Part shown: positions 1 to 64,000 of the stretch, piece after piece
How positions within the stretch are numbered: position 1 is the first letter of the stretch
Layout of the letters: each line of letters starts with the position of its first letter
NCBI RefSeq assembly: GCF_021631985.1
Contig: NZ_CP070225.1
Location: forward strand, 7,502,001 to 7,566,000
DNA from: Sandaracinus amylolyticus
GTDB lineage: Bacteria > Myxococcota_A > Polyangia > Polyangiales > Sandaracinaceae
Direction: 5' to 3'
Length of the DNA stretch: 64,000 bases
Made by a program: the position numbers and the translations under genes
The notes under the pieces: generated by a model
What the model was told of the DNA's origin: nothing
Database searches by the model: none
What the model saw: the letters and a program-made list of their open reading frames with translations, nothing else

Positions 1-1073
1 CGCGCGCAGCTGAGCACGTGCAGCCACGCGCCGCTGCGCGTGTCCTGCACGCGGTACTCGTGCTCGTAGCTGTCGGAGCGCCCGGCGATCAGCGCGTCCA
101 TCGCGGTCCGCATGCGCTCGACGTCGTCGGGATGCACCAGCCCGAGCCAGCGTGCGCGCGTGAGCCGTTCGTTCTGATCGCCGAGCACGCGCCCGACCCA
201 CCCGACGTGCTGCACCTCGCCGCTCGCGACGTCGAGCTCCCACAGCGCGACGTTGCCCGCGCGCAGCGCGCGCTCGAGGCGCGACTCGCTGTCGTGCAGC
301 GCCGAGAGCGCCTGCTGCTCGCGCGAGACGTCCTTCGCGACGAGGAGCGCGCGCGCGATCTCGCCCGGCATGCGGATCGCGTGCACGACGTACGCGCCAC
401 CATCGACCGTGCTCTGCGCGGTCCAGCGCACGTCCTGTCCGGTCGCGAAGAGACGCTCGAGCTTCTGCGAGACCTCTTCGCGCATGTCGGGCTGCGCGAG
501 ATCGTCGATGCGCTTGCCGATCACCGCGTCCTCGGTGGTGTCGTGCCGGGTGCGGTTCACGAAGCGGATGCGGTGGTCGCGATCGAGCTCGAGCACGTAG
601 TCCGGCAGTCGCTCCAGGATCTCGTGCACGCGCCGCTCGCTCGCGCGCAGCTCGAGCTCGGCGCGCTTCTGCGCGGTCACGTCGGTGGTGAGCAACATGA
701 CGCGCGGCTCGCCGTTCTCGGGCGGCGCGATCACCACGCGCACGCGATGCCAGCGCGGCTCCACGCCGTCGCCGCTCGCGAGGAGCTCGAGCTCGTCGGG
801 CGCGCCCGTCTCGAGCACGCGCTCGATCGCCTCGATGGTGCGCGCGCGCGCCGAGGGCTCGACGTAGTCCTCGACCCGCGCGCCTCCGATCATCGCGTCG
901 CGCGGGACGCCGGGCGGTGTGCGGTTCACCCAGCGGAAGCGGCGCTCGCGATCGACGATGCAGACGTAGTCCGGCAGGTACGACGCGAGCTCGCGATAGC
1001 GCTGCTCGGCGCGCGCATCGATGTCGGTCGCGGCGCCGGCGCCGTCGTCCTCGCCTTCGCGAACGCGCTGCAT
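1..1073 (-). CDS. PAS-domain sensor protein, N-terminal part (truncated by window edge)
   Basis: The minus strand is open from an ATG at 1073 to the window edge, giving 357 codons with no stop. The product begins MQRVREGEDDGAGAATD and contains three consecutive PAS-like units (about residues 20-140, 145-265 and 275 onward). Each carries the typical YLPDYV / FRWVNRT or LPDYVLELDRD / IRFVNRT core, and the first two end in a PAC-like segment before the next unit. There is no signal peptide or membrane segment, so a cytosolic sensor is likely. PAS arrays of this kind usually feed a histidine kinase or GGDEF output; the output module lies outside the window, so the enzyme type cannot be stated. 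It lies 85 bp downstream of the SDR gene on the same strand and may be cotranscribed. Confidence 0.85.
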   Translation of the reverse strand, partial: MQRVREGEDDGAGAATDIDARAEQRYRELASYLPDYVCIVDRERRFRWVNRTPPGVPRDAMIGGARVEDYVEPSARARTIEAIERVLETGAPDELELLASGDGVEPRWHRVRVVIAPPENGEPRVMLLTTDVTAQKRAELELRASERRVHEILERLPDYVLELDRDHRIRFVNRTRHDTTEDAVIGKRIDDLAQPDMREEVSQKLERLFATGQDVRWTAQSTVDGGAYVVHAIRMPGEIARALLVAKDVSREQQALSALHDSESRLERALRAGNVALWELDVASGEVQHVGWVGRVLGDQNERLTRARWLGLVHPDDVERMRTAMDALIAGRSDSYEHEYRVQDTRSGAWLHVLSCA

Positions 1074-1158
1074 GGACCGGCGAGCCTATCAGCGCGATGT
1101 GCGCGTGGCATCGCTCCGACGGGTGACGCTCCGCGCGCGGGGACACCGATTCGCAGGC

Positions 1159-1986
1159 TCACGGAGCGGGTCGCGACCCGCGCTCGAGCGCGCGTGTCGT
1201 GGTCTCGCGGACCGACGCGCGGAGGGCCTCGTCGTCGCACAGCGCGGGCCACGGCGTGGGCTCCTCGAGCACCCACCACGACGCCTCACCGGCGCGCGAC
1301 CAGCCCTCGCGCGCGACGATGCGCGCGAGCCGCGCGGCGCAGGTCTCGGGCCGCTCCCAGGTGCGCTTCACCATCGAGAGCAACGCGCCGACGAGCCCGC
1401 TCCGCGCGCCGAGATCGGTGCGCACCACGCCGGGGTGGAGCACGAGGAAGTCGACGCTCGGATGCGCGGCCGCGTCGTCGCGCGTCGCGAGCGCGAAGCA
1501 GAGCTTGGTGGTCGCGTAGGTCGTGATCGCAGAGAAGTCGTCGCCGCTCGGGGTGCGCGCCGCATCGAAGCGTCCCTTGATCAGCAGGCCCGCGCTCACC
1601 ACGAGCACGCGCGCGAGCAGCGCACGCTCGAGCAAGGCGCGCTGCACCACCAGCGGCCCGAGGTGGTTCGTGACGAACGCCTGCTCGAGCCCGTCGGGGC
1701 CGAGCGCGCGCGATGCCGGCCAGATGCCCGCGTTCTGCACCAGCGTCGCGCCGGGCGAGAGGCGCTCGCCGAGCGCCGCCACGAGACGTCGCGCGCCCTC
1801 GAGCGAGCCCACGTCGCCGGGAACGATCTCGGCGCGCCCTCCCCGCGCGATCACGTCGTCGCGGGTCGTCGCGAGCGCGCGCTCGTCGCGCGCGACGAGC
1901 ACCAGCGTGCATCCGGTGGGCGCGAGGGCACGGGCGAGCGCGGCGCCGATGCCGCGCGACGCGCCGGTGATCACGAGCTGCTTCAT
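1159..1986 (-). CDS. Short-chain dehydrogenase/reductase (SDR)
   Basis: A 275-residue classical SDR, normal length for the family. The N-terminus (MKQLVITGASRGIGAAL) is the TGxxxGIG dinucleotide-binding motif of a Rossmann fold. NAG at about residue 86 stabilises the central sheet, a VVSAG segment supplies the probable catalytic Ser, and YATTK is the YxxxK catalytic pair, so the NAD(P)H-dependent oxidoreductase site looks intact. The substrate cannot be read from sequence. The gene is divergent from a TetR-family regulator, with two 15-bp palindromes between the starts, so repression by that regulator is the obvious inference. The ATG at 1986 is the only sensible start. The 3' end carries a perfect GC-rich 16-bp palindrome at 1166-1181. 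Confidence 0.9.
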   Translation of the reverse strand: MKQLVITGASRGIGAALARALAPTGCTLVLVARDERALATTRDDVIARGGRAEIVPGDVGSLEGARRLVAALGERLSPGATLVQNAGIWPASRALGPDGLEQAFVTNHLGPLVVQRALLERALLARVLVVSAGLLIKGRFDAARTPSGDDFSAITTYATTKLCFALATRDDAAAHPSVDFLVLHPGVVRTDLGARSGLVGALLSMVKRTWERPETCAARLARIVAREGWSRAGEASWWVLEEPTPWPALCDDEALRASVRETTTRALERGSRPAP

Positions 1987-2017
1987 CTCGGCGAGCCTGC
2001 CCGCGCGCCCGTCGAAT

Positions 2018-2055
2018 TGGAAGAATCTTCCAGTTCTAAATGGAGGACCCTTCCA
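2018..2055. promoter_or_regulatory. Twin palindromic operator between SDR and TetR genes
   Basis: TGGAAGAATCTTCCA at 2018-2032 is a perfect 15-bp palindrome. A second copy, TGGAGGACCCTTCCA at 2041-2055, keeps the TGGA/TCCA ends and is slightly imperfect. Their centres are 23 bp apart, about two helical turns, in the divergent promoter region. This is the arrangement expected for cooperative binding of two TetR dimers. The second copy lies inside the longest open frame of the TetR gene, which argues that translation of the regulator starts further downstream. Confidence 0.65.
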
Positions 2056-2093
2056 CTTCGAGAGCGGCTAAGCTCGCGCCGGTGCAGGAACCG

Positions 2094-2678
2094 ATGCGCA
2101 GGGACGGGCAGCGCCGCCGCGACGCGATCGTCGAGGCTGCGCTCGCGCTCTTCGTGGAGCGCGGCATCGCGGGCACCGGCATCGAGGACGTGCGGCGTCG
2201 CGCGTCGGCGAGCCCGAGCAGCATCTATCACCAGTTCGACGGGCTCCCGGGGGTCGTCGCCGCGGTGCTCGCGCGGATCTTCGACGAGCTCTTCGCGTCG
2301 CTCACCGAGCGCGTGTGCGCGACCCGCACCGCGCGCACCGCGGTGATTGCGCTCGTCGACGCCCACCTCGCGTGGGTGATCGAGCATCCCGGAGAGGCGC
2401 GCGTGATGTACGAGGGCACGTCGATGGCGCTGCCCGCCGCGCACGCGAGCGCGCTCGCCGAGCACAAGGCCGCGCAGCTCACGGCGATCGCGGCGCACGT
2501 CGCGCCCTTCGTCGAGCGCGGCGTGCTCCCGGAGTGGCCGCTGCCGGTGCTCGACGTGGTGCTGCTCGGCACGAGCCACGAGGCGTGTCGCCGGTGGCTC
2601 GCGGGCGCGCCGCTCGATCCCGCGTGGATGCGCCGCACGCTCCCCAAGCTCGCGTGGCAGAGCCTGGACGCGCGCTGA
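2094..2678 (+). CDS. TetR/AcrR-family transcriptional regulator
   Basis: The N-terminal helix-turn-helix region (DAIVEAALALFVERGIAGTG...ASPSSIYHQF) matches the TetR DNA-binding domain, with a tyrosine-containing recognition helix. The remaining ~140 residues form an all-helical ligand and dimerisation domain of normal size. The longest frame starts at an ATG at 2040, but that would translate the second operator palindrome. The ATG at 2094 (MRRDGQRRR, 194 residues) sits just before the HTH and is preferred; a GTG at 2082 is the alternative. The gene is divergent from the SDR gene and probably represses both itself and that gene. Confidence 0.88.
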   Translation: MRRDGQRRRDAIVEAALALFVERGIAGTGIEDVRRRASASPSSIYHQFDGLPGVVAAVLARIFDELFASLTERVCATRTARTAVIALVDAHLAWVIEHPGEARVMYEGTSMALPAAHASALAEHKAAQLTAIAAHVAPFVERGVLPEWPLPVLDVVLLGTSHEACRRWLAGAPLDPAWMRRTLPKLAWQSLDAR

Positions 2679-2803
2679 TCGGCGATGCTCCGGACGTAGA
2701 GCCCACGCGCCGACGGCCCTGGATCCCGAGGCTTCGCGCGTGTCGCGGCGGACCTACGCCAACTCCGAGGCGCGCTCGTCGGTGCGCCCGGGAGGAAGTG
2801 TCC

Positions 2804-3322
2804 GTGCCGAGCAAGAACGTGGTGATCAAGAAGGGCGAGGGCGATGCGTACTGGTTCGCCGGTGTCCTCATGGAGATCAAGCTCACCGGCCGCGACAGCG
2901 ACGGTCAGATGGCGGTCGTCGAGATGACCACGCCGGCCAACCTCGGGCCCGCGGCGCCGCTGCACACGCACCCGGGCGACGAGACGATCTACGTGCTCGA
3001 GGGCACGATCCGCGTGCACGTCGGCGACGACGTGATCGACCTGTCCGCGGGCTCGCAGATCCACATCCCGCGCGACACCTGGGAGTACTACGAGAACGTC
3101 TCGAGCAAGCCGGCGCGCGTCCTCGTGACGTACTCCGGCGCCGCGTCGAACATCGATCAGTTCTTCCGCGAGGCCGGGCAGCGCGCGACGTCGCGCGACG
3201 TCTCCGCGATCCCCAAGAGCGCGCCGGACATCGCGAAGATCACGCAGATCGGGAAGAAGTACGGCCTCGAGGTCAAGGCGGTGCCCGGCGCGCGGCCCCA
3301 GGCCGCGCCGCCCCCGCGCTGA
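2804..3322 (+). CDS. Cupin-fold protein
   Basis: A 172-residue single-domain cupin. The metal-binding motif 1 is recognisable as PLHTHPGDETIYVLEG (His, His, Glu) and motif 2 as GSQIHIPRDTWEYYEN, where the last His of the canonical motif is present in QIHIP. It resembles quercetin-2,3-dioxygenase-like cupins that accept a small organic substrate, but activity cannot be assigned. A GTG at 2804 is chosen because a perfect GGAGG at 2791-2795 sits 8 bp upstream; longer frames only extend into the TetR gene in another frame. The C-terminal ~40 residues form a Lys-rich then Pro-rich tail (QAAPPPR) with no known role. Confidence 0.85.
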   Translation: MPSKNVVIKKGEGDAYWFAGVLMEIKLTGRDSDGQMAVVEMTTPANLGPAAPLHTHPGDETIYVLEGTIRVHVGDDVIDLSAGSQIHIPRDTWEYYENVSSKPARVLVTYSGAASNIDQFFREAGQRATSRDVSAIPKSAPDIAKITQIGKKYGLEVKAVPGARPQAAPPPR

Positions 3323-3348
3323 GCGCTCGCTCGATCGCAGTCACGTGG

Positions 3349-3387
3349 AGCGCGCGCGCGGGCGATGTCGGGCCCGCGACGCGCGCT
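3349..3387. terminator. Probable bidirectional terminator hairpin
   Basis: AGCGCGCGCGCGGGC (3349-3363) pairs with the segment 3372-3387, forming a 15-bp stem with one bulged base and an 8-nt loop. It lies between the convergent stops of the cupin gene (3322) and the small secreted-protein gene (3399). No U-tract is visible, which is usual in such GC-rich genomes. Confidence 0.5.
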
Positions 3388-3398
3388 CGTTCGTTCCG

Positions 3399-3686
3399 TC
3401 AGCGCGGGCGACGACCTCCGCTCGGAGCAGTGTGGGCCCTGCGCGCAGTGTGCGTGGCGACCGGGGATCGGCGCACCACCGCGCTCGCGGACGACGCGCG
3501 ACGATCGGCGCGCACGCGACGCGGAGGCGGGGCCTCCTCGGCGGGCGCGGGCTCGGCCTCCGGCTCGGGCGCAGGGCGCGGGATCACCCGAGGACTTCCG
3601 GCGGGCTCCGCGGTCTGTCCCGCGGCGAGCGATGGAGCACAGACCAGCATCGCGACCGCGAGCACGACCACGAGGATGCGAGACAT
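3399..3686 (-). CDS. Small secreted Pro/Glu-rich protein
   Basis: A 95-residue protein starting MSRILVVVLAVAMLVCAPSL, a clear signal peptide with probable cleavage after the AAG or SLAAG segment. The mature part is low-complexity: a Pro/Glu/Ala stretch (PEPEAEPAPAEEAPPPRR) followed by an Arg/Ser/Ala-rich tail. I recognise no domain. The start is well supported by an AAGGAGG ribosome-binding site 5 bp upstream of the ATG. It lies 112 bp downstream of the large kinase gene on the same strand, so it may be cotranscribed or have its own promoter. The C-terminal tail composition resembles antisense-frame translation, so the true 3' boundary of function is uncertain although the stop codon is real. 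Confidence 0.6.
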   Translation of the reverse strand: MSRILVVVLAVAMLVCAPSLAAGQTAEPAGSPRVIPRPAPEPEAEPAPAEEAPPPRRVRADRRASSASAVVRRSPVATHTARRAHTAPSGGRRPR

Positions 3687-3798
3687 CGGCACCTCCTTCG
3701 CGCGGTCCGCCCTGGGCATGGACGCGGCACGACGCGCGCGCGAGCCGAGTCGCACGCGGCATGCCGCGACCGCGACGCCGCGCGCCACGTCCTCGCGC

Positions 3799-6700
3799 TC
3801 AGGCCCCCACGATCGCGCGCACCACCGGCGTCGCGAGATAACGATCGCGGAGCGCGTCGTCGCGGATCTGCGCGAGGTGCGCGTCCACCACCGCGCGCGC
3901 GTCCGCGAGCGCGCGCGCCGAGCCCTCGGGATCCCCGGCATCGGCCAGCGCGCTCGCGACCTCGAAGTAGAGACGCTGCGCGCGCTCGACGACGCCGCGC
4001 GTGCGCACGCCGCCCTGCACCTCGCGCGCGAGATCTCGCGCCTCCTGCGCGCGGCCGAGCTTCGCGAGGAGGCGCGCGCGCAGCGCCGCCGCGAGCAGCT
4101 CGTAGCCCGCTGCCGCCGCGGTGCGGGCGTGCGCGACCGCGGCGCGTGCCGCTTGCTCCGCGCTCGGATGATCACCGCGCGCCGCGAAGAGCGACGCGCG
4201 CACGATGCGCTCGTGCGCGAGGTCGTAGGGATCGCCGAGCCGCTCCGCGATCCCGCGCGCATCGTCGAGCGCAGCCTGCGCGGCATCGAGATCACCGACC
4301 TGCTCGACGAGCAGCTCGGCCATCGTGGTCAGCGTGTCGACGCGGCCCGACTGATCGTCGAGCGACTCGAACACGTCGAGCGCGCGCCGCAGGAACTCCA
4401 TCGCGCGCGAGACGTCGCCGAGGTCCGCGTACATCTGCCCGATGTTGCCGGCCTTGCGCCCGAGGTGCAGGCGATCGCCGACCTCGCGATCGAGCAGGAT
4501 CGACGCGCGGATCACCGCGATCGCGTCCTCGAACGCACCGCTCGAGTAGAGGCACACCCCGAGCGCGTTGAGCGCGTACGCCTCGTGCCCCTTGTGCCCG
4601 AGCCGGCGGAAGATCGCGACCGACTCCGCGCTCGCGTCGAGGGACGACTGCAGGTTGCCGACGCGCCAGAGCAGGATGCCCTTCTGCACCAGGGTCAGGC
4701 CGCGCGCGCCGAGCTGATCGGGATCGAGCCCCGCGCGCGCGAGCGCACGATCGAACGCCTCGAGCGCGCCGTGCACGTCACCGGTGTCGCGGCGCAGGTG
4801 CCCGAAGAGCCGCATCGCCTCGACCTCGGCGGACTTGTCGCCGGCCTCGATCGCGGCATCGAGCGCGCGCCGCAGCATCGCCTCGACACCGACCGGGCGC
4901 GACGCGTCGAGATCGTGGCGCGCGAGCCGGCACATCGCGATCGCGAGCAGGCGCGGCTCGCGCGTGCGCTCCGCGATCGCGCGCATCGCCTCGAGCTCGA
5001 AGCGCTGCTCCGCGCGCAGGCCGAGCACGCGCAGGATCTGCTCACGCGCCTCGTGCAGCTCGAAGCGATCGGGCGCGTCGTCGGGCAAGAGCTGCAGCGC
5101 GCGCGCGAAGAAGCGTAGCGCGTCGCGGTTCGAGTACACCGCGAGCGCCGCGCGTCCCGCTTCCTTCCACGCCGCGGCCGCGCCCGCGTGATCGCCCGCG
5201 AGCTCGTGGTGGCGCGCGACGCGCGAGGGCGCGACCGGCACGTCGAGCCCCTCGAGCCACGCGCCGACGCGTCGATGCATGCGCGCGCGATCGCCGGGCT
5301 CGATGCTCTCGTACGCGACGTGGCGCACCACCGCGCTCGAGAACGCGAGCACACCGCCCGCCTTGCGGAGCACCAGGCCGCGCGCCTCGAGCGACGCGAT
5401 CGCGTCGTCGATCGGCATCCCCGCGACGCGCGAGATCTCGCCCTCGCGCAGCCCCGGGCCCACCACCGAGAGCCAGCGCAGCGCGATGCGCTCGCGATCG
5501 GGCAGCTCGGTGATGCGCGCCGCGATCACGTCCTCGAGGCTCGTCGGCAGCGCGAGCGGCGCGCCCTGGCGCCGCACCACGCGCTTGCCCTCGCCCTCGC
5601 CTTCCACGCGGATCACGCCGCGATCGAGGAGCGCCTCGACGAGCTCGAGCAGGAAGAACGGATTGCCGCCCGCGCGATGCACGATCGCCTGGTGCAGATC
5701 GACCGGCACGTGCGCGCCGCCGAGCTGCGCGACGATCAGCGCCTTGCGATCCTCGTCCGCGAGCTCGCCGAGCTCGAGGCGCGGGATGCCGCGCAGCAGC
5801 GGCTCGACGCGATCGCCGCCGCGCGTGCAGAGGATCACCAGCAGCGGGTTGTCGTAGGTCTGCGCGAGGAGGCGCGCGACGAGCTGGAGCGACGCCGCGT
5901 CGGCGAATTGCGCGGCGTCGATCCAGAGAACGGTGGGCCCCTGTCGCGCCAGCGCACCGAGCAGATCGCGCACCGCCATCGCGACGAGCTGCGAGGGATC
6001 GCCGCTCTCCGCGTCGCCGTCCTTCGAGAAGCTCGGCACGAGCAGCGGCGCGAGCGCGTCGATCACGCTCTTGCGCTTGTCGCTGACCTTGATGAGGCGC
6101 GACACCGACTCGCGCATCACCTCGAGCGTGCGATCCGGCGTCGCGTCCTCGGGGATGCTGCACGCCTCGCGCACCATCTCCGCGACCGCGGCGTACGGCA
6201 CCTCGCTCGCGCCGAACGCGCACTCGACGCGCAGCAATCGCGGATCGGGCTGGAAGCGACCGAGCGCCGCCGCGACGAGCGCGCTCTTGCCGACCCCGAG
6301 CTCGCCGACGATCGCGAGGCTCGAGCTGCGCTTGCTCGCGCAGACCTCGACCCACGTCTCGACCAGCGCCTGGATCTCGTTGGCGCGACCGAAGAGGCCG
6401 ACCTGCGTCGCGAGCGTGCGCGCCTCGGCCGCGCGCTCCTCGCGCGTTCGCGCGCCGCGCAGCTTGTACGCGCGGATGTGCCGCATCGTCGCGCCACCGC
6501 CGTGCGTCGTGACCGTCACGTCGCGCACGTCCTGCGCGTCGAACGCGAACGCGCGACGCGCGAGCCGGTACACCTCGCCGGTCGCGAGGATCTCTTCGCG
6601 CGCGCCCGCATCGGCGAGACCACGCGCGACGTCGAACACGTTGCCGATCGGCTCGTGCCGCAGCCGCGGCCCGGTGCGCACCGTCGTCACGAGGCCGCGC

Positions 6701-8049
6701 GAAAGACCGATCGACGCGGTGAACGGGACGAGCGCATCCGCGCTGATGCCCTCGAGCGCCTCGAGCACGTCGAGCGCGAGACGCGTCGCGTGCAGCGGAT
6801 CGTCGACGCTGACGCGACCGAGCCCGAGCGCGAACCGGAACGAGCGGCGCGCCGCGCCGTCGGGCCACTCGAGGATCGCGTCGTACTTGAACGCGATGTC
6901 GTCGAGCACGCGCGCCGCGAGGTCGCTCGCCGCCTCGCCGGTCTTCTCGACGCCGGTCACCGCCTCGCGCTCGCGCGCATCGCGGAGGCGCCCCGCGACC
7001 ACGACCACGTTGCGACGCTCGCGGATCTCGCGACCCGGCTGCATCTGCATCTGGGTCGCGTGGGTGCCGGCGGGCGGCGACTCGCTCGCGCGGCGCTGTC
7101 CCTCGGGGCTCGTCACCTCGCGCGGCGCGACCTCGAGGAGGAAGCGCTCGAGCTCGCCTCCATCGTGCAGCTCGTCCTGCTCGTGGAGCCAGCGCGAGAG
7201 CGCGCCCGCGAGCGAGCGCCCGGTCTGATATCGCTCCTCGCGATCGAAGCTCATCGCGCGGCGCGCGATCGCGTCGAGCTCGGCGGGAACGTTCGAGTCG
7301 ACGTTGCGCGGCGCGGAGATGCGTCCGTCGCGCACCTGCTCGAGCACCTCCATGCCCTGCAGGCCGGGGTACATCGCGCGGTTCATCAGCAGCTCGGAGA
7401 ACAGCACGCCGAGCGAGTACACGTCGCTGCGTCGATCGACGCGCTGACCGCGCGCCTGCTCCGGCGACATGTAGCTGAACTTGCCTTTGATGACGCCGGT
7501 CTCCTCCGAGACCATGCGCGCGCGGGCGATGCCGAAGTCCGCGACCTTCACCGCGCCGTCGTACGAGACGAGCACGTTCTGCGGCGAGACGTCGCGATGC
7601 ACGATGTCCATCGGCACGCCCGACTCGTCCTTGCGGTTGTGCGCGTAGTCGAGCCCCTTCGCGACCTCCATCGCGACCAGCGCGCAGAGCGCGTAGGGCA
7701 GGCGACGTCCCTTGCGTCGCGCCGCTGCGAGCAAGCGCCCGAGATCGAGCCCGTCGACGTACTCCATCGCGAGCAGGAACTCGTCGCGCACCTGCTCGAA
7801 GTTGTAGACCTGCACGATGTTCGGGTGATTGAGGCGCATCGCGACCTTCGCCTCGTCCACGAACATCGAGACGAACTTCGGCGAGCGCGCGAACGTCGGC
7901 AGCACGCGCTTGACCACGAGCACCTTCTCGATGCCCTCGGCGCCCGACGACTTCGCGAGGAACACCTCGGCCATCCCGCCCGCGCCGAGGCGCCGGAGGA
8001 TGCGGTAACGACCGAGGACGGGCGGCGGAGGAGAGGTCGAGGGCGGCAC
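3799..8049 (-). CDS. Ser/Thr protein kinase fused to degenerate cyclase domain, AAA ATPase and TPR repeats
   Basis: A 1416-residue signalling protein. The first ~280 residues are a Hanks-type kinase with the Gly-loop LGAGGMAEV, VVKRV lysine, HRD (IVHRDVSPQNVLV), DFG (VADFGIA) and SPE motifs all intact. About residues 335-530 resemble a class III nucleotide cyclase domain but lack the usual metal-binding Asp context (VVVVAGRLRD in place of a phosphate/metal FADL-type motif), so it is probably non-catalytic. A STAND-like AAA ATPase follows, with Walker A GELGVGKS and Walker B VLWIDAAQF. The C-terminal ~500 residues are TPR-like helices. The longest frame starts at 8367, but residues before VPPSTSPPPPVLGRYRI are Arg/Ser-rich and overlap the divergent lipoprotein gene. 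I therefore prefer the GTG at 8049; no good ribosome site marks it. Confidence 0.85.
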   Translation of the reverse strand: MPPSTSPPPPVLGRYRILRRLGAGGMAEVFLAKSSGAEGIEKVLVVKRVLPTFARSPKFVSMFVDEAKVAMRLNHPNIVQVYNFEQVRDEFLLAMEYVDGLDLGRLLAAARRKGRRLPYALCALVAMEVAKGLDYAHNRKDESGVPMDIVHRDVSPQNVLVSYDGAVKVADFGIARARMVSEETGVIKGKFSYMSPEQARGQRVDRRSDVYSLGVLFSELLMNRAMYPGLQGMEVLEQVRDGRISAPRNVDSNVPAELDAIARRAMSFDREERYQTGRSLAGALSRWLHEQDELHDGGELERFLLEVAPREVTSPEGQRRASESPPAGTHATQMQMQPGREIRERRNVVVVAGRLRDAREREAVTGVEKTGEAASDLAARVLDDIAFKYDAILEWPDGAARRSFRFALGLGRVSVDDPLHATRLALDVLEALEGISADALVPFTASIGLSRGLVTTVRTGPRLRHEPIGNVFDVARGLADAGAREEILATGEVYRLARRAFAFDAQDVRDVTVTTHGGGATMRHIRAYKLRGARTREERAAEARTLATQVGLFGRANEIQALVETWVEVCASKRSSSLAIVGELGVGKSALVAAALGRFQPDPRLLRVECAFGASEVPYAAVAEMVREACSIPEDATPDRTLEVMRESVSRLIKVSDKRKSVIDALAPLLVPSFSKDGDAESGDPSQLVAMAVRDLLGALARQGPTVLWIDAAQFADAASLQLVARLLAQTYDNPLLVILCTRGGDRVEPLLRGIPRLELGELADEDRKALIVAQLGGAHVPVDLHQAIVHRAGGNPFFLLELVEALLDRGVIRVEGEGEGKRVVRRQGAPLALPTSLEDVIAARITELPDRERIALRWLSVVGPGLREGEISRVAGMPIDDAIASLEARGLVLRKAGGVLAFSSAVVRHVAYESIEPGDRARMHRRVGAWLEGLDVPVAPSRVARHHELAGDHAGAAAAWKEAGRAALAVYSNRDALRFFARALQLLPDDAPDRFELHEAREQILRVLGLRAEQRFELEAMRAIAERTREPRLLAIAMCRLARHDLDASRPVGVEAMLRRALDAAIEAGDKSAEVEAMRLFGHLRRDTGDVHGALEAFDRALARAGLDPDQLGARGLTLVQKGILLWRVGNLQSSLDASAESVAIFRRLGHKGHEAYALNALGVCLYSSGAFEDAIAVIRASILLDREVGDRLHLGRKAGNIGQMYADLGDVSRAMEFLRRALDVFESLDDQSGRVDTLTTMAELLVEQVGDLDAAQAALDDARGIAERLGDPYDLAHERIVRASLFAARGDHPSAEQAARAAVAHARTAAAAGYELLAAALRARLLAKLGRAQEARDLAREVQGGVRTRGVVERAQRLYFEVASALADAGDPEGSARALADARAVVDAHLAQIRDDALRDRYLATPVVRAIVGA

Positions 8050-8272
8050 TTCGGGTCGAGGTGCGATGGTAGCGGATCTCGATCGTGACCGCGCCTCGGT
8101 GGACGAAACCCGGGATCGACGATCCCCCGTCGTCGTTGCTGGAGCCCGAGCTCGACGATCGGCGGAGGCGTTGCGCTGCTGACCGCGAGCGTCAGCGAGC
8201 GCACGATCGCGCGCTCGCGCACGTCGTTTCGCAGGGCATCCGCGCGGTCCGCGGCTTGCTGAGACGCGCCGC

Positions 8273-8914
8273 ATGCATCGGACGACGGCCTCGCTGCTCT
8301 CGGTCGTGGCGCTCGTGGTGGGGTGCGGCGGCGAGGGCCTCGAGCCACCGCCGTGCACCGGGCTCACGCTCTCCCACGTCGCGAAGGCGGACCTCGAGGG
8401 CGAGTGGACCTATCGTGCGTCGCTCCTGCGCGAAGAGGACGGCGAGCTCGTGGCGACCGACGTCGCGACCGAGCTCGCGCCGGTCACGGTGCGCATCGAC
8501 GAGCAGCACCTCCGCTTCGTCGCCGAAGATGGCGCCGCGCTGGCGCGGATGTGGACCGATCACCTCGACGTCGAGGACAGAGTTGCCGGGTCGGGCGAGA
8601 CCTGCACGCGCCTGACCGCCGTCGAGCGTCCCTGGCACGAGCGCAACTCGGTGCGCCCCGACCTCTCGCAGGTGCTCCTCCTCGGCGATCCGCGCGCGCA
8701 CCCGCTGGAAGACGCGCTCGACGTCGAGCCCCATCTCCCACCGACCGACGCCTTCGAGCTCGACCTGGGTTGGATCCGCGGACAGCCCGAGCGCGACGCC
8801 GCGGGTCGCGCGGTGCGGTTCGCGTTCCTCGGACACTTCCGGGTGCGCACCTGCGAGACCGGAGCGCCCGAGTGCACGAGCACCGTGCGCATCGGGCTCG
8901 AGCTCGCGCGCTGA
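8273..8914 (+). CDS. Putative lipoprotein, unknown function
   Basis: A 213-residue protein. The N-terminus MHRTTASLLSVVALVVGCGG is a lipoprotein signal with the lipobox VVGC, so Cys18 is the probable lipidated residue and the protein is anchored in a membrane facing the periplasm or surface. The mature part is soluble-looking, with conserved-looking Trp, Cys and acidic residues (GEWTYRASL, ETCTRL, FRVRTCETGAPEC) and possibly two disulfides. I do not recognise the family. It is divergent from the large kinase gene with a 223-bp shared upstream region. A palindromic repeat element follows immediately after its stop codon. Confidence 0.75.
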   Translation: MHRTTASLLSVVALVVGCGGEGLEPPPCTGLTLSHVAKADLEGEWTYRASLLREEDGELVATDVATELAPVTVRIDEQHLRFVAEDGAALARMWTDHLDVEDRVAGSGETCTRLTAVERPWHERNSVRPDLSQVLLLGDPRAHPLEDALDVEPHLPPTDAFELDLGWIRGQPERDAAGRAVRFAFLGHFRVRTCETGAPECTSTVRIGLELAR

Positions 8915-8933
8915 GCAGGTGTCCAAATCGGCT

Positions 8934-9010
8934 CGCCCGCTCCGGGCCCTCCTGTCCGCGTGCTCCGCACGCTTCCGTGCGGGCCCTGCGCAGGCGAGCA
9001 CTCCAGCTGG
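8934..9010 (-). repeat. Dispersed 87-bp palindromic repeat, single copy in inverse orientation
   Basis: Read on the minus strand, this segment matches the repeat unit of the 26993-27330 array: GGAGTGCTCGC, then GCAGGGCCCG, a GCGTGC-GGA-GCACGC hairpin, GGAGGGCCC and GGCGAGCCGATTT at the far end. The outer stem is less perfect than in the array (three mismatches). It starts 20 bp after the lipoprotein stop codon and ends 38 bp before the DUF2267-like gene. Confidence 0.8.
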
Positions 9011-9048
9011 GAGTGTGCGCGCTCGATCGGGGCGTAGGTCGATCGATC

Positions 9049-9651
9049 GTGGACGACACGAGCTTTCGCGAGCTCGCGCGAGAGCGCCTCGGCCCGCTCG
9101 GGCCCGAGGAGAGCGATCGCGCGATCGACGTCACGCTGCGCGTGCTCGCGGAGGCGTGCTCGCGCTGCCTCGCCGATCACATCGCGGAGGCCCTCCCGCC
9201 GGGCGCCGCGAAGATCATGCGCGAGGTGATCGGCCACGAGCTCGGCGGCGACGCGAGCGCGATCGTCGCGCGCACCGCACGTCGCGAGGGTGTTCGCACC
9301 GCGCTCGGGGTCGAGCACCTCGGCGCGATCGCGTCGGTGATCGGTGAGCACCTCGACGACGAGACGATGCGCCTCGCCGAAGCCGAGCTCGACCCGAGCG
9401 TGGTCCGGCTGCTGCAGCCGCGACGCTTCGCGCCTCCGACCATCGCGCACCACGACGCGCACCCGAGGACGACGCTCTCCGAAGGACACCCCGGCGGCAC
9501 CGACCAACTCGCGCAGGCCCACCACTCGAGCGCGCACGTCGACTCGGTCTCCGGCGTCGCGCACGAGGACGAGCGACTCTCGACCGCGCACGGCACGCGC
9601 CAGGAACAGCAGCACGAGACGCTCGCGGAGGGTCGCTCCAAGCGCTCATGA
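9049..9651 (+). CDS. DUF2267-like protein
   Basis: A 200-residue protein whose N-terminal ~130 residues (FRELARERLGPLGPEESDRAIDVTLRVLAE...IAEALPPGAAKIM) resemble DUF2267 helical proteins of unknown function, which are often found near stress genes. The rest is a hydrophilic, His/Glu/Gln-rich tail (about residues 135-200) that looks disordered. The frame is open far upstream, but the upstream portion is the palindromic repeat. The GTG at 9049 (VDDTSFREL) is the first start after it; the ribosome site is weak. The gene converges on the alkyltransferase-like gene, and the big palindrome at 9664-9843 fills the gap between them. The family assignment is tentative. Confidence 0.6.
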   Translation: MDDTSFRELARERLGPLGPEESDRAIDVTLRVLAEACSRCLADHIAEALPPGAAKIMREVIGHELGGDASAIVARTARREGVRTALGVEHLGAIASVIGEHLDDETMRLAEAELDPSVVRLLQPRRFAPPTIAHHDAHPRTTLSEGHPGGTDQLAQAHHSSAHVDSVSGVAHEDERLSTAHGTRQEQQHETLAEGRSKRS

Positions 9652-9663
9652 GACGAGCGGGGC

Positions 9664-9843
9664 AGAATTTCTGAGGAGAGCAGGAGGGTTAGGAAGACCA
9701 CGGCGCCGAGCCCGTGGCGCGACTCGACTTCGCGCGCAGCGCACGACCGAACGATCGCGTTCGGGACCTTCGTCGCGCGGCGAGTCGACAGGAAGACCCC
9801 GCGACGTGGTCTTCCTTCTCCTCCTGCTCTCCTTAGAAATTCT
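9664..9843. repeat. 180-bp nested palindromic element between convergent genes
   Basis: The segment 9664-9701 (AGAATTTCTGAGGAGAGCAG...) is repeated in inverse orientation at 9806-9843 with about 34 of 38 positions identical. Inside, CGACTCG at 9720-9726 pairs with CGAGTCG at 9781-9787 about exactly the same centre (9753.5), and a CCGAACG-ATCG-CGTTCGG hairpin (9747-9764) sits at the middle. Local hairpins (CCACGG/CCGTGG at 9698-9717, GGAAGACC/GGTCTTCC at 9791-9815) compete with the long fold. It lies between the stops at 9651 and 9848. A bidirectional terminator or a MITE-like non-autonomous element would both fit; there is no gene in it. Confidence 0.75.
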
Positions 9844-9847
9844 CCCC

Positions 9848-10180
9848 TCAGCGCCGCGCAGACGGATCCCACCCGTGTCGCTCGAGATCGACGCGCCCCT
9901 CCTCGTCGAACGACACGCCTTCCGACTCGAGCATCTCGCGCTGCAGCCCCGGATGCTCGCGCTCGGTCGAGATGCGTCCCTTCGCGCCGACCACGCGCTG
10001 CCACGGGATCGAGCCCTCGGCCGCAGCACGGATCGCCCAGCCCACGCCGACCGGCGTGAGCCGTCCGTCGATCATCCGCGAGAGCTGGCCATAGGTCGCG
10101 ACGCGCCCTCGCGGGATGCGCTTCACCAGCGCCTGCACCCGCTCGAAGGGCGGAGTCTCCTCAGCGCGATGCTTCGCCAT
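9848..10180 (-). CDS. atl: Alkyltransferase-like protein (MGMT family without the acceptor Cys)
   Basis: A 110-residue protein with the DNA-binding domain of O6-alkylguanine-DNA alkyltransferases: PRGRVATYGQLS, the Arg-finger region VGWAIRAA and the active-site segment IPWQRVVGAKGRIS. Where MGMT has PCHRV with the alkyl-accepting Cys, this protein has PWQRV. Known alkyltransferase-like (ATL) proteins share this Cys-to-Trp change; they bind O6-alkylguanine, flip the base and hand the lesion to nucleotide excision repair rather than repairing it. The length fits ATL rather than full MGMT. The ATG at 10180 lacks a strong ribosome site but precedes the domain directly. It is divergent from a lipoprotein gene. 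Confidence 0.88.
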   Translation of the reverse strand: MAKHRAEETPPFERVQALVKRIPRGRVATYGQLSRMIDGRLTPVGVGWAIRAAAEGSIPWQRVVGAKGRISTEREHPGLQREMLESEGVSFDEEGRVDLERHGWDPSARR

Positions 10181-10263
10181 GCGCGACTTCTATCGCGCGA
10201 CGGCGCGCGCATCCAAGCACCGACCGAGTGCGCGTCGTCGATCTCCGAGTAAGGTCGGATGCC

Positions 10264-11154
10264 ATGACCACCACACGACTGCTCTCCACGCTCTTGCTCG
10301 CGCTCGCGCTCTCGGCGTGCGGCGCGTCCTCCGCTCCCGCCGAGCCCGCTGTCGCGACCACCACACCGACCGGCGGCGGCGAGAACTCGGCGCCGGTCGA
10401 GCTCCGCGTCCGCGCGACGCCCGGGGCGCGCTACGAGACGCACACCCACGCGCGCACCGAGAGCACCGACGGTCTGGTGCTCACCGACGCGCGCGGCTCG
10501 ATGCAGATCGACGGCGTCGATACGCAGACCGACGTCACGCGCGTCACCACCCGCGTCCACTCGATCGAGCTCCGCGACGCCGCCGGACGTCCGGTCCAGG
10601 CCGCGGGCACCGAGGCGCTCGATCTCTCGGGCGCCACGTTCCATCGCGCGATCGACTCGCGCGCCGCGACCGTCGGTCCCGTCACGGTCGAGGGCACGAA
10701 CGCCCAGAACGCGGCGATGGCCGAGTCGATGCGCTCGATGTTCGAGCAGTCGACGATCCGGCTTCCCGAGCGCCCGGTGCGCGTCGGCGAGAGCTGGCGC
10801 GACACCGTGCAGATGCGTGTCCCGGTGCAGGGCGCGATCATGCCGTTCGCCTGCACGACCGACTCGCGCCTCGCGCGCCTCGACGGAAGCGCGGCCGAGC
10901 AGCTCGCGGTGATCGAATTCGTCAGCGACTGCGCGAGCGAGCCGGTGCACATCGCCGGTCCCGCGGGCGAGCTGACGTTCTCGATCGCCACGCACGTGAC
11001 CGGCGAGAGCCACGTCGCGCTCGCCGACGGGCTCGCCGGACGCATCACGATGGACAGCGACACCCGCACCACGATGCGGATCGGCGATCAGCCCGAGGCC
11101 GTGATCCCCGCGCGACAGCACATCGAGATCACGACGACGCCGATCATCCAGTGA
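10264..11154 (+). CDS. Putative lipoprotein, unknown function
   Basis: A 296-residue protein starting MTTTRLLSTLLLALALSACG, with lipobox LSAC. It is followed by a short Ala/Thr/Pro linker and a mostly beta-predicted soluble domain rich in Thr, Val and Arg. Cysteines at CTTDSRLARL and VSDCASEPVH could form a disulfide. It resembles DUF6263-type periplasmic proteins only loosely; I do not assign a function. The ATG at 10264 is preferred over an upstream in-frame ATG at 10228 because it places the signal peptide at the N-terminus. Its stop codon overlaps the convergent stop of the MocR regulator by 11 bp. Confidence 0.75.
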   Translation: MTTTRLLSTLLLALALSACGASSAPAEPAVATTTPTGGGENSAPVELRVRATPGARYETHTHARTESTDGLVLTDARGSMQIDGVDTQTDVTRVTTRVHSIELRDAAGRPVQAAGTEALDLSGATFHRAIDSRAATVGPVTVEGTNAQNAAMAESMRSMFEQSTIRLPERPVRVGESWRDTVQMRVPVQGAIMPFACTTDSRLARLDGSAAEQLAVIEFVSDCASEPVHIAGPAGELTFSIATHVTGESHVALADGLAGRITMDSDTRTTMRIGDQPEAVIPARQHIEITTTPIIQ

Positions 11155-12571
11155 CGCGCTCGATGCACCGCGCGAGCTTGCGGATGCCCGCGTCGATCCG
11201 CTCGACGTCGATCGCGCCGTAGCCCAGCGCGAGCCCGGTGCGCCGTCGCTCCATGGCGAAGTCGGAGAGCGCGTGGACCGCGACCCCTTCGTCGGCGGCA
11301 CGCCGGGCGATCTCTCGCGCATCGGCGCGTCGATCGACGAGCCACGCCGAGACGTGCAGCCCCGCGACGCCGTGGATCGGCTCGACTTGCTCGCCGAGGT
11401 GCTTCGCGAGCGCGCGCTCGAGCCGCTCGCGCCGTGCACGGTACTCGCGCGTCGCGATGCGCAGGTGACGCGCGAGCGCGCCCTCGTCGATGAAGCGCGC
11501 GAGCGCACGCTGGGGGACGAGCGGTGCGTGCCAGTCGCTCAGACGGCGCGCCGACACCAGCGCGCCGTGCAGCGATCGCGGCGCGACCAGATACCCGAGC
11601 CGCAGCGCGGGCAGCAGCACCTTCGAGAACGATCCGACGTAGACCACGAGCCCGTGCCGATCGAGCGCCTGCAGCGGCTCGACCGGACGACCGACGAAGC
11701 GCAGCTCCGCGTCGTAGTCGTCCTCGACGATCACGCAGCGACGCCGCCTCGCCCACGCGAGCAGCTCCATGCGCCGCGCGAGCGACATCGGCATGCCGAG
11801 CGGGAACTGATGCGACGGAGTCACGTACACGAGCTTCGCCGCATGCGGGATCGCGCTCACCACGATGCCCTCGTCGTCGATCGGCACCGGGACCACGCGC
11901 GCGCCCTGTGACTCGAAGAGCCGTCGCGCCAGCGGATATCCGGGATCTTCGATCGCGACGATCGCCCCGGGATCGAGCAGCACGCGACCGACGAGATCGA
12001 ACGCCTGCTGCGCGCCGTTCGTCACGACCACGTCGTCGGCTCCCGCCTGCAGCGAGCGCGATGCACCGACGTGCCGCGCGATCGCCTCGCGCAGCCGCGC
12101 GTCACCCGCCGCATCACCGTAATGCGCGCTCCGCACCCGCGACGGGCGCAGCTCGCGGCCGAGGAGACGACGCCACGTCGCGTACGGAAAGAGCCGCGCG
12201 TCGGGCACGCCGAGACGGAAGTCGTAGGGCGCATCGGGCGGTGCCGGCGCGGGCAACGGGATCTTCGCCCACACCGCGCGCGGTCGGATCGCGACGACCG
12301 ACGGCGCGCGCCGTCCCTCCGCCGCGACCGCGGCCGCGCTCGCCACGAACGTCCCCGCGCCCACCCGCGCCTCGAGGAACGACTCCGCGATCAAGCGCTG
12401 ATACGCGGTGGTGACGGTGTGCCGCGAGACCTCGAGCCGCTGCGCGAGATCGCGCGTCGGCGGGAGCTGATCACCGGGCCGCATCCGTCCGTCGAGGATC
12501 GCGGCGCGCAGCTGGCGATAGAGCTGCCCGGTCAGGTCACGGCGCCCGTCGAGCTTGGCGAGGAAGTCCAC
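11144..12571 (-). CDS. MocR/PdxR-type regulator (GntR HTH fused to aminotransferase fold)
   Basis: A 475-residue fusion. The winged-helix GntR domain is at the N-terminus ([20 protein letters not shown]...[13 protein letters not shown]), followed by a fold type I PLP-dependent aminotransferase-like domain. The PLP lysine is in [16 protein letters not shown], with upstream [15 protein letters not shown] and EDDYDAE segments. Such proteins sense PLP or an amino compound and are transcription factors rather than enzymes. The GTG at 12571 is chosen because a GGAGCG sits 6 bp upstream and because the longest frame (from 12667) would translate the divergent promoter. The gene is divergent from a haloalkane dehalogenase gene, with an inverted repeat between them that it probably binds. 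Confidence 0.9.
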
Positions 12572-12583
12572 GAGACGCTCCGG

Positions 12584-12630
12584 ATTGGACTGGTCGACGA
12601 CGCACGAAGTGGCCCGAACGCCAGTCCATT
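12584..12630. promoter_or_regulatory. Inverted repeat, probable MocR operator
   Basis: ATTGGACTGG (12584-12593) and the reverse complement of 12621-12630 (AATGGACTGG) match at 9 of 10 positions. The half-sites are about 34-37 bp apart centre to centre, on the same helix face within error. They lie between the GTG of the MocR gene and the ATG of the haloalkane dehalogenase gene. Widely spaced half-sites are common for full-length MocR dimers. Confidence 0.5.
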
Positions 12631-12683
12631 GCCGTCCCAGATATCTCGTGCGCTCCCCGAGCGCCAACCACGAGGTGAATCAC

Positions 12684-13568
12684 ATGGCCCCGACGACGAT
12701 CGACTCCGCCGACGCCCTGCCCCGCCGCCGCATCCGCGTGCTCGACACCGAGCTCTCCTACGTCGACGTGGGCGAGGGCGCGCCCGTCGTGTTCCTCCAC
12801 GGCAACCCGACGTCCTCGTACCTCTGGCGCAACGTGATCCCTCACGTGCACCGGTTCGGACGCTGCATCGCGCCCGATCTCACGGGCATGGGCGCGTCGG
12901 CGCGCCCGTCCGGATTCTCCGGGCGATTCGTCGATCACGCGCGTTATCTCGACGCGTTCTTCGAGGCGCTCGGGCTCACCCGCGACGTGGTGCTCGTGCT
13001 GCACGACTGGGGCTCGGCGCTCGGCTTCCATCGCGCCCGCCGCCATCCCGAGCAGATCGCGGGCATCGCCCACATGGAGGCGCTCGCGGTGCCGCTCGCG
13101 TGGAGCGACTTCGAGGGCCCGCGCGCCGCGATGTTCCGAGCGCTGCGCTCGGAGCGCGGCGAGAGCATGGTGCTCGACGAGAACGTCTTCGTGGAGGCGG
13201 TGCTCCCGCGCGGCGTGCTGCGCCCGCTGCGCGACGAGGAGATGAACGCGTACCGCGCGCCCTTCGTGGATCGCGAGGCGCGCAGACAGACGCTCACCTG
13301 GCCGCGCGAGCTCTCGATCGACGGTGAGCCGCGCGACGTGACCGAGATCGTCGAGGCCTACTCGCGGTGGCTCGCGTCGAGCACGGTGCCGAAGCTCCTG
13401 ATCGTCGCCGAGCCCGGCGCGGTGGTGACCGGTCGTGTGCTCGAGGAGTGCCGGGCGTGGCCGAGCCAGACCGAGGTGCGCGTCCCGGGGAAGCACTTCC
13501 TGCAGGAGGACTCGCCGCACGAGATCGGCGCCGCGGTCGCGGCGTTCGTGCAGCGCGTACGATCATGA
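12684..13568 (+). CDS. Haloalkane dehalogenase-like alpha/beta hydrolase
   Basis: A 294-residue alpha/beta hydrolase with the complete haloalkane dehalogenase signature. [12 protein letters not shown] supplies the oxyanion and halide-binding Asn. [10 protein letters not shown] carries the nucleophilic Asp followed by the halide-binding Trp. HMEAL carries the catalytic Glu seen in the LinB/DhaA (HLD-II) group. [13 protein letters not shown] has the catalytic His near the C-terminus. Such enzymes hydrolyse carbon-halogen bonds to alcohol plus halide in the cytoplasm. The ATG at 12684 has a GAGGTG ribosome site 6 bp upstream; the longer frame from 12555 overlaps the regulator. Its divergent MocR neighbour suggests substrate- or metabolite-dependent control, but natural substrates cannot be predicted. 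Confidence 0.88.
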
Positions 13569-13617
13569 TGCTGGCGTGCACACGGCGACGGACCCACGGC
13601 ATGATCGAGGCACGATC

Positions 13618-14559
13618 ATGCACCTCTCCCGAGTCCCCGATCACGTCGCCCACGCCGGTCTGCGCGCGCTCTACACCGTCTGCATCGCGGACGGCGAGCT
13701 CAGCCCGCTCGAGCAGTCGTTCCTCCGCGGTGTGCAGGAACACGTGCTCCACAGCCACGTCGACCTCGCGACGCTCTCGCCGATCACGCTCGACGAGCTC
13801 GCCCGTGCGATCGCGCCGGGCGAGCATCGCGCGCGCGTCCTCACCGGCGCGGTGATCGCGGCGTGCATCGACGGTCGCGCGACCGACGACGAGGTCGACG
13901 TGATCGAGCAGCTCGCGACCGCGCTCGAGCTCGACCCGGCACCGGTGCGCACCGCGCGCCGGCTCGCGAAGCAGCAGCTCTTCCTCGCGCGCATCGACAT
14001 CGCGCGCCGCGCGCTCGCGGGGCACAAGGTCCGTCAGACGGTGCGCGAAGAAGGCGCGCTCGCGATGATCGCGCAGCTCATGCCGATGATGGGCGTCGCG
14101 GATCGTGCGCTGGCCGCGCGATATCGCGCGCTCGCATCGAGCCCTGCGGGCACGCTCGGACGCGGGTACTTCGACTTCGTCGAGTCGAACGGCTTCTCGT
14201 TCCCCGGCGAGCCGGGCGCGGGGCCGGAGATCATCGTGGTGCACGACTGCCTGCACGTGCTCGGCGACTACGGGACGAGCCCCGAGCAGGAGATCGAGGT
14301 CGCGTCGTTCCAAGCGGGATGCCACGGCGGTGATCCGCTCTACGGCCTGCTCTTCGGGATCGCGCAGTACCACCTCGGCGTGCAGGTCGCGCCGGTCGCG
14401 CCCGCGGAGTCGATGAACGCCGATCCCGAGCGGATGATGCACGCCTTCGCGCGTGGCTGCCTCGTGAAGCGCGACATGTGGAGCGACTTCCGCCCGTGGG
14501 AGCACTTCGCGAAGCCGCTCGACGCACTGCGCGACGAGCTGAACGTGGTGCCGGCGTAG
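13618..14559 (+). CDS. TerB-like domain fused to COQ4-like protein
   Basis: A 313-residue protein. Residues 1-~130 (ALYTVCIADGELSPLEQSFL...TGAVIAACIDGRATDDEVDV) resemble a TerB/DjlA-type helical bundle, with two acidic ADGELSPLE-like repeats. Residues ~150-313 match COQ4: HDCLHVLGDYGTSPEQE fits the zinc-binding HDxxH-x11-E motif exactly. In eukaryotes and some bacteria COQ4 acts in ubiquinone head-group processing (C1 decarboxylation/hydroxylation); here the role is unknown. The ATG at 13618 has GAGG 8 bp upstream. The long open frame upstream overlaps the dehalogenase gene. The gene follows the dehalogenase by 49 bp on the same strand and could be cotranscribed. Confidence 0.75.
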   Translation: MHLSRVPDHVAHAGLRALYTVCIADGELSPLEQSFLRGVQEHVLHSHVDLATLSPITLDELARAIAPGEHRARVLTGAVIAACIDGRATDDEVDVIEQLATALELDPAPVRTARRLAKQQLFLARIDIARRALAGHKVRQTVREEGALAMIAQLMPMMGVADRALAARYRALASSPAGTLGRGYFDFVESNGFSFPGEPGAGPEIIVVHDCLHVLGDYGTSPEQEIEVASFQAGCHGGDPLYGLLFGIAQYHLGVQVAPVAPAESMNADPERMMHAFARGCLVKRDMWSDFRPWEHFAKPLDALRDELNVVPA

Positions 14560-14611
14560 AGCGGCCACGATCGCGTTGCGGCGCTCGCCGTGTGCCCGCG
14601 ACGCTGAGCGC

Positions 14612-15217
14612 TCACGCCTCGCGCGCGATCCACCACGAGCCGAGGCCCGCGGCGACCGCCGCCGCGACGAGCGCGATCACCGCGACCGCCGGGCACCCGA
14701 GCAGCACCGCCACGAGGCCGATCACGCCGGCCGCCGCGAAGAAGTAGCCGCCCAGCCGATGCGAGCGCGCCCACACCTCGTCGGACGCGAGCGTCCACGG
14801 CGTGCGGATGCCGACGACGGCGTTGCGACGCACGCGCGGCAGGAGCAGCGCGAGCCCGAGCGACGCGAGCGCGAGCAGCGTGCCCAGCGCCACGCCGACG
14901 TCGGTCGCTCCGAGCAGCGCGGCGCGCAGCACGATCACCTGCAGCCCGGTCAGCAGCGCGGTCGAGAGCAAGGTGGTCGCGGCGATCGGCGCGCGCTCGT
15001 GCTCGGAGCGGCGGCGATGCACCCACGCGACGACCGCGATCGTCAGCAGCGTGACGAGCGGCAGCAGGAACGCGCCGACGATCTTCGGGGCGGTCCCGTC
15101 GACGTGCCCGGTGACGTCGAAGTGGATCGGCACCTCGGGCGGCAGCCACGGATACACCGCCGCGCTGCCGAGGAGCGCGACCGTGCCGAGGATCCAAGCC
15201 GAGCGCATCGACGACAT
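14612..15217 (-). CDS. SdpI-family membrane protein with DUF1648 domain
   Basis: A 201-residue integral membrane protein. Its start MSSMRSAWILGTVALLGSAA and the following YPWLPPEVPIHFDVTGHVDG are the DUF1648 hallmark, and RNAVVGIRTPWTLASDEVW is the SdpI-type motif. About six hydrophobic segments are visible. In Bacillus subtilis SdpI gives immunity to the SdpC toxin and sequesters the repressor SdpR at the membrane. The gene overlaps the upstream ArsR-type sdpR-like gene (TGATG), so the two-gene operon is conserved. No sdpC-like toxin gene is nearby. The start is fixed by the overlap and by a GAGG 6 bp upstream. Confidence 0.85.
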   Translation of the reverse strand: MSSMRSAWILGTVALLGSAAVYPWLPPEVPIHFDVTGHVDGTAPKIVGAFLLPLVTLLTIAVVAWVHRRRSEHERAPIAATTLLSTALLTGLQVIVLRAALLGATDVGVALGTLLALASLGLALLLPRVRRNAVVGIRTPWTLASDEVWARSHRLGGYFFAAAGVIGLVAVLLGCPAVAVIALVAAAVAAGLGSWWIAREA

Positions 15218-15513
15218 CAGGACCTCACCTTCTTCTTCGAGGAGGACGCCGCGGGAGCCTTGCCGGCGAGCTCGAGCAGCTCCGCGGCCGCGTCCTCGAG
15301 CACGTTGGTCTGGAGCGTGAACACCACGCTCGTGCCGCGCTTCTCCGAGCGCACGAGCCCGGCGGCCTCGAGCACGCGGAAGTGATGCGACAGCGTCGGC
15401 TTCGAGAGCTCGAACTCCTCGGCGATCTCTCCGGCGGTGCGTGAGCCGCGCCGCAGGAGCCGCAGGATCGCGCGGCGCGTCGGGTCCGAGAGCGCGGAGA
15501 ACGTGTCCTTCAT
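15217..15513 (-). CDS. sdpR: ArsR-family regulator, SdpR-like
   Basis: A 98-residue winged-helix protein (FSALSDPTRRAILRLLRRG...AEEFELSKPTLSHHFRVLEAAGLV) with the high similarity to SdpR expected for autorepressors next to sdpI. It lacks the metal-binding Cys motif of true ArsR. The 3' tail is Lys/Ser-rich. The ATG at 15513 has no Shine-Dalgarno and lies only 14 nt after a -10-like box (see 15518-15556), so the transcript leader is very short. It forms an operon with the sdpI-like gene and is divergent from a second ArsR gene. Confidence 0.88.
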   Translation of the reverse strand: MKDTFSALSDPTRRAILRLLRRGSRTAGEIAEEFELSKPTLSHHFRVLEAAGLVRSEKRGTSVVFTLQTNVLEDAAAELLELAGKAPAASSSKKKVRS

Positions 15514-15517
15514 ATTC

Positions 15518-15556
15518 GACGATCATCTATTTAGACGATCATCGAACTACGCGCAA
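15518..15556 (-). promoter_or_regulatory. sdpR promoter with twin operator repeats
   Basis: On the minus strand, TTGCGC (15551-15556) and TAAATA (15528-15533) are separated by 17 bp, a reasonable -35/-10 pair. The direct repeat GACGATCATC (plus-strand reading) occurs at 15518-15527 and 15534-15543, on either side of the -10 box. Binding of SdpR there would block polymerase, so autorepression is the inference. Confidence 0.6.
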
Positions 15557-15574
15557 CGAGACGATCCGCGATGC

Positions 15575-15629
15575 TCAAGCGCGCGCTTGACAATCGCGGC
15601 GGCGTCCCGATACTCAAGTTCGTGCTTGA
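15575..15629 (+). promoter_or_regulatory. ArsR promoter embedded in two 16-bp palindromes
   Basis: TCAAGCGCGCGCTTGA (15575-15590) is a perfect palindrome; TCAAGTTCGTGCTTGA (15614-15629) shares the same TCAAG/CTTGA arms. TTGACA at 15587-15592 overlaps the end of the first, and GATACT at 15609-15614 abuts the start of the second. These two boxes are a textbook sigma-70 pair with a 16-bp spacer. The operator centres are 39 bp apart. A start site about 7 nt after the -10 box would coincide with the GTG at 15622, making the mRNA leaderless. Confidence 0.75.
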
Positions 15630-15987
15630 GCAACAGGCAGCGGTCGATCGGGTCTTCCACGCCCTCGGAGATCCCGCGCGCCGCGCGATGATCGATCGGC
15701 TCAGCCGTGGGCCGGCGTCGGTCAGCGAGCTCGCTGCGCCGTTCTCGATGACGCTCGCGGCGGTCGTGCAGCACGTGCAGGTGCTCGAGGCGAGCGGCGT
15801 GATCACGACGCAGAAGGTCGGGCGCGTGCGCACGTGTCAGCTCGCGCCCGAAGGCCTCGCCGCGGCCGAGCGCTGGATCTCCGAGCGACGCTCGCTGTGG
15901 GAGCGGCGCTTCGATCGGCTCGGCGCGTTGCTCGACGAAGAAGAAGAAGCCCCGACTCCCACGCCCAAGAAGAGGAAGAAACGATGA
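15622..15987 (+). CDS. ArsR-family regulator (SRPBCC-operon type)
   Basis: A 121-residue winged-helix regulator (VDRVFHALGDPARRAMIDRLSRG...ELAAPFSMTLAAVVQHVQVLEASGVI) ending in a Glu/Pro/Lys-rich tail. The open frame extends to an ATG at 15571, but translation from there would read through the promoter and both operator palindromes. The GTG at 15622 is preferred and fits a leaderless transcript. The domain directly follows. The next gene overlaps its stop codon (ATGA), and the product of that gene is an SRPBCC protein, a very common ArsR partner. It very probably represses its own operon through the two palindromes. Confidence 0.85.
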   Translation: MLEQQAAVDRVFHALGDPARRAMIDRLSRGPASVSELAAPFSMTLAAVVQHVQVLEASGVITTQKVGRVRTCQLAPEGLAAAERWISERRSLWERRFDRLGALLDEEEEAPTPTPKKRKKR

Positions 15988-16445
15988 GCGACGAGGCCAT
16001 GCACCACGACGTGTTCACCGTCGAGCGCACCTATCGCGCCGCGCCGGAGCGCGTGTTCGACGCGTGGGCCGATCCCGTCAAGAAGCGCCGGTGGTTCGCC
16101 GAGGGCGAGGGCTGGAACATCGACTCCTACGATCTCGACTTCCGCGAAGGCGGATTCGAGCGCACTCGGTTTCGATTCGGCGACGGACCGCCGATGACCA
16201 ACGACACCGTGTTCCACGACATCGTCGCGAATCGACGCATCGTGTGCAGCTACGACATGACGAGGAGCGGACAGCGCTTCTCGGTGTCGCTCGCGACGCT
16301 GGTGCTCGAGCGGGCGGGGAGCGGGACCCGAGCTCGTTACACCGAGCAGATCGTCCTGTTCGGACAGGGTCGTGACGCGGTCGAGCAGCGCCGCCTCGGG
16401 TGCGCCGAGCTCCTCGGAAGGCTCGCCGCCGCGCTCGGCGAGTAG
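15984..16445 (+). CDS. SRPBCC (AHSA1-like) protein
   Basis: A 153-residue START-like fold protein: TVERTYRAAPERVFDAWADPVKKRRWF is the classic N-terminal strand-helix of Aha1/SRPBCC proteins and EQRRLGCAELLGRLAAAL is the long C-terminal helix that closes the ligand cavity. No catalytic residues are implied; the fold binds hydrophobic ligands. The ATG overlaps the stop of the ArsR gene by 4 bp, so translation is coupled. A DHFR/RibD-like gene follows 84 bp later; ArsR-SRPBCC-RibD triplets are common in actinobacteria and myxobacteria, but their role is not established. Confidence 0.88.
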   Translation: MSDEAMHHDVFTVERTYRAAPERVFDAWADPVKKRRWFAEGEGWNIDSYDLDFREGGFERTRFRFGDGPPMTNDTVFHDIVANRRIVCSYDMTRSGQRFSVSLATLVLERAGSGTRARYTEQIVLFGQGRDAVEQRRLGCAELLGRLAAALGE

Positions 16446-16529
16446 CCCGCCCCGACGACGATGTTCGCGTCAGCGTGCGACGCCGCGCGCGACGGTGAGT
16501 TGCGTCCTCTTCATCCCAAGGAGAAGTCG

Positions 16530-17150
16530 ATGAGCAAGGTGTTCTTCAGCGTGACGATGTCGCTCGACGGATTCATCGCGCCCGAGTGGCGCTCCGACGA
16601 GCAGTGGATCCAGCAGTGGATGGGCCTGCAGGACTACGCGCTCCATCAGAAGTTCCTCCGCGAGAACCTGAAGATCGGCGAAGGCGGTGAGACCGGCGTC
16701 GACAACACGATCCTCGAGAGCACGTTCCGGCGCACCGGCGTGAGCATCATGGGAAAGCGCATGTTCGACGCCGGCGAGCATCGTTGGCCCGAGGAAGCGC
16801 CGTTCCACAGTCCCGTCTTCGTGCTCACGCACCAGCCGCGCGCGCCGTGGGAGCGCCCGGGAGGCACGGTGTTCCACTTCGTCAACGACGGTATCGAGAG
16901 CGCATTGCGACAGGCACGCTCGGTGGCGCGCGGCAAGGACATCCGCATCGCGGGCGGCGCGCACACGATCCGCCAGTATCTGCAGGCCGGGCTCGTCGAC
17001 GAGGCCCACATCGCGCTCGCGCCGGTGCTGCTCGGCGAGGGAATCCGACTCTTCGATCGGATCGATCCCCAGACGCTCACTCTCGCGATCACCGAAGCCG
17101 TCCACTCGCCGCGGGTGACCCACCTGCGTTATGCGGTGACGCGACGCTGA
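16530..17150 (+). CDS. Dihydrofolate reductase-fold protein (RibD C-terminal domain type)
   Basis: A 206-residue protein with the reductase fold of RibD/DHFR: VFFSVTMSLDGFIAP at the N-terminus, MGKRMFDAGEHRWP, a VFVLTHQPR strand and the NADPH-binding IRIAGGAHTIRQYLQAGLVDEAHIALAPVLLGEG. An internal insertion (about residues 25-50, Trp-rich) is typical of the DHFR-family stand-alone proteins. Its substrate is unknown. A ribosome site AAGGAG lies 7 bp before the ATG. It is probably in the ArsR-SRPBCC transcription unit. Confidence 0.87.
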   Translation: MSKVFFSVTMSLDGFIAPEWRSDEQWIQQWMGLQDYALHQKFLRENLKIGEGGETGVDNTILESTFRRTGVSIMGKRMFDAGEHRWPEEAPFHSPVFVLTHQPRAPWERPGGTVFHFVNDGIESALRQARSVARGKDIRIAGGAHTIRQYLQAGLVDEAHIALAPVLLGEGIRLFDRIDPQTLTLAITEAVHSPRVTHLRYAVTRR

Positions 17151-17202
17151 TCGGTGCCGCTTGCGCCAGCACACGCTGCACCCACGTGGCTGGTGAGCAG
17201 CG

Positions 17203-19092
17203 ATGTCGAACGAGAGCGCGACGACCGTCGCCGAGCTGCGCGAGCTCCTCGCGATCGATCCGGCGTTCTCCGCGCTCCCCGAGGGCGCGATCGCCGCACT
17301 GGCGAGCGTCGCGGAGCGCGTGTTCGTGCCCGCCGGGCACCGCTTGATGGAGCCCGGGCGGCCGCCCGACTCAGCGTTCCTCGTCGTGCACGGCCGACTG
17401 CGCGCCACCATCGATCGCGCGAGCCAGCGCGCAGGGCGCGAGATCGCGCTGGAGATGGGCCGCGGTGCGTTCTGCGCGCTGAGCTTCGTGGTCGCGCAGG
17501 TGCCGGCCGAGGGGAGCGTCGTCGCGGTGCGCGACACCACCGTGCTGCGCGTCGATCGCGACGCGCTCCTCGCCTGCATGATCGCGCACCCGGAGCTCGT
17601 CACCGCGCAAGCGCGCACGTCGTACGAGAACGCGCTGCGCACCCACACGAGGCCCTCGGAGGCCGAGCGCCCGCGCGTGCTCACGGTGCTTCCGGCGGAC
17701 CCCGGGCTCGCGATCGACGAGGTCGTGCGAGGCCTCGCTCGCGCGCTCACCGAGCTCGCGGGGCCCGGCTGCGTCGTGCGCTCGTCGCAGGTCGCGGAGA
17801 GGTTCGGCGCGAGCGCGCTGGAGCGCGGCGGGTTCGAGCGCACGAGGCGCGCGATCGCGTCGTGGTGCAGCGAGCAGGAGGCGCGCGGGTTCCTCCTGCT
17901 GGTGTGCGATCGCGACGAGACGCCGTGGACCACGTGGTGCCTCGAGCAGACCGATCGTGTCCTCGTCGCGGCGAGCCCGAGAGCGATCGAGCAGATCGAT
18001 CGGGTGCGCGCGCTGCTCGAGCGGCGCGCGTCGGTGCGCACCGATCTCCTCCTCGTGCACGAGCCGGGCGTCGAGGTGCCGCGCGGCACCACGACGTGGC
18101 ACGCGCTGCCGTGCCGGCGGCGTCATCACGCGCGTCGCGATCGCGCGTCGGATCTCGCGCGCGTCGCCCGGCACCTCGCGGAGCAGCCGATCACCGTCGT
18201 GCTGGGAGGCGGCGGCGCGCGCGCGCTCGCGCACATCGGCGTGCTCCGCGCGCTCGACGAAGCGAACGTCCCGATCGATGCGATCGCGGGCACCAGCATG
18301 GGCGCGGTGGTCGCCGCGGGATACGCGCTCGGCGTGTCTCCGCGCGAGATCGATCAGCTCTTCGCGGAGCAGGTGCCCGACGCACGCGCGCTGCGCGATC
18401 CCGACTTCCCGGTGATCTCGCTGCTCGCGGGGCGCAAGCTCGATCGCGTGCTGCAGCGCGGCTTCGGCGACGTCGAGATCCCCGATCTCTGGCTGCCGTG
18501 CTTCTGCGTCGCGACCGACATCAGCAACGCACAGGCGGTCGTGCACGATCGCGGGCCGGTGTGGCGATCGGTGCGCGCGAGCTGCTCGCTGCCGGGGGTG
18601 TTCCCGCCCGCGCAGATCGACGGGCGACTGCTGGTCGACGGCGGGGTCATCGACAACGTGCCGATCGGGGTGATGGAGCGCGAGTGCCCGGGCGCGAGGA
18701 TCCTCGCGATCGACGTGGGCGCGATGGGCATCGATCCCCGCGACGTGCCCACCGAGCCGCTGCCCACCGGATGGACGCAGCTCGGCGAGCGCATGCGCGG
18801 CGAAGAGCGGCGCACCGGCGTGACGATCATGCAGCTCCTCACCGCGACGGCGATGCTCGGGAGCAAGGGCCTGCTCGCTCACCTCGTCGCCGAGGGCCAC
18901 GCCGAGCTCTTCCTCGAGCCGCCGGTGAAGCACATCAAGCTGCTCGACTTCGCGGCGCGCGAGCGTCTCGTCGAGATCGGATACACGCACACCCGCGACG
19001 CGCTCGCGTCGTGGCGCGGGCTCGATCGCATCGCGACCCGGCCGAGCGTCGCCGCGCGACCGATCGAGCCCGTGTCGCTTCAGTACCCGTAG
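17203..19092 (+). CDS. Patatin-like phospholipase with cyclic-nucleotide-binding domain
   Basis: A 629-residue protein of the neuropathy-target-esterase type. Residues ~15-135 form a CAP-type cyclic-nucleotide-binding fold (FVPAGHRLMEPGRPPDSAFL...GRGAFCALSFV). A linker (~140-320) resembles the middle of bacterial NTE homologues. The patatin domain follows, with oxyanion loop GGGGARALAHIG, nucleophile GTSMG (Ser) and DGG (Asp) completing the Ser-Asp dyad, so a lysophospholipase or phospholipase activity is likely. Binding of cAMP or cGMP is not certain, because the phosphate-binding cassette is not canonical. No signal peptide or membrane segment is obvious. The stop overlaps a doubtful minus-strand frame by 13 bp. 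Confidence 0.9.
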   Translation: MSNESATTVAELRELLAIDPAFSALPEGAIAALASVAERVFVPAGHRLMEPGRPPDSAFLVVHGRLRATIDRASQRAGREIALEMGRGAFCALSFVVAQVPAEGSVVAVRDTTVLRVDRDALLACMIAHPELVTAQARTSYENALRTHTRPSEAERPRVLTVLPADPGLAIDEVVRGLARALTELAGPGCVVRSSQVAERFGASALERGGFERTRRAIASWCSEQEARGFLLLVCDRDETPWTTWCLEQTDRVLVAASPRAIEQIDRVRALLERRASVRTDLLLVHEPGVEVPRGTTTWHALPCRRRHHARRDRASDLARVARHLAEQPITVVLGGGGARALAHIGVLRALDEANVPIDAIAGTSMGAVVAAGYALGVSPREIDQLFAEQVPDARALRDPDFPVISLLAGRKLDRVLQRGFGDVEIPDLWLPCFCVATDISNAQAVVHDRGPVWRSVRASCSLPGVFPPAQIDGRLLVDGGVIDNVPIGVMERECPGARILAIDVGAMGIDPRDVPTEPLPTGWTQLGERMRGEERRTGVTIMQLLTATAMLGSKGLLAHLVAEGHAELFLEPPVKHIKLLDFAARERLVEIGYTHTRDALASWRGLDRIATRPSVAARPIEPVSLQYP

Positions 19093-19233
19093 AGCGTGCC
19101 CTGCGGCGCGCCCGCCTCCATCAGCGCGAGGACATCCGCGGCGAGCTCGACCTCGGTCGCGAGCGCCGTGCATGCCGTCGACGAGCAGCGCGAGCGCGAC
19201 GGTCCGCTGCGTGACCGGCGCGCGGCGCGACAC
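19080..19233 (-). pseudogene. Possible small frameshifted coding region
   Basis: Between the patatin and sigma-54 genes the minus strand shows coding-like third positions in two successive frames. From a GTG at 19233 the frame reads SRRAPVTQRTVALALLVDGM with every third base G or C. After about 19170, the +1 frame continues TALATEVELAADVLALMEAG and then APQGTLYGY to a stop at 19080. Joined, they would give a ~50-residue protein starting 24 bp after the sigma-54 activator gene. It may be a decayed gene, a sequence error or coincidence. No homologue is recognised. Confidence 0.25.
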
Positions 19234-19257
19234 CGCGGCGCGATCCGTGCCGCGAGA

Positions 19258-20604
19258 TCAACGCAGGCCCGAGCGTCGCAGCAGCGAGAACAAGTACGAG
19301 CGATCGAGCCCGGCGTCGCGCGCCGCCTGCGACACGTTGCCGCCGCTGCGCTCGAGCAAATGCGCGAGATAGCGCTCCTCGAACGCGCCGAGCGCCTGCT
19401 GTCGCGCTTCCTTGTAGGGCATCGCGAGCAGCGGCGCGATCGGCATCGTCGTGGGATCGCTCGCCGCCTGATCACGCGCCGGCCCGTCGCGATCGAGCGC
19501 GCGCGGCGCGCCGTCGAGGAACGACTCGAGCCCGAGCGCGAGCGTCGCCTGCGCGACGTTGCGCAGCTCGCGCGCATTGCCCGGCCAGCGATGATCGAGG
19601 AGCGCGCGCATCGCGTCGTCGGGGAAGAGCCGCGCGATCTCCCCGCGATACCCGAGCTCGCCCAGGAAGTGCTCGAGCAAGAGCGGGATGTCGTCCTTCC
19701 GATCGCGCAGCGGAGGCAGCTCGAGCTGCAGCACCGCGAGGCGATAGAAGAGATCGAGACGGAACGCGCCCGCGTTGATCTCCGCGCGTAGATCGCGGTT
19801 CGTCGCCGCGATCACCCGCACGTCGACGTGCACGTCGCTGCGCCCACCGACCCGGCGGAACACGCTGCGCTCGAGCGCGCCCAGGAGCACCGGCTGCAGC
19901 TCGCGCGGGAGCTCGCCGACCTCGTCGAGGAAGAGCGTGCCTCCGTGCGCTTGCTCGAGCGCGCCCACGTGCTGGCGATCCGCGCCGGTGAACGCGCCAC
20001 GCTCGTGCCCGAAGAGCTCGCTCGCGACGAGCGTCGGCGTGAGCGCGCCGCAGTCGACCACGACGAAGGGCTTGTCCGCGCGCGGACCGCCCTCGTGGAT
20101 CGCACGCGCCACCGCTTCCTTGCCGGTGCCCGACTCGCCGACGAGCAACACCGGCGCTTCGCTCGCGGAGGCGCGCCGGGTCCACGCCATCACGCGGCGC
20201 ATCTGCGGCGATCGACCGCGCAGCGGGCCGAGCGTGTCGCCCGCGTGGATCTCGACGTCGAGCTCGGCGCCCTCGGTGATGCGCACGTGGGTGCGACCGA
20301 GCTGCAGCACCGTGCCCGGCTTCACGATCGCCTGACCGAGCCGCGCGCCGCCGACCCACGTGCCGTTCGTCGAGCGCTGATCGACGACGAGGATCCCCTC
20401 GTCGGTGCGCCGCACGAGCGCATGGAACCGGCTCACCGTGTCGTCGCCGAGGACGAGATCGTTCCCCTGCGCCGTGCCCAACGTGAAGCGCTCGTCGTGC
20501 GTGCGCGTCGTGCGGCCCTGATCGGGGCCTTCGAGCACGTCCGCGCGCAGCGTGGTCACTGCCAGCGTGGGCCCTCCGCCGCCGAAGCGGCGCGTCACCG
20601 TCAT
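19258..20604 (-). CDS. FHA-domain sigma-54-dependent transcriptional activator
   Basis: A 448-residue activator. An FHA phosphothreonine-binding domain comes first (~30-110: DERFTLGTAQGNDLVLGDDTVSRFHALV...STNGTWV). The sigma-54 AAA+ domain follows (~140-370) with Walker A GESGTGKEAV, the GAFTGA loop that contacts sigma-54 and Walker B GTLFLDEVGEL. A C-terminal Fis-type HTH ends the protein (ERSGGNVSQAARDAGLDRSYLFSLL). FHA instead of a receiver domain means activation by a Ser/Thr kinase rather than a histidine kinase, as in many myxobacterial enhancer-binding proteins. The ATG at 20604 is preferred; GTGs at 20610 and 20628 are alternatives. Confidence 0.93.
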   Translation of the reverse strand: MTVTRRFGGGGPTLAVTTLRADVLEGPDQGRTTRTHDERFTLGTAQGNDLVLGDDTVSRFHALVRRTDEGILVVDQRSTNGTWVGGARLGQAIVKPGTVLQLGRTHVRITEGAELDVEIHAGDTLGPLRGRSPQMRRVMAWTRRASASEAPVLLVGESGTGKEAVARAIHEGGPRADKPFVVVDCGALTPTLVASELFGHERGAFTGADRQHVGALEQAHGGTLFLDEVGELPRELQPVLLGALERSVFRRVGGRSDVHVDVRVIAATNRDLRAEINAGAFRLDLFYRLAVLQLELPPLRDRKDDIPLLLEHFLGELGYRGEIARLFPDDAMRALLDHRWPGNARELRNVAQATLALGLESFLDGAPRALDRDGPARDQAASDPTTMPIAPLLAMPYKEARQQALGAFEERYLAHLLERSGGNVSQAARDAGLDRSYLFSLLRRSGLR

Positions 20605-20693
20605 CGACACCGATCGTGATGGTATCACGCGCTCGAAACGCGAACGCCCTCGACGTCGTCGACGTCGAGGGCCTTCGTCTCACACACACACGA

Positions 20694-22022
20694 TCAGCGA
20701 CAGGCCTGCTGGCGCTCCTCGGTCACCGCAGAGCACCCGACCAGACCGCTCGGCGTGCAGCGCACGATCCAGTCCGCCGTCGCGCCGCACGCGGGCACGG
20801 CGTCGCCACTCCAGCCCTCGCGCACCGCGCACACGAGACCTGCGCGCGTGCACGCACCCTCGTCGTCACTGCGCACCTCTTCGGTCGCATTGCAGTCGTA
20901 GTCGTAGTCGCTCGCAGCGGGCGCGCCGGCGATCGCCGTCGTCTGGAACGTCGTCTGTCCCGGGTTCACCGACGCGATGCCGTCATTGCAGTCCGACTCG
21001 GCCGCTGCGCTCGGCTCGCGCGTGGTCCATCCACCGCCGCTCGCACAGCCCGCGGTGCCCGCGGCAGGACGCGCGCACGACTCGACCATCGCCGCCCCGC
21101 TGCGCGCGTATCCGTCGCGATCGCAGTCGACGTACCACGTCGTGACGCCACCCTCGTCCGTCTCGCCGTCGCAGTCGTTGTCGACTCCGTCGCAGACGTC
21201 GTCGGCATCGGGGTGCACGTCGGCGCGGGTGTCGTCGCAGTCGGTGCCGCACTCGCCTGCGCTCGTCGGCGGGGCGCCGTCGCGATCGGCGTCGATCAGC
21301 GCGTGGCGGCATCCGCTCGCGCCATCGCACGAGTCCGCAGTGCACGCGTTCTCGTCGTCGCAGTCGAGCGCGGTGCCGATCGCACAGCCGCTCGCGCCGC
21401 CGCAGGTCTCCTCGCCGTTGCAGGCGTTGCCGTCGCTGCAGTTCTCGTCGTCGGTGCACGTGCGCGCGAGGCACACGCCCTCGGTGCAGGTGCCGGTGCC
21501 CGCCGCGCACGCGGTCTCATCGGCGAGCGGCTCACCGAGCTCGCACACGTGCGCGTCCGAGCAGGTCTCGGTGCCATTGCACTCGATGTCGTCGTCGCAG
21601 TCCGCGTCCTCGTCGCACGAGAAGCGACAGTCGTCGCACCCGTCGCCGCTCACGTCGTTGCCGTCGTCGCACTCCTCGGCGGTCGACTCGTCGGCGTATC
21701 CATCACCGCAGCGCGTCGCACCGCACTCGCCCGCGACGCAGAGATCGGCGGTCGCCTCGTCACCGTCGGCGTCGCACGCGGTCCCGTCCTCGCCCGCCGT
21801 GCCCTCGGTGCATCCGCTCGCGCCGCAGGTCTCGGCGCCGTTGCAGGGATCGCCGTCGTCGCACTCCGAGTCCTCGCTGCACGCGGGCACGGATCCGTCC
21901 TGACCCTGCGCCGCGTCTTCCACACCGGCGTCCGTGCCGCCGCCGTCGTCGTCCCCACACCCGACCGAGCCGGCGCCCAACAGCGCCACCAGGAGCCAGA
22001 GCGAAAGAGAAGCCTTGTTCAT
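20694..22022 (-). CDS. Cys-rich lipoprotein with DUF4215-like and putative metal-binding repeats
   Basis: A 442-residue surface protein. The signal ends in the lipobox VGCGDDD, followed by an Asp/Gly/Ala linker. The body is extremely Cys- and Asp-rich: many CNGAETCG-type modules, one DUF4215/myxococcus repeat (CGDGYADESTAEECDDGNDV) and a MopE-like metal-binding motif (CDDTRADVHPDADDVCDG...NDCDGETDEG). Such modules are typical of secreted myxobacterial proteins and are thought to bind Ca2+ or fold around disulfides. The function is unknown. The ATG at 22022 fits the signal peptide. It has a 717-bp upstream intergenic region shared with the divergent heme peroxidase gene. Confidence 0.85.
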   Translation of the reverse strand: MNKASLSLWLLVALLGAGSVGCGDDDGGGTDAGVEDAAQGQDGSVPACSEDSECDDGDPCNGAETCGASGCTEGTAGEDGTACDADGDEATADLCVAGECGATRCGDGYADESTAEECDDGNDVSGDGCDDCRFSCDEDADCDDDIECNGTETCSDAHVCELGEPLADETACAAGTGTCTEGVCLARTCTDDENCSDGNACNGEETCGGASGCAIGTALDCDDENACTADSCDGASGCRHALIDADRDGAPPTSAGECGTDCDDTRADVHPDADDVCDGVDNDCDGETDEGGVTTWYVDCDRDGYARSGAAMVESCARPAAGTAGCASGGGWTTREPSAAAESDCNDGIASVNPGQTTFQTTAIAGAPAASDYDYDCNATEEVRSDDEGACTRAGLVCAVREGWSGDAVPACGATADWIVRCTPSGLVGCSAVTEERQQACR

Positions 22023-22739
22023 CCCGTCCCTCCATCACGCACGCTGGACGCGCGCGTGGTGAGGCCACAGCAACGGGTACGCCGCGCGAATTTCCGCGGA
22101 TTTCACGCCAATTTCGCGACGTCGTGGTGGGATCCCCCACGGCCCTTGTGGGGCCCGGCCCAACAGCTCGACGCGCGCGAGGTGGTCGAGACGTTTGGGG
22201 TGCGCCGCCCACGGTCGCTTCGCCGCGCGCCCCGACGCACCCACACGAGACATGGTGTCTGCGCACCACGACCAGCGTGGTAGTTCCGACAGCCGCGCAC
22301 CTGTGATCGTGTGTGCGGCGCGACGTTCGTGACGCGACGCGTCGGGCCCGGAGCGCGTCAAAACGTACGTCGATTCGTAGGATCAGAGTGCCTCTCTGGC
22401 AGGGTGGGAGTCGCGCCGATTCCCACTCACGCGATGTGGAACAAAGAGCGCTCCACGTCGGAGCACGGAGCGCTCTGCGTTCTGGAGGCCACACGAGACT
22501 CCAGCGCTTTTTGCCTCACTCCGTCCGGGCACATCCATTGCGGAGGTCGCTCGAGGGGCAAGGACGAAGAGCGTGCGCTCGGATGGAGCGCCGGCTCGCG
22601 CCGATGCCGCGCGCTCGATTCGCGCGTTCCGGATCCGAGAGCTCGCTCGCGACGAAGCATCGCGCTCGATGCCGCACGGCATCGAGCCGCTTCGTCGCGT
22701 CGTGTCGTGTGCGCTTCTCTGACATCGCGGAGGGAGTCG
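22023..22739. other. 717-bp divergent intergenic region
   Basis: The region separates the divergent Cys-rich lipoprotein and heme peroxidase genes. It holds AT-richer islands at about 22078-22118 (near the lipoprotein start) and 22355-22390, which are candidate promoters without a convincing -35/-10 pair. Two strong hairpins lie at 22445-22476 and 22482-22504. I see no convincing gene: open frames here lack ribosome sites and homology. The long distance from the candidate promoter to the peroxidase ATG suggests a structured 5' leader. Confidence 0.5.
22445..22510 (+). promoter_or_regulatory. Twin hairpins followed by a T-run in the peroxidase leader
   Basis: AGAGCGCTCC (22445-22454) pairs perfectly with GGAGCGCTCT (22467-22476). 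Five bases later CTGGAG (22482-22487) pairs with CTCCAG (22499-22504), followed by GCG and a T5 tract. The T-run is exceptional in this GC-rich sequence and makes the second hairpin look like an intrinsic terminator inside the leader of the heme peroxidase gene. An attenuator or a small RNA end would fit. Confidence 0.4.
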
Positions 22740-24839
22740 ATGGATCAACGATGGAGGGCAGTAGGAACTCTCGCGCTCGCCGGCGCGCTCTTCGGTGCTC
22801 CGAGCACCGTGGAGGCACAAGGCTACTGCGGCCTCGGCGGTACACCTTCGTGCGAGCCAGGCACGGTGTGCGAGCCGATCTCGACCACTGCCGGGCTCTG
22901 CTGCCCCGACGATCCGAACACCGGCGCACTGCCCTACTGCATCGGACCGGACGGGCCCGAGCCTGCGACGGTGCTCGCGTCGGACGTGCTCGGTCTGCTC
23001 CGGATGGCTCAGGATCCCGCGCTCGCGGCCGACCTCTACACCGGTCCTTGGACGAACTGGTATCGCGACGGTCGTGAGCGCGGCCTCGCGAAGCTCGCGC
23101 TCATGCGCGGCCTCCTCGAGCGCTTCAATCTGACGGATACCTACGTCGGCACCGGCGTGCCGATGGTGACCGATCCGGCGCGACCGAATCCGCAGTGCCC
23201 CGCCGGGCCCTACGTCACGCGCAACCTCGACGGCACCTGCAACGACCCGACGAACCCGCTGATGGGCGCGGCGGGCACGCGCTTCGGCCGCAACATCCTC
23301 CTGACTGCGGCGTTCCCCGAGGAGTCGCAGATGCTGGTCCCGAACCCGCGCGAGATCAGCCTCGAGCTGCTCCGCCGCCGCGGGCCCGGAGGATCGGAGT
23401 TCCACGCGGTCCCGTTCCTCAACAACCTCGCGACTGCGTGGATCCAGTTCCAGGTCCACGACTGGTTCAATCACGGGGTGCAGCGCGGCCACGGCGCGGG
23501 GACGATCGAAGTCCCGCTCTCGCGCACCGATCCGCTTCGTCGCCTCGGCATGCGCACGATGTCGATCCCGCGCACCGCGGCCGACACGACGCGCGTGGCG
23601 GGCCGCGACGACGCACTGCCGCCGACCTATACGAACGAAGTCACGCACTGGTGGGACGCGTCGCAGATCTACGGCAGTGACGCGGAGACCGCGGATCGCC
23701 TGCGCTCGCACCAGGGCGGAAGGCTGCGCGTGTCCCGGAGCGGCCTGCTGCCGCTCGGCGAGCGCGGCTATTCCGACACCGGCATGCGCGAGAACTTCTG
23801 GGTCGGCCTCGAGCTGATGCACACGCTCTTCGCGCTCGAGCACAACGCGATCGCCGACATGCTCGCGAGCAATCATCCCGACTGGGACGATCAGCGCCTC
23901 TTCGACACTGCGCGCCTGATCAACGCTGCGCTGATCGCGAAGATCCACACGATCGAGTGGACGCCCGCGATCCTGCCGAACTCGAGCCTCGAGATCGCGA
24001 TGCGCACCAACTGGTCGGGCCTCAACGCCGCGACGTGCCCGCCGCTGCCGCAGATCCCCGGGCTCTATCCGAACCCGGTCGTGTACGGCGTCGTCGGCAA
24101 TCCCGGCGCGCGCAACCTCTACGACGCGGCGTACGCGATGACCGAGGAGTTCGTCTCGGTGTACCGCATGCACCCGCTGCTCCCCGAGCACCTCACCGTG
24201 CGCTCCGCGCGCACCGGCGCGGTCCGCGCCGTCGTCCCCACCGCGCTCGCCCGCGAAGCCGGTGGTCGCGCGATGGTCGCGGCGTACGGCATGGAGAACC
24301 TGCTCTACTCGTTCGGCACCACGAACCCCGGCGCGCTCGTGCTCGACAATTATCCGCAGTTCCTCCAGGACCTCTTGGTCCCGGGGCGCGGGGTGATCGA
24401 CATGGGCACGATCGACATCGTGCGTGACCGCGAGCGCGGCATTCCCCGCTACAACGAAGCGCGTCAGTTGCTCCGCCTGCCGCGCGTGCCCGACTTCATC
24501 ACGCTCACCGGCGGTGATCGCGCGCTCGCGAGCCGGCTCGAGTCGATCTACGGCAACATCGATCAGGTCGACCTCATGGTCGGCACGTTCGCCGAGGGTC
24601 AGCGCCCGAGCTGCTACGGATTCGGCGAGACGCTCTTCCAGGTGTTCACGCTGATGGCGACGCGCCGCCTCCAGGCGGACCGCTTCTACACGACGCTCTA
24701 CAACTCCGACGTCTACACGTCGGAGGGCCTGATGTGGATCGAGCTGAGCTCGATGCGCTCGGTGCTGCTCCGCCACTTCCCGGAGCTGCGCAACACGGGC
24801 CTGGCGAACGTCGCGAACGCGTTCTACCCGTGGGAGTGA
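22740..24839 (+). CDS. Secreted animal-type heme peroxidase / alpha-dioxygenase-like protein
   Basis: A 699-residue protein with a signal peptide (WRAVGTLALAGALFGAPSTVEA) and a short Cys-rich leader module (YCGLGGTPSCEPGTVCEPIS). The heme peroxidase-cyclooxygenase fold follows: IQFQVHDWFNHG carries the distal His, WWDASQIYG, then HTLFALEHNAIADML and the IHTIEWTPAIL segment with the proximal-side residues, and YRMHPLLPEHL. The pattern is closest to alpha-dioxygenases and linoleate dioxygenases, which oxygenate fatty acids, so an oxylipin or oxidative role outside the cytoplasm is plausible. Whether the tyrosyl-radical residue is present needs structure-based alignment. The ATG has an excellent GGAGGG ribosome site 4-5 bp upstream. 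Upstream hairpins may control it. Confidence 0.88.
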   Translation: MDQRWRAVGTLALAGALFGAPSTVEAQGYCGLGGTPSCEPGTVCEPISTTAGLCCPDDPNTGALPYCIGPDGPEPATVLASDVLGLLRMAQDPALAADLYTGPWTNWYRDGRERGLAKLALMRGLLERFNLTDTYVGTGVPMVTDPARPNPQCPAGPYVTRNLDGTCNDPTNPLMGAAGTRFGRNILLTAAFPEESQMLVPNPREISLELLRRRGPGGSEFHAVPFLNNLATAWIQFQVHDWFNHGVQRGHGAGTIEVPLSRTDPLRRLGMRTMSIPRTAADTTRVAGRDDALPPTYTNEVTHWWDASQIYGSDAETADRLRSHQGGRLRVSRSGLLPLGERGYSDTGMRENFWVGLELMHTLFALEHNAIADMLASNHPDWDDQRLFDTARLINAALIAKIHTIEWTPAILPNSSLEIAMRTNWSGLNAATCPPLPQIPGLYPNPVVYGVVGNPGARNLYDAAYAMTEEFVSVYRMHPLLPEHLTVRSARTGAVRAVVPTALAREAGGRAMVAAYGMENLLYSFGTTNPGALVLDNYPQFLQDLLVPGRGVIDMGTIDIVRDRERGIPRYNEARQLLRLPRVPDFITLTGGDRALASRLESIYGNIDQVDLMVGTFAEGQRPSCYGFGETLFQVFTLMATRRLQADRFYTTLYNSDVYTSEGLMWIELSSMRSVLLRHFPELRNTGLANVANAFYPWE

Positions 24840-24859
24840 CCTAGTACCGCTGCGTGGAT

Positions 24860-24895
24860 GTTCGTTCCGGGATCGATGTTCAGCCCGGAGCGAAC
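24860..24895. terminator. Hairpin terminator between convergent genes
   Basis: GTTCGTTCCGGG (24860-24871) pairs with CCCGGAGCGAAC (24884-24895): a 12-bp stem with one G-U pair and a 12-nt loop. It lies 20 bp after the peroxidase stop and before the convergent GIY-YIG stop at 24911. A second perfect hairpin (CCCGGAGC-GAA-GCTCCGGG, 24922-24940) lies inside the last codons of the GIY-YIG gene and repeats the same CCCGGAGCGAA core. Confidence 0.6.
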
Positions 24896-24910
24896 AGCCG
24901 CGCTGCGGCG

Positions 24911-25783
24911 CTAGGGAGAAACCCGGAGCGAAGCTCCGGGCGGCAACACTGACCTGAGCGCGCGCGCCCGGATGAAGAGCGCGTCGCGATCGGTCTGAGG
25001 GATCGGCCAGCGCGCGTCGCCCACGAGGTGACGCGCGCTCGCCAACTTCAGGGCCTCGAAGCGATAGAAGCGATCGAGCGCAGCGAGATCTTCCTGCACC
25101 GAGCTCGCGTCGCGCCGGGCGCGCGGCTTGTCGAGGAGCGCGACCGCGAGCGACGAGAGCGCAGCGCGCGACTCACCGCGCAGAAAAGCGCTCCAGTCGC
25201 CGCGCCACGAGGAGGACAGTCGGCGGACTTCGAACGTCCAGGTGCGCACGCCCGCAGCCCGTCGTGGCGTCTTCTCGCGATGACCGATCAGCGAGAGCAA
25301 TCGCATCAACGAGAAGAACGCACCGCCGGTGATGTCGCGAGAGCGATAGGCACCGTGCCAGTCGAGCTCGGGGCGCTCTCCCGGTGTCGTCGAGAATGCG
25401 AACAGCGCATGTCTCGGCTCGGTCGTGCCGAGACCGATCGACGGATAGAGGAACGAGAACGCGCCGACCACGTTCCACTTCGGCGTGAGCGCCTGGATGA
25501 GCGCGGCCTCGCGCAGCTCCGCCTCGAGCTCGGTCTCGCACGCCTCGAATTCGACGCGGGCCGCGCTCTCGACGATCGCGCGCATCTTGCGGTGCCTCTT
25601 GCGGCGCGTCGCGTTGCGATACTGCGAGAGGCGGCGTCGCAGGTTGATCGCCTTGCCGACGTAGACGACCGCGCCCGCGGCGTCGAGCACTCGATAGACG
25701 CCCGGCGAGCGCGGCACCGTCGCGAGGAAGTCGTCGCCGAGCCGTCGATCGAACGCGCGCGTCACCGCGACTCCATACCGCAT
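24911..25783 (-). CDS. GIY-YIG nuclease-domain protein (UvrC N-terminus-like)
   Basis: A 290-residue protein. Residues ~25-110 form a GIY-YIG nuclease domain: PGVYRVLDAAGAVVYVGKAINLRRRLSQY has the G(V)Y and Y(V)G core, the following Arg, and the catalytic Glu can be sought in ACETELEAELRE. This is the arrangement in UvrC and Cho. The remaining ~180 residues match no domain I know and lack the UvrC C-terminal nuclease, so a stand-alone Cho-like endonuclease or an exonuclease accessory protein is possible. The ATG at 25783 is preferred over the longest frame (25846), which would overlap the divergent acetyltransferase start. It converges on the peroxidase gene. Confidence 0.78.
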   Translation of the reverse strand: MRYGVAVTRAFDRRLGDDFLATVPRSPGVYRVLDAAGAVVYVGKAINLRRRLSQYRNATRRKRHRKMRAIVESAARVEFEACETELEAELREAALIQALTPKWNVVGAFSFLYPSIGLGTTEPRHALFAFSTTPGERPELDWHGAYRSRDITGGAFFSLMRLLSLIGHREKTPRRAAGVRTWTFEVRRLSSSWRGDWSAFLRGESRAALSSLAVALLDKPRARRDASSVQEDLAALDRFYRFEALKLASARHLVGDARWPIPQTDRDALFIRARALRSVLPPGASLRVSP

Positions 25784-25818
25784 TGCGCACCTCGCGCGCG
25801 ACGGGCACGGTGCTCGCC

Positions 25819-26988
25819 ATGAGCGATCGCATCGTGAGGGCCCCACGCGACGAGCACGAGCGCGCGACGCTCGAGCGCGTCCTCCAGGAGAGCTTCGGCA
25901 ACGACGGGCTGCCCTGGACCTCGTGGATGGAGCGCATCGGGCACGAGAACCTGCGCGTGGTGATCGCGGGCGGCGCGATCCGCGGCGGGCTCGGGTTCTA
26001 TCGCTTCGGTCAGCACTGGGGCGGCGAGCGCGTGCCGATGGTCGGGCTCGCGGGTGTCGGGGTGGAGCCGTCGTGGCGCGGCCGCGGGCTCGCGCGGACG
26101 TTCCTCGTCGACACGCTCGCCCAGGCGCGCGCCGAGGGCGTGCCGCTCGCTGCGCTCTACGCGTCGTCGGTCGCGGTGTATCGCTCGATCGGCTTCGAGC
26201 AGGCCGGCGTCACGCTGCGCCTCGAGGCACCGGTCGCGAGCCTGCCCCGCGGTGATCACGCGCTCGCGTGCGAGGCGTTCGATCCGGCGGAGAGCGCGCA
26301 CGTGCGGCCGCTCTACGATGCGCGCGCGCGCCGCTGGAATGGACACCTGGTGCGGAGCGAGGCGATCTGGGCGCGCATCATGCAGCCCTATCAGAGCACC
26401 GTGCGCGCTTATCGATTCGGCCCTGCGAGCGCGCCCGAGGGATACGTCGTGTACGCGCACCAGCCGAGCGCGGGGCTCGAGTTCGGGATCACGCTGCGCG
26501 ATCTCGTGCTCGCGACGCCGGCCGCCGCGCGACGCTGCGCCGCGCTGCTCTCGGATCTGCGCTCGCTCGGGCGCGAGCTGCGCTGGCTGGGTTGCGCGAG
26601 CGATCCGCTGTTGTCGCTGCTGCCCGAGGAGAGCGCGCGCATCGTCGAGCCGCATCGATGGATGCTGCGCATCCTCGACCCCGAGCGCGCGCTGACGATG
26701 CGCGGATACGCCAGCGACGGTGAGGCGTCGTTCGTCGTGCGTGACGCGCTCTTCGGCGATCGCGCGCTGCGCGTACGGGTGCGCGACGGACGCGCGGAGG
26801 TGGAGATGATCGCGCCCCGGAGCGATCTCCCGGCGCTCGACGTTCGCGCGCTCGCCGCGCTCTACAGCGGGTTCGCGAACGTCTCGACGCTCGTCGCGAT
26901 GGGCCTGATCGAGGGCGCGATCGACGACGTGGTCGCGCTCGCGCGGCTCTTCATCGGCGGTGAGCCCTGGCTCTGCGACTGGTTCTGA
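25819..26988 (+). CDS. Eis-like GNAT acetyltransferase
   Basis: A 389-residue protein with the tripartite architecture of Eis. The N-terminal GNAT contains the acetyl-CoA motif VEPSWRGRGLARTFL (R/Q-x-x-G-x-G/A). A second degenerate GNAT is followed by a C-terminal SCP2-like domain. The Tyr in YASSVAVYRSIGF corresponds to the catalytic Tyr of mycobacterial Eis, and the protein ends in Phe (CDWF), as Eis does, where the C-terminal carboxylate acts as the base. Eis acetylates lysines and aminoglycosides at several amines, but here the substrate is unknown. The ATG at 25819 is supported by the domain start. The palindromic repeat array starts 4 bp after its stop codon. Confidence 0.85.
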   Translation: MSDRIVRAPRDEHERATLERVLQESFGNDGLPWTSWMERIGHENLRVVIAGGAIRGGLGFYRFGQHWGGERVPMVGLAGVGVEPSWRGRGLARTFLVDTLAQARAEGVPLAALYASSVAVYRSIGFEQAGVTLRLEAPVASLPRGDHALACEAFDPAESAHVRPLYDARARRWNGHLVRSEAIWARIMQPYQSTVRAYRFGPASAPEGYVVYAHQPSAGLEFGITLRDLVLATPAAARRCAALLSDLRSLGRELRWLGCASDPLLSLLPEESARIVEPHRWMLRILDPERALTMRGYASDGEASFVVRDALFGDRALRVRVRDGRAEVEMIAPRSDLPALDVRALAALYSGFANVSTLVAMGLIEGAIDDVVALARLFIGGEPWLCDWF

Positions 26989-26992
26989 AGTC

Positions 26993-27330
26993 CAGCAGGA
27001 GTGCTCGCTGGTGCAGGCCCGTACGGGAGCGTGCGGCGCACGCGGCTCTACGCCGGCGAGCCGATTCTTCAGCAGGAGTGCTCGCTGGTGCAGGGCCCGT
27101 ACGGGAGCGTGCGGCGCACGCGGACGGGAGGGCCCTGCGCCGGCGAGCCGATTTTTCAGCAGGGGTGCTCGCTGGTGCAGGGCCCGTACGGGAGCGTGCG
27201 GCGCACGCGGACGGGAGGGCCCTGCGCCGGCGAGCCGATTTTTCAGCAGGAGTGCTCGCTGGTGCAGGGCCCGTACGGGAGCGTGCGCCGCACACGGACG
27301 GGAGGGCCCTGCGCCGGCGAGCCGATCTTC
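26993..27330. repeat. Four tandem copies of an 87-bp palindromic repeat
   Basis: Units start with CAGCAGGAGTGCTCGCTGG at 26993 (77 bp, shortened), 27070, 27157 and 27244 (87 bp each, nearly identical). Each full unit folds on itself. GCTCGCTGGTGCAGGGCCC near the left end pairs with the right part (GGGCCCTGCGCCGGCGAGC) at 19 positions counting two G-U pairs. An internal loop then surrounds a GCGTGC-GGC-GCACGC hairpin. The array fills the space between the convergent stops of the acetyltransferase (26988) and a small membrane protein (27339). There are no spacers, so it is not CRISPR. Frames crossing it are not genes. Confidence 0.9.
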
Positions 27331-27338
27331 GACACCTC

Positions 27339-27554
27339 TCAGTCCAGGTCGCGCGGCGCGTGCGTCTCGCCGGGCTCGCGCACCAGCATCGACTGCACGC
27401 GAACCCGGCCGCTCTCCGGACGTCGCGGCGCCGGCTCTTCGCGGCGCAGGTACCACGAGAGCGCGAGCACGCCGCCTGCCGAGCAGCACGCGACCACGAG
27501 GAAGCCGATCAGGAACGGCAGGAACACTTCGAGAGCGTAGAGCGCTACCGACAC
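27339..27554 (-). CDS. Small single-span membrane protein
   Basis: A 71-residue protein beginning SVALYALEVFLPFLIGFLVV with one strongly hydrophobic segment (~10-32, containing two adjacent Cys), followed by a basic, Arg/Pro/Glu-rich tail. No family is recognised. The GTG at 27554 is chosen because it overlaps the last codons of the upstream lipoprotein gene by 10 bp, which suggests translational coupling; there is no separate ribosome site. Membrane topology would put the tail in the cytoplasm. The palindromic repeat array lies 8 bp beyond its stop. Confidence 0.55.
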   Translation of the reverse strand: MSVALYALEVFLPFLIGFLVVACCSAGGVLALSWYLRREEPAPRRPESGRVRVQSMLVREPGETHAPRDLD

Positions 27555-28327
27555 GGAGGCACGTAGCCGTCGACGCGCAGCCCTCGAAACGTGATCGCGT
27601 TCGGGGTCTCGCCGACGAACACGAAGCCGCGCACCGCGGCGAGCGCCGACTCGTAGGAGTACGAGGGCGTGCCCAGCGAGGGCAAGGTCGTCCATTGATC
27701 GCGCGCGAACGAGAAGAAGCGCGTCTGGTCCACGCCGCCGGTCGAAGGGATGCGCGTGAGGTACTTGTCTCCGCCGCTCCACGCGAACGAAGGACGGATC
27801 TGCACGTAGAAGTCGTCGGTCGCGCGGTAGGTGAGCCAGAAGCCGCTCGAGCCCGAGAAGTCCGCCTCGCCCTCGAACTGGTTCGCGGTGAACACGGTGA
27901 GCACGTGCCACTCGCGGTTCACGAGCTCGACGCGCGCGACCTGCTCGCCGCCTTCGTTCACGAGGAGCGTGCCGGTGCGCGGGTTCGTGGTGCCCTCACC
28001 GCTCGCGAGCCACGACTGGAAACGATCGACCGACGCGCCGCCCGGGCACTCGTCGAGCGGCCCGGGAAACCCTCCGGCGTCGCCCGACGGAGGGCCCGCA
28101 TCGGGCTCGGGCGGCGCACCGGAGTCGGGCTCGCTCGATCCCGAATCGACGACCACCGCCGCATCGATGATCGGCGTGCTCGCGTCGATCGCGCCCGCAT
28201 CGATCGAGACGCTCGCGTCGCTCGGATCGAGCGTCGACGCGCCCGCATCGGGCTCGCCCCCGATCGATCCGACACACCCCGACGCCACCACGGCGAGCGC
28301 GACCGCGAGCGAGCTACGCGTGCTCAT
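27545..28327 (-). CDS. Putative lipoprotein with Asp/Ala-rich linker
   Basis: A 260-residue protein. The signal MSTRSSLAVALAVVASGCVG has lipobox VASGC. The next ~80 residues are an Asp/Ala/Ser/Pro linker with many DAG/DAS units. The C-terminal ~170 residues (DRFQSWLASGEGTTNPRTG...WLTYRATDDFYVQIRPSFAWSGG...TFRGLRVDGYVPPCR) form a beta-rich domain of unknown family, possibly carbohydrate-binding-like. It is probably displayed on the surface through the linker. Two cysteines (DECPGG and PPCR) may form a disulfide. A truncated palindromic repeat copy lies in its 5' region. Confidence 0.78.
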   Translation of the reverse strand: MSTRSSLAVALAVVASGCVGSIGGEPDAGASTLDPSDASVSIDAGAIDASTPIIDAAVVVDSGSSEPDSGAPPEPDAGPPSGDAGGFPGPLDECPGGASVDRFQSWLASGEGTTNPRTGTLLVNEGGEQVARVELVNREWHVLTVFTANQFEGEADFSGSSGFWLTYRATDDFYVQIRPSFAWSGGDKYLTRIPSTGGVDQTRFFSFARDQWTTLPSLGTPSYSYESALAAVRGFVFVGETPNAITFRGLRVDGYVPPCR

Positions 28328-28370
28328 GCGAGCACGGTGTCGCCCCGCGGCGCGATCGGGTCACTCAGCC

Positions 28371-28431
28371 CAGCCGGAGTGCTCGCTGGCCGCGGGCCCG
28401 CACGGGAGCGTGCCGCGCAAGCCGATTCTTC
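28371..28431. repeat. Truncated copy of the 87-bp palindromic repeat
   Basis: CAGCCGGAGTGCTCGCTGGCC, GGGCCCGCACGGGAGCGTGC and GCCGATTCTTC match the array units in order. The right arm (about 25 bp between GCGCA and GCCGATTC) is missing. The copy lies between two minus-strand lipoprotein genes, 43 bp upstream of the 27545-28327 gene. Confidence 0.75.
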
Positions 28432-28441
28432 GACGACTCGC

Positions 28442-30265
28442 TCACCCGAGGTTCGTGAGACAGGCGTTGCTGCAGGTGTCGGTGTCGACGTCGTTGCCGT
28501 CGTCGCACTGCTCGCCGTGCTCGGCCTGGCGCACGCCGTCGCCGCAGCGCTCGGTGAGCTGGCACGCGGGCGAGCATCCGTCGTAGCCGCCGACGTTCGG
28601 CGGATCGTCGCACTGCTCGCCCTCTTCGCTCTGGGTGACGCCATCACCGCAGCGCGGACCGAGCGCCATGCAGCCCGGCGCGCAGCCGCCGTACGAGCCG
28701 TCGTTGACTCCGTCGTCGCACGCCTCGAAGCGGGTGACGATCCCGTCGCCGCAGATCGGCGCGCACTCGGTGCGCGAAGAGGTGAAGTTCGAGAGCGTCA
28801 GTCGATACGACGACTGCGTGGTGTGGCGCTCCGCCTGGAACACCACGACTTCGTAGATGCCGCCGACGGCGAGGCCGAGGTCCGGGGCGCGCGCGCTCAG
28901 CGTCACGGTGCCGCTCAGTGCGCCGTGCACACCGCCGAGATCGAGCGCGAGGCGGCCGTTGATGAACACCCAGACGTCGTCGTCTCCGCGGAACGTGAGG
29001 ACCTCGTCGCCGTGGTACTCGAACCAATAACGAACGACGCTGGTGAACGAGAAGTTGTGGCCTCCGGTCCGCGGCTGCTCCGTCCCAGCCGCGATCCAGC
29101 CTCGACCGTCGAGCGGGAAGAACACGCTGTTGTCGTACACGTAGCGGCCATCGGGCTGGCGCGTCAGCACGAGCCGCTCGACGACCGTTCGGTTCACCCC
29201 GGCGGTGTCGCGGTACCACTGGTCGAACGCGACGCGCCCGTGGGTCGTGGCCGAGCTGACTCCTTCCTTCGCGTAGACCGGGAGTCGATCGGCGCCGAGC
29301 GTCGCCGCGACGATCCCGGTCTCGTTGCCGTTGGCGTTCTCGAAGTCGATGTGACCGCCCGACAGATCGCGACCACGGAAGTCGCGGTACACGACCGCGA
29401 GCGCGAGCTCGTCAGGCGCCTCGATCTCGGTGAGCTCGCAGGTGAAGCCTTCTTCGATGGTGCACGTCGGCGAGCATCCGTCGCCCGCGCGCGTGTTGCC
29501 GTCGTCGCAGGGCTCGCCGGGGAGCACGACTCCGTCGCCGCACGCAGTGGTGCAGACTCCGTCGCTGCACACCGGCTCGACCTCGCACAGCGGACTGCAG
29601 CCATCGCCGGTGTCGTTGTTCCCGTCGTCGCAGGGCTCCGTGCCTTCGACGACGCGGTCGCCACATTGCGTCGGGACACACGGCGCGCCGACGGTCTCGC
29701 ACGCATATCCGTTCTCGAAGAGACAATCGGCGCTGCAGCCGTCGTTGCCTTCGGGCGGCGCGTCGCCGTCCTCGCACTCTTCGAATCCCGCGATGATTCC
29801 GTCGCCGCACGCCGCCGCGCGACACGCGACTCCGTCGATCGGACAGACCCATCCTGCTTCGATGACACAAGCCGCGCTGCAGCCGTCGCCAGCGTCGGTA
29901 TTGCGATCATCGCACTCCTCGCTCGCCGCGCGGACTCCGTCACCGCACGTCGCGAGAGGAACGCAGTCTTCGCCGGGAGTCGGACACGCATATCCGTCTT
30001 CGACGGTGCAAGTCGCGGAACAACCATCCTCGGGATCCACGTCGCCGTCGTCGCACGCCTCGGTCGGCGCATTGATTCCGTCGCCGCAGATCGGACTGCC
30101 GGCATCGGGCCGCGGCGGCGGCGGGGCGTCGATCCCCGGCGACGCGTCGCGCGGCTCCATGCGACCGGCGTCGACGTCGTCGTCGGGTCGTGGGCCGGGA
30201 TCGGGATCGCAGGCGATCGTGAGTGCAGAGAGCGCGAGGACGAAAGCGAAGCGACGGTGCATCAC
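28442..30265 (-). CDS. Secreted lipoprotein with DUF4215 repeats and fibro-slime domain
   Basis: A 607-residue surface protein. The signal MMHRRFAFVLALSALTIACD has lipobox TIAC, and an Asp/Arg/Pro linker follows. Residues ~60-275 hold about five DUF4215 Cys repeats (CGDGINAPTEACDDGDVDPE and similar). Residues ~280-510 match the fibro-slime domain (LAVVYRDFRGRDLSGGHIDFEN...FTSVVRYWFEYHGDEVLTFRGDDDVWVFINGRLALDLGG), known in Fibrobacter and slime-mould adhesion proteins. More DUF4215 repeats close the protein. It probably acts in adhesion or carbohydrate contact outside the cell. The start may be the second ATG at 30262. Its own upstream region before the hybrid kinase gene is only 46 bp. Confidence 0.88.
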   Translation of the reverse strand: MMHRRFAFVLALSALTIACDPDPGPRPDDDVDAGRMEPRDASPGIDAPPPPRPDAGSPICGDGINAPTEACDDGDVDPEDGCSATCTVEDGYACPTPGEDCVPLATCGDGVRAASEECDDRNTDAGDGCSAACVIEAGWVCPIDGVACRAAACGDGIIAGFEECEDGDAPPEGNDGCSADCLFENGYACETVGAPCVPTQCGDRVVEGTEPCDDGNNDTGDGCSPLCEVEPVCSDGVCTTACGDGVVLPGEPCDDGNTRAGDGCSPTCTIEEGFTCELTEIEAPDELALAVVYRDFRGRDLSGGHIDFENANGNETGIVAATLGADRLPVYAKEGVSSATTHGRVAFDQWYRDTAGVNRTVVERLVLTRQPDGRYVYDNSVFFPLDGRGWIAAGTEQPRTGGHNFSFTSVVRYWFEYHGDEVLTFRGDDDVWVFINGRLALDLGGVHGALSGTVTLSARAPDLGLAVGGIYEVVVFQAERHTTQSSYRLTLSNFTSSRTECAPICGDGIVTRFEACDDGVNDGSYGGCAPGCMALGPRCGDGVTQSEEGEQCDDPPNVGGYDGCSPACQLTERCGDGVRQAEHGEQCDDGNDVDTDTCSNACLTNLG

Positions 30266-30311
30266 TCCGCTTGTCCCTTAACAGTGACAGCGAACGCAAC
30301 ACCCCCGAGGG

Positions 30312-32321
30312 TCAGCCGCGGTCGATCGCGTCGCGCACCGCACGGAGGAGCGCTTCGTTGGTCAGCGGCTTCTGCACGAAGCGCGCGCGCTCCTCGAGCA
30401 CACGCGGCCCGACGACGTCGACGTCGAGGTAACCCGACATGTAGACGACGGGCAGATCGGGCCGGCTCACCCGCAGTCGATCGGCGAGCTCGGGACCGGT
30501 GAGCTCGGGCATCACGACGTCGGTCAGCAGCGCATCGACGCGGCCGAGCCCGCTCGCGAGCGAGAGCGCCTCGCTCGGCGCCGACGCCTCGACCACGAGG
30601 TACCCGCTGCGCGCGAGGATCCGCCGCGCCGCGGCGCGCACCAGGGGATCGTCCTCGACCAGCAGGATCGTCTCGCTGCCACCGCGCGCGTGCGCGAGCC
30701 CGGAGCGCGCATCGGCCGCGCTGGCGTCGTGCTCGACGACCGGCAGGTAGACCTTGATCGTCGTGCCGAGGCCGACCTCGCTGTAGGCCCACACGTGCCC
30801 GCCGCTCTGCGCGACGATGCCGTAGACGGTCGAGAGCCCGAGGCCGGTGCCCTTGCCCGGCTCCTTCGTCGTGAAGAAGGGCTCGAACGCGCGATCGAGC
30901 GTCTCCTTGCTCATGCCGACGCCGGTGTCGCTCACCGCGATCACGACGTAGGTGCCGGCGCGCACGCCGTGGTGCGACGCGGCGTACTCCTCGTCGAGAT
31001 CGACGACGCTCGTCTCGATGCGGAGCCGCCCGCCGCGCGGCATCGCGTCGCGCGCGTTCACCGCGAGGTTGACGATCACCTGCTCGATCTGCCCGACGTC
31101 CGCGAGGATGCGGACGCCACGCGCACCGAGGCGCGTCGAGAGCCCGACCTGCTCGCCGATCAGACGCTGCAGGAGGCGCTCGAGCCCCGCGATCACGTCG
31201 TCGACGAGGATCGGCCGCGCGTCGAGCACCTGCTGCCGGCTGAACGCGAGCAGCTGCCGCGTGAGCTCGGTCGCGCGCACCGCGGCGCCGCGCACTTGCT
31301 CGAGATCGCCGCGCCGCGAATCGTCCACCGCCATCTCGCCGAGCGCGAGCTCGGTGAAGATCAAGATGACGCTCAACATGTTGTTGAAGTCGTGGGCCAC
31401 GCCGCCGGCGAGGCGACCCACCGCTTCCATCTTGAGCGCCTGGCGCAGCTGCACCTCGGTCTGCGCGAGCGCGGCCTGCGCCTGCTCGCGCGCCCCGATC
31501 TCCGCGCGCAGCCCTTCGTTCGCGGCGCGCAGCTCCTCGGTGCCGAGCTCGATGTGGTGCTCGATCTGCGTCCACACCTCGCGCTCGCGCTCCTCCGCGC
31601 GACGTCGCTCGGTCACGTCGAGCACCGTCGAGCGGCTCGCGACGAAGGCGCCCGTGTCGTCGTACACCGCGGTCGCGTGGAGCTGCACCGGCAGGATCGA
31701 GCCGTCCTTGCGCACCATGTCGAACTGCAGGTACGAGGTCTCGCCGCGCTCGACGAAGCGATCGAACGTGCCCTCGAACGCCTCGCGGCTCTCGGGCGTG
31801 AGCAGATCGACGAAGCGCCGCACGCCCACGATCTCGTCGCGCGTGTAGCCGAGCCAGCGCAGCTCGGTGTCGTTGATGCGCCGGAACACGCCGTGGCGAT
31901 CGAGCGAGTGATAGCCGATCGGCGCGCGATCGTAGAGATCCTGCAGCTCGCGCGTGGTGAGCTCGAGCGCGTGACGCGCGCGCTCCTCGCGCGTGGTCTC
32001 GTGCATCGAGATGCCGATGCGCGTCGGCGAGAGCGGGATGAGCTCGATGTCGAACACGCGCCCGCCCTCGAGCACCACGCCCGGCACCGTCGTGCGCGTG
32101 GCCCTCGCGAGCGCTTCGCGCAGCGGCACGACCGAGCGCGGCGAGACCTCGGCGATGGTGCGCCCCTCGAGCGCTGCGCCGCTGCCCGCGCCGGCGAGCT
32201 CGCCCGCCGCGTCGTTCGCCGCGACGATGCGCAGCGTTCCGTCGGGCTCGGCTTCGATCACGGAAGAAGGCGTCGACGAGCGCGCCGCGAGCTCGGCGAG
32301 CGGTTCGCGCGTGACGGCCAT
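30312..32321 (-). CDS. Hybrid sensor histidine kinase (PAS-PAS-HisKA-HATPase-receiver)
   Basis: A 669-residue cytosolic hybrid kinase. Two PAS units occupy ~15-250 (VIEAEPDGTLRIVAANDAAG and LYDRAPIGYHSLDRHGVFRRIN). HisKA carries the phospho-acceptor His in GGVAHDFNNMLSVI, then N-box NLAVNARDAMPRGG and G-boxes DTGVGMSKETLDRAFEPF and GTGLGLSTVYGIV. The C-terminal receiver domain has acceptor Asp in ALLTDVVMPELTG. No membrane segments are seen. Because GGVAHDFNNM kinases often signal to a diffusible receiver, the adjacent EAL response regulator is the likely partner. The ATG overlaps the stop of that gene (TGATG), so they form a coupled operon. The N-terminal PAS is degenerate. Confidence 0.93.
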   Translation of the reverse strand: MAVTREPLAELAARSSTPSSVIEAEPDGTLRIVAANDAAGELAGAGSGAALEGRTIAEVSPRSVVPLREALARATRTTVPGVVLEGGRVFDIELIPLSPTRIGISMHETTREERARHALELTTRELQDLYDRAPIGYHSLDRHGVFRRINDTELRWLGYTRDEIVGVRRFVDLLTPESREAFEGTFDRFVERGETSYLQFDMVRKDGSILPVQLHATAVYDDTGAFVASRSTVLDVTERRRAEEREREVWTQIEHHIELGTEELRAANEGLRAEIGAREQAQAALAQTEVQLRQALKMEAVGRLAGGVAHDFNNMLSVILIFTELALGEMAVDDSRRGDLEQVRGAAVRATELTRQLLAFSRQQVLDARPILVDDVIAGLERLLQRLIGEQVGLSTRLGARGVRILADVGQIEQVIVNLAVNARDAMPRGGRLRIETSVVDLDEEYAASHHGVRAGTYVVIAVSDTGVGMSKETLDRAFEPFFTTKEPGKGTGLGLSTVYGIVAQSGGHVWAYSEVGLGTTIKVYLPVVEHDASAADARSGLAHARGGSETILLVEDDPLVRAAARRILARSGYLVVEASAPSEALSLASGLGRVDALLTDVVMPELTGPELADRLRVSRPDLPVVYMSGYLDVDVVGPRVLEERARFVQKPLTNEALLRAVRDAIDRG

Positions 32322-33499
32322 CAGGGCCACGTGATCGACGGGAACGCGGGACCGGGATGCGCGAGCGCGTATCCCTGCACGTACGTGCATCCGAGGCGCA
32401 CGACGCAGTCGCGCTCCGCGGCGGTCTCGATCCCCTCGGCGACGACCTCCATGCCGAGCCCGGTCGCGAGCGACACCAGCGAGTGCACGACGCGCTGTCG
32501 CACGACGTCGGCATCGACGCCGCGCACCAGCGACATGTCGACCTTCACGATCTCCGGCTGCACGCGCGCGAAGTAGCTGAGGCCCGCGTAGCCGGCGCCG
32601 AGATCGTCCACCGCGAGGCGATATCCGAGCGCGCGCAGCGACTCGAAGCGCAGCTCGAGATCGGGCACCGCCTCGAGCGACGCGCGCTCCGTGAGCTCGA
32701 GCACCACCTGCCGCGCGACCCGCGAGAGCGGCGAGGCGGGATCGAAGAGATCGGGATCGGCGAGATCGGACGGATGGAGGTTCACGAAGATCGCGGTCGC
32801 GCGCGGTGCGTCCTCGAGCTGCGCGGCGACGATGTTGCGCACGCGGCGCCCGAGCGTGTGCAGCATGCCGAGCTTCTCGGCCGCATCGATCACCGACATC
32901 GGCGTCGTCAGCGTGGGCTCGGTCGAGCGCATCAGCGCCTCGTACCCGACGGTCTCGCGGGTCGTGCACGAGACGATGGGCTGGTACGCGACGCGCAGCG
33001 TCTTGAGGGCGCGACGCAGCGCCTGGTCGAGCCGCGCGCGATCGTCGCCGCGCCGGGCGCGCGCGAGCGAGCGCAGGTGCGCGGCCTCGAGCACCGCCTT
33101 GCGCAGCACGTCGGGCGAGAGCGGCTTCGTGAGATAGCGGAACGCGCCGAGCTCGACCGCCTTCGCCGCGGTCTCGACCGAGGGCGCGCCGGTGATCTGG
33201 ATCACCGGCAGATCGAGATCGCGCGCGCGCACCGCGCGGAGGAGCTCGGTGCCGCTCATCCCCGCCATCGCGAGGTCGGAGACGACGACGTCGTACTCGT
33301 TGGTCTCGAGCGCGCGCAGCGCGGTCGTCGCGTCGTGCAGCACCGAGACGTCGGCGCCGGTGCCCGAGACCACGCGCGCGAGCGCTGCTGCGACGGCGGG
33401 CTCGTCGTCCACGATCAAGACGCGAGGAGCGCTCGAGCGAGGTGATTCGTCGACGCCACGCACGATCGAGGGTGCGGTGTCTTTCATCCGCGAGCGCAT
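32321..33499 (-). CDS. Response regulator with EAL c-di-GMP phosphodiesterase domain
   Basis: A 392-residue protein. The receiver domain (~25-140) has the Asp triad (VLIVDDEP, VVVSDLAMAG) and K (LTKPLS). The EAL domain (~160-392) keeps the catalytic residues: YEALMR (Glu), NLHPSDL (Asn), ELTE (Glu), VDDLGAGY (Asp-Asp), KVDMSL (Lys), VVAEGIET (Glu) and VQGYAL (Gln). It should hydrolyse c-di-GMP, with activity set by phosphorylation from the cotranscribed hybrid kinase. The ATG at 33499 has an AAGG 7 bp upstream; the ATG at 33487 (MKDTAP) is a weaker alternative. Confidence 0.93.
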   Translation of the reverse strand: MRSRMKDTAPSIVRGVDESPRSSAPRVLIVDDEPAVAAALARVVSGTGADVSVLHDATTALRALETNEYDVVVSDLAMAGMSGTELLRAVRARDLDLPVIQITGAPSVETAAKAVELGAFRYLTKPLSPDVLRKAVLEAAHLRSLARARRGDDRARLDQALRRALKTLRVAYQPIVSCTTRETVGYEALMRSTEPTLTTPMSVIDAAEKLGMLHTLGRRVRNIVAAQLEDAPRATAIFVNLHPSDLADPDLFDPASPLSRVARQVVLELTERASLEAVPDLELRFESLRALGYRLAVDDLGAGYAGLSYFARVQPEIVKVDMSLVRGVDADVVRQRVVHSLVSLATGLGMEVVAEGIETAAERDCVVRLGCTYVQGYALAHPGPAFPSITWP

Positions 33500-33681
33500 C
33501 GAGAGCCTTTCGGAACGGCGGCGGACAACGGAGATGCGTGGGGCTCGGAGGTGCGAAGACGAGGACTGCGCCCGGAGCGGACGCGAGAGGGGTCAGCCTA
33601 ACGCCAGGTCCGGTACGGAAGCGAGCACGAGATCGCGCGCACCCACGGTATCTAGGGTCCATGAGAGCCACGACGACGTGC

Positions 33682-33710
33682 GCCCACACGGACGCCTCGT
33701 CCGTGTGGGC
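33682..33710. terminator. 13-bp perfect hairpin downstream of fabF
   Basis: GCCCACACGGACG (33682-33694) and CGTCCGTGTGGGC (33698-33710) form a perfect 13-bp stem with a 3-nt CCT loop. It lies 52 bp beyond the fabF stop on the minus strand. There is no T-tract, but a stem this stable can terminate transcription. Confidence 0.55.
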
Positions 33711-33761
33711 TTCACCTCGACGATCTTCGCGATCACGCGCTCGGGGAGCCCGGCGCGAGCG

Positions 33762-35006
33762 TCACGCGGCTCGGGCGTAGCGCGACACGATCAGCGTCGC
33801 GTTGGTCCCGCCGAACCCGAACGCGTTGGACAGCGCGTGCTCCACGCGCATCTCGCGCGCGACGTTCGACACCACGTCGAGCGCGATCTCGGGATCGAGC
33901 TCTTCGACGTTGATCGACGGAGGCACGACACCGCGCGCGACCGCGAGCGCAGCGACGATCAGCTCCACCGCGCCGGCCGCGCCGAGCATGTGGCCCGTCA
34001 TGCTCTTCGTGCTGCTGACCGCGACACGCCGATCTCCGAGCGCGCGCACGATGCCGCGCGCCTCCGCGAGATCGCCCGCGGGCGTCGAGGTCGCGTGGGC
34101 GTTGACGTAGTCGATCGCGCCCTCGGAGAGCGATGCGTCCTCGAGCGCCATGCGCATCGAGCGCGCACAGCCGTCTCCGTCGGGGCTCGGCTGCGCCACG
34201 TGGAACGCGTCGCTCGACGCGCCGTAGCCCGAGAGCTCCGCGTAGATGCGCGCGCCGCGCCCGCGAGCGCGCGCTTCGGACTCCAGCACCACGACGCCCG
34301 CGCCCTCGCCGCACACGAAGCCATCGCGCGCACGATCGAAGGGCCGGCTCGCGCGCCGAGGATCGCCGGCGTGGCGAGAGAGCGCGCGCATCGCCTCGAA
34401 CCCGCCGATCCCGACCGGCGTGATCACCGCCTCGGCGCCCCCGGCGATCATCACGTCGGCGCGACCACGACGGATCCACTCCGCGGCCTCGCCGATCGCG
34501 TGCGCACCGGTCGCGCAGGCGCTCGTCGTCGAGTAGCTCGGCCCGCGCAGCCCGTGCGCGATCGAGATCTGTCCCGCCGCGAGGTTCGCGCAGACCGCGG
34601 GGATCGTGTACGGGCTCACGCGCGACGGGCCCTTGTCGCGGATCTTGTGGGTGGTGCGCTCGATCGTCTCGAGCCCGCCCATGCCGACGCCGACGATGCA
34701 GCCCGCGCGCGTCTGCTCGTGCTCGCTCAGCGCGAGCTCCGCGTCCGCGATCGCCTGGCCCGCGGCGACGATCGCGAGCTCCGAGAAGCGATCGAGCTCT
34801 TTGACGAGCTTGCGCGACATGTGGCGCGTCGCGTCCCAGTCCTTCACCTCGCACGCGAAGCGCGTCTCGAACGCGCTGGCGTCGAAGCGCGTGATCGGCG
34901 CGGCGCCGCTCGCTCCCTCGAGCATCGCGCGCCAGGTGGCGTGCGCGTCGTGCGCGAGCGGCGTGACCGCGCCGATCCCGGTGATGACGACCTTGGTACG
35001 GCTCAT
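33762..35006 (-). CDS. fabF: Beta-ketoacyl-ACP synthase II (FabF-like)
   Basis: A 414-residue condensing enzyme of normal length. The catalytic Cys lies in STTSACATGAHAIG, the two His residues in NAHATSTPAGD and KSMTGHMLGAAGA, and NAFGFGGTNA closes the active site, so a decarboxylating Claisen condensation on acyl-ACP is expected. It is the downstream gene of a pair with a thiolase, 1 bp apart, so this is an operon with mixed fatty-acid synthesis/degradation chemistry. Whether it serves normal FAS II or a special lipid (no ACP gene is nearby) is open. The ATG at 35006 follows the thiolase stop directly. Confidence 0.92.
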   Translation of the reverse strand: MSRTKVVITGIGAVTPLAHDAHATWRAMLEGASGAAPITRFDASAFETRFACEVKDWDATRHMSRKLVKELDRFSELAIVAAGQAIADAELALSEHEQTRAGCIVGVGMGGLETIERTTHKIRDKGPSRVSPYTIPAVCANLAAGQISIAHGLRGPSYSTTSACATGAHAIGEAAEWIRRGRADVMIAGGAEAVITPVGIGGFEAMRALSRHAGDPRRASRPFDRARDGFVCGEGAGVVVLESEARARGRGARIYAELSGYGASSDAFHVAQPSPDGDGCARSMRMALEDASLSEGAIDYVNAHATSTPAGDLAEARGIVRALGDRRVAVSSTKSMTGHMLGAAGAVELIVAALAVARGVVPPSINVEELDPEIALDVVSNVAREMRVEHALSNAFGFGGTNATLIVSRYARAA

Positions 35007-35007
35007 C

Positions 35008-36240
<1,233 letters not shown>

Positions 36241-36256
36241 GGCCTCTCTCCTGATG

Positions 36257-36270
36257 CGAACGTTCGTTCT
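36257..36270 (-). promoter_or_regulatory. Operator-like palindrome upstream of the thiolase-fabF operon
   Basis: CGAACGTTCGTTCT contains arms GAACG and CGTTC with a 2-bp spacer (36258-36269), inside a small AT-rich patch (TATTATTTGG) 17 bp upstream of the thiolase ATG. TetR-type regulators of fatty-acid or phenylacetate genes use CnAACGnnCGTTnG-like sites, which fit apart from one end base. The regulator itself is not in the window. Confidence 0.4.
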
Positions 36271-36456
36271 ATTATTTGGCCGCACGAGGACCTGCGACGG
36301 AATGCGACGCATCGCCGGTCCGGCGTGAGCAACGATCGAAGGTGGTGTTCCGGGGAAACGACCGAGTGACCTCATCGCGAGGCCACACGCGATCGATGTG
36401 TCGACAAAACAGTACGACCGTTCGCTTTTGTGCGCAAGGGAAGAGAAGGAATTCAC

Positions 36457-36476
36457 CGATCGCCGAGCGGCGATCG
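36457..36476 (-). terminator. Hairpin after the DUF2236 gene
   Basis: CGATCGCC (36457-36464) and GGCGATCG (36469-36476) form a perfect 8-bp stem with a GAGC loop, 1 bp beyond the DUF2236 stop codon. A pyrimidine-rich run (TTCCTTCTCTTCCC on the minus strand) follows. It probably ends the MBOAT-SGNH-DUF2236 transcript. Confidence 0.6.
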
Positions 36477-36477
36477 A

Positions 36478-37722
36478 CTACCGCGTGAACGACTCGACGG
36501 GCCGGTACTCGGTCTTGCGCCCCCCGAGGTGACGCGCGAGCCAGCGCTCGCGCCGTGCGCGCGCGACCCGATCGCTGATCGCCTCGGCGCCCGGCACGTT
36601 CCGCCGCGCGGTCTCGAGCGCGAGCACGAAGGGCGCGAGCGCGAGCGGCGCGAGCGCGAACACCCCGGCCGGGGGCAGACCGTTGTGTCGATAGATCGGC
36701 GCGGGGAGGAAGAAGCGCGTGTAGCCGAGGTGCACGCGGTGCTCGAGCTCGCCGCGCATGCGCGCGAAGAACGATCCGTCGCCCTCGGGCGCGAACGCGC
36801 TGGCGTACGAGCGACACAGCATCTTGCCGTCCTCGCCCGCGCGGCGCGCCGACTTCACGAAGGTCACGAACGAGAGCTGCGCCGCCTCGCGCATCGACGA
36901 CGGATACCAGCGCGGTCGCACGCCCATGAGGTGCCCGACGTAGCGCCAGAAGTGCATCGTCGCCTCGATCTCGCGCACGCTGGTCCGATAACCCATCGCG
37001 TGCATCGCGAGGCCGGGGCCGAAGCTCCCGCCCATCAGCGTGAGCAGCGCGTCGGCCTGGCTGATCGGGACGCCCCACGCGTGGAGATCCCACTCCGGAT
37101 GCGCGAGCAGTCGCTGCCGCACGAACACGTGCATCATGCGCACGCGCATCGCGGACAGGCGTCCCGGTGCGCCGGGCCGCAACCCTCCGGGGTCCGACAC
37201 CGCGATCCAGAACGCGGCGGTCTCGAGGAACCGATGCTTCGTCGACGCGCCTGCGTACGCGCCGGTCAGCGCGAGCGGCTTCGCGACCGAGCTCTCGGAG
37301 TACGCGGCGAGCGTGATCGCGCCCGCGAAGCGGAAGACGTCGGTGCTCCACCGCCGGAACACGCGCGCGCCCTGCTCGACGAGGTCCCAGTCGACCCACT
37401 CGGGGTCGTGCTCCACGTCGTCGAGCAGACGCACCAGCGACGCGGGCGCGCCCTCGACGCTCGCGACGCCGTGGGCGAGCGCGCGCTCGAGCATCTCGCG
37501 ACCGACGGCGGTGCCGCGGCGGAGATAGACCTCGTCGACGTACGCCTCGGCGAGGGGATCGGCGTCGTAGTACATCGACGCGAGCGCCCGCACGACCTCG
37601 TCGCTCGGCGCGGGATCGAACCCGAGCACGCGCTGGCCGAGCGCGCGCACGAGGCGCGGGAAACGTCGATCGAGGTTCTCCGCGTAGCGGAACTCGGTGG
37701 GGCGCCGATCGCTCACTGTCAC
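36478..37722 (-). CDS. DUF2236 / MpaB-family oxygenase-like protein
   Basis: A 414-residue protein matching the DUF2236 family, which includes latex-clearing protein Lcp and mycophenolate oxygenase MpaB, both heme-b or Fe oxygenases. The conserved core is recognisable in AGAITLAAYSESSVAKPLALTGAY, MRVRMMHVFVRQRLL (basic and His residues) and AHPEWDLHAWGVPISQADALLT. The Phe/Trp-rich C-terminal half fits the all-alpha fold. The substrate is unknown. The GTG at 37722 (VTVSDRRP) is chosen because upstream codons overlap the SGNH gene; GTG at 37716 is the alternative. It follows the SGNH gene by 22 bp, so it is probably the third gene of the MBOAT operon. Confidence 0.8.
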   Translation of the reverse strand: MTVSDRRPTEFRYAENLDRRFPRLVRALGQRVLGFDPAPSDEVVRALASMYYDADPLAEAYVDEVYLRRGTAVGREMLERALAHGVASVEGAPASLVRLLDDVEHDPEWVDWDLVEQGARVFRRWSTDVFRFAGAITLAAYSESSVAKPLALTGAYAGASTKHRFLETAAFWIAVSDPGGLRPGAPGRLSAMRVRMMHVFVRQRLLAHPEWDLHAWGVPISQADALLTLMGGSFGPGLAMHAMGYRTSVREIEATMHFWRYVGHLMGVRPRWYPSSMREAAQLSFVTFVKSARRAGEDGKMLCRSYASAFAPEGDGSFFARMRGELEHRVHLGYTRFFLPAPIYRHNGLPPAGVFALAPLALAPFVLALETARRNVPGAEAISDRVARARRERWLARHLGGRKTEYRPVESFTR

Positions 37723-37744
37723 GAGCGAGAGCGTACCCCCGGCG

Positions 37745-38764
37745 TCAACGCGATGGACGCGCGAGCGCGTCCTCGAGCGTCGCGGCGAGGATGCGCGCGA
37801 CCTCGGCGCGCGCGCTGTCGCGCAGGTGCTCGTGCGGCTCGTTCGGCGGGTGATCGAACCACTCCGTGCGCTCGAAGTGCCTCGAGAGGTCGAGGTGCGG
37901 GCCCTCGTAGCCGTCGAGCACCGCGGCGATCGCGCCGAGGTTCTCCTCGATGCACGCGAGCTCGCGCGAGCCCACGAGCGCGCGCGCACCACCGACGTCC
38001 ACCGGAGTCACGTACACCAGCACGACGAAGGGCAGCGACTCCGCGGCGCGCACGAGGCGCTCGAGATCGCGCATGCGCGGGCTGACGCGGACGTCGCCTG
38101 CATAACGCGCGACGTAGCGTGCGCGCCCCACCTCGCGCGGCGCGTCCCAGCCGAGGTCGCTGCGCTGCAGCTCGCGCATGCTGCCGAAGTCGTGCTCGCC
38201 GCAGATCACGTGCACACGCTCCGACGCCTCGGCGCTCGGCGCGCCCCACGTGAAGTCGAGCACCGCGGCGGCGCGCGCGAGGATCGGGTGCTCGTACATC
38301 GCGCCCTCGCGCGAGAACTGCCATCCCGGCTCGTGATCCCAGGTGCGCCCGAAGCTGCGCGGGTTGATCGGGACCACCACCGCGCGCGGTGCGCGCTCGC
38401 GGTGCGCGAGGAAGCGGAGCTGCGCGCCGTGGAGATCGGACGCGGTCGCGCCGCGGACCACCGCGGTCACGCTCTCGTGCTCGAGCTGGTCGTCGAGCAT
38501 GGTCGCGAGGTCGCGGGTGTCGTCGTCGTCGCGCGCCACCGTCGCGACGACCGAGTCACCGAGCATCACCACGCTCGCGGTGCTCCGGCCGAGCCGCTCC
38601 ATGCCCTGGACGGGAAGCTCCGGCAGGTACGAGGCCCAGCGCGCCGGGTGACGCTGGATCTCGCGCTCGAGGAACGTCACCGCACCGAGCGCGACCAGCG
38701 TGGTGAGCGCGACGCCGAGGGCGAAGCGGTAGGCGGCGATGCGGTGCTGCGGGATGGCGCGCAT
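37745..38764 (-). CDS. SGNH/AlgX-like partner protein of MBOAT
   Basis: A 339-residue membrane-anchored protein: a single N-terminal hydrophobic segment (YRFALGVALTTLVALGAVTFL) followed by a periplasmic domain. SVVMLGDSVVATVA is the GDS nucleophile motif of SGNH hydrolases, VVVPINPRSFG could be the Asn block and WFDHPPNEPHEHL the Asp/His block. In alginate (AlgX/AlgJ), DltD and similar systems, such proteins work with an MBOAT acyltransferase to acylate polysaccharide or teichoic acid. Here it starts 5 bp after the MBOAT stop. The catalytic assignment beyond Ser is tentative because the family is diverse. Confidence 0.75.
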   Translation of the reverse strand: MRAIPQHRIAAYRFALGVALTTLVALGAVTFLEREIQRHPARWASYLPELPVQGMERLGRSTASVVMLGDSVVATVARDDDDTRDLATMLDDQLEHESVTAVVRGATASDLHGAQLRFLAHRERAPRAVVVPINPRSFGRTWDHEPGWQFSREGAMYEHPILARAAAVLDFTWGAPSAEASERVHVICGEHDFGSMRELQRSDLGWDAPREVGRARYVARYAGDVRVSPRMRDLERLVRAAESLPFVVLVYVTPVDVGGARALVGSRELACIEENLGAIAAVLDGYEGPHLDLSRHFERTEWFDHPPNEPHEHLRDSARAEVARILAATLEDALARPSR

Positions 38765-38769
38765 GGCGG

Positions 38770-40182
38770 TCAGAACTGGAAGTAGATGAAGGGCACGGTC
38801 TCGATCGGGCCGAGCGTCGCGATCGCGATCACACACGCGACGACGATCGCGAGACGGACGCCCCACGTCGCGTGGGGCAGCTCGAAGCCGTGCTGTCGCC
38901 CGCGCTGCAGCCACTCGACGACCAGCAGCAGCGGCACGCCCCACAGCAGCGGCTCGAGCACGCCCTCGGGCATCTGCTCGCGCACCACCGCCGTCGCCGC
39001 GCGCTCGATCACGGTGAGCGCACTTCGCACCGAGCTCGCGCGGAAGAAGACCCAGCCGAGGCACACCGCGTGGAACGTCGCGATCACCGCGAGAACGTCG
39101 CGCACCCGCGGGGTCGGCCGCCGACCGAGCGGCCACTCGAGGCGCTCGCTCGTGCGCCAGTGCGGCAGCGCCACCAAGAGGCCGTGGAACAAGCCCCACA
39201 GCACGAAGGTCCACGCCGCGCCGTGCCAGAGACCGCTCAGCGTGAACGTGATCAGCACGTTGCACGCGCGCCGGAACGGCGAGACGCGATTGCCTCCCAG
39301 CGGCAGATAGACGTAGTCGCGGAACCACGTCGAGAGCGAGATGTGCCACCGGCGCCAGAAGTCCGCGGGGCTCGTGGCGAAGTACGGGAGCGCGAAGTTG
39401 CGCGAGAGGTCGAACCCGAAGAGCCGCGCGCACCCGATCGCGATGTGCGAATAGCCCGCGAAGTCTCCGTAGATCTGGAACGCGAACGCGTACGTCGCGA
39501 CGAGCAGCTGCCAGCCGCTCACCTGCGAGGGATCGCGATACGCCTGCTCGACGGTGCCCGCGAGCCGATCCGCGATGCAGACCTTGAGCACCAGCCCGTA
39601 GAGCATCTGCATCACGCCGTCGATCGCGGCATCGGTGCGGAACACCCGCGGCGCGAGCGCCTGCGGCAAGAGGTGCGACGCGCGCTCGATCGGGCCGGCG
39701 ACGAGCTGCGGGAAGAACGACACGAACGCGAGGAACGCCGGGAGATCGCGGGTCGCGCGCAGCTCACCGCGATAGACGTCGATCGTGTAGCTCAGCGTCT
39801 GGAACGTGTAGAAGCTGATCCCGACCGGCAACACGATGCCGAGCGTCGCTGGGTGCGCCTCGAGCCCCGCGCTGCGCAGGAGCGTCGCGAACGACTCGAT
39901 GCCGAAGTCGAGATACTTGAACGTCCCGAGCATCCCGAGGTTCGCGAAGAGGCTCACGCCGAGCCAGAAGCGACGGCGATGGCCTCGCTCGATCGCGAGC
40001 GCAGCGGCGTAGTCGAGCAGGCTCGTCGCGACGAGGAGACCGAGAAAGCGCCAGTCCCACCACGCGTAGAAGAAGTAGCTCGCAGCGACGATGAACGCGT
40101 TCTGTCCGCGGTGAGGCAGCGCCCAATACACCGCGTAGACGATTGGCAGGAAGATCAGGAACGGAATCGAGTCGAACGTCAT
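38770..40182 (-). CDS. MBOAT acyltransferase (AlgI/DltB family)
   Basis: A 470-residue polytopic membrane protein with about 10-12 hydrophobic segments. Family hallmarks are VGISFYTFQTLSYTIDVYRG, SFFPQLVAGPIER and the catalytic His in LITFTLSGLWHGAAWTF. AlgI/DltB members transfer acyl groups across the membrane to polysaccharides. The ATG at 40182 is chosen because it begins the first hydrophobic segment; the longest frame (40254) adds an unlikely Arg-rich extension. The following SGNH protein and DUF2236 gene are in the same operon; no alginate genes are nearby, so the modified glycan is unknown. Confidence 0.88.
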   Translation of the reverse strand: MTFDSIPFLIFLPIVYAVYWALPHRGQNAFIVAASYFFYAWWDWRFLGLLVATSLLDYAAALAIERGHRRRFWLGVSLFANLGMLGTFKYLDFGIESFATLLRSAGLEAHPATLGIVLPVGISFYTFQTLSYTIDVYRGELRATRDLPAFLAFVSFFPQLVAGPIERASHLLPQALAPRVFRTDAAIDGVMQMLYGLVLKVCIADRLAGTVEQAYRDPSQVSGWQLLVATYAFAFQIYGDFAGYSHIAIGCARLFGFDLSRNFALPYFATSPADFWRRWHISLSTWFRDYVYLPLGGNRVSPFRRACNVLITFTLSGLWHGAAWTFVLWGLFHGLLVALPHWRTSERLEWPLGRRPTPRVRDVLAVIATFHAVCLGWVFFRASSVRSALTVIERAATAVVREQMPEGVLEPLLWGVPLLLVVEWLQRGRQHGFELPHATWGVRLAIVVACVIAIATLGPIETVPFIYFQF

Positions 40183-40260
40183 CGGCCGCCGCGCGCCGCG
40201 CTGGAGAGCAGCGCGGGCGACGCGGATGGTGCGAGCGGAGCACGTGCAGAGCAAGCACGC

Positions 40261-40827
40261 TCAGCGCGTGTAGATCCCGACGAGATCGCCGCACGCGAGC
40301 ACCTTTCCGCGCATCGCGTGGACGACCTGATCGCGCGTCGCGCCGGGGCCGAGGCCGGTGGGCGCGTCGAGCGCGAAGAGCTGGAAGTGATAGCGGTGCG
40401 GGCCGTGGCCCTGCGGCGGGTGCGGGCCGAGCCAGCCCTCCTCGCGCACCGAGCTCCGACCCTGGATCGCACCGCGCGGCGAGTCGCCGATCGCGATCCC
40501 CGCGTCGACCGACGTGACGTCGGGCGAGATGCGATAGACGACCCAGTGCGCGAACGGCTTGCGCTTCGGGATGTCGGGATCTTCGCAGAGCAGCACGAGC
40601 TCCTTCGTGCCGGCGGGCGCGGGCGTCCACGCGAGCGCGGGAGAGACGTTGCGGCCCTCCGAGTCGGTGTGCACCGCGGGGATGAGCGCCTCGTGACGGA
40701 AGGACTCGCTGTGCACCCGCATCGTCTCGGGCGCGCGCAACACGTTCTTCGCGAGGTTGCGCTCGCCCGCGCGCACGCCGCGCAGAGCCCGACCTGCGAG
40801 GCGCGCGAGGCCGTCGATCAGCTGCAT
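40261..40827 (-). CDS. PEBP-family protein (YbhB/YbcL-like)
   Basis: A 188-residue phosphatidylethanolamine-binding-like protein. LLCEDPDIPKRKPFAHWVVY is the DPD-x-P/H ligand site and EEGWLGPHPPQGHGPHRYHF is the Gly-Pro-Pro-x-Gly-x-Gly-x-His hallmark. Bacterial homologues have been called Raf-kinase-inhibitor-like proteins by homology, but their role is unclear. The N-terminal ~30 residues (MQLIDGLARLAGRALRGVRA) are amphipathic and precede the domain. The ATG has a strong GGAGG ribosome site 5 bp upstream. It lies 78 bp upstream of the MBOAT gene. Confidence 0.88.
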   Translation of the reverse strand: MQLIDGLARLAGRALRGVRAGERNLAKNVLRAPETMRVHSESFRHEALIPAVHTDSEGRNVSPALAWTPAPAGTKELVLLCEDPDIPKRKPFAHWVVYRISPDVTSVDAGIAIGDSPRGAIQGRSSVREEGWLGPHPPQGHGPHRYHFQLFALDAPTGLGPGATRDQVVHAMRGKVLACGDLVGIYTR

Positions 40828-41002
40828 GGGTTCCTCCTGCGGAGCGGCGGAGCAAAGCGAGGACCGCGCGCGGTCGGTCGCGCAAGAGCTGCTCGGTACG
40901 CGAGCCTTGCGTGGAGAGCGCGACGAATTCGTGAATGATTCCGCGGTGCCACTGGCCCGCGCCGATTGCACCGGAGCGCCCCGCGATAGGCGGAGAGAAG
41001 AG

Positions 41003-41782
41003 ATGCGCTCGGGTGCGTTCGTGGTGGTGGTGGTGATGATCGGGATCGCGTCGACGGCGCGTGCGAGCGATCCCCAGGCGCTCGAGCTGGGGGGCGACGG
41101 GTTCGCCACGACGGTCGGCGAGCACACCACGCAGTACGCGATCGATCGCGCGCACGCCGGGCGCGCGCACAACGTGGAGCTCGCGGCGTCGCGGCTCGAC
41201 GGAGCCGTCCTCGCGCCGGGCGAGGAGCTCTCGTTCAACGATCGCGTCGGCGAGCGCACGCGGCGCGCGGGGTTCCGCGAGGCGCCGGAGATCGCCGATG
41301 GCCACGTGACCTCGGGCTACGGCGGCGGCGTGTGTCAGGTCGCGTCGACGCTGCACGTGGCGGCGCTGCGCGCCGACCTCGACGTGCTCGAGCATCGCAC
41401 TCACAGCTTCGTGTCGACGTACGCGTCGCCCGGGCTCGACGCGACGGTGTCGTTCGGTCGCATCGACTACCGGGTGCGCAACCCGCACGCGTTCCCGGTG
41501 CGGGTGCGCGCGAGCGCGGCGGGCGGCGCGCTGCGGGTGTGGATCGAGGGCGCACACGAGGTGCGATCGTCCGACGTGCAGGTGATGATCGCGCGGCGCA
41601 TCCGACGCGGCGAGCAGGTGAGCGAGGACGCGCGGCTCGCGCCGGGCGCGCGGGTGGTCGACGAGCGCGGGCGCGATGGTGCGGTCGCGATCGTGACGGT
41701 CACGCGCCCCGACGGCACGACGCGCGAAGAGCGCATGCGCTACGACGCGATGCCGCGCGTGGTGCGCGTCGGACCGCGCTGA
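41003..41782 (+). CDS. VanW-like secreted protein
   Basis: A 259-residue protein with a signal peptide (MRSGAFVVVVVMIGIASTARA). The VanW domain (~55-150) is recognisable as LAPGEELSFNDRVGERTRRAGFREAPEI...GYGGGVCQVASTLHVAALRA, including the GGGVCQ stretch. VanW proteins occur in vancomycin-resistance clusters and other envelope proteins, but their biochemical role is unknown. A G5-like C-terminus is not evident. The ATG has GGAGAG upstream; the longer frame (40757) overlaps the divergent PEBP promoter. Its stop codon shares a TGATCA palindrome with the convergent small lipoprotein gene. Confidence 0.82.
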   Translation: MRSGAFVVVVVMIGIASTARASDPQALELGGDGFATTVGEHTTQYAIDRAHAGRAHNVELAASRLDGAVLAPGEELSFNDRVGERTRRAGFREAPEIADGHVTSGYGGGVCQVASTLHVAALRADLDVLEHRTHSFVSTYASPGLDATVSFGRIDYRVRNPHAFPVRVRASAAGGALRVWIEGAHEVRSSDVQVMIARRIRRGEQVSEDARLAPGARVVDERGRDGAVAIVTVTRPDGTTREERMRYDAMPRVVRVGPR

Positions 41783-41938
41783 TCACACGAGCTCGAAGGG
41801 CGAGCCCATCGGAGTGCGCTCGCTCGCCGACGCAGCGCGCGATGCGCCGCACGCGACGACGATCCACGCGGTGAGCGCGAGGAGCAGCCAGCGCAGCGCG
41901 GGACGGTACGAGCGGGTGCGGACGTGCGAGCGGAGCAT
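41783..41938 (-). CDS. Possible small lipoprotein
   Basis: A 51-residue frame starting MLRSHVRTRSYRPALRWLLL with a hydrophobic segment ending in the lipobox-like VVAC (Cys ~28). A short Ala/Ser/Glu mature tail follows (GASRAASASERTPMGSPFE). The ATG at 41938 has a GAGG 5 bp upstream; a longer in-frame start (42028) reaches into the propeller gene's promoter. Its stop abuts the VanW stop within a TGATCA palindrome. The size makes coding status uncertain. Confidence 0.4.
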   Translation of the reverse strand: MLRSHVRTRSYRPALRWLLLALTAWIVVACGASRAASASERTPMGSPFELV

Positions 41939-42057
41939 GGGGCCTCGCGCTCCGTGCCCGCACCCGCGCGACGCGTTCACGAGAAGGTCGCGAAAAAAGT
42001 TGAGCCGGTCCGGGCGCCTGGTGGGCACGGTAGAAACACAGCCCGGAGCAACACCTG

Positions 42058-44463
42058 ATGATGTCCATCCCTCCGCGCCGGCTCGCGCGGGTGCTCGCGT
42101 TCACGTCCTGCCTCCTCTCGCTCGCTGCGTGCAGCGAGGGCGATCCACTGCTCACCGACGTCGACGGCAGCGTCGCGACCGATGCCGGCGATGCCGGCGG
42201 CGGCGCGAACGATGCGGGACGCAGCGACGCGGGCGGGCACGACGCGGGCGCGCCCGATGCGGGCAGCGACGCGGGCCCGCCGTGCTCCGAGATCGAGCCC
42301 ACCACGCCGAGCGATCCCGCGACCGGCGCGTGGGCCGAGGGATATGCGAACCCCGGCGTCGGTGGCGGCAACGCGTACGTGAGCGCGTTCGCGTTCGGCG
42401 CGAGCGGCGTGGTCTACGTCGGCGGCAACTTCACCAGCGCGGGGCTCCGCGCGGTGTCGAACGTGGCGACGTGGGACGGAACGAACGGCTGGCGCGCGCT
42501 CGGCGACGGACTGCCGACGCCGGTGTCGGGCCTCGCGGTGGGCGCGGGCGGCGCGCTCTACGCGGTGCATCGCGCGGGCACGAGCGGCAGCGCGTCGCGC
42601 ATCTCGCGCTGGGACGGGACGTCGTGGACGACGTTCGCCGAGACCGACGGTGGGATCTTCGAGATCCAGGCGCTCGGTGGCTCGCTCTACGTCGTCGGTG
42701 ACTTCACGACGATCGGCGGCGAGACGATCTCGCGCGTCGCGTACCACGACGGCACCGCGTGGCGCGGCTACGCAGAGCTCGCGCCGGATGCGTACGTCGC
42801 GACGATCTCCGCGGTCGCCGCGAACGACGTGTGCATCGGCGGCGGGTTCACCACGCTCGGCGCGGTCGCCGCGAACAAGATCGCGTGCTGGAACGGGACC
42901 GCGTGGTCGGCGCGCAGCCTGCCCGAGGTCGGACTGCCCAGCGTGAACGATCTGCAGCGCGATCCTGCCGACGGATCGCTGGTCGCGGGCGGCACCTTCC
43001 GGCTCGACGAGAGCGAGACGACGGGCGGCGGCATCGCGCGCTGGACCGGCAGCGCGTGGGCGCTGATCGGCGATGGCGTGATGCGCTTCGGCCCCGGCGA
43101 CAGCGGCTCGGTGATCAACCTCGCGTTCGCGGGGACTTCGCTCTACGTGGGCGGCTCGATCGGCGCGGTGAACGCGACGCTCTCGACGCCGACCGAGGTG
43201 TTCAACGCGGCGCGCTGGGACGGAACCGTGTGGCACGACATGGGCGGCGGCCTGCACCGCGAGAGCGGCATCGGGTTCGGCGGACCGGTCGGTGTGGTCG
43301 CCGCGGGCCCCGACGGCAGCGTGTACTTCGGCGGGATGCTCACGCGCGCGGGCACGATCGGCGTGGGCCGCGTGGTGCGCTGGGACGGGTCGTACTGGCA
43401 GGGCCTGCGCACGCCCGGCGAGACCTATCACGGCGTGAGCGGCGACGTGCTCGCGCTCGCGAGCCTCGGCACGTGCGAGGTCTACGTCGGCGGCGACTTC
43501 CGCTATGCGGGCGGCGTCCTCGCGAACGGCGTCGCGCGCTACACGGTCGACGGAGGATACGAGTCGATCGGCGACGGCGTGCTCGGCGCGGTGCACGACC
43601 TCGCGGTCACGAGCGCGGGTCGCGTCTATGCGGTCGGCGACTTCACCGACGAGAGCGGGATCGTGATCCGCAACGTCGCGGTGTGGGACGGAGTCGACTG
43701 GAGCGGGCTCGGCGACGGAGTCGCGGGCGCGCCGCGGGTGATCGTCGTCGAGGAAGGCACGCCCGACGTGGTGTACGTGGGCGGTGAATTCGACGAGGCC
43801 GGTGGGGCACGCGCGCGCAATCTCGCGCGCTGGGACGGCACCGCGTGGTCCGATCTCGGGCGCGGGATGCTCGGATATCCCTACGACTTCAATCCGGCGG
43901 AGCACACGCCCACGCGAGTGAGCGCGATCGTGATCGATCCCGCGACCGGCGATCTGATCGTCGGGGGCAGCTTCAGCGAGATCGGCGTCGACGAGGCGCA
44001 TGTCCAGACGAACAACGTCGCGCGCTGGGACGGCACGCGATGGACGGCGCTCGGCGACGGGCTCGGCGACGTGAACGGACCGGTCACCGCGCTCGCGTGG
44101 TGGGATGGACGGCTCGTCGCGGCCGGCGAGTTCCTGAGCTCGGGGCGCGACGAGGTGCTGCGCTTCGCGGTGTGGACCGGGACCGACTGGGAGCCGATCG
44201 GCACCGGCGCACCGGCGGGGACGCCGGCCGCGCTGGAGTCCGTCGGCGACGTGCTCTTCACCGCGGGCAACCTCGACTTCGATGCCGAGAAGCGCTTCGT
44301 CGCGGTGTTCGACGGAAGCGCGTGGAGCCCGCTCGGCGAGGGCACGAGCGACTCGGCGGAGGCGCTCGCCGCGATCGAGGGCGGCGTGCTCGTCGGGGGC
44401 GTGTTCGATCGCGCGGGCGGCGCGAGCGCGGTCGGGATCGCGCGCTGGGCGTACGCCGAGTGA
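42058..44463 (+). CDS. Large lipoprotein with beta-propeller-like WDG repeats
   Basis: An 801-residue surface protein. The signal ends in lipobox SLAACS, followed by an extreme Asp-Ala-Gly linker (~40-80: DAGRSDAGGHDAGAPDAGSD). The rest consists of about 12 repeats of ~55-60 residues ending in NVARWDGTAWSDLGRG-type sequences and including VYVGGNFTSAG-like strands, which suggests one or two seven-bladed propellers of the galactose-oxidase/Kelch class. The function is unknown. An adhesive or ligand-binding display role is likely. The two start ATGs (42058 and 42061) are adjacent. The next lipoprotein gene overlaps its stop, so they form an operon. Confidence 0.85.
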   Translation: MMSIPPRRLARVLAFTSCLLSLAACSEGDPLLTDVDGSVATDAGDAGGGANDAGRSDAGGHDAGAPDAGSDAGPPCSEIEPTTPSDPATGAWAEGYANPGVGGGNAYVSAFAFGASGVVYVGGNFTSAGLRAVSNVATWDGTNGWRALGDGLPTPVSGLAVGAGGALYAVHRAGTSGSASRISRWDGTSWTTFAETDGGIFEIQALGGSLYVVGDFTTIGGETISRVAYHDGTAWRGYAELAPDAYVATISAVAANDVCIGGGFTTLGAVAANKIACWNGTAWSARSLPEVGLPSVNDLQRDPADGSLVAGGTFRLDESETTGGGIARWTGSAWALIGDGVMRFGPGDSGSVINLAFAGTSLYVGGSIGAVNATLSTPTEVFNAARWDGTVWHDMGGGLHRESGIGFGGPVGVVAAGPDGSVYFGGMLTRAGTIGVGRVVRWDGSYWQGLRTPGETYHGVSGDVLALASLGTCEVYVGGDFRYAGGVLANGVARYTVDGGYESIGDGVLGAVHDLAVTSAGRVYAVGDFTDESGIVIRNVAVWDGVDWSGLGDGVAGAPRVIVVEEGTPDVVYVGGEFDEAGGARARNLARWDGTAWSDLGRGMLGYPYDFNPAEHTPTRVSAIVIDPATGDLIVGGSFSEIGVDEAHVQTNNVARWDGTRWTALGDGLGDVNGPVTALAWWDGRLVAAGEFLSSGRDEVLRFAVWTGTDWEPIGTGAPAGTPAALESVGDVLFTAGNLDFDAEKRFVAVFDGSAWSPLGEGTSDSAEALAAIEGGVLVGGVFDRAGGASAVGIARWAYAE

Positions 44464-46295
44464 TCGTGGGTCGTCTCGTCGTCGTGATCGTCGCGCTCGT
44501 GGCGCTCTCTGCGTGCACGCTGCGCGACGATCCCGCGCTCACCGATCGCGATGCCGGAGAGAGCGATGCGTCGCGCGACGCGCAGCTCCCCGACGCGCCG
44601 TTCGACGCGGGGTTCTCGTGTCGGCCCGGCGTCGTCGCGTGCGCGGGCGACACGCACTATCGCTGCGGCGAGGACGGTGCCTCGCGCGTCGACGAGACGA
44701 CGTGCCCCGAGGCGTGCGACGCCGAGCGCGGCTGCGTGACGTGCGTGCCGGGATCCCGGCGCTGCGACGGCACGGTGTCGATGGCGTGCGACGACGAGGG
44801 CACCGGCTGGACCTTCGGTCGCGACTGCGCGGACTGGGGCGTCGCGTGCGGCACCGGCGGCTGGTGCGACGACGCGTGCGCGGCCGCCGAGGCGCGTCGT
44901 TCGTACGTGGGCTGCGAGTACTTCGCGACGCCGCTGCCGAACTGGCCCGATCTCGAGCAGCACGGGTTCGACTTCCGCGTCGTGGTGACGAACCCCGAGC
45001 CGCGCCCCGCGCAGGTCACGATCTATCGCGGGACGCGGATCGTCGCGCGCGAGTCGATCGTGCCGGGTGGGTTCGCCGACATCGCGCTGCCGTGGATCCA
45101 GGAGCTCTCGTTCCCGTTCGACGGGACGCCGTGGCAGAGCGACGTCGTGCCCGACGGCGCGTATCGGATCGTCTCGACGCGCCCGGTGATCGTCGCGCAG
45201 TTCAATCCGTTCCACTACGTCGCGGGCGTCGAGCACTCGTACAGCAACGACGCGTCGCTGCTCCTTCCGGTGCACGCGCTGGGCACCGAGTACGTCGGGC
45301 TCTCGTACCCGCCGATCTCGAGCACCGCCGATGCGTGGCCGGGTTATCTCGCGCTGGTCGGGACCACGCCCGAGCCCGCGAACGTCGAGCTCACGCCGCG
45401 CGTCGACGTCGCAGCCGACGAAGGCGGGCGCTGGCCCGCGACCAGCGCGGGGACGACGATCCGATTCACGCTCGCGCGCGGCGAGGTCGCGACGATCACG
45501 CCCGCGGTGCCGCCCCTCTGCAGCGAGGAGCGACCCGAGCACTCCGACACCGGCGTCTGCTACGAGGCCGCGCACGATCTCACGGGCACGCGCATCGTGA
45601 GCGATCGACCGATCGAAGCGTTCGGCGCGCACGTGTGTGCGTACGTGCCGTTCGACACCCGGGCGTGTGATCACCTCGAGACCACGCTCGCGCCGCTCGA
45701 CACCTGGGGCTCGCGCTTCGAGACGATGCCGCTGCGCGATCCCACGACCGACGTCGAGAACCTGGTGCGCGTCGTCGCGGGGCACGACGGGACGACGCTG
45801 GCGATCGATCCGCCGCAGCGCGGGATCGACGAGTCGCTGGTGCTCGATGCCGGCGAGCACGTCGACTTCCTGCTCTCGGAGGCGGTCTCGATCGTCTCGA
45901 GCCGTCCGGTGCAGATCGGACAGCTCCTGCTCGGGCAGCAAGTGCGCACGCCGCCGCTCGAGCGCGGCGATCCCGGGCTCACGATCCTGGTGCCGCAGCA
46001 GCAGTTCCGCGACTCCTACGTGTTCGTGACGCCGACCTCGTACGCGCCGACGGTGCACGGTCAGTCGTGGGTGCTGGTGTCGCGCGAGCCGGGCGCGGAG
46101 ATCATGCTCGACGGCGCGGCGATCGCGGCGACGTGGACGCGGGTGGGCGATCGCGAGCTCGCGATCGTGCCGGTCTCGGGCGGCGCGCACCGCGCGAGCG
46201 CGGGCTCGACGTTCGGGCTCGTCGCGTACGGGCTCGGCGAGTACACGTCGTACGCGTATCCCGCGGGGCTCGACCTGCGGGTCATCCCGTTCTGA
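44460..46295 (+). CDS. IgGFc-binding-domain lipoprotein
   Basis: A 611-residue surface lipoprotein. VIVGRLVVVIVALVALSACT has lipobox LSAC, followed by a short Asp/Ala linker (DAGESDASRDAQLPDAPFDA). Three Cys-rich modules (~40-140: CRPGVVACAG, CVPGSRRCDG, CGTGGWCDD) come before a large domain (~150-600) that resembles the IgGFc-binding family found in many myxobacterial secreted proteins (GCEYFATPLPNWPDLEQHGFDF...PVIVAQFNPFHYV...SSRPVQIGQLLLGQQ). The GTG at 44460 overlaps the propeller stop codon (GTGA), arguing for coupled translation; GTG 44466 is possible. It is probably displayed with the propeller protein. The name comes from a domain, not from proven immunoglobulin binding. Confidence 0.82.
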   Translation: MIVGRLVVVIVALVALSACTLRDDPALTDRDAGESDASRDAQLPDAPFDAGFSCRPGVVACAGDTHYRCGEDGASRVDETTCPEACDAERGCVTCVPGSRRCDGTVSMACDDEGTGWTFGRDCADWGVACGTGGWCDDACAAAEARRSYVGCEYFATPLPNWPDLEQHGFDFRVVVTNPEPRPAQVTIYRGTRIVARESIVPGGFADIALPWIQELSFPFDGTPWQSDVVPDGAYRIVSTRPVIVAQFNPFHYVAGVEHSYSNDASLLLPVHALGTEYVGLSYPPISSTADAWPGYLALVGTTPEPANVELTPRVDVAADEGGRWPATSAGTTIRFTLARGEVATITPAVPPLCSEERPEHSDTGVCYEAAHDLTGTRIVSDRPIEAFGAHVCAYVPFDTRACDHLETTLAPLDTWGSRFETMPLRDPTTDVENLVRVVAGHDGTTLAIDPPQRGIDESLVLDAGEHVDFLLSEAVSIVSSRPVQIGQLLLGQQVRTPPLERGDPGLTILVPQQQFRDSYVFVTPTSYAPTVHGQSWVLVSREPGAEIMLDGAAIAATWTRVGDRELAIVPVSGGAHRASAGSTFGLVAYGLGEYTSYAYPAGLDLRVIPF

Positions 46296-46338
46296 TCGAT
46301 CGACGAGCCGGCGCGCGGGCCTTATACGCTGTGGCTCG

Positions 46339-47676
46339 ATGCAGCAGCGCTCGCGTGCCCGTGATCCCAAGCTCGCTCCCGTCGACGCGTCGGGCCCTTC
46401 GGCGCTGCCGCTCGGTCCGCGCGTCGCGTCGATCCTCGAGGTCGCGTATCGGGCGCGCCGCCCGGTGCTGCTCGAAGGGCCCACCGGGATCGGCAAGTCG
46501 GAGCTCGTCGCGCAGGTCGCGCGCTCGCTCGGCATCGCGCATCGCGTGCTCGATCTCTCGCTGCTCGAGCCGCCCGATCTCGTCGGCCTGCCGGTGATCG
46601 AGGAGGGCATCACCCGCTACGCGCTGCCGCGCTTCCTGCCCCGCGAGGGCGCGGGGATCCTGATGCTCGAGGAGCTCAACCGCGCGGAGCGCTACATCCA
46701 GCAGCCCGCGCTGCAGCTGCTCACCGCGCGTGCGCTCCACGAGTACGTGCTGCCCGAGGGATGGGCGTGCTTCGCCGCGATCAATCCCGAGACCGGCGAC
46801 TACCACGTCACGCCGCTCGATCAGGCGCTGCGCGCGCGCTTCCTCCACGTGCCGGTCCGCGCCGATCGTGCGTCGTGGCTCGCGTGGGCCGACGCGAACG
46901 GCGTGCATCCCGCGGTGATGGCGGTGGCGCGCACCCACGAGCGTGTGTTCGTCGACGTGCCGCCGCGCTCGTGGACCTATGCGTCCGACGTGCTCAAGAC
47001 GATGCGGCCCCACGAGCTCGCCGACGTCGCGCTGGTGCGTGACGTGCTCGCGGGATACCTGCCGCCGGTGTGGGTCGACGCGCTGCTCTCCAGTGGATCG
47101 CTCTCGGCGCGGGCGATCGAGCTCGACGTGCACACGATGCTGCGCGAGTACGGCCCGAAGAGCGCGCACGCGGACACGCTGCGCGGATGGAAGGAGCGCG
47201 GCGAGACCGATCGTCTCGACGAGCTCGTCGCGCGGCTCAAGGTCGTGCTCGGTGGGCCCGAAGCGGGCGTGCTCGCCGCGAACAAGACGCTCACGCTCGG
47301 CGCGCTCGAGGCGCTGCTCGCGGATCTTCCCGGCGATCAGCGCGAAGCGGTGCAGGACGCGCTCGGCGGCAATCCCACTGCGTGCGTGCTGCTCGACGTG
47401 CGCCCCGAGGACGTGCTCACGAACTACCAGGCGAGCCCGGCGCGCGCGCGGGTCGAGGAGTGGAAGGCCTCGCCCGCGAAGCACCACCGCATCGCGCTGC
47501 TCGTCACCGCGGTGCGCGCGAAGGTGCTCGCGCCCGAGGTCGGTGCGGAGCTGCGCCGCTCGAACGCGCAGCGGCTCTCGCTCGGTCATTTCCTGCTGCA
47601 GGTCGGTGAGCGCTGGGGCCTTCCGCTCGCCGAGGCGCTGCAGAAGATCGGCGTCACGCCGATCCGCCCGACGTGA
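46339..47676 (+). CDS. MoxR-like AAA+ ATPase
   Basis: A 445-residue AAA+ protein. Walker A is GPTGIGKSELV (~48-58) and Walker B is ILMLEELNRA. INPETGDY is the sensor segment, and NRAERYIQQPALQLL precedes the arginine finger region. MoxR ATPases usually act as chaperones for VWA-domain partners; the next gene encodes such a partner and overlaps by a GTGA junction. The C-terminal ~150 residues are unassigned. The ATG at 46339 is the best start, though no strong ribosome site is present. Confidence 0.9.
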   Translation: MQQRSRARDPKLAPVDASGPSALPLGPRVASILEVAYRARRPVLLEGPTGIGKSELVAQVARSLGIAHRVLDLSLLEPPDLVGLPVIEEGITRYALPRFLPREGAGILMLEELNRAERYIQQPALQLLTARALHEYVLPEGWACFAAINPETGDYHVTPLDQALRARFLHVPVRADRASWLAWADANGVHPAVMAVARTHERVFVDVPPRSWTYASDVLKTMRPHELADVALVRDVLAGYLPPVWVDALLSSGSLSARAIELDVHTMLREYGPKSAHADTLRGWKERGETDRLDELVARLKVVLGGPEAGVLAANKTLTLGALEALLADLPGDQREAVQDALGGNPTACVLLDVRPEDVLTNYQASPARARVEEWKASPAKHHRIALLVTAVRAKVLAPEVGAELRRSNAQRLSLGHFLLQVGERWGLPLAEALQKIGVTPIRPT

Positions 47677-48881
47677 CCACCGATCTGCGCGGCTGGCTCG
47701 AAGGGTTCGTGCGCGAGACCGGGTTCCTCGCGCGTTATCCCTACTACGCGCACGTGATCGCGAGCCTCGAGCCGGTGATCGATCCGAGCGTGCCCGCGAT
47801 GGGCGTGTCGCTCCACGGCGTGCCGGGGCACGGGGGTCGCTATTACCTGCACGTGAACGTCGACGCGCTGCTGCGCGCGCCGCAGTTCCTGCGCGGGATC
47901 CTGCTCCACGAGGTGCATCACGTCGTGCTCGGGCACCTCGCGCACCCGAAGTACTTCGTGCACGAGCAGCGCGATCTCATGCAGATCGCGCAGGAGACGA
48001 GCGCGAACGAGCACATCGACGAGCCGCTGCCCGATCCCGTCGTGTGGCAGCACTTCGAGCGCTTCGGGCTGCGCGCGGGACAGAGCACGCTCGAGCGTTA
48101 CGACCGACTGTGCAAGGCCCGCGCGGAGGGCGCGGTGATCGCGCCCAAGCCCGGCACGAAGCTCGTCGACGATCACGACTGGCGCGACCGCGACGCGCCG
48201 CCCGCCGGAGGCGTGGGCGAGACGCGCGCCGTGATCACGAAGGCGCGTGACGCCGGTCACGAGGACGCGGAGCGCGCGCCCGAGAAGGCGCGGCGGATCG
48301 CGGGACGCACGCCGGACGAGCTGCTGCTCGAGCTCGCAGGCACCAGCGACACGCCCGAGATCTACGTCGACTGGCGCGATGCGCTGCGCAACTTCGTCGC
48401 CCACGCGCGCGCCCCGCTCCCGACGTGGTCGCGCCCCAGCCGCCGGTTCCCGACGCGCATCGGCGTGGTGCCCGGACGCACCCATCGCCTGCGCCCCGCG
48501 CTGCGACCGACGATCCTCGTCGCGATCGACACCAGCATGAGCATGAGCGAGGGCGAGCTCGCGGAGATCGCGCGACAGCTGCGACCGATGAGCGAGCTCG
48601 CGCGCATCGTCGTCGCGGAGTGCGACGTCGAGGTCGCGCGCGTCTATCCGTTCCGTGGCGCGATCGATCGCGTGAAGGGACGCGGCGGGACCGATCTGCG
48701 CCCTGCGCTCGAGCCGAGCTTCTTGCGCAAGCACGGCGCCGACGGAGTCGTGTACTTCACCGACGGCCAGGGCCCGCACCCCGAGCGCGAGCCCCACGTG
48801 CCGGTGCTCTGGATGCTCACGAAACCCGGCGATTTCGCGTGCCCGTGGGGCATGCGCGCGCGGCTGACCCGCCGGGCGTGA
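47673..48881 (+). CDS. DUF2201-family VWA-like metallopeptidase
   Basis: A 402-residue protein. The N-terminal half contains LHEVHHVVLGHLAHP, an HExxH-like variant (HEVHH) with nearby H, typical of the DUF2201 putative metallopeptidases; these families pair with a MoxR AAA. A VWA-like domain is at the C-terminal end, with MIDAS DTSMSMSEGE. The activity is unproven. The GTG at 47673 overlaps the MoxR stop, so the two genes are translationally coupled, as in many bacteria. The C-terminal end (PHVPVLWMLTKPGDFACPWG) matches the family ending. Confidence 0.88.
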   Translation: MTTDLRGWLEGFVRETGFLARYPYYAHVIASLEPVIDPSVPAMGVSLHGVPGHGGRYYLHVNVDALLRAPQFLRGILLHEVHHVVLGHLAHPKYFVHEQRDLMQIAQETSANEHIDEPLPDPVVWQHFERFGLRAGQSTLERYDRLCKARAEGAVIAPKPGTKLVDDHDWRDRDAPPAGGVGETRAVITKARDAGHEDAERAPEKARRIAGRTPDELLLELAGTSDTPEIYVDWRDALRNFVAHARAPLPTWSRPSRRFPTRIGVVPGRTHRLRPALRPTILVAIDTSMSMSEGELAEIARQLRPMSELARIVVAECDVEVARVYPFRGAIDRVKGRGGTDLRPALEPSFLRKHGADGVVYFTDGQGPHPEREPHVPVLWMLTKPGDFACPWGMRARLTRRA

Positions 48882-48960
48882 GGATCACCGCCCCACGTCG
48901 TGCACGAAGCCGGGCTCGACGGACTCGGCCTTGCTGGTCGAGCCGCCCGAGGAGGTACCG

Positions 48961-49227
48961 ATGAAGCTCTGGATCCACTCCGCCGCCCTCGGTGCGGCGC
49001 TCGTCATCGCGCCGCTCGCGATCGCGCAGGACGTTCCTCGGGAGCAGCTGCCCGAGGCGGTGCGCCGCACGCTCGACCGCGAGGTCGGGCAGGCGCAGGT
49101 CGGCGAGATCGAGCGTGATCGCGAGGGCGGAACGACGATCTACGAGGTCGAGCTGATCGAGAACGGCCGGCGCTACGAGCTCGACATCAGCGAGGACGGC
49201 CGCGTCCTCCGCCGTCACCCCGATTGA
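48961..49227 (+). CDS. Small periplasmic PepSY-like protein
   Basis: An 88-residue protein starting MKLWIHSAALGAALVIAPLA, a signal peptide likely cleaved after IAQ. The mature part (VRRTLDREVGQAQVGEIERD then GTTIYEVELIENGRRYELDI) is one short beta-alpha-beta unit resembling the PepSY/BLIP-like fold, usually an inhibitor or sensor in the periplasm. The GGAGG ribosome site is perfect; the longer frame from 48931 adds nothing. It converges on the protease gene. A role in inhibiting the neighbouring protease is possible but only suggested by adjacency. Confidence 0.72.
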   Translation: MKLWIHSAALGAALVIAPLAIAQDVPREQLPEAVRRTLDREVGQAQVGEIERDREGGTTIYEVELIENGRRYELDISEDGRVLRRHPD

Positions 49228-49234
49228 CGCGGGC

Positions 49235-49264
49235 GCGCGGCGCGCCCCGGAGGACGCGCCGCGC
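49235..49264. terminator. Bidirectional terminator hairpin
   Basis: GCGCGGCGCG (49235-49244) pairs perfectly with CGCGCCGCGC (49255-49264) across a 10-nt loop. It lies between the convergent stops of the PepSY-like gene (49227) and the protease gene (49274). Confidence 0.6.
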
Positions 49265-49273
49265 CGATGCGCC

Positions 49274-50986
49274 TCAACGGCAGCGCGGCGAGCTCGACGT
49301 CGCGGTGACGGACTCGACCGCCCCGTCCGGGCTCGTCAGCGTCCACGACGCGCTCTCGTTCGCGCCGAAGCGCACCGAGAACGCATTGCCCACGCGCCCC
49401 GGGAGGAAGTCCGCGACCTGACCGCGATCCGCGGTCGCGCCGAAGGTGTTGTCCGCGCCCGGCACGACGTGCACCGGACGGCGCGCCTCGCTCTCGTAGC
49501 CGAACGACGCGACGTACGAGCCGTCGCGCTGGCGGCGCACGCACTCGACGATCGGGTGCACCGGCGCGGTCGTGAGCGCGCGGTGGATGGTCGTCATCAG
49601 CTCGTCGGGGCTCTCGCACGGCGCGCCGAGCTCCGCGCACGCCGCGCGCACGTCGTCGGACACGCCGGCGCCGGTGAAGAGCCCGTTGACGCACGCGCCG
49701 AGACGCACGTCGAACGTCGCGCCGATCGCGCAGAATCCGTCGCCGCGCAGCTCGAGGTACTCGGCCTCGTCCCAGAGCGGCTCGTAGCAGCGCTGTCCGT
49801 CCTCGCCCGCCGCGGCGGCGCGCTCCCAGCACCCGGCGAGCATGTCGAGCGTGATCATCCGCGCATCGACGCGACCCGACTGCGGCTCGACGCAATAGAG
49901 CCCACCGAGCCCGACGTAGCGCGGCTCGAATCCGTCGGCGCACTGCGCGAGATCGAGATACAGGCCGAGGATCGGCGAGAACGTCACTTGCGCGCCGTGC
50001 TCGAGGAGCCAATTCGACACTCGATATCGCGACAGCGCGTCGAGTCGAGTGTGCCAGTTGGTGAGCGGAATCGGGACGATGTCCTGACCGGTCTCGTCGA
50101 TGATGAATCCGTAGCTCGCATTGACGCCCACCACGACGTCGTTGCGGCCCTGACGGCGGTAGAGCGGACCGCCCGAGTCACCGGGGCACAGACCGCCCTG
50201 GTCCTCGGCGACGACCGGGCCCGGCGTCATCACGATGCTCGGCGCGATCTGCTCGCGATACTGCGCCGGCGTGAGATTGCGGAACACGTCGCGATAGGCC
50301 GCGCCGTCGGCAGGCATCGCGAAGGTGCGCGCGTGCTTGAGCTCGACCTGCGCGTAGCTCTCGTGGGTGTCCACCGAGTCGCGGCAGCCGTAGCCCTGGA
50401 TCGCCAGCGGCTCGCCGACGAGCACCGGGCGGAGATCGACGCGCGCAGTGGGGATCCCGACGAGGTCTTCCTCGACGACGATCACGCCGACGTCGGGCAT
50501 TCCGTCGGAGACGCCGCCGACTCGATTGCAGGTCAGGGGATCTTGCTCGCACGCGGCGAGGAACTCCGGGAAGACGTGGGCTTCGGCGATCGTGACCGGC
50601 GTCAGCTCGGTGGTCGCGAAGTCCACCTCGGGCTGGTTCGTGATCAGGATGCGCGCGCCGGGCTGCACCACCCAGCTGAGGCCGATCGTGCTCGAGAATT
50701 CGTCGGCCGAGAGCATGCAGTGCGCAGCGATCAGCAGGTGTCGCGGGCCCACCTTCGCCGCGGTGCACAGCGGGAATCGCATCGTCGTTCCATCGGGGAA
50801 CGGATACTCGTAGGCGACCACGACGGTGCTCGGGAATTCCCCGACGTCCGCGGGCTCACCGCCGATGAGCGCGCTCTCGGCCGCGCTCGCCTCGGGCTCG
50901 ATCGCGTCCGGCGCGCACGCACCTAGCATCGAAGTCGCGATCACGAGCCCACCGAGAGACCATGTCCTGCGCTGACGAGATTCCAT
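49274..50986 (-). CDS. S1-family serine protease lipoprotein
   Basis: A 570-residue lipoprotein with a chymotrypsin-like domain. The lipobox is in SMLGAC (~18-23), and a possible processing site IGGEPADVGEFP marks the start of the trypsin-like N-terminus. His lies in LLIAAHCML, Asp probably in GMPDVGVIVVEED and Ser in GLCPGDSGGPLYRR, so the triad is complete. Cys residues could form several disulfides. The C-terminal ~200 residues are a separate Cys-containing domain of unknown class. The substrate is unknown. It is anchored in the envelope and may act on external proteins. The ATG at 50986 is chosen because it starts the signal; the longest frame begins 63 bp earlier. Confidence 0.88.
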   Translation of the reverse strand: MESRQRRTWSLGGLVIATSMLGACAPDAIEPEASAAESALIGGEPADVGEFPSTVVVAYEYPFPDGTTMRFPLCTAAKVGPRHLLIAAHCMLSADEFSSTIGLSWVVQPGARILITNQPEVDFATTELTPVTIAEAHVFPEFLAACEQDPLTCNRVGGVSDGMPDVGVIVVEEDLVGIPTARVDLRPVLVGEPLAIQGYGCRDSVDTHESYAQVELKHARTFAMPADGAAYRDVFRNLTPAQYREQIAPSIVMTPGPVVAEDQGGLCPGDSGGPLYRRQGRNDVVVGVNASYGFIIDETGQDIVPIPLTNWHTRLDALSRYRVSNWLLEHGAQVTFSPILGLYLDLAQCADGFEPRYVGLGGLYCVEPQSGRVDARMITLDMLAGCWERAAAAGEDGQRCYEPLWDEAEYLELRGDGFCAIGATFDVRLGACVNGLFTGAGVSDDVRAACAELGAPCESPDELMTTIHRALTTAPVHPIVECVRRQRDGSYVASFGYESEARRPVHVVPGADNTFGATADRGQVADFLPGRVGNAFSVRFGANESASWTLTSPDGAVESVTATSSSPRCR

Positions 50987-51101
50987 GTCGTCGTCCCCCT
51001 GGCCGCGCACCGCGGCCGTCGGTCGCACCGCTGCCTCCGCGACGCGCACGCGCGCCGCGCTCGATCCGACCGCCCGCTGAGACGCTCCGAGGAGTGCGCG
51101 G

Positions 51102-51157
51102 TTCCAACCCGATTTTCGCGGCGATGTCGTTGGAATCCGGGCGGAACTCTGTATGCG
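51102..51157 (+). promoter_or_regulatory. Candidate promoter of the RdgC-like operon with inverted repeat
   Basis: TTGGAA (51130-51135) and TATGCG (51152-51157) are spaced by 16 bp, a fair sigma-70 pair, about 70 bp before the RdgC-like start. TTCCAAC (51102-51108) and GTTGGAA (51129-51135) form an inverted repeat whose right arm overlaps the -35 box, so a regulator could bind there. Confidence 0.45.
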
Positions 51158-51227
51158 CGAACCCAGCGCGTCCGGATTCTGGACCCCGTCTCGGAGCGGG
51201 TGTTATCGACGCTCGACGGAGGTCCTC

Positions 51228-51854
51228 TTGGGCGCGTTCCGAGGTTCGATCAGCTTCACCAAGTTCCACGTCCGCGGCGAGCTCCCGGCCGATTTCCGCG
51301 ACCGGTTCGTCGAGTCCATCCGCCTTCGCGCGTTCCGCGATCTCGATCCCTCGGAAGAGGTCGACTCGCGGACCGGCTGGTGCTCGGTCGAGCATCCGTT
51401 CGATCTCGACCTCAGCTACGAGAAGGTGTTCTTCAACGACTATCTCAATCTCGGTCTGCGCACCGACACCTGGCGCATCCCGGGATCGCTCTTCAAGGCG
51501 TCGTTCCGCGAGGCGGAGCGTGCTTATTGCGCGGAGCACGGCTGCGAGAAGCTCTCTCGCACCCAGAAGAAGAACCTCGAGGCGCTGGTGATGGCGAAGC
51601 TGCGCCACAAGGTCGTGCCCGCGATGAACGTGGTCGACCTCTCGTGGGGGATAGGCGAGGGAGTCGTGCGCTTCTTCGCGAATTCGCCGAAGCAGCACGA
51701 GACGATGATCGAGCTCTTCGAGAAGAGCTTCGAGCTCGAGCTGGTGCCCGACGGCGCGTACGTCGCGGCGGAGAAGCGTGGGCTCGCGGAGCGCCTCATG
51801 GAGAAGCTGCCGCTGCTCGAGCCGTTCACGCTCGCGAGCACTGCCAACGTCTGA
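51228..51854 (+). CDS. RdgC-like protein (short myxobacterial form)
   Basis: A 208-residue protein beginning MGAFRGSISFTKFHVRGELP. It looks like the short RdgC-type proteins annotated in myxobacteria: SGWC-like RTGWCSVEHPFDLDLSYEKVFF, then NLGLRTDTWRIPGSLFKA, then LRHKVVPAMNVVDLSW. E. coli RdgC (303 residues) is a DNA-binding ring that inhibits RecA loading. This form lacks about a third of that length, so its role is uncertain. A TTG start at 51228 is chosen because a perfect GGAGG sits 5 bp upstream; upstream ATG/GTG codons give Arg/Ser-rich extensions. It is followed after 15 bp by a conserved unknown gene. Confidence 0.7.
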   Translation: MGAFRGSISFTKFHVRGELPADFRDRFVESIRLRAFRDLDPSEEVDSRTGWCSVEHPFDLDLSYEKVFFNDYLNLGLRTDTWRIPGSLFKASFREAERAYCAEHGCEKLSRTQKKNLEALVMAKLRHKVVPAMNVVDLSWGIGEGVVRFFANSPKQHETMIELFEKSFELELVPDGAYVAAEKRGLAERLMEKLPLLEPFTLASTANV

Positions 51855-51869
51855 GGAAGGAGCGGAGTC

Positions 51870-52382
51870 GTGGACTACGTCGATCGCATCGAGCGCGCTC
51901 GTTTCCTCGGGCGCGAATTCCTGGTGTGGCTCTGGCACGAGAGCGAGGCCAAGGAGGGCGTGCTCACGCTCTCGAACGGCGAAGCGTGCGAGGTGTGGCT
52001 CGAGGCGCAGCTGACGCTCGTCGGCGCCGAGGACGAGAAGAGCGAGAGCAAGCTCAAGTCGGCGATGCCGAGCGCGAGCCCCGAGGCGAAGGAAGCGCTC
52101 CGCCAGGGCAAGCTGCCGATCAAGGCGAAGCTGCGCATCGCGCGCGGCACGCAGACCTGGGGATTCCTGCTCAACGCGGACACGCTGAGCATCGCGAGCG
52201 TGCAGATCCCGGCGCTGCTCAAGGAAGAGAACGACGAGAAGTTCTACGAGCGCATGGAGCTCGTCGAGACGCTCGAGACGATCCTCGACGACCTGCTCGG
52301 GCAGTTCATCCAGCTGCGCACCTCGGAGACCTGGGATGGCCAGGTGATGCCGCAGCTGCGCGACTGGGTGCGCGCGGCCTGA
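51870..52382 (+). CDS. Conserved unknown protein, partner of RdgC-like gene
   Basis: A 170-residue soluble protein (DYVDRIERARFLGREFLVWLW, Lys/Glu-rich middle, C-terminal helix LVETLETILDDLLGQFIQLR). I recognise no domain. The GTG at 51870 has a GAAGGAG ribosome site and follows the RdgC-like gene by 15 bp, so the pair is an operon. A middle segment (EDEKSESKLKSAMP) looks disordered. Confidence 0.7.
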   Translation: MDYVDRIERARFLGREFLVWLWHESEAKEGVLTLSNGEACEVWLEAQLTLVGAEDEKSESKLKSAMPSASPEAKEALRQGKLPIKAKLRIARGTQTWGFLLNADTLSIASVQIPALLKEENDEKFYERMELVETLETILDDLLGQFIQLRTSETWDGQVMPQLRDWVRAA

Positions 52383-52492
52383 TCGAGCGGGCGTGCGCGG
52401 TCGCGTGCCGAGTAGTGCCAGCGCGCGACCGCGTGATTTCCGCTGAAATCGGGCAATTCCTGATGGCGCGTCGCGTGCAGATCGGCGCGCGC

Positions 52493-53818
52493 ATGAGCCG
52501 CTCATCGCCCTCGCTGATCGATCTGATCGCCGCGCAACGCGCCCCCGTCGTTCGGATGCTGCGGGTGATCGCGGGCGCGTCGATCGCGGCGACGCTCGGT
52601 GCGGGCTGCGCGGACTCGCATTTCTCGCATCCCGATTTCGTCGAGTCGCCCTCGTGCACCGAGAGCCACGCGTGGCAGCCGCTCGACGCGCTCGACCTGC
52701 CCGCGCCGCGTACGCACCTCGCGCTCGTGGCCAACACCCAGGTCCTCACCGTCGTGACCGTGGTCGACGAGACGGGCACGCGGTGCGGCGACGCGACCGA
52801 CGCCACGACCTGCACCGAGGCGTTCGACGCGGCGACGATCCCGACCAGCGAAGGGGCGCACCACGTGGTCTCGACGGACGGAGATCGCGTCGAGGCGTGG
52901 ACCGGGCGCGCGCGATTCGCGGAGCTGCTCGGCACGATCGACACACCGGACGAGGCGCTGATGATGGTGTGGAGCGAGGGCTTCACGGTGGAGTGCGGGT
53001 CGGTGTCGCGATCCGCGGTGCGCGAGGTCGAGGGCGGCTTCGAGGTCATCGCGCGGAAGACGGTGCGCGACTGCAACCCGATCGTGACCCGTCGCTTCGT
53101 GCTCTTCGTGAGCAGCGCGGGTGAGATCGAGGAGATCGCGAGCGAGGAGGTCGAGCGCATGGACGGCGCGTGCGCGGGACGTCGCCCCGAAGGGCTCGAG
53201 CCGGCACGCGGCGTTCGAGGCCCGAGCGCGGTGGGCCGCTACCTCGCGGAGATCGCGCGGCTCGAGGCGAGCGCGGTGATCGCGTTCGAGGTGATGGAGC
53301 GCGAGCTCCTCGCGCTCGGAGCGCCCGAGGCGCTGCTGCGTGCGGTGCGCGAGGCGCGCGCCGACGAGGTCCGGCACGCCGAGGTGATGGGCGCGCTCGC
53401 TCGTGCACGCGGTGCCCGCGTGGAGGCGCCGGTCGTTCCGTCACGGCCGCTGCGCGATGCGCTCGCGATCGCGCTCGAGAACGCGGTCGAGGGCTGCGTG
53501 CGCGAGACGTTCGGGGCGATCGTCGGGCTGCACCAAGCGACCTGCGCGCAGGACCCGGCGCTCCGCGACGCGATGCGCGTGATCGCGGAGGACGAGCTGC
53601 GCCACGCCGATCTCTCGTGGCAGCTCGCGGCGTGGCTCGAGCCTCGCCTCGACGACGCGGCGCGTGCCGAGGTGGATCGTGCTCGCGCGCGTGCGCTCGT
53701 CGCGCTCCGCGCCGAGGTCGCGATCGATCCCGATCCCGAGCTCGCGCGCGCTGCGGGCCTGCCGAGCGCGCGCGTCGCGACCGAGATCGTCGAGCGCATC
53801 GCGCGCTCGATCGGATAG
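52493..53818 (+). CDS. Lipoprotein with C-terminal ferritin-like diiron domain
   Basis: A 441-residue protein. The N-terminus contains RMLRVIAGASIAATLGAGCADS, with lipobox LGAGC. The next ~190 residues form a Cys-containing domain of unknown class (possible disulfides at CTESH, CGDATDATTC, VECGS and VRDCNP). The C-terminal ~190 residues are a four-helix ferritin-like domain with two ExxxxxxH-type pairs: RLEASAVIAFEVMEREL...EVRHAEVM and ETFGAIVGLHQATC...AEDELRHADLSW, so a diiron site is likely. A diiron domain on a lipoprotein is uncommon. The ATG at 52493 precedes the signal; an earlier ATG at 52463 and a later one at 52556 are possible. Confidence 0.75.
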   Translation: MSRSSPSLIDLIAAQRAPVVRMLRVIAGASIAATLGAGCADSHFSHPDFVESPSCTESHAWQPLDALDLPAPRTHLALVANTQVLTVVTVVDETGTRCGDATDATTCTEAFDAATIPTSEGAHHVVSTDGDRVEAWTGRARFAELLGTIDTPDEALMMVWSEGFTVECGSVSRSAVREVEGGFEVIARKTVRDCNPIVTRRFVLFVSSAGEIEEIASEEVERMDGACAGRRPEGLEPARGVRGPSAVGRYLAEIARLEASAVIAFEVMERELLALGAPEALLRAVREARADEVRHAEVMGALARARGARVEAPVVPSRPLRDALAIALENAVEGCVRETFGAIVGLHQATCAQDPALRDAMRVIAEDELRHADLSWQLAAWLEPRLDDAARAEVDRARARALVALRAEVAIDPDPELARAAGLPSARVATEIVERIARSIG

Positions 53819-53868
53819 GCGCGGTTGTTGCGCGACGCCTCCGCCGATCACGGGAACGGAGGTCTTGC

Positions 53869-54699
53869 GTGCTCGAGCCGATTCAGAAGATCACGCCGCG
53901 CGCGATCGGCGCGGACGTCGACATCCTCTCGTCGTTCTATCCGGTGCCCGGCCTCGGGCTCTTGCCGATCAACGCGTTCGTGCTGCGCGCGAAGGAGCCG
54001 GTGCTCGTGGACACCGGGTACGTCGCGGGCTCGGCCGCGTACCTCGATGCGGTGCGCACCGCGATCGATCCTCGCGATCTGCGGTGGATCTGGCTCACCC
54101 ACGCCGATCCCGATCACATCGGCGCGCTGCGCGACGTGCTCGCGGAGGCGCCGAGCGCACGGCTCGTCACCACGTTCCTCGGGCTCGGCAAGCTCGGGCT
54201 CTACGGGCCGATCGCGCCCGAGCGCGTGTTCTTGCTGAACCCCGGACAGAGCCTCGACGTCGGCGATCGCAAGCTGCTCGCGCTGCGGCCGCCGACCTAC
54301 GATGCGCCGGAGACGACCGCGTTCTTCGACCCGAGCACGCGCACGCTGTTCTCGTCGGACAGCTTCGGCGCGGTGCTCTCGAAGCCGGTGGAGAGCGCGA
54401 ACGAGCTCGGCAGCAACGCGCTGCGCGACGGCGAGGTGACGTGGGCGACGATCGACTCGCCGTGGCTCGGCGCGCTCGAGACGCCCCCGTTCGAGCGAAC
54501 GCTTTCGTCGGTGCGCGCGCTCGCGCCCGAGCGCGTGCTGAGCACGCACCTGCCGCCGGCGTTCGGCATCCTCGACACGCTGCTCGACAACGTGCGCGCG
54601 GCGCGCTCGGTGCCGCCCTTCGTCGGGCCCGATCAGCCGGCGTTCGCACGACTGCTCGCGCCCGCTCCGCCGCCGGCTCCGGAGCCGCTCCACGCGTGA
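53869..54699 (+). CDS. Metallo-beta-lactamase fold protein, flavodiiron-type site
   Basis: A 276-residue MBL-fold protein. The metal site THADPDHIGAL is HxDxDH rather than the classical HxHxDH; this arrangement is closer to the H-x-E-x-D-H pattern of flavodiiron proteins and related oxidoreductases. Other ligands may come from FSSDSFG and the C-terminal His region STHLPPAFG. A flavodoxin domain is absent, so an oxidoreductase or nitric-oxide-type function is only suggestive. The GTG at 53869 is chosen because a GGAGG ribosome site is 6 bp upstream. The frame continues upstream through the ferritin-like gene in another frame. Confidence 0.85.
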   Translation: MLEPIQKITPRAIGADVDILSSFYPVPGLGLLPINAFVLRAKEPVLVDTGYVAGSAAYLDAVRTAIDPRDLRWIWLTHADPDHIGALRDVLAEAPSARLVTTFLGLGKLGLYGPIAPERVFLLNPGQSLDVGDRKLLALRPPTYDAPETTAFFDPSTRTLFSSDSFGAVLSKPVESANELGSNALRDGEVTWATIDSPWLGALETPPFERTLSSVRALAPERVLSTHLPPAFGILDTLLDNVRAARSVPPFVGPDQPAFARLLAPAPPPAPEPLHA

Positions 54700-54796
54700 G
54701 CGCGACCGACGCGCGACGCCGCAGCACGACGCTCGCGCGAGGCACGGCGCGACACGAGCGCTTGCTCGCGCCCGCACACGTGCGAGCCTCGCGGCC

Positions 54797-54994
54797 GTGG
54801 AAGACGTCGACGGTGCGATCACGGAGGGGCTGCGCGCGACCGGCATGCGCGAGACCCAGCGCGAGATGGTGCGGGCACACCTCGATGCGCCGCCCGACGT
54901 CACGACGTGCTGCGGCAGCTCGTGCGATCCGTGCGTGGTCACGCTGGCGCGCGCGGTGCGAGTCGCCCGTCGCAAGCTCGGTCGAGAGACGTGA
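54797..54994 (+). CDS. Small CCG-x2-C-x2-C protein (oxidoreductase-like domain)
   Basis: A 65-residue protein whose core TTCCGSSCDPCVVTLARAVR fits the small Oxidored-like domain (CCG-x2-C-x2-CV), present in bacterial and mitochondrial proteins of poorly known redox or Fe-S roles. It also has an N-terminal acidic helix. The GTG at 54797 gives the best length; the ribosome site is weak (no GGAGG). Its stop codon shares a TGATCA with the next convergent gene. It lies 97 bp after the MBL gene on the same strand. Confidence 0.7.
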   Translation: MEDVDGAITEGLRATGMRETQREMVRAHLDAPPDVTTCCGSSCDPCVVTLARAVRVARRKLGRET

Positions 54995-55375
54995 TCAGGT
55001 CGCGGGCAGTCGCACGTCGAGATCGGGATAACGCTCCTTCATGAAGCGCAGCGCGACGATGGTGTGGCAGCGCATCACGTCGGGGTTCTTCGTCGAAGGG
55101 CAGCTGCAGCCGAGATAGACGTCGTGCCACCGCGCGAACGAGGCGAGCCGATCGAAGGGCTTGCGGTTCGCGGCGAAGCGCTCTTCGAGCAGCGCGCGGT
55201 ACCGCGCCGCGTAGGTCTCCCACGCGGCCTCGTCGCGAGCGCTGCCGAACACCTCGTCGACGATCTCCTTCGTGGGCCGCAGCACGTGCGACGTGTGCTT
55301 GCGCGTGTCCTGTCGGATCCCGCGCGGCAGCGACGACGAGCGCGCGCCTCGCACGATCGAGTAGCGCGTGAGCAC
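54995..55375 (-). CDS. DUF488/YeaO-like small protein
   Basis: A 126-residue protein. SLPRGIRQDTRKHTSHVLRP at the N-terminus and VYLGCSCPSTKNPDVMRCHT near the C-terminus resemble DUF488/YeaO-type proteins, which have a Cys pair of unknown role at a similar position. The identification is only a resemblance. The ATG at 55375 has no strong ribosome site. It shares TGATCA with the convergent small gene. The protein is otherwise soluble and acidic in the middle. Confidence 0.55.
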   Translation of the reverse strand: MLTRYSIVRGARSSSLPRGIRQDTRKHTSHVLRPTKEIVDEVFGSARDEAAWETYAARYRALLEERFAANRKPFDRLASFARWHDVYLGCSCPSTKNPDVMRCHTIVALRFMKERYPDLDVRLPAT

Positions 55376-55433
55376 GAGCGATCCGTGAGGCTCGCGCCGG
55401 TCGGTGTCGAGGATCGCGGGCGATCGCGGCTGG

Positions 55434-55865
55434 CTAACGCGGGAGTCGCGACTCGATCGCGTCCTTGCCGATCATCGCGAGCCGCTCGTCCTCGAGCTCC
55501 GGCAGCCCGCTCACGGCGACCGCGCCGATCACCACACCCTGGCGATCCACCACTGCCACGCCGCCGCCCCACCCACACGCGCGCCGATCGCCGTAGTACG
55601 CGATGTCGAACGCTTCGTCGGGGTTGCGCAGCCGCGCACCGATCGCGCGCGTCGTGCCGCCCTGGGTCGCGGCGGTCCACGCCTTGTTCGTCGCGATCGC
55701 CACCGACGTCGCGGGCGCGCCGTCGAGCCGCGCGAGGAGCACGAGATCGCCGTGCGCGTCGGCCACCGCGATCACCGCGGACTTCCCCGCGAGGACGAGG
55801 GCATCGCGCACGGCGTCGACCGCCACCGTCGCGTCCAGCAGATCCAGCGTCGCAATCGATCGCAT
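55434..55865 (-). CDS. HbpS/GlcG-like heme-binding-fold protein (DUF336)
   Basis: A 143-residue protein of the GlcG/HbpS fold: SIATLDLLDATVAVDAVRDAL helix, SAVIAVADAHGDLVLLARLD, then ATNKAWTAATQGGTTRAIG and a C-terminal VVIGAVAVSGLPELEDERLA. Members bind small ligands or heme and sometimes act in glycolate, cobalamin or oxidative-stress sensing; no signature residue decides the ligand. The ATG at 55865 starts the domain directly. It is divergent from the acyltransferase gene, and its longer in-frame extension overlaps that gene. Confidence 0.82.
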   Translation of the reverse strand: MRSIATLDLLDATVAVDAVRDALVLAGKSAVIAVADAHGDLVLLARLDGAPATSVAIATNKAWTAATQGGTTRAIGARLRNPDEAFDIAYYGDRRACGWGGGVAVVDRQGVVIGAVAVSGLPELEDERLAMIGKDAIESRLPR

Positions 55866-55943
55866 CGCGCGCGAGGGTAGCGCGTCCGGAGACCCGCGCC
55901 CGGGGCGCTTGAGCAATGCGTGTGCGCGGCGAAATCGGACGGC

Positions 55944-56594
55944 ATGAACGCCATCGCCGTACCGCGGGCCCGCCCCGCAGTGGTGCTCGACACGGGGACG
56001 CCGCCGCCGTCGCGATTCGATCCGCGAGAGGTCGCCGGACGCGTCGCACGACGTGCGCGCTGGCACGTCCAGCGTCGCCGGTTCCACTTCTTCGGTCACG
56101 ACTCGTCGCTCGAGCGACACGTCGCGCTCCACCGGCCCGAGGCGATGTCGATCGGACGCGAGGTCACGGTCCGCCGGTTCGCGCGCCTCGAGGTCGTCGC
56201 GCCCGACGCGCAGCGTCCGGTCCTGCAGATCGGCGATCACTGCATGATCTCGGAGTTCGTGCACATCGGGGCCGCGGCGAGCGTGATCCTGCGTGCCGGC
56301 TCGGGGCTCGCGGCGCACGTGCTGATCATCGACCACGAGCACGACCTGCGTGACCCGACCGACTATCGGAACACCCGCGTCATCGCGGCGCCGATCGACA
56401 TCGGCGAGCAGGTGTTCGTGGGAGAGCGCGCCTGCATCCTCCGCGGCGTGACCATCGGCGCGCGGTCGATCATCGGCGCGGGGAGCGTGGTGAACACCGA
56501 CATCCCGCCGCTGTGCGTGGCGGTCGGCGCGCCGGCGCGGGTGGTGAAGCGCTGGGACGAGCGCCGCGGAGAGTGGGTGTCCGTCGATCGCTGA
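55944..56594 (+). CDS. Hexapeptide-repeat acyltransferase (WcaF/LacA-like)
   Basis: A 216-residue (from 55944) acetyltransferase with a left-handed beta-helix: hexapeptides VLQIGDHCMISEFVHIG, then RVIAAPIDIGEQVFVGERACILRGVTIGARSIIGAGSVVNTDIP, and the family end CVAVGAPARVVKRW. The catalytic His may be in IDHEHDLRD. The N-terminal ~70 residues are Arg-rich and do not match the repeat, so they may be a membrane- or partner-binding segment. Its substrate is presumably a sugar or glycan in polysaccharide synthesis. The ATG at 55944 is preferred over one at 55920. Confidence 0.85.
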   Translation: MNAIAVPRARPAVVLDTGTPPPSRFDPREVAGRVARRARWHVQRRRFHFFGHDSSLERHVALHRPEAMSIGREVTVRRFARLEVVAPDAQRPVLQIGDHCMISEFVHIGAAASVILRAGSGLAAHVLIIDHEHDLRDPTDYRNTRVIAAPIDIGEQVFVGERACILRGVTIGARSIIGAGSVVNTDIPPLCVAVGAPARVVKRWDERRGEWVSVDR

Positions 56595-56601
56595 GAGAGA
56601 A

Positions 56602-58203
56602 TCAAGCGTCGGAGTCGAATCCGTCTCTCAGCCACGCGCCGAATCGCTCTCCGATCATCAACACCGCGAGGTGGATGTTGGCAGTCGGGACCGTCGGCAT
56701 GATCGACGCGTCGGCGACGTGCAGCCCCTCGATGCCATCGACGCGCCCGTGCTCGTCGACCGCCTCGCCCATCGGGACCGTTCCGCACGGGTGGTAGCCG
56801 GAGTCGCAGTGGGTCGGGAGCATCGCGTCGAGCCGGGCGCGATCGCGCAGCGTCTGCTCGCGCGGCCACACGAAGCGATGCGCCCCACGCAGCGGCGCGG
56901 TCTCGCAGAGCTCTCGCGCGAGCATCAGCCCTTCGATCGCGACCTCGCGATCGCGCGCATCGGCGAAGAAGCGCGACGAGACGATCGGGGCGTCGCGCGG
57001 ATCGGCGCTCGGATGGCGCAGCGAGCCCGTCCCCACCGGCTTTCCGACGTGCATCATCACGCCGACGCCGGGCAGCGCGACGCCCCGCCCGATCGGGAAG
57101 AACCAGAACGATCCCGCCTGCAGCTGCAGGTCGCCGTCGAAGCGCGAGTGCTTCGAGCGCAGCCGCAGCGCGACCTGGATCAGCGGTCCGTGCACGTCCG
57201 AGCGCATCGGCGCGCGCGGCCAGCAGAAGACCGCAGTGCCCGGATGATCGAGCAGCTGCGCGCCCACCGCGGGCACGTCGCGCACCCGGCGCACGCCGAG
57301 CCTCGCGAGCTCCTCGCGCGGACCGACGCCCGAGCGCAGCAGGATCCCCGGCGTCGCGAGCGCGCCCGCGGAGAGCACCACGCGGCGCGCCGAGAGCGTG
57401 TGCACGACACCGTGTCGCTCGACCTCGACCCCGCACACCCGCGAGCCTTCGATCAGCACGCGATGCACCAGCGTGTGATCGCGGATCGTCAGGTTGCGGC
57501 GCGCGCGCACCTCGGGCCCGAGCCAGCACGACGCGGCGTCCTGCCTGACTCCGTCGATCACGTTCATCGCGTGGGCGCCCACGCCCAGCGCGCCCGGTCG
57601 GTTGTGATCCTCGACCGGCGCAAAGCCCATCGACAGGCACGCATCGCGATAGGCGCGCTGCCACGGCACGAGCTCGTCCTCGCGGGCGCGACGGATCGGG
57701 AGCGGGCCGCGATCGCCATGGATCTCGGGGTCGCGCGCGCCGAAGTCGAGGTCGCGCTCGAGCCGCCGGAACGCGGGCAGACAGCGCGACCACGACCACG
57801 CGCGGAGGCCACGATCGGCCCACTCGTCGTAGTCGGCGGGCACGCCGCGCAGCGCGATGCAGGTGTTCACCGCCGACGAGCCTCCGACGACACGACCGCG
57901 CGGCATCGGCACCGGCGCGAGGCTGCGATCGCTCGGGCGGTGGCGGAACCCCCAGTCGTGCCGCTGGTAGCTGTTGCGCGTGCCGTCGCGCAGGTCGTCG
58001 GGGCGCGCGCTCGGGTAGTCGGGCCCGGCCTCGAGGAGCAGCACGTCGTGATCGCTGCGCTCGCTGACGCGCGATGCGATCACGCAGCCCGCCGAGCCGG
58101 CACCGACGACGATGGTGTCCGCGTGGAGCGTCGGGCGCCGCATCGAGCGCGCGCGTTGTAGCTCAGGCCACGCCGAGCTCCACCCCGCTCGGTGAGCCGA
58201 CAT
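56602..58203 (-). CDS. GMC-family FAD-dependent oxidoreductase
   Basis: A 533-residue GMC oxidoreductase. The FAD-binding motif VVGAGSAGCVIASR and the GMC signature GRVVGGSSAVN are intact; the C-terminal HPCGTVPMG and the following residues carry the catalytic His, so alcohol or aldose oxidation is expected. The partner electron acceptor cannot be told. The ATG at 58203 is 9 bp after the big kinase stop, suggesting cotranscription, but the domain starts at ~35, so the ATG at 58143 is a good alternative. The short Arg/Ser-rich extension is doubtful. Confidence 0.9.
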   Translation of the reverse strand: MSAHRAGWSSAWPELQRARSMRRPTLHADTIVVGAGSAGCVIASRVSERSDHDVLLLEAGPDYPSARPDDLRDGTRNSYQRHDWGFRHRPSDRSLAPVPMPRGRVVGGSSAVNTCIALRGVPADYDEWADRGLRAWSWSRCLPAFRRLERDLDFGARDPEIHGDRGPLPIRRAREDELVPWQRAYRDACLSMGFAPVEDHNRPGALGVGAHAMNVIDGVRQDAASCWLGPEVRARRNLTIRDHTLVHRVLIEGSRVCGVEVERHGVVHTLSARRVVLSAGALATPGILLRSGVGPREELARLGVRRVRDVPAVGAQLLDHPGTAVFCWPRAPMRSDVHGPLIQVALRLRSKHSRFDGDLQLQAGSFWFFPIGRGVALPGVGVMMHVGKPVGTGSLRHPSADPRDAPIVSSRFFADARDREVAIEGLMLARELCETAPLRGAHRFVWPREQTLRDRARLDAMLPTHCDSGYHPCGTVPMGEAVDEHGRVDGIEGLHVADASIMPTVPTANIHLAVLMIGERFGAWLRDGFDSDA

Positions 58204-58212
58204 GGTGCGGCG

Positions 58213-61200
58213 TCAGCGCGCACCCTCGGCGCGCGAGAGCGGGCGAGCGGCGCTGCCTTCGACGCCCGCGCTCGGCGGGGGCCGGCACGGCAGCTCGACG
58301 ACGAGCTTCGTGCCGACGCCGAGCCGACTCTCCGCGCGGATCGTCCCGCCGTGGGCGATCACGATCGAGCGCGCGATGTAGAGCCCGATCCCCAGACCGC
58401 CGTAGTGCGCCCAGGGGACCGCGCGCTCGAACCGATTGAACACGTAGGGGAGGCGCGCGGGGTCGATGCCGATCCCGTGGTCCTCCACGATCAGCTCGGC
58501 CGTGTCGCCGACCTGCCGGATCCGGATCTCGATCGGGCGGCCCTCACCGAACTTCACCGCGTTGGAGACGAGGTTCGTGAGCACCTGCTCGACGCGGAGC
58601 GCGTCCCACGAGCCGACGACGCGCGCCGGGCTCTCGATGGTGACCGGGGATCCCTTGCTCCGGAGCTCGATCTCCATCTGCTGGACCACCTCGCGCGCCA
58701 GGTCGCCGAGGACCACCGCGCTCCGCTGGAGCGGGAGCCCCGACTGATCGATGCGCGCGACGTCGAGCAGCTCGTCGATCAGACGCTGGAGCTTGCGCGA
58801 CTGGCGCGCGATGAGCTCGAGCGGTCGCTCGAGCGCGAAGCCCGAGAGCGCCCTCGCGTCACCGCGCGCGACGCGGCTCAGCGCGTCGACCGCGAGCTTC
58901 AGCGAGGTCAGCGGAGTGCGGAGCTCGTGAGAGGCGACGGTGAGGAACTCCTCGCGCTGGCGGAGCGCGTGCTGGGTCTCGCGGAGCAGTCGCGCGTTGT
59001 CCATCGCGAGCGCCACGCGGCGCCCCAGCTCCTCGGCGAGCTCGACGTCCTCGGGGGCGAAGCGCCGCGGAGCGCGGGAGCCCAGCGTGAGCGCGCCGAG
59101 CGGCTGCTCGCGCACCGTCAGCGGGACGATGAGCGAGCTGCCGGCGCCGAGCGCACGAACGAGATCGACGTGGTGCTCGTCGACGCAGAACGCTCGGATC
59201 TGCTCGTCGGCCAGCTCGGGAACGTGGATCGAGGCGCCGCCCTGCAGCACCGCGGTGACCGGGGTCGGGGTGCCGATCCGCGCCGGATAGCGCTCGCAGA
59301 GCTCGCGGATCGTTGCGTGGAGCGAAGGGTCGCGGTGCGCGCCCGCTCTCCGCACGACCCGCCCCGACTCCACCAGATCGATCACCGCCCAGTCGCAGAG
59401 CGATCGGGTGCAGAGGCGCGCGAGCGACTCGAGCGTGCGGTCGGTGTCGAGGCTCGACGACACCAGCGCGGTGGCCTCGCCGAGCAGCGTCGCGCGGCGG
59501 CTCGCGGCCTCGGCTGCCACGCGCCCGGCGTGCTCTCGCTCGAGTAGGAGCGCGTTCTCGAGCGAGATCGCGGCCTGCGCGGCGAGCAGCTCGAGGACCG
59601 CCACGCGCTCCGGCGTGAACGCGCCCGCCACGATGTCGTTCTCGAGGTAGAGCACCGCGACCACGTCGGACTGGCGGCGGACCGGGAGGCAGAGCACCGA
59701 GCGCGGGCGCGACGCCGCGACCGTCGCGGCCCCGGCGAAGCGCCCGGGGTCCCGCGCGGCGTCGTCGAGCAGCACGCGCTCGTGAGTGCGCGCGACGTAG
59801 CGCTCCACCATCTGGGCGAACGCCGGTGACTCGCCGGTCGGCGCGGGCAGCTCCTCCAACGCGATCTCGTGCGGCGCGTCGAGCACGCCGCCGCGCAAGA
59901 GCGCGAGCCGCGCGCGCCGCGCGCCGCCCTCCTCGAGCACGACCCGCAGCAGCGTCTCGAAGAGCGCTTCGCGCACGATCGCGCCGGAGATGGTCTGGGA
60001 GGCCTTGATGACGGAGAGCAGATCGAGCTGCTCCGCGCTCACCGCCAAGGTCGCCGTCGGCCCCGGCGCCGTTCGCTGGGCGAGCTGCGGATGCGCGCGA
60101 TCGAGCTGCCGCACCTTCGCGTCGGCGCCCCAGCGCGCGTAGCTCGCGCGCGCCTCGCGGACGTACGCGTCGGCGACGAGCTTGAACCCCCTCGCGCGAT
60201 AGAAGCCCGACGCGACCTCGCACGCGATCGCCTCGTGATGCACGAACGCGCCGGCGCGCGCGGCGAGGATCGCCTCTTCGTAGCAGCGGGCCGCGCGCTC
60301 GGGATCGCCGTCGATCCGCGCGCGCTCGGCGGCCACGAGCGCGGCGCGGTGCCGGAAGTTCTCGGGACAGCTCTCCGCCCATCGCCGCAGGCGCGCGTCG
60401 TGGGCCTCGAGCGCGGCACGGAGGCGCGGCCGCTCGGCGTCGGGCGCGGCGTCGTGCATCGCGGCCCGCGCGAGCGCCGCGAAGAAGTGGTGCTCGGCGA
60501 GCTCGAGGAACGAGGGCGACGTCCAGAGCAGCGGCTCGGCGCGCTCGGCGGCGGCGACGGCCTCGGCGTGCTCGCCCGCGTGGAAGCGGACCTGCGTCTT
60601 CCGGATCCAGTACCAGCATGCGACGATCGCCAGGCGCGGGTCGCCCTCGACGTGTTGCTCGAACGCAGCCTCGGTGAAGTGCGCGTCGTCGAGAGTGGCC
60701 AGCGCGCGGGTGAGGCCGCGCAGCGAGCGCACGAGCTGGGCCTGCGTGGTGACGATGTCGATCACCAGACCGAAGCGCGCCTTCCGCACGAACTCGAGCG
60801 CTCGATCGATCTCGCGCTGGACCTCGGCGAGCGGTGCACCCTCGACGAGCAGGAGCGTGATCAGGTTGTTGCAGGCGTAGGACGCGAACGCGATGTCACC
60901 GCTCTCCACCCCGAACTCGAACGCCCGGCGCACGGTGTCGACCCCCGTCCGCACGTGCCGCGTCCAGGGGTTCACCAGCGCGCCGAAGCACATGTACACG
61001 CGCGCCTTGAACCGCAGCAGGCCGTGCTCGTCGACGAGGTCGAGCCCGACGCGACCGAATCGGAACCCGAGCTCGTGCTCGTCGAACTTCGCGCCGAAGA
61101 GCATGCCCACCCAGACGTAGGCGAAGCACGAAGCGTCGGAGTTGCCGTGCGCGAGGCTGAGGTTCACCGTCCGCCCGATGAGCAGGCAATTGAGGTCGTC

Positions 61201-63888
61201 GTCGCTGAAGAGCGCGGGCGAGTGGAGCATCATCAGCACGTCGATGAGCGCACGCAGGGTCGGGTCGGTCATCGGCGGCAGATCGAGCAGCGCCTCGACC
61301 TCGCGCGCGCCGAGGGCCCGCCGGACGGCGGCGACCTCCTCTCTCGCGAGCTCGGGCCCGGGGTGAGGGCTCCAGTCGATCCCGAACTCCCGCAGGCATG
61401 CGAGCCCGGCGTCGACGGCGTTGTCGATCCGATCCTGCTGCGTGTAGGCGACGATCTGGATGCACGCCACGGCCGCGAGGTCGGTGGGGCCGCGCGCCCG
61501 CGCCGCGAGCGCCGCGAGGTGCTCGACCGAAGACTCCAGCGCTCCGGTCAGATACTCGCAGTGTGCTCGCCCCAGCTCGAGCGCGAAGGTGAGCTCGTAG
61601 CGATCCTCCCAGGCGCGCTCGGGCAGCAGCGCGACGCCGCGCGCGAAGTACTCGAGCGCGGAGGCGAAGGCCGCCGAGCACTTGGCGCGAGCGCCCGCGG
61701 CGAGGTGGAGCTCGGCGACCCGCGCTCGCTCCTCGGGCGACGAGATCAGCGCGGCGCCCCGGCCCAGCTGACCGACGATGTCGAAGAGCCTCGCGTCGAG
61801 CGCGTCGGGCGGCGTGCGCGCGAGCAACAAGCGCCCGATCCGCAGGTGCAGCGCGGGACGCTCGGCCTCGGGCACCAACGAATAGGCGGCCTCCTGGACA
61901 CGATCGTGAGGGAAGCGATACGTGTGATCGAAGCGCAGGAGGAGGTCCTCCTCGAGCGCAGGGAGCAGGGCGACCTCGGGGTCGCGTTCGACGACCACGG
62001 CGAGCGTGCTCGCCCGCTCCGAGACTCCCATGCACGCCGCCACCCGGAGCACGTCCTGAGTCTCTCCGGGGAGCTTGCGCAGCTTCCCCACCATCAGCTC
62101 GACGACGTTGTCGGAGTGCTCCTTCGCCGCGATCTGCGACACGTCCCAGCGCCAGCGTCGCGACCCAGGATCGAACGCGACCGCGCCCTCGCGATGCAGC
62201 GCGGTGAGGAACTGGATCGTGAAGAACGGATTTCCGCCGGTCTTCGAGCGCACCAATCGCGCGAGCGGCGCCGCCTCCGCCCTCGAGCAGTGCAGCGTGT
62301 CGGCGACCAGCTCCGTGACGTGCTCGGCGCCGAGCGGCGCGAGCACGATGCTCCGCACCGGCGTCGTGCTCGCGCGCACCTGCTCGAGCGTCGCGACGAG
62401 CGGATGGTGCGAGTCGACCTCGTTGTCGCGATAGGCGACGACGAGCAGCAGATCGTGAGTCTCGGGGCTCGTCATCAGGTGACCGACGAGCCGCAGGCTC
62501 GCGTCGTCGGCCCACTGGAGGTCGTCGAGGAACACGGTCAGCGGCTGCTCGCGGCGCGTGAACGCGCCGAAGAACTGCCCCATCACGGCCTGCAGCCGCA
62601 TCTCCGACTCGCGCGCACCGAGCGGCGGGACCTGCGGCTGCGGGCCGAGGATCAGCCCGAGCTGCGGGATCAGATCCACGACCAGCGCCGCATTCGCGCC
62701 GAGCGCGGCGAGGAGTCGGTCGCGCCACTCCGACACCCGCTCCGGGCTCTCGGCAAGGATGTCGAGGACGAGCTCGCGGAACCCCTGGACGATCGTGGAG
62801 TACGGCACTTCGCGCCGCAGTCGCTCGAACTTCCCCGACACGAAGAGCCCGCGGCGCGCGACGAGCCAGCGATGCAGCTCGTGGACGACCGCCGACTTCC
62901 CGATGCCGGAGTACCCGGTGACCACCACGAGCTCGGGCTCGCCGGTCGACGCGACGGAGTCGAGCGTGTCTCGGAGCGCGCGGGTCTCGCGCTCGCGCCC
63001 GTAGAGCCTCTGAGGGATCAGGAATCGCTCCGAGAGGTCGCGCTCGCCGAGCGGGAACGGGACGATCCTTCCGTCTCGCTGCCACTGCTCGAGGCAGCGC
63101 CTCAGATCGTGCTCGAGCCCGGACGCGCTCTGGTAGCGCTCGTCGGGGGACTTCGCGAGCAGCTTGAGGACGATCTCGGCGAGCGCGCGCGGCACCGAGG
63201 GGCGCAGCTCGTCGGGTGAGGGCGGCCTCCGCGCGACGTGGGCATGCACCCAGCCCACCGCATCGCCAGCCTCGAACGGGAGGTGGGCCGTGAGCAGCTG
63301 GAAGAACATGACCCCGAGCGAGTAGAGATCGGAGCGGCTGTCGAGCGCTCGGTTCATCCGCCCGGTCTGCTCGGGAGAGACGTACGGCAGCGAGCCCTCG
63401 ATGAGGCGCGCGGGGCGCGCGGTCATCGCCTCTCGGCCCACGCGCGACGCGATCCCGAACCCGGTCAGCCGGACCTCGCAAGTGCTGGGCTCGACCAGGA
63501 CGTTCGCGGGCTTGACGTCCTTGTGGACCAGGCCGCGCCCGTGGATCGCGGCGAGCGACGCGGCAACGCGCACCGCGATCTCGAGGAAGCGGCCGAGCTC
63601 CATCGGCCCGCGCGCCAGCTCCTCGAGCGTCCTGCCGCCGAAGTCCGCCGCCTCGAGCGCGAGCCGTCCGCCGTAGGTCCGGAGCGCGAGGGGCTCGACG
63701 GCGGGCAAGCCCTGCAGCACGGCCCGGAGCGCGTGCTCGTTCCGGAGGCGCTCGATCTCACCGGGACGCTCACCCGAGGGGACCTTGAGCAGCACCGCGC
63801 GGCCATCGGCGCTGCGCACCGCGCGGAGCAGCGTCGCCTCGCTCGCCTCGGAGAGCGTCTCGATGATCGAGTACTCGCGGCCGGTCAT
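58213..63888 (-). CDS. Ser/Thr kinase-AAA-TPR-GAF-histidine kinase fusion (trifunctional sensor)
   Basis: A 1891-residue signalling protein. Residues ~1-270 are a kinase-like domain, with VLLKVP lysine and HKD (VHKDVKPANVL) but LTGFGIAS where DFG should be, so the metal Asp is missing. A STAND/AAA domain follows (~290-600) with GYSGIGKSAVV and TVFLDDLQWAD, then TPR-like helices (~640-1190). Two GAF domains (~1230-1560) precede a histidine kinase: TVASHELRTPLTSLK (phospho-His) and NLVSNAVKFG, DHGIGIDPARLPYVFNRF and GGLGIGLYIAR (HATPase). This architecture is known in myxobacteria and cyanobacteria. The ATG at 63888 has a GGGAGG directly before it, unusually close. The GMC gene follows at 9 bp. 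Confidence 0.92.
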   Translation of the reverse strand: MTGREYSIIETLSEASEATLLRAVRSADGRAVLLKVPSGERPGEIERLRNEHALRAVLQGLPAVEPLALRTYGGRLALEAADFGGRTLEELARGPMELGRFLEIAVRVAASLAAIHGRGLVHKDVKPANVLVEPSTCEVRLTGFGIASRVGREAMTARPARLIEGSLPYVSPEQTGRMNRALDSRSDLYSLGVMFFQLLTAHLPFEAGDAVGWVHAHVARRPPSPDELRPSVPRALAEIVLKLLAKSPDERYQSASGLEHDLRRCLEQWQRDGRIVPFPLGERDLSERFLIPQRLYGRERETRALRDTLDSVASTGEPELVVVTGYSGIGKSAVVHELHRWLVARRGLFVSGKFERLRREVPYSTIVQGFRELVLDILAESPERVSEWRDRLLAALGANAALVVDLIPQLGLILGPQPQVPPLGARESEMRLQAVMGQFFGAFTRREQPLTVFLDDLQWADDASLRLVGHLMTSPETHDLLLVVAYRDNEVDSHHPLVATLEQVRASTTPVRSIVLAPLGAEHVTELVADTLHCSRAEAAPLARLVRSKTGGNPFFTIQFLTALHREGAVAFDPGSRRWRWDVSQIAAKEHSDNVVELMVGKLRKLPGETQDVLRVAACMGVSERASTLAVVVERDPEVALLPALEEDLLLRFDHTYRFPHDRVQEAAYSLVPEAERPALHLRIGRLLLARTPPDALDARLFDIVGQLGRGAALISSPEERARVAELHLAAGARAKCSAAFASALEYFARGVALLPERAWEDRYELTFALELGRAHCEYLTGALESSVEHLAALAARARGPTDLAAVACIQIVAYTQQDRIDNAVDAGLACLREFGIDWSPHPGPELAREEVAAVRRALGAREVEALLDLPPMTDPTLRALIDVLMMLHSPALFSDDDLNCLLIGRTVNLSLAHGNSDASCFAYVWVGMLFGAKFDEHELGFRFGRVGLDLVDEHGLLRFKARVYMCFGALVNPWTRHVRTGVDTVRRAFEFGVESGDIAFASYACNNLITLLLVEGAPLAEVQREIDRALEFVRKARFGLVIDIVTTQAQLVRSLRGLTRALATLDDAHFTEAAFEQHVEGDPRLAIVACWYWIRKTQVRFHAGEHAEAVAAAERAEPLLWTSPSFLELAEHHFFAALARAAMHDAAPDAERPRLRAALEAHDARLRRWAESCPENFRHRAALVAAERARIDGDPERAARCYEEAILAARAGAFVHHEAIACEVASGFYRARGFKLVADAYVREARASYARWGADAKVRQLDRAHPQLAQRTAPGPTATLAVSAEQLDLLSVIKASQTISGAIVREALFETLLRVVLEEGGARRARLALLRGGVLDAPHEIALEELPAPTGESPAFAQMVERYVARTHERVLLDDAARDPGRFAGAATVAASRPRSVLCLPVRRQSDVVAVLYLENDIVAGAFTPERVAVLELLAAQAAISLENALLLEREHAGRVAAEAASRRATLLGEATALVSSSLDTDRTLESLARLCTRSLCDWAVIDLVESGRVVRRAGAHRDPSLHATIRELCERYPARIGTPTPVTAVLQGGASIHVPELADEQIRAFCVDEHHVDLVRALGAGSSLIVPLTVREQPLGALTLGSRAPRRFAPEDVELAEELGRRVALAMDNARLLRETQHALRQREEFLTVASHELRTPLTSLKLAVDALSRVARGDARALSGFALERPLELIARQSRKLQRLIDELLDVARIDQSGLPLQRSAVVLGDLAREVVQQMEIELRSKGSPVTIESPARVVGSWDALRVEQVLTNLVSNAVKFGEGRPIEIRIRQVGDTAELIVEDHGIGIDPARLPYVFNRFERAVPWAHYGGLGIGLYIARSIVIAHGGTIRAESRLGVGTKLVVELPCRPPPSAGVEGSAARPLSRAEGAR

Positions 63889-64000
63889 CCTCCCGTCTGC
63901 TCCCGCGCGCGGTACGCAGCGAGAAACATGCCGCGGCGCGGCTGGCGACCGGGGAGCGCCCGGTGAGGGGCGTGATGCATCGGCGCGAGCCGCCGCGCGA

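Follow-up and report, generated by a model that had tools for sequence, protein, structure and literature searches.

The 87-bp repeat analyzed here probably represents (estimated probability about 0.7) a non-autonomous mobile foldback element that targets (C)TGA(G) stop codons and has been amplified locally. A mobile element was judged the best account because the copies sit at a fixed point beside pre-existing stops, carry flanking repeats, occupy a narrow taxonomic range, and show high turnover. The window, that is, the whole stretch of 64,000 nucleotides under analysis, comprises bases 7,502,001–7,566,000 of the 10.75-Mb Sandaracinus chromosome (genome G000), whose second contig is the plasmid pSa001 (209,732 bp; 3 kb identical to NZ_MW053453.1 from Sandaracinus sp.). 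The nearest complete relative was the sister genome G001 of the same genus (10,327,335 bp), which is collinear with G000 at a DNA identity of approximately 85–95%.

As summarized in Table 1, the six copies at three loci described in a sequence-only reading of the window (four in tandem, one inverted, and one truncated) were all found at their positions, and the 4- and 8-bp gaps between the array and the two convergent stops were confirmed. AGTC precedes copy 1 of the array, and TCAGTC, which begins with the TCA stop, lies beyond the 8-bp gap. The T-rich end of the inverted element begins a few bases past the TGA of the upstream gene (CGCTGAGCAGGTGTCC), and this copy is 87% complementary to those of the array. 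Full copies were shown to fold as had been claimed, with a 19-bp stem, an internal loop, and a GCGTGC-GGC-GCACGC tip; the folding energy corresponded to z = -6.0, and none of 200 shuffled sequences was equally stable. The fold of the truncated copy was no better than chance (z = +1).

Table 1. Positions in the window of the elements, the inserted segment, and the adjoining stop codons
Feature	Position	Strand	Remarks
Complete insertion: the tandem array with 4 bp before and 8 bp after it	26989..27338	+	Flanks contiguous at G001:339232/339233; junction alignment
Array copy 1, 77 bp, 10-bp internal deletion in 3' arm	26993..27069	+	
Array copy 2, full 87-bp unit, subfamily A	27070..27156	+	
Array copy 3, full 87-bp unit; fold -60.2 kcal/mol	27157..27243	+	
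Array copy 4	27244..27330	+	
TGA stop of upstream ORF 25783-26988, already in empty site	26986..26988	+	
TCA (minus-strand TGA), convergent ORF stop, already in empty site	27339..27341	-	
Single full inverted element; empty site in G001	~8925..9010	-	
Truncated element, 3' arm lost	28371..28431	+	TCAGCC before, TCACCC after; G001 empty site TCAGCC

Other repeats were also noticed in the window. A second dispersed foldback at 9640–9870, with 47-nt arms (9660–9706 and 9801–9847) around 94 nt and a folding energy of -133.7 kcal/mol, has relatives in both Sandaracinus genomes (L123, L139, L144, L187, and L228) and gave no Rfam match. The minus-strand ORF at 28442–30265 encodes a cysteine-rich, apparently secreted protein containing many CGDG...CDDGN...DGCS repeats, which we take to be of the kind annotated as myxococcus cysteine-rich repeats and which are mirrored in the window DNA repeats D1 and D4.

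Copies in G000 were sought by DNA search, with a strict two-ended pattern, and with two covariance models that had been derived from different copies. The chromosome yielded at least 278 distinct copies at approximately 210 loci and the plasmid one more, and the sister genome gave at least 152 matches; the genome-wide search for the 87-bp unit thus ruled against a local duplication only, the outcome by which the sequence-only reading was to be refuted. The strict two-ended exact pattern matched 84 times in G000 versus 1 and 3 times for the reversed pattern. Although many weak palindromes arise in GC-rich DNA, the chance that the repeat is an accidental palindrome or a purely local duplication is practically nil, as both were refuted by the number of dispersed copies, the pattern control, and the covariation described below. 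Among the genomes searched, the element was found only in Sandaracinus: the family was present in none of 142 further genomes sampled from the order, where G023 gave a single weak match (E = 3e-4), and scanning approximately 85,000 species for the pattern detected no multicopy family elsewhere, giving single chance-like matches only. In Rfam, no match to the element reached the gathering threshold, and only noise was obtained at E<1.

The element is approximately 75–100 bp long, encodes nothing, and forms a hairpin of approximately 70 bp, the tip of which is a 6-bp hairpin. Two subfamilies, A and B, share the frame GGAG-TGCTCG ... CGAGCC-GAT(T)TT and differ through the middle stem, namely CTGGCGGAGGGCCC or variants paired with GGGCCCTGCGCCGG in A, and TCCCGCAGGTCCC paired with GGGACCGGCGGG in B. 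An unpaired GGAG directly 5' of the hairpin was nearly invariant in both subfamilies, and the internal loop (5' side, ACGGGAG; 3' side, GACGG(G/T)A) was strongly conserved though mostly unpaired. In alignments made without fitting to the structure, 91–92% of the paired cells in A and B were complementary, versus 20–53% for slid structures. Double changes were observed at seven pairs in A and five in B, as many as were reached by 2 and 0 of 500 shuffles, respectively, the counts in both subfamilies being inflated by relatedness among copies. The middle stem was swapped wholesale between A and B yet stayed paired, which is difficult to account for unless the fold is under selection or is required by some mechanism. 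Some orthologous single copies, such as those at 6,902,327 and 891,716, differed in stem type in a coordinated manner, suggesting that conversion or replacement had occurred. Copies that had decayed by loss of their interior were common, as expected for long palindromes. A different hairpin (GTGCTCGCGAAGCAGCCGGCGGACGGTAGTGCCCG...), which forms a three-copy array with 96-bp spacing at G000:C1:8104797-8105062 and shares the family end motifs, possibly represents a third subfamily.

Placement was assessed in approximately 2.4 Mb of G000 and G001 taken as 20-kb stretches, plus shorter loci, which together held 300 copies in 201 clusters; gene ends were taken from a home-made codon-usage gene caller. 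The copies were located at gene ends, which supported the intergenic placement noted earlier. When 199 loci were viewed in element orientation, the neighboring genes both pointed left at 69, both right at 56, converged at 60, and diverged at 14, against 600, 573, 363, and 354, respectively, of 1890 background pairs; divergent pairs were thus rarer at copies (14/199 versus 354/1890).

The family attaches to stop codons at a fixed distance. In subfamily B, the stop and GGAG were 10 nt apart at 42 loci and 9 nt apart at 15, together accounting for 57 of 82 loci. In subfamily A, the distance from GAGCC to the start of the opposing gene's TCA was 15–17 nt at 41 of 89 loci. The consensus at the stop reads CTGAGccCttgCC-GGAG in B and GGAC(A)CTCnn-TCAG in A. 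The sequence-only reading was right that the array fits with little spare room, but missed that a fixed stop distance holds family-wide. The stops used were 57 TGA and 2 TAG in A, and 66 TGA, 2 TAG, and 2 TAA in B, a TGA share of 123/129 compared with 90% in the background (1496 TGA, 153 TAG, and 19 TAA). A cytosine preceded the stop at 44 of 59 loci in A (background 49%), and a guanine, which may partly be element sequence, followed it at 53 of 70 loci in B (background 39%). Approximately 20–25% of subfamily A loci had no adjacent called stop, and a minority of insertions lay at T-rich sites, e.g., at G001 8,932,992, where the copy immediately follows another hairpin that carries a T-tract.

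For 27 clusters of G000 and several of G001, the two flanking sequences were both located in the other genome, yielding approximately 14 orthologous loci filled in both species and approximately 18 clean empty sites. These proportions are biased by the choice of the G001 stretches, which had been taken from the surroundings of G001 copies. All three window loci, which were chosen independently of G001 copies, corresponded to clean empty sites in G001. At the array locus, G001 reads TTCTGATCAGTC, with the TGA and TCA stops abutting, and G000 reads TTCTGA-[350 bp]-TCAGTC. The four empty sites of subfamily B, one of which has diverged on its right flank, already contained TGA, and most of those of subfamily A already contained TCAG (TTAG in one). 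These observations indicated that the element comes to the stop and does not supply it.

Direct repeats of 4–15 bp, often containing the stop, were recognized around the elements and were absent or unclear at several empty sites. Target repeats at filled sites included GACACGCGATCAG, the 12-bp GATTTTCGCATC, TGAG, CTCAG, and TCAGC; those at sites without an empty counterpart included the 14-bp TTCTGAGCTCTGCC, TTTCACTCCC, CTCAGTCCTTCGG, and TCAGTCGGT, and a 15-bp repeat, GACACGCGATCAGCC, was also recorded. The repeat lengths are partly due to chance likeness between target and element ends; after removal of this likeness, we interpret them as probably lying near 8 bp at many sites, including the clearest cases. 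Among single B loci, 20% shared at least 8 bp between their flanks versus 3% with swapped flanks; in subfamily A, swapped flanks yielded nearly as many long matches. A stop motif was also enriched on the far side of the element, with TCAG near the far end of A at 22 of 47 loci (versus 1 and 0 in neighboring control windows) while the corresponding counts for TGA in B were 19 of 45 loci (versus 5 and 8). A fixed-length target duplication in A was considered and rejected, the two bases before TCA matching between the ends in 11 of 35 cases versus 6.7 expected by chance (p = 0.04), a slight excess only. Since the direct repeats were variable and sometimes missing, standard staggered-cut transposition is a candidate mechanism only. 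Precise losses could mimic some insertions; a shared ancestor followed by more than 200 clean excisions is unlikely.

Arrays of two to five copies accounted for 53 of the 201 clusters, about a fifth to a quarter of loci, and all 53 were head-to-tail in a single orientation, with a spacing of approximately 80–105 bp (50–75 or 140 bp in a few). The sequence between copies was locus-specific and repeated the flank, such as CTCTGTCTGCTC at 918,803 and ATCAGC at 116,940, as expected if the element and its flanking repeat were duplicated in place; the junctions of the window array (GATTTTTCAGCAGG) were shorter than such a duplication predicts. Copy number differed between orthologous arrays, namely one versus three (7,884,660 and 10,302,184), one versus three (116,940 and 7,402,099), and two versus four (2,070,012 and 5,460,892). 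These differences, together with the empty window loci in G001, bore out the recent tandem amplification that had been suggested for the window array. The suggestion of a dispersed REP/MITE-like mobile family was also supported.

The placement behind genes could alternatively mean that the copies are functional terminators or bidirectional insulators which were kept and spread by selection, mobility being incidental. Strong hairpins at gene 3' ends, the scarcity of divergent gene pairs, and the retention of copies at approximately 14 orthologous loci are in agreement with such a role, as is the layout of subfamily B, in which the stop, approximately 10 nt, the hairpin, and GATTTT follow one another as in an intrinsic terminator. 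The window array, judging from its layout, would present the left-hand gene with a series of four hairpins, each trailed by a T-rich tail; however, a simple terminator scan did not flag it. Moreover, the gene adjoining a subfamily A copy meets a hairpin without a T-tract behind it and is mostly presented with an A-tract, and termination therefore cannot be the general reason for placement. Selection for termination also leaves the single-nucleotide stop distance and the far-side stop motif unexplained, and many loci differ between the species. Because the T-tract of A lies on the wrong side for the abutted gene, the choice of insertion site explains the placement better, and we regard selection for terminators as a rather unlikely primary cause.

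Since the element encodes nothing, an enzyme acting in trans is needed. An autonomous parent would show separated left and right halves on either side of an ORF; none was found in approximately 3 Mb examined, and the unpaired halves encountered were mostly internally deleted relics. The nearly invariant unpaired GGAG would suit REPs mobilized by a RAYT (Y1 HUH) transposase, with GGAG replacing GTAG at the 5' foot, and the high copy number and intergenic location near stop codons resemble those of GTAG REPs (PMC3733652). The linked RAYT-type transposase suggested by the sequence-only reading was, however, absent: a search that finds Y1_Tnp (PF01797) in relatives and controls gave no match in either Sandaracinus genome, and the RAYT/Y1 transposase was accordingly rejected as the mobilizer. 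REPs are, in addition, 20–40 bp long versus approximately 75–100 bp here, and IS200/IS605-type insertion proceeds without a larger target duplication (PMC2817692), unlike the repeats described above, all of which makes this route improbable. Similarly low odds are given to retroposition, in which a retron-type or other structured RNA or single-stranded DNA is inserted by a reverse transcriptase. It would accommodate the variable direct repeats and ends, which fit target-primed or template-switch insertion, as well as the three myxobacterial-type retrons kept in both genomes, and a precedent has been proposed for Nannocystis exedens, at least as cited in PMC6868368. Nevertheless, the msr-msd hairpins at these retrons were unlike the element, no element lay inside the reverse transcriptase cassettes, and a retron origin was rejected as no sequence match to the hairpins of these loci was obtained.

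The conserved retron-type reverse transcriptases are L245 (G000:C1:3041235), L247 (G000:C1:149717), and L243 (G000:C1:9528520), with the G001 orthologues L256, L257, and L255, respectively; two of the three belong to the RT_XIII type and have clear msr-msd-like hairpins upstream. L249 (G000:C1:9552134) and L259 (G001:C1:724011) are reverse transcriptases with a likely role in defence, belonging to the UG5-nitrilase and UG22 types. Eight group II intron-like reverse transcriptase elements with approximately 99% identity were found in G001 (L242, L244, L246, L248, L250, L252, L253, and L254), and no full-length counterpart was found in G000. They have a common 3' end, mostly GATCTACCA, directly before ATGA. 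A link to the foldback element was rejected, since only one of the eight lies next to a copy, and the other introns, which stop immediately ahead of ATG codons, do so independently of it.

Under the preferred reading of a mobile element, insertion would occur beside TGA stops, preferably in the (C)TGA(G) context, and a short target stretch, often including the stop itself, would be duplicated so that the gene keeps its stop. Subfamily B would insert with its GGAG (left) end towards the gene and subfamily A with its T-rich right end. The trans-acting enzyme may recognize the folded hairpin, for which the conserved GGAG foot, the invariant stem base, and the conserved ACGGGAG motif of the internal loop are the likely features. 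Arrays would arise after insertion by head-to-tail duplication of the element with its flanking repeat, growing and shrinking through slippage or unequal exchange between the flanking repeats, presumably helped by the hairpin, and the copies may be mainly selfish. As a more specific proposal, put forward tentatively and at somewhat less than even odds, an enzyme of a class other than Y1, either a new transposase or a reverse-transcriptase route, would place the folded element at (C)TGA(G) in one orientation per subfamily, always harmlessly behind genes, and the transcript would thereby acquire a hairpin at its 3' end. If the stop targeting is true, it would amount to a "safe-harbour" strategy by which hundreds of copies are accommodated in a 90% coding genome without gene breakage, and hairpins would be added to gene 3' ends. 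Since two complete genomes of approximately 90% identity are available, together with dozens of sites in the filled or empty state and arrays of changing copy number, the mechanism of an orphan (transposase-less) palindromic element becomes directly testable.

The text of the S. amylolyticus genome paper contains no description of such repeats (PMC5010890), and, mostly outside subscription journals, no earlier description was found of two opposite-orientation, stop-anchored subfamilies combined with frequent head-to-tail arrays. Like classical MITEs (Correia/NEMIS, RUP, and ERIC), the element is small, non-coding, non-autonomous, dispersed, and foldback; unlike them, it lacks terminal inverted repeats, the mostly TA targets, and AT-richness (PMC2229807), and, in contrast to the MITE model, no parental insertion sequence was found in the approximately 3 Mb examined. 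The msDNA-like repeats of N. exedens, as far as the account cited in PMC6868368 goes, are also dispersed hairpins in a retron-bearing myxobacterium, yet they resemble the msDNA of their host, whereas the Sandaracinus element is unlike any msr-msd found there. With GTAG and CGTC REPs the element has in common an unpaired tetranucleotide tag at the hairpin foot, high copy number, and proximity to stop codons. GTAG REPs often supply TAG stops to neighboring genes, and CGTC REPs occur without a dedicated transposase (PMC3733652). The Sandaracinus element differs from REPs in its tag (GGAG, not GTAG), its greater size, the lack of a RAYT gene, its target-duplication-like repeats, and its consistently head-to-tail arrays (53/53) in place of alternating BIMEs. 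YPAL/RU-2 of Yersinia is an intergenic foldback of approximately 168 bp with target duplications of 3–26 bp, the mobilizer of which is unknown (PMC2229807). The Sandaracinus element, likewise an intergenic foldback, shares with it internal inverted repeats, the absence of TA termini, variable target repeats, and empty and filled sites, a likeness of behavior; YPAL targets are described as spanning or adjoining a dyad symmetry, whereas the Sandaracinus target is a stop codon, and the many head-to-tail arrays are unlike YPAL. By this comparison, the family is closest in its behavior to YPAL/RU-2 and to tagged REPs.
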